8,016 nucleotides of DNA, from positions 1 to 8,016 of the forward strand of contig JALGZK010000035.1 of assembly GCA_025774935.1 (NCBI GenBank). The letters are read 5' to 3'. The position numbers and the translations under genes are program-made. How positions within the stretch are numbered: position 1 is the stretch's first letter; each line of letters starts with the position of its first letter. The notes beneath the pieces are model-generated. The model did no database searches, was not told the origin of the DNA, and worked only from the letters and a program-made list of their open reading frames with translations. Below are positions 1 to 8,016 of the stretch, piece after piece. The DNA is from a bacterium (GTDB lineage Bacteria; Joyebacterota; Joyebacteria; Joyebacterales; Joyebacteraceae).

Positions 1-354
1 GATGCTCGAGTGCTCGGGGCAGTACGGCCGCTCGTGGTCGAGCCATTCGTTCATGAGCTCGTGCGAGGCCTTGAGGCCCTCCTCGTCGACCAGGAACTCG
101 ACGAACTCCTCGCGAGCTCTGCCTTCGACGCCCCACAGCCAGTAGCCCGTGCCGCCGCAGCCGGGGTTCTCAGGTGTGATCCGAAGCGTTGCGCCGTCAA
201 GCCACTTCCGGTAGAAGGCGAAGATGCACGTGTGTCCCCCCGGCCTCGGCGCGACCAGGGGTCCGAAGGGAGCCTCGTCCGGGGCGTCGTAGAATCCGAT
301 GGGCGGCGTGGTCATGCCGATCGCCGAAAGGAGTTCCTTCGGATCAGGCTGCAT
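1..354 (-). CDS. DUF169-like protein, N-terminal part (runs off left edge)
   Basis: The reverse strand is open from ATG at 354 to the window edge with no stop, giving 118 codons. A purine-rich ribosome-binding site (GGAGAGGA) sits about 6 nt upstream of the ATG. The protein begins MQPDPKELLS. It has a TTPPIGFYDAPDEAP segment (residues 15-29), a cysteine in HTCIFAFYRKW (41-51), a Gly/Cys motif CGGTGYWLWG (66-75) and a Tyr/Cys motif near residues 111-112. The early 'PPIGFYDAP' segment, a central Cys and a C-x-G-rich motif fit the DUF169 family (COG2043), whose biochemical function is not established. There is no signal peptide, so it is probably cytoplasmic. It diverges from the tandem secreted-protein cassettes and has its own promoter. 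The reading frame is strongly supported; the family assignment is less certain because the C-terminus is missing and I rely on motif recall. The plus-strand open frame over the same region is an antisense shadow. Confidence 0.75.
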   Translation of the reverse strand, partial: MQPDPKELLSAIGMTTPPIGFYDAPDEAPFGPLVAPRPGGHTCIFAFYRKWLDGATLRITPENPGCGGTGYWLWGVEGRAREEFVEFLVDEEGLKASHELMNEWLDHERPYCPEHSSI

Positions 355-401
355 GGTCGTTCCTCTCCGTTGGGGGGTGCGCTGGCGGGGCCTTCATCGC
401 G

Positions 402-430
402 AACTTAGCACGACCGAGGCCCGGCTCCAA
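402..430 (-). promoter_or_regulatory. Putative extended -10 promoter for the DUF169-like gene
   Basis: On the minus strand, TTGGAG (430-425) is followed by a 17-nt spacer and TAAGTT (407-402), which is preceded by TGC (an extended -10, TGn). The stretch TCGTGCTAA is shared with the plus-strand promoter of the first tandem cassette (TCGTGCTAAACT), which suggests the same sigma-factor preference. Transcription would start near 395, leaving a leader of about 40 nt before the ATG at 354. Each hexamer alone matches the consensus only moderately. Confidence 0.4.
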
Positions 431-511
431 GGACCGTGGCCCTGTCGTCAGGCAAAGTGAGCAGGTGCTGATTAGCTTCGATGAGGACTAGTCGCTCACC
501 GAAACCGCTCC

Positions 512-541
512 TTGTCAACTTCGTGTGGCTCGTGCTAAACT
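512..541 (+). promoter_or_regulatory. Promoter of tandem cassette copy 1
   Basis: TTGTCA (512-517), an 18-nt spacer and TAAACT (536-541) with TGC just before it (extended -10). The same arrangement occurs in copy 2 (TTGCCA, 18 nt, TAAACT preceded by TGA), with TGGCTCGTG kept in the spacer and CGTACTGTGT downstream. Conservation between diverged copies supports a housekeeping-type promoter. The likely transcription start is near 548, giving a leader of about 147 nt. Confidence 0.6.
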
Positions 542-555
542 ACTCGTACTGTGTA

Positions 556-694
556 CAGAGGCGGGGGCGATCTCGCCTCGCGACGGGCTTGCCCATTCCG
601 GAGGTGCGATGGCAGCAGACTGTGAACGCTGGACCTAGGCCAGCACCATCCGAGCCGTCCTCCTTGCGGCACTTCGGAGTATCAGGAGGAAATC
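556..694 (+). promoter_or_regulatory. Structured 5' leader of cassette copy 1 (unclassified)
   Basis: Elements in order: a 5' hairpin, GAGGCG (558-563) with CGCCTC (574-579); a possible outer stem, GGAGG (600-604) with CCTCC (659-663); stem GATGG (608-612) with CCATC (646-650); a 15-nt internal loop (613-627) facing one nucleotide (645); and a closing hairpin GCTGG (628-632) / CCAGC (640-644) with loop ACCTAGG. The SD AGGAGG (684-689) lies 5 nt before the ATG. TCCTCCT at 658-664 is also a perfect complement of AGGAGGA at 684-690, so it could either close the outer stem or mask the ribosome-binding site, a switch-like alternative. The copy 2 leader preserves the central fold with identical loop lengths. 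I tried fluoride, c-di-GMP, TPP, THF and cobalamin consensus features and found no match. This is fold-by-eye, not computed energy. Confidence 0.5.
609..638 (+). CDS. Possible 9-residue leader peptide, cassette copy 1
   Basis: GGAGGTG precedes ATG GCA GCA GAC TGT GAA CGC TGG ACC TAG, which reads MAADCERWT. The spacing from GGAGG to ATG is only 4 nt, short but usable. An equivalent frame of exactly the same length lies in the copy 2 leader (MAASCDCWT), with identical ribosome-binding site, start, end and stop. The stop codon lies in the loop of the conserved hairpin, so a terminating ribosome would melt that hairpin, as in translational attenuation leaders. Against coding, all three differing codons are nonsynonymous, while the variable bases fall in the predicted unpaired loop, so conservation may reflect RNA structure instead. 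Confidence 0.3.
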   Translation: MAADCERWT

Positions 695-1291
695 ATGAGA
701 GCTCTCGCTATTGCCACACTTCTCGTCCTCGTGGCGTCGGTCGCTTGGGGCCAGGCGTTTACCGAGGACTTCGAGGCGGGCGTGCCGCCCGCGGGCTGGA
801 TAGTCACGGACAACGCGGGCGATGGGGTTGTCTGGACGACGGCCTCGTCCTATGGTGAAGGGAACTACACGGGTGGCTCGGGCGATTGCGCGATGTGCGA
901 CTCCGATGCTGCCGGCAGCGGCATCTACCTCGACACCGAGCTCATCACCCACACATTCACGGTTCCCGGGGCCGCCACGCTCGAGTTCGACGCGAACTAC
1001 CAGAACTTGGCGGGGTCGGACTACTTTGACGTCGACATCGACGTCGGAGCAGGCTGGGTGAATCTCCTCAGCTGGAACGAGGACCACGGCGGATTCGGGG
1101 CTCCCCCCGGAGAGCACGTGGTTCTGGATCTGGCGGGCTTCGCGGGGGAGACGGCTGCCATCCGATTCCATTACTACGATCCCAACGGGACCGGTTGGGA
1201 CTGGTACATCCAGGTCGACCAGGTAGAGCTCACGGGAACGACGCCCGTCGAGAGGACGACGTGGGGCTCGATCAAGAGCCTGTACCGGTAG
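695..1291 (+). CDS. Secreted jelly-roll protein (choice-of-anchor J / cleaved-adhesin-like), copy 1
   Basis: This 198-residue protein begins with a classic signal peptide: MRA, a hydrophobic core to about residue 17, and cleavage near AWGQA (17-21). The mature part opens with FTEDFEAGVPPAGW (22-35), the hallmark start of choice-of-anchor J / cleaved-adhesin-type beta-sandwich domains, and ends with GTGWDWYIQVD, typical of the last strands of that fold. These domains usually bind carbohydrate or other surface ligands. The acidic YFDVDIDV stretch might bind calcium. The last 11 residues, TTWGSIKSLYR, match the copy 2 tail at all but one position and lie outside the fold, so they may be a processing or anchoring tag. 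The start is set by AGGAGG 5 nt upstream. The gene is monocistronic, with its own promoter, long leader and strong terminator. The fold assignment is fairly secure; ligand and final location are unknown. Confidence 0.85.
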   Translation: MRALAIATLLVLVASVAWGQAFTEDFEAGVPPAGWIVTDNAGDGVVWTTASSYGEGNYTGGSGDCAMCDSDAAGSGIYLDTELITHTFTVPGAATLEFDANYQNLAGSDYFDVDIDVGAGWVNLLSWNEDHGGFGAPPGEHVVLDLAGFAGETAAIRFHYYDPNGTGWDWYIQVDQVELTGTTPVERTTWGSIKSLYR

Positions 1292-1307
1292 CTCGCACCA
1301 CGTCGAC

Positions 1308-1321
1308 GCGCGCCTTCGCGC
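1308..1321 (+). other. Stem-loop after the copy 1 stop codon
   Basis: GCGCG (1308-1312), loop CCTT, CGCGC (1317-1321), beginning 16 nt after the stop. Copy 2 has the equivalent hairpin with loop CCTG. The outer pair changes from G-C here to T-A in copy 2, a compensatory change that keeps the pairing. It may protect the mRNA 3' end, upstream of the terminator proper. Confidence 0.4.
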
Positions 1322-1350
1322 ACGGCAGGTCCCGCAGAAACACAGTGTGC

Positions 1351-1378
1351 AAAGGCCCGGCTCCAGAGCCGGGCCTTT
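1351..1378 (+). terminator. Intrinsic terminator of cassette copy 1
   Basis: AAAGGCCCGGCTC pairs perfectly with GAGCCGGGCCTTT over 13 bp around a minimal CA centre. It ends in a short T-run on the plus strand and is symmetrical enough to work in both directions. It lies about 60 nt after the stop of the copy 1 gene. Confidence 0.85.
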
Positions 1379-1501
1379 CACGTTCCGGAGCCGCGAGTCT
1401 CTGCCGGGCATCGGGCGGACCGCATGAACGCAGACACTGGCGGCACCTGAGCGTACGTTCACCTTCGACGGCCAGAACCCCCCGCTCACCGAAACAAACT
1501 C

Positions 1502-1531
1502 TTGCCAATCTCCTTTGGCTCGTGATAAACT
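1502..1531 (+). promoter_or_regulatory. Promoter of tandem cassette copy 2
   Basis: TTGCCA (1502-1507), an 18-nt spacer and TAAACT (1526-1531) preceded by TGA, in register with the copy 1 promoter. The spacer keeps TGGCTCGTG and the downstream start region keeps CGTACTGTGT. The predicted start is near 1538. Confidence 0.6.
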
Positions 1532-1546
1532 CACCGTACTGTGTGT

Positions 1547-1685
1547 AGAGTGCAGGGATCCCCTGCATTCTCTCGGGAACGTCATGCTCGGGAGGTGCGA
1601 TGGCAGCAAGTTGTGATTGCTGGACCTAGGCCAGCTTCATCCCCGCCGCCCGCGTGCGGCACACCTGTATGTTCAGGAGGCAGTC
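1547..1685 (+). promoter_or_regulatory. Structured 5' leader of cassette copy 2 (unclassified)
   Basis: A strong 5' hairpin occupies the same position as in copy 1 with unrelated sequence: TGCAGGG (1551-1557), loop ATC, CCCTGCA (1561-1567), extendable to 11 bp with one G-T pair. Then come CGGGAGGTGC, stem GATGG (1599-1603) with TCATC (1637-1641), a 15-nt internal loop (1604-1618) facing one nucleotide (1636), and the invariant hairpin GCTGG (1619-1623) / CCAGC (1631-1635) with loop ACCTAGG. The G-C pair closing the stem in copy 1 becomes G-T, so pairing is kept. The SD AGGAGG (1675-1680) lies 5 nt before ATG 1686. The perfect anti-SD of copy 1 is absent here; only CCTG (1664-1667) with CAGG (1674-1677) could mask the site. 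Confidence 0.5.
1600..1629 (+). CDS. Possible 9-residue leader peptide, cassette copy 2
   Basis: ATG GCA GCA AGT TGT GAT TGC TGG ACC TAG reads MAASCDCWT, after the same GGAGGTGCG as in copy 1. Start, length and stop position are identical to the copy 1 frame, and the stop again lies inside the hairpin loop. The pattern of changes (codons 4, 6 and 7, all nonsynonymous) does not by itself argue for selection on the peptide. Confidence 0.28.
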   Translation: MAASCDCWT

Positions 1686-2210
1686 ATGAGAGCTCCCGCT
1701 GGTTGGACCGTGACCGACAACGCCGGCGTCGGCTGCGACTGGGCGACGAACCTCGACTTCAGCCGCGTCTTCGACAACTTCACCGGCGGCACCGGCATCT
1801 GCGCGATGCAGGACTCGGACTTCTGCGGCAGCGGCACCTACCTCGACACCGAGCTCATCACGCACACGTTCGTCGTTCCCGGCAGCGCCTCGCTCGAGTA
1901 CGACACGAACTACCAGGACCTCAGCTCCACGAGCGGCGACCTCGCCGACGTCGACATCGACATCGGTGGCGGCTGGGTGAACCTCCTCAGCTGGAACGAG
2001 GACCACGGGGCGTTCTACGCGCTTCCCGGAGAGCACGTCGTGATCGATCTCGCGGCATTCGCCGGTGAGACCGCGACGCTTCGGTTCCACTACTGGGACA
2101 ACAACGGCACGGGCTGGGATTGGTACTGGCAGGTCGACAACGTCACCGTCACCGGCTCGACGCCCGTTGAGCCGACGACCTGGGGCTCCATCAAGGGCCT
2201 GTATCGGTAG
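1686..2210 (+). CDS. Jelly-roll protein paralog, copy 2, signal peptide deleted (possible pseudogene)
   Basis: Starting at ATG 1686, 5 nt after AGGAGG and in register with the copy 1 start, this encodes 174 residues. It reads MRA directly into PAGWTVTDNAG. Compared with copy 1, codons 4-31 are missing exactly and in frame, taking the whole signal peptide and the FTEDFEAG strand. The rest aligns closely over its length (I judge roughly two thirds identical by eye), including YLDTELITHTF, GWVNLLSWNEDHG, FAGETA, GTGWDWYWQVD and the tail TTWGSIKGLYR. The frame has no stops and many differences are synonymous or conservative, so it was selected as a protein until recently. Without a signal peptide it should stay in the cytoplasm and lack the first beta strand. 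A TTG at 1617 would extend the frame into the leader RNA, but gives no signal sequence and lacks an SD, so I reject it. Options are recent pseudogene, strain-level deletion or assembly error. Confidence 0.7.
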   Translation: MRAPAGWTVTDNAGVGCDWATNLDFSRVFDNFTGGTGICAMQDSDFCGSGTYLDTELITHTFVVPGSASLEYDTNYQDLSSTSGDLADVDIDIGGGWVNLLSWNEDHGAFYALPGEHVVIDLAAFAGETATLRFHYWDNNGTGWDWYWQVDNVTVTGSTPVEPTTWGSIKGLYR

Positions 2211-2224
2211 CTCGACCGCTCCAA

Positions 2225-2240
2225 CTCGCGCCTGCGCGAG
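2225..2240 (+). other. Stem-loop after the copy 2 stop codon
   Basis: CTCGCG (2225-2230), loop CCTG, CGCGAG (2235-2240), a perfect 6-bp stem starting 15 nt after the stop. It corresponds to 1308-1321 in copy 1, with a compensatory change in the stem. Confidence 0.4.
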
Positions 2241-2249
2241 CCGGCCGTC

Positions 2250-2275
2250 CCGCGGCCCCTGAGGCCGGGTCTTTC
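2250..2275 (+). terminator. Weak or decayed terminator of cassette copy 2
   Basis: CCGCGGCC pairs with GGCCGGG around loop CCTGA, with one bulged G, and is followed by TCTTTC. It occupies the position of the perfect 13-bp terminator of copy 1 but is shorter and imperfect, so some read-through into the 2363-4120 gene is plausible. Confidence 0.45.
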
Positions 2276-2291
2276 ACGTCCCGGAGCCCTC

Positions 2292-2320
2292 TTCTCCCGC
2301 GGCCACGCACATGATATGAT
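2292..2320 (+). promoter_or_regulatory. Possible promoter of the secreted toroid protein gene
   Basis: TATGAT (2315-2320) is a good -10 match in an A/T-rich patch. A weak -35 (TTCTCC, 2292-2297) lies 17 nt upstream. A small hairpin, GTCTG (2334-2338) / CAGAC (2345-2349), stands just before the SD at 2352-2357. The -35 is poor, so an activator or read-through from copy 2 may be needed. Confidence 0.35.
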
Positions 2321-2362
2321 GGCAGGCAAGCGGGTCTGAGCTCCCAGACACAGGAGGTACGG

Positions 2363-4120
2363 ATGATGCGCCCGATACTGCCGCCGCTCCGGCACGGACT
2401 GGTGCCGCTTCTCGCATGCCTCATCCTGTTCCTCCTCCACCTCACGGCAGCCGCCACGACCCCGGCGCCGGCTCCCTCCGCTGAGGAACTCGACTCGGGC
2501 GAGTACGACCTCTGGCTCGACGGAGGTCCAGCAGGCTCTCGCGTCGTCCCCGACCCCCTCGGTCCCTTCAACTACGTCCGCGAGTTCGATCAGATGGTCG
2601 GTTTCTTCGCCGAGTGGCAGGTCTCGGAGCCCGGCGCGAACTACGGCGGGATGATCGAGGCGGAGGACGGCCCGCTCGGAGGCGTCATCCAGACCGACAA
2701 CACGCTCGAGGCGGTCTGGTGCTGGTCGCGCTACCGCCAGTTCTCCGGGCGCGACACCTACGACGAGAACGTCGCCGCCGCGTGGGTCTACTGCCTCAAC
2801 TACCCCGCGTGGCTGGAGGAGGGCGCTCCCGGCGACGATTACTACCGGGTCCACAACTGCGCGTGGGGCCTCACCGCAGTCCTCCAGTACGAGGCGGCCA
2901 CGGGCGATTCGTCGTACACGTGGTACGCAGAGATCGCCGGAACGTCGTACCAGCAGAGGCTGAACGCGTTCTGCAAGGGGTGGGCGGCCGGGAACCTCTA
3001 CCTTTACGGCGAGGCCCGGGACGACGCGGCTCTCCGCACTGCGGCCGACAGGCAGGGAGACGATGTCCTCGCGTGGCTCAACACCTACCCGCTCATCTAC
3101 CTCGGCTACGAGTACTGGGCGATGAGCAGCGGCACGGCGCTGTGGGGCGTGTGCAACTCGTCGTTCCGCGAGGACCCGGCCGCCGGGCAGGCGTGGCTCG
3201 CGATCAACGCTGACTACATGGACGTCTGGCAGGGCTGGTTCAACGCTCCGGGCTACGACTGGGACAGCGCGTGGAACGTCGCCTACTGCAACGCACACTT
3301 CGCGGTCTGGGACGCGACCGGCGACCCGGACTACTGGCAGAACGGGAAGTACGTGGCGGACAATCTCCTCTCGTACGACACCGACGACGACGGAGGGATC
3401 GTCGCGGACTCGACCGACCCGGTCACGGAGGACATGAGCTGGGTGTCGTGCTATCTGGTGAAGTTCGGGGTCGACCGGCTCATGGGTGATCCTCCCGACC
3501 ACGACGCGGGCGCGCTCCGATTCGCTGGGTTCGAGGACGGACAGCAGTTCGGCTGGGGGGAACCCGTTGCCATCGACGTCTTCATCACCAACTTCGGGCT
3601 CTCGGACGAAACGGGCGTCGACGTCCATCTCGAGTGCGCCGCCGGGGACACCGCGTGGACCATCGACCTTCCCTTCGCCGCGCTCGACACCCTGACCTTC
3701 CGGACGAGCTGGGTCCCGCCGACAGAAGGCTTCTACACGTTCGTCGCGTGGACCGAGATGACGGGAGACCAGAACGCCTCGAACGACCTCGCCCACGCGG
3801 TGATCCAGGTGGGGCAGCCATCCGGAGTCCCCGGTGGCGACGCGACCGCGTCGCTCGACCGCCCCACGTCGAACCCCTTCGTCCACGAGACGACGTTCAG
3901 GTTCACCCTCGCCCGTACGGGCCGTGCCAGGTTCACGGTCTACGACGTCGCGGGACGCAGGGTCGCGACGCTCGTCGACGGCGTGCTCCCTGGCGGCGGC
4001 CACGAGTTCACGTGGGACGGGCGGGACGACGCCGGTCGGTCCCTCTCCTCCGGCGTCTATCTCTACAGGCTGGAGGCGGACGGCCGCAGCCTCGGCGGCA
4101 AGCTCGTCAGGTTGCGCTGA
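2363..4120 (+). CDS. Secreted protein: putative alpha/alpha toroid + CARDB-like + FlgD-like C-terminal domain
   Basis: This 585-residue protein starts at ATG 2363, or the adjacent ATG 2366; AGGAGG at 2352-2357 suits both. Residues 1-31 form a signal peptide with a Leu-rich core, followed by an Ala/Pro linker. Residues about 45-376 are rich in Trp and Tyr helical repeats (TDNTLEAVWCWSRYRQFSG at 111-129, CAWGLTAVLQYEAATG at 166-181, WNVAYCNAHFAVWDATGD at 304-321) and look like an alpha/alpha toroid of the kind found in glycosidases and polysaccharide lyases. DTDDDGGI (339-346) resembles a calcium-binding loop. Residues about 385-484 form a CARDB-like beta domain. Residues about 497-585 hold the FlgD-like domain (SNPF, YDVAGRRVATLVDG, SGVYLYRL, GKLVRLR), which in this kind of bacterium acts as a type IX-like export or anchoring signal. 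The likely site is the cell surface or outside. I cannot name a catalytic pair or substrate, so the enzyme activity is only a suggestion. Confidence 0.85.
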   Translation: MMRPILPPLRHGLVPLLACLILFLLHLTAAATTPAPAPSAEELDSGEYDLWLDGGPAGSRVVPDPLGPFNYVREFDQMVGFFAEWQVSEPGANYGGMIEAEDGPLGGVIQTDNTLEAVWCWSRYRQFSGRDTYDENVAAAWVYCLNYPAWLEEGAPGDDYYRVHNCAWGLTAVLQYEAATGDSSYTWYAEIAGTSYQQRLNAFCKGWAAGNLYLYGEARDDAALRTAADRQGDDVLAWLNTYPLIYLGYEYWAMSSGTALWGVCNSSFREDPAAGQAWLAINADYMDVWQGWFNAPGYDWDSAWNVAYCNAHFAVWDATGDPDYWQNGKYVADNLLSYDTDDDGGIVADSTDPVTEDMSWVSCYLVKFGVDRLMGDPPDHDAGALRFAGFEDGQQFGWGEPVAIDVFITNFGLSDETGVDVHLECAAGDTAWTIDLPFAALDTLTFRTSWVPPTEGFYTFVAWTEMTGDQNASNDLAHAVIQVGQPSGVPGGDATASLDRPTSNPFVHETTFRFTLARTGRARFTVYDVAGRRVATLVDGVLPGGGHEFTWDGRDDAGRSLSSGVYLYRLEADGRSLGGKLVRLR

Positions 4121-4170
4121 GCAGCACATGCTGCCGCTCCCATCGGGCGATGAACGCATCATACATACGT

Positions 4171-4197
4171 GGGGCCGGGGGGCGCCTCCCCGGCCCC
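4171..4197 (+). terminator. Very GC-rich hairpin after the toroid protein gene
   Basis: GGGGCCGGGG pairs perfectly with CCCCGGCCCC over 10 bp around loop GGCGCCT, 50 nt after the stop codon. No T-run follows, so termination may need Rho, or the hairpin may only protect the 3' end. Confidence 0.55.
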
Positions 4198-4227
4198 GGT
4201 ACATTCACGAGCGAACAGCGCGGGACC

Positions 4228-4256
4228 TTGACGGGCCCCGCCGCGCGTCATAAGGT
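4228..4256 (+). promoter_or_regulatory. Possible promoter of ddaH
   Basis: TTGACG (4228-4233) is a 5/6 match to the -35 consensus. TAAGGT lies 17 nt downstream (4251-4256), and CATAAG (4249-4254) is an alternative with a 15-nt spacer. Either would start transcription within a few bases of ATG 4265 and give an almost leaderless mRNA, in which the AAGGT that looks like an SD would not be transcribed. One of the two readings must be wrong. Confidence 0.3.
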
Positions 4257-4264
4257 CCTGTCAC

Positions 4265-5029
4265 ATGCTCACCGCGATCACACGAGAGGTCAGTTCCTCC
4301 ATCAACCGCTGCGAGCTGACGCACAGCCCGCGCGAGCCGATCAGCCTCGACCTGGCAAGGCAGCAGCACCGTGCCTACGAGGACACGCTGGCTCGCTTCG
4401 GGTGCGAGATCGTGCGTCTCCCTGAGGAACCCGATCTCCCCGACGCCGTCTTCGTCGAGGACACGGCAGTCGTCCTCGGCGACCTCGCGATCATCACGCG
4501 GCCGGGTGCGGAGTCGAGAAGGGCTGAGACGGAGTCTGTAGCAGAGGTCCTTCGAACGTACCGAGAGCTTGCCTACATCGAGGAGCCCGGGACGCTCGAC
4601 GGTGGAGACGTCCTTCACGTGGGCGCCAGGGTCTACGTGGGACTGAGCGAGAGGACGAACCGGGCCGGCGCCGAGCAGCTCCGCAGGCTCTTGCTGCCCA
4701 AAGGGTACGCGGTGACCCCCGTCGAGGTCCAGGACTGCCTGCACCTCAAGTCGTCGGCTGCGCTCGTCACGGCATGCATCCTTCTCGTGAACCCCGATTG
4801 CGTCGACGTCGACGCGTTCTCGGGACTCAGCTTCATCACCGTGGACCCCGCCGAGCCCCGCGCGGCGACCGCGCTCAGGATAGGCGGCGACGTCATCTGC
4901 CCCGCCCACAACCCGCGTACGGTCGAGAAGCTCCTCGAGCACCGCATCAGGGTAACTACGGTGGACGTCTCGGAGCTCGCGAAGGCCGAGGCCGGCGTGA
5001 CCTGCATGAGCATCATTCTCACCGGCTAG
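4265..5029 (+). CDS. ddaH: Dimethylarginine dimethylaminohydrolase (DDAH)
   Basis: This 254-residue cytoplasmic enzyme of the guanidino-modifying (amidinotransferase) superfamily should hydrolyse N-omega-methylated arginines to citrulline and methylamines. Diagnostic segments are LPDAVFVEDTAVV (58-70), the LDGGDVL motif (111-117) with an acidic catalytic residue (Asp112), GLSERTN (126-132) with a substrate-binding Arg, the catalytic His in CLHLKSS (His160) and the nucleophile Cys247 in GVTCMSI near the C-terminus. Length and spacing match the bacterial enzymes, and the LDGGDVL wording is like the vertebrate one. AAGGT at 4252-4256, 8 nt before ATG 4265, supports this start. The gene is isolated, with no arginine or citrulline genes beside it. 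Family members can act on related guanidino compounds, so DDAH is the best call but the physiological substrate (free methylarginine from protein turnover, or another) is inferred. Confidence 0.88.
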   Translation: MLTAITREVSSSINRCELTHSPREPISLDLARQQHRAYEDTLARFGCEIVRLPEEPDLPDAVFVEDTAVVLGDLAIITRPGAESRRAETESVAEVLRTYRELAYIEEPGTLDGGDVLHVGARVYVGLSERTNRAGAEQLRRLLLPKGYAVTPVEVQDCLHLKSSAALVTACILLVNPDCVDVDAFSGLSFITVDPAEPRAATALRIGGDVICPAHNPRTVEKLLEHRIRVTTVDVSELAKAEAGVTCMSIILTG

Positions 5030-5050
5030 ACCGCCGATCGGACCCTCCCC

Positions 5051-5100
5051 TATAACGCCTGTTACATTGGAAATACACATCTAAACGGCACAATCTGTGC
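5051..5100 (+). promoter_or_regulatory. A/T-rich promoter region with an operator-like inverted repeat
   Basis: In a GC-rich window, 5051-5100 stands out as A/T-rich and must hold the control region of the following pilus-like gene. TATAAC (5051-5056) could be a -10 but lacks a -35. TTGGAA (5067-5072) with CACAAT (5089-5094, 16-nt spacer) is an alternative. GCACA (5088-5092), ATC, TGTGC (5096-5100) is a perfect inverted repeat that could be an operator or a small 5' hairpin. TAAC and GTTA (5053-5064) form a second, weaker repeat. I cannot choose between the promoter options. Confidence 0.35.
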
Positions 5101-5156
5101 ATTCTAACGAGGCGGAAGTGTCATCTATGACAGCCAACCGATCGGGGGTGACACCT

Positions 5157-6602
5157 ATGGCGCCCAGAACCCCGAGAGGAGCCCGCCCCATACGCAGCTC
5201 CCGGCACCGCCTCGCGGACCAGCGAGGAACCGCTTTCGAGCCGACCCTTCTCGTCGCGATCATCATGCTCATTCTGGCGCTCGCCGTCTTCGAGTTCGGC
5301 GTGCAGGACGCGAGCCTGGTGTCGAGCCACGCGGCCGGGGCGAGGGCCTTCTACCTCGCCGAAGCGGGTCTCGCCAAGGGGCACGGCTGGCTGCAGGCGC
5401 AGACCGTCGCTCCCGAAGACACCGAGACCATCCACCCGTTCGGGATGGAAGCCGCTCAGTGCGGCGAAGGGACGCACCGCGTGTGGATCGTCCCGGACCC
5501 CGCAAACGCCACGTCCTACCGGCATTCATACACGATCATCGCCGAGGGGACCGTGAGAGGGTACACACGACGCCTGGAGCAGGACGTCCACACGGAGATC
5601 TTTTCGGACTTCCTCTACTTCACGGAGACCGAGCACATGCCCGGGCAGGGCGGGCCGCTCTGGTTCACGTCTGCCGACGTCGTCGACGGCCCTCTCTTCA
5701 CGAACGACCAGATCAGCATCTTCGGGAATCCCCACTTCAAGAGCGCCGTCCACAGCGCGTACGGCGGTCCCGGCGACAGCAACCCGCAGCACGAGCCCAA
5801 GTTCCTCTACTTCAACGGCTCTCCGACGAACCACGTGGAGAGCACCGAGGACAGCAATTCCCCGTACGATGAACCAATCTTCGACGACGGGTACACCCTC
5901 GGGGACCAGTGGGTCGACTACCCGGCTCTCAATGACGTGTTCGAGATGCGGACGCTCGCGCAGAACGGCGGAATCAGTCTCACCGGCAACTACGACTTCG
6001 TCATCGGCCGCACGGATGAGGCGACGGGGAACCCGATGTATGGGTATGTGAGCTATGAAGACGGGAGCGGATGGGTGGACGTCTGCATCGCGGACATGAA
6101 CGGCGTCATCTTCGTGAACGGCGGAGTTACGGTGCATGGCGTCCTCGACGGACACCTGACCATCGCGAGTAACGGCACCATCCGAATCGTGGACGACCTG
6201 ACATACCGTGACAGCAACCAGCAGGGACTCCTCCCTCACTGCAGCGATCTTCTCGGTCTCATAGCTGGAACCGACGTCCTTGTGTCCGACACGGATCCGA
6301 ACCTGAGCGACGTGGTCATCCACGCTTCGATGGTCGCGCTCGACAACTCGTTCGCGGCCGAGAACTGGAACACCGGCTCGCCACGCGGGACCCTCACCGT
6401 GATCGGGAGCATCATCCAGGCGTTCCGGGGCTCCGTTGGGACGGGGACACTCCTGGGCGACGAGATCCATATCCTGACCGGGTACGCCAAGAACTACCAG
6501 TACGACTGGCGGCTGCAGGACATCTACCCGCCCGGGTTCTATCGGTTCCTGAGAACCGGAAACTACACGAAGCTCAGATGGCGGGAGGTGCCGGTCGGGT
6601 AG
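5157..6602 (+). CDS. PilX / DUF4900-like type IV pilus-associated protein
   Basis: I chose ATG 5157 (481 residues) because GGGGGTGA, close to the full anti-SD complement, lies 5 nt upstream. ATG 5127 (weaker GGAAG) and GTG 5097 are in-frame alternatives. A basic leader ends at Gly24, followed by TAFEP and a single membrane helix (about 30-47). This is the layout of a class III prepilin-like signal processed by prepilin peptidase, although the acidic residue sits at +4 and +1 is Thr. FYLAEAGLAKG (65-75) is the PilX/GspK-type 'A-E-A-G' helix motif. A large beta-rich body follows with a DGPLFTN segment near residue 177. From residue 407, GSPRGTLTVIGSI, VGTG, GYAKNYQYDWRL and PPGF are the signature of DUF4900-type pilus assembly proteins. 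The likely role is a minor pilin or pseudopilin at the cell envelope. It is a paralog of the convergent gene at 6718-8016. Confidence 0.82.
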   Translation: MAPRTPRGARPIRSSRHRLADQRGTAFEPTLLVAIIMLILALAVFEFGVQDASLVSSHAAGARAFYLAEAGLAKGHGWLQAQTVAPEDTETIHPFGMEAAQCGEGTHRVWIVPDPANATSYRHSYTIIAEGTVRGYTRRLEQDVHTEIFSDFLYFTETEHMPGQGGPLWFTSADVVDGPLFTNDQISIFGNPHFKSAVHSAYGGPGDSNPQHEPKFLYFNGSPTNHVESTEDSNSPYDEPIFDDGYTLGDQWVDYPALNDVFEMRTLAQNGGISLTGNYDFVIGRTDEATGNPMYGYVSYEDGSGWVDVCIADMNGVIFVNGGVTVHGVLDGHLTIASNGTIRIVDDLTYRDSNQQGLLPHCSDLLGLIAGTDVLVSDTDPNLSDVVIHASMVALDNSFAAENWNTGSPRGTLTVIGSIIQAFRGSVGTGTLLGDEIHILTGYAKNYQYDWRLQDIYPPGFYRFLRTGNYTKLRWREVPVG

Positions 6603-6638
6603 CGCTCACCGGCACGACCAAGGACGCCCCCCACAAGA

Positions 6639-6666
6639 GAAGACCCACCCTCTCGGGTGGGTCTTC
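6639..6666. terminator. Bidirectional terminator between convergent paralogs
   Basis: GAAGACCCACCC pairs perfectly with GGGTGGGTCTTC over 12 bp around loop TCTC. It is followed by CATTT on the plus strand and by TCTTG on the minus strand. It lies 36 nt past the plus-strand stop and about 50 nt past the minus-strand stop, so it can serve both pilus-like genes. Confidence 0.88.
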
Positions 6667-6717
6667 ATTTCTGGCATCGAGTAGTGGCGCCTGCGTTCTC
6701 GTCACGCCCCAGTGCTC

Positions 6718-8016
6718 CTACCGCGGAGTAACGTCGCGCCACGCCAGCCTGAGGACCGCCGAGCTCTCGAAGACGACGTCGTCGAACCCCGGCGGCAGGA
6801 ACTCCCGGAGCCTCCAGTCGTAGTGGAAGTCCCTCTGATATCCGGTGAGGACGACGAGCTGGTCGCCGTCGAAATAGCCGGTGCCGACGGGACCCCACTT
6901 ATCGGAGGCGATCCCGCCGTAGAGGGTGAGGGTGCCGCGCGGACTCCCGTGGCTGTACCGGTCGACCAGGCTGGCCTGGTTGTTCACCGCGATAAGGTAA
7001 GCGTGGATCTCGCAGTCGTTGCTGTTCGGTTCCGTCTCCTTGACCATGACCTTGGTCCCCGCCATCAACCCGATGATGTCGTCACACCCCTCGTTGGGTC
7101 CGTTCTCGCCGGCGTCGAAGACGACGAGGTCGTCAACGATGTCTATCTGGCCGTTCGAGAGGATGCTCACCTGCCCGTCGACGACGCCCGACACCTCGCA
7201 GTCGCCGTTCAGGTAGATCACGCCGTTCGTGAGGGTCGCAAGCTCGACGTGCGTCCACTCGTCCTTGTTGATCTTCGAGTAGCTCACCCATCCGGGCCCG
7301 GGTCCCTCGTCCACTTCCCTGCCGAAGACGAGCTCGTGCCCTCCGGTCAAGACGAGGTCGGCACGGTCCTCGACGACGTGGAAGTCGGCCTGAGCGATCC
7401 AGTCCATCGAAGTCCCGTTTAGGACGTACCCTTCCTGGAAGACGGGCTCGTCGTGAGGTGCGTTGTTGTCGGTCGACAGGCTGATCGGCGTGCCGTCGTT
7501 GTAGTAGAGGAACGTTGAGGCCGCGCTCTCGATCACGTCGGTGAAGATCGGATCGCCCGCGATACCGATCTCGCCGTTCGAGTGGATGGGGCCGTCGATC
7601 GTCTCCCCGGTGTAGAACCAGGCCGGGCCCGTCCCGACGTTCCTGTTCACGTAGTACAGGTAGTCGGAGAACGCAACCTGCGATACGTCGACCTCGAGCA
7701 CTCGAGAGCGCGTCCCGGACGTGCCGTTCGAGTTCACCGTATAGACCGGTCTCGCGGGGGTCATGTCCGGCGTGATCTCCACGTCGTAGTACCCGCATCC
7801 GAGTGTGTCGGGCACATCGCCGAACGGATACGTCAGTTCCTCCGGCAGGTTCTCCTGCGCGCGGAGCCAGCTCTCCCCGCGCTCCAGGCCGGACTCCGCA
7901 AGCCAGAACGCGTTCGCCGCATCGATGTCCCTGACGACCAGCGCGGCGTCCATCGACCCGAATCTGAACACGGTCAGCGCGAGCACGAGCATGATGACCC
8001 CGATCATGGTCACCGC
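6718..8016 (-). CDS. PilX / DUF4900-like paralog, N-terminus beyond right edge
   Basis: The reverse strand is open from the window edge (8016) to TAG at 6718-6720. A GTG at 8011-8013 could be read as a start, but it falls inside the predicted membrane helix (MIGVIMLVLALTVF), which aligns with residues of the helix in the 5157-6602 protein. The codon before it is also sense, so the real start lies outside. Numbered from 8013 there are 431 residues: the AFWLAESGLERGESWL motif (35-50), AFSDYLYYVN (114-123), AWFYTGETIDGPIHSNGEI (131-149), then from residue 356 GSPRGTLTLYGG, GPVGTG, GYQRDFHYDWRL and PPGF. DGPIHSN and the last block are closer to the usual DUF4900 wording than in its partner. The likely role is again a pilus or pseudopilus minor component at the envelope. 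Paralogy to the neighbour extends over the full visible length, in convergent orientation. Confidence 0.83.
   Translation of the reverse strand, partial: AVTMIGVIMLVLALTVFRFGSMDAALVVRDIDAANAFWLAESGLERGESWLRAQENLPEELTYPFGDVPDTLGCGYYDVEITPDMTPARPVYTVNSNGTSGTRSRVLEVDVSQVAFSDYLYYVNRNVGTGPAWFYTGETIDGPIHSNGEIGIAGDPIFTDVIESAASTFLYYNDGTPISLSTDNNAPHDEPVFQEGYVLNGTSMDWIAQADFHVVEDRADLVLTGGHELVFGREVDEGPGPGWVSYSKINKDEWTHVELATLTNGVIYLNGDCEVSGVVDGQVSILSNGQIDIVDDLVVFDAGENGPNEGCDDIIGLMAGTKVMVKETEPNSNDCEIHAYLIAVNNQASLVDRYSHGSPRGTLTLYGGIASDKWGPVGTGYFDGDQLVVLTGYQRDFHYDWRLREFLPPGFDDVVFESSAVLRLAWRDVTPR

Follow-up and report, generated by a model that had tools for sequence, protein, structure and literature searches.

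A candidate upstream open reading frame in the leaders of adhesin-like genes from an uncultured bacterial lineage

The leader found ahead of two adhesin-like genes is probably a strong ribosome-binding site followed by a very short upstream open reading frame (uORF), which lies about 86-94 nt ahead of the start of a secreted adhesin-like gene and acts on the translation or stability of the adhesin mRNA (probability roughly 0.6). A translated leader is preferred because the Shine-Dalgarno sequence, the start codon and the short frame are shared across genera, together with a stop codon at a stem-loop in four of five leaders, while the peptide and the hairpin vary. The finding suggests that secreted adhesins are under uORF control in an uncultured bacterial lineage on whose gene regulation, to our knowledge, there has been no work.

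Two tandem cassettes and their leaders

The window, a stretch of 8,016 nt, holds two tandem cassettes 991 bp apart, in each of which a promoter and a leader of about 145 nt precede an adhesin-like gene; all window features described here are on the forward (+) strand. A consensus scan of the region located two sigma-70-like promoters, at 512-541 (TTGTCA-18-TAAACT) and 1502-1531 (TTGCCA-18-TAAACT), where 0.1 would be expected. Gene 1 (695-1291) encodes a Cleaved_Adhesin-type secreted protein with a signal peptide (Pfam PF07675, E 5e-7). Comparison of the gene 2 translation (1686-2210) with this paralog and with the ortholog in a sister species (G001) identifies an adhesin-like protein that lacks an N-terminal signal peptide; both gene 1 and the G001 ortholog encode one, an in-frame N-terminal deletion has removed it from gene 2, and export of the gene 2 product may have been lost. 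In the G001 ortholog (L004:1597-1609), ATA follows the Shine-Dalgarno sequence at the expected position of the start codon; the gene may use a non-standard start or begin at a more internal GTG, or the assembly may contain an error here. The 3.2-Mb genome G000 has about 150 matches to the FlgD_ig domain, nearly all above the Pfam cut-off, which suggests that many exported proteins carry a sorting-type domain at their C-terminus.

A reading of the two leaders from the sequence alone (the sequence-only reading) had proposed a conserved element before both genes, with blocks and a hairpin conserved beyond their flanks, and both proposals are borne out. The leaders share identical runs of 18 nt (600-617/1591-1608) and 17 nt (628-644/1619-1635), and a second run of at least 17 nt has a probability of 0.0002 under column shuffling. 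The core (600-650/1591-1641) is constrained, because only 7 of its 51 positions differ compared with 19 of 31 in the part just downstream, and because the proportion of synonymous differences (pS) between the two genes is 0.51.

The 18-nt block reads GGAGGTGCG-ATG-GCA-GCA in both copies and in G001. It was quoted in the sequence-only reading (600-617) with no mention of the ribosome-binding site and start codon that it contains; GGAGGTGCGATGGCAGCA is a Shine-Dalgarno sequence (GGAGGT), a short spacer and then ATG GCA GCA. The frame opened by this ATG encodes MAADCERWT before a TAG in the first leader (uORF 1, 609-638) and MAASCDCWT before a TAG in the second (uORF 2, 1600-1629), nine codons in each case. 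Both stop codons are in the loop of the hairpin GCTGG-ACCTAGG-CCAGC formed by the second run (628-644 and 1619-1635). The strict motif used for searching, GGAGGT-N2-6-ATG, occurs in 0.1-0.5% of shuffled leaders (0.24% for uORF 1 and 0.54% for uORF 2). None of 40 secreted genes taken as controls from this genome has it upstream, and the uORF arrangement is not general among the secreted genes of this genome (40 tested).

Related leaders in a sister species and a second genus

The G001 sequence, on contig JALGWI010000021.1 of a metagenome-assembled genome, keeps all 18 letters of the block and has a frame of five codons (MAAAC-TAG). The name of this assembly, Meg22, is also that of a Guaymas Basin sediment core, and such an origin is likely. 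Within this genus (g1), the first two codons after the ATG (codons 2-3) are invariant and the Shine-Dalgarno-ATG unit stands 86-87 nt from the start of the adhesin gene. The next-closest homologs, G004a and G015a, belong to a second genus (g3), and their proteins are 63% and 60% identical to that of window gene 1. They carry GGAGGTGGCGATG and GGAGGTGACGATG (GGAGGTGRCG-ATG) 94 nt from the gene start, followed by a 23-codon frame without indel whose peptide differs from that of g1. This frame ends with a TGA directly after an invariant stem, GGCAACC/GGTTGCC, in which changes fall in the loop only. Altogether, five leaders belonging to two genera keep a Shine-Dalgarno sequence and start codon at nearly the same distance from the gene, with a stop in frame; two of the five are the tandem paralogs of the window. 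In these two and in the g3 pair, the stop codon falls within a stem-loop or next to one. The comparison set includes 20 genomes for the phylum, a shallow lineage, and the element is absent from the more distant homologs G010a, G013, G017, G004b and G015b.

A looser pattern (GGAGGT-N1-4-CGATGG) was also searched in 20 genomes; many of its matches are ordinary gene starts and others are inside genes. Candidate mini-ORFs were seen behind GGAGGT in G009 (MA and a stop, L072:1501-1520) and G006 (MVV and a stop, G006b, L065:1501-1521), in the leaders of genes with signal-peptide-like starts.

Cysteine at position 5 is common to the g1 peptides (TGT/TGT/TGC) and absent from the g3 peptides, and the idea of cysteine attenuation was dropped for this reason. 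Within pairs, the uORF dN/dS is approximately 0.8 on very few sites, so the data show constraint at the nucleotide level, with no clear constraint on the peptide.

Proposed mode of action and alternative explanations

If the leader is a translated uORF, ribosomes would load on the mini-ORF soon after the 5' end of the transcript, translate it, and come off within or next to the stem-loop. Translation of the mini-ORF could alter the exposure of the downstream ribosome-binding site or the stability of the mRNA, so that translation or decay would be the step that sets adhesin output. With 0 intrinsic-terminator-like sites in 400-2400, transcription attenuation is unlikely. Modelled ribosome placement frees the Shine-Dalgarno sequence of the gene in the first window leader and in G004a, not in the other leaders. 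A model of Shine-Dalgarno sequestration was rejected given this inconsistent accessibility, and no attenuation mechanism is claimed since the modelled release is inconsistent among leaders. A more specific scheme can be imagined, i.e. a lineage-specific translation-sensing switch in which the position of the ribosome on a tiny uORF, with its stop in or beside a hairpin, controls surface adhesin expression, and in which the architecture is kept while peptide and hairpin sequence are free to change between genera; it is speculative and rather unlikely in this full form.

Because the constraint is seen in the nucleotides and is not clear for the peptide, the main rival is a stabilising or ribosome-loading role, in which the Shine-Dalgarno sequence (with the 5' hairpin) holds a ribosome near the 5' end and protects the mRNA, the short ORF being incidental. 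Such a role would resemble that of the STAB-SD 5' stabilisers (Agaisse and Lereclus 1996, listed in PMC3997798), which likewise have an SD-like sequence in the untranslated leader, a long way upstream of the Shine-Dalgarno sequence that serves the gene itself. The invariance of the Shine-Dalgarno sequence while ORF length (5 to 23 codons) and peptide vary is consistent with this role, as are hairpins of unrelated sequence near the 5' end of both window leaders and the extra SD-like sites upstream of other secreted genes in the genome (8 of 40 vs 1 in the antisense control). However, 5/5 leaders retain the ATG and a well-spaced start context, the 23-codon frame of g3 has no indel, and the first two codons after the ATG are invariant in g1. 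In contrast to STAB-SD elements, each Shine-Dalgarno sequence here leads into a start codon and a short frame. A stabiliser is therefore possible but clearly the less probable account.

A structured cis-regulatory RNA (a riboswitch or protein-binding leader) with the fold drawn in the sequence-only reading is improbable, and a riboswitch-like structured RNA is not supported. The proposed 5' hairpins at 558-579 and 1547-1571, which differ in sequence, do have stems of 9 to 10 or more pairs, with local energies that are modest relative to shuffles (z -1.1 and -2.0, respectively). The inner hairpin is identical in both copies despite the pS of 0.51 and has pair probabilities of 0.3 and 0.75, but it is absent from G001. 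When the full leaders are folded, the outer stem GATGG/(C/T)CATC reaches pair probabilities of 0.08 and 0.03, and 0.00 in G001, although GATGG and CCATC are both present there and are kept, without the hairpin, in the covariance-model match. Energies of the core and of the full leaders are no lower than those of shuffles, which speaks against a shared leader fold. Changes were said to fall in the loop or to preserve pairing; the one difference that affects pairing is a G-C to G-U change, and there is no double (compensatory) change anywhere. A covariance model built from 600-650/1591-1641 and the proposed structure recovered only the two copies and the G001 ortholog among 118 genomes, and these three sequences have no covarying pair. 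A weak match at G000:C1:295924 was rejected as it lies where an 823-codon frame is open. Essentially, then, there are no homologs beyond the locus and no covariation, the outcomes that the sequence-only reading had itself named as counting against its proposal. That no known riboswitch class was recognised in it does agree with a cmscan of Rfam 15 (E up to 1), which gave one unrelated weak match, and a scan of the window and homolog loci gave nothing relevant; an undescribed class would be compatible with such absence. The Shine-Dalgarno sequence and start codon account for most of the conserved letters, and the 18-nt block makes better sense as a ribosome-binding site plus the beginning of a short uORF than as part of a riboswitch-like fold.

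That the blocks are functionless remnants of recent tandem duplication or gene conversion, plus chance, is quite unlikely. The two copies are indeed tandem, and the exact 18-mer is found in only 10 stretches among 84,980 genomes, approximately the chance number; one of these is G001, and most of the others sit within longer open frames. The duplication is nevertheless old (dS 0.87 between the window genes), and the second gene is closer to the G001 gene (dS 0.44) than to the first. Conversion would not readily leave the variable letters between the conserved blocks, and the block is identical in another species while the Shine-Dalgarno-ATG unit recurs in a second genus. Least probable is an operator in the DNA, to which a repressor would bind downstream of the promoter: the near-perfect palindrome GCTGGACCTAGGCCAGC is identical in both copies, but it is absent in G001, no third exact site exists in its own genome and no exact site in 19 relatives, near matches are fewer than for a reversed-pattern control, and the hypothesis was rejected as no regulon was found in these genomes.

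Known systems and a separate leader

Translational attenuators of the ermC type consist of a uORF, then hairpins and a second Shine-Dalgarno sequence. The leaders described here have the same order of parts, whereas the Shine-Dalgarno sequence of the gene is not consistently sequestered in predicted folds and an inducer is not part of the proposed reading. Judged from its sequence, the element looks like a known type of gene control, that of the uORF, in an uncultured bacterial lineage. A direct precedent for the uORF reading comes from Corynebacterium, where the ilvB-II 'structured RNA motif' was reinterpreted as a uORF (PMC10272879), and the topAI uORF of E. coli is another example of a bacterial regulatory uORF (PMC12121999). 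Similar to these, the window element has a short ORF with its own Shine-Dalgarno sequence in the 5' leader, a stop near a stem-loop, and a conserved leader that could at first be read as a structured RNA motif. In contrast to these, it has no enriched regulatory amino acid common to all members and no terminator, and the downstream gene encodes a secreted adhesin in place of a function in biosynthesis or translation stress. When no more than two copies are read, a Shine-Dalgarno sequence and a start codon can be mistaken for an RNA motif.

A different leader of about 200 nt (GGAGGTGA..CCCAAGC..GGAATCCGGCGG..) was seen at L039:1290-1500 and at about 1502-1711 on the - strand of L244, L245 and L246. 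At least in G010 and G012, it precedes a distant adhesin-like gene. Rfam scans of L039 and L042 matched nothing relevant. The G012 copy has 78-83% identity to those of G017, G010 and G004 (two genera), and the predicted fold has double changes in 2 of 52 pairs, making this leader a better candidate for a structured RNA than the uORF leader.
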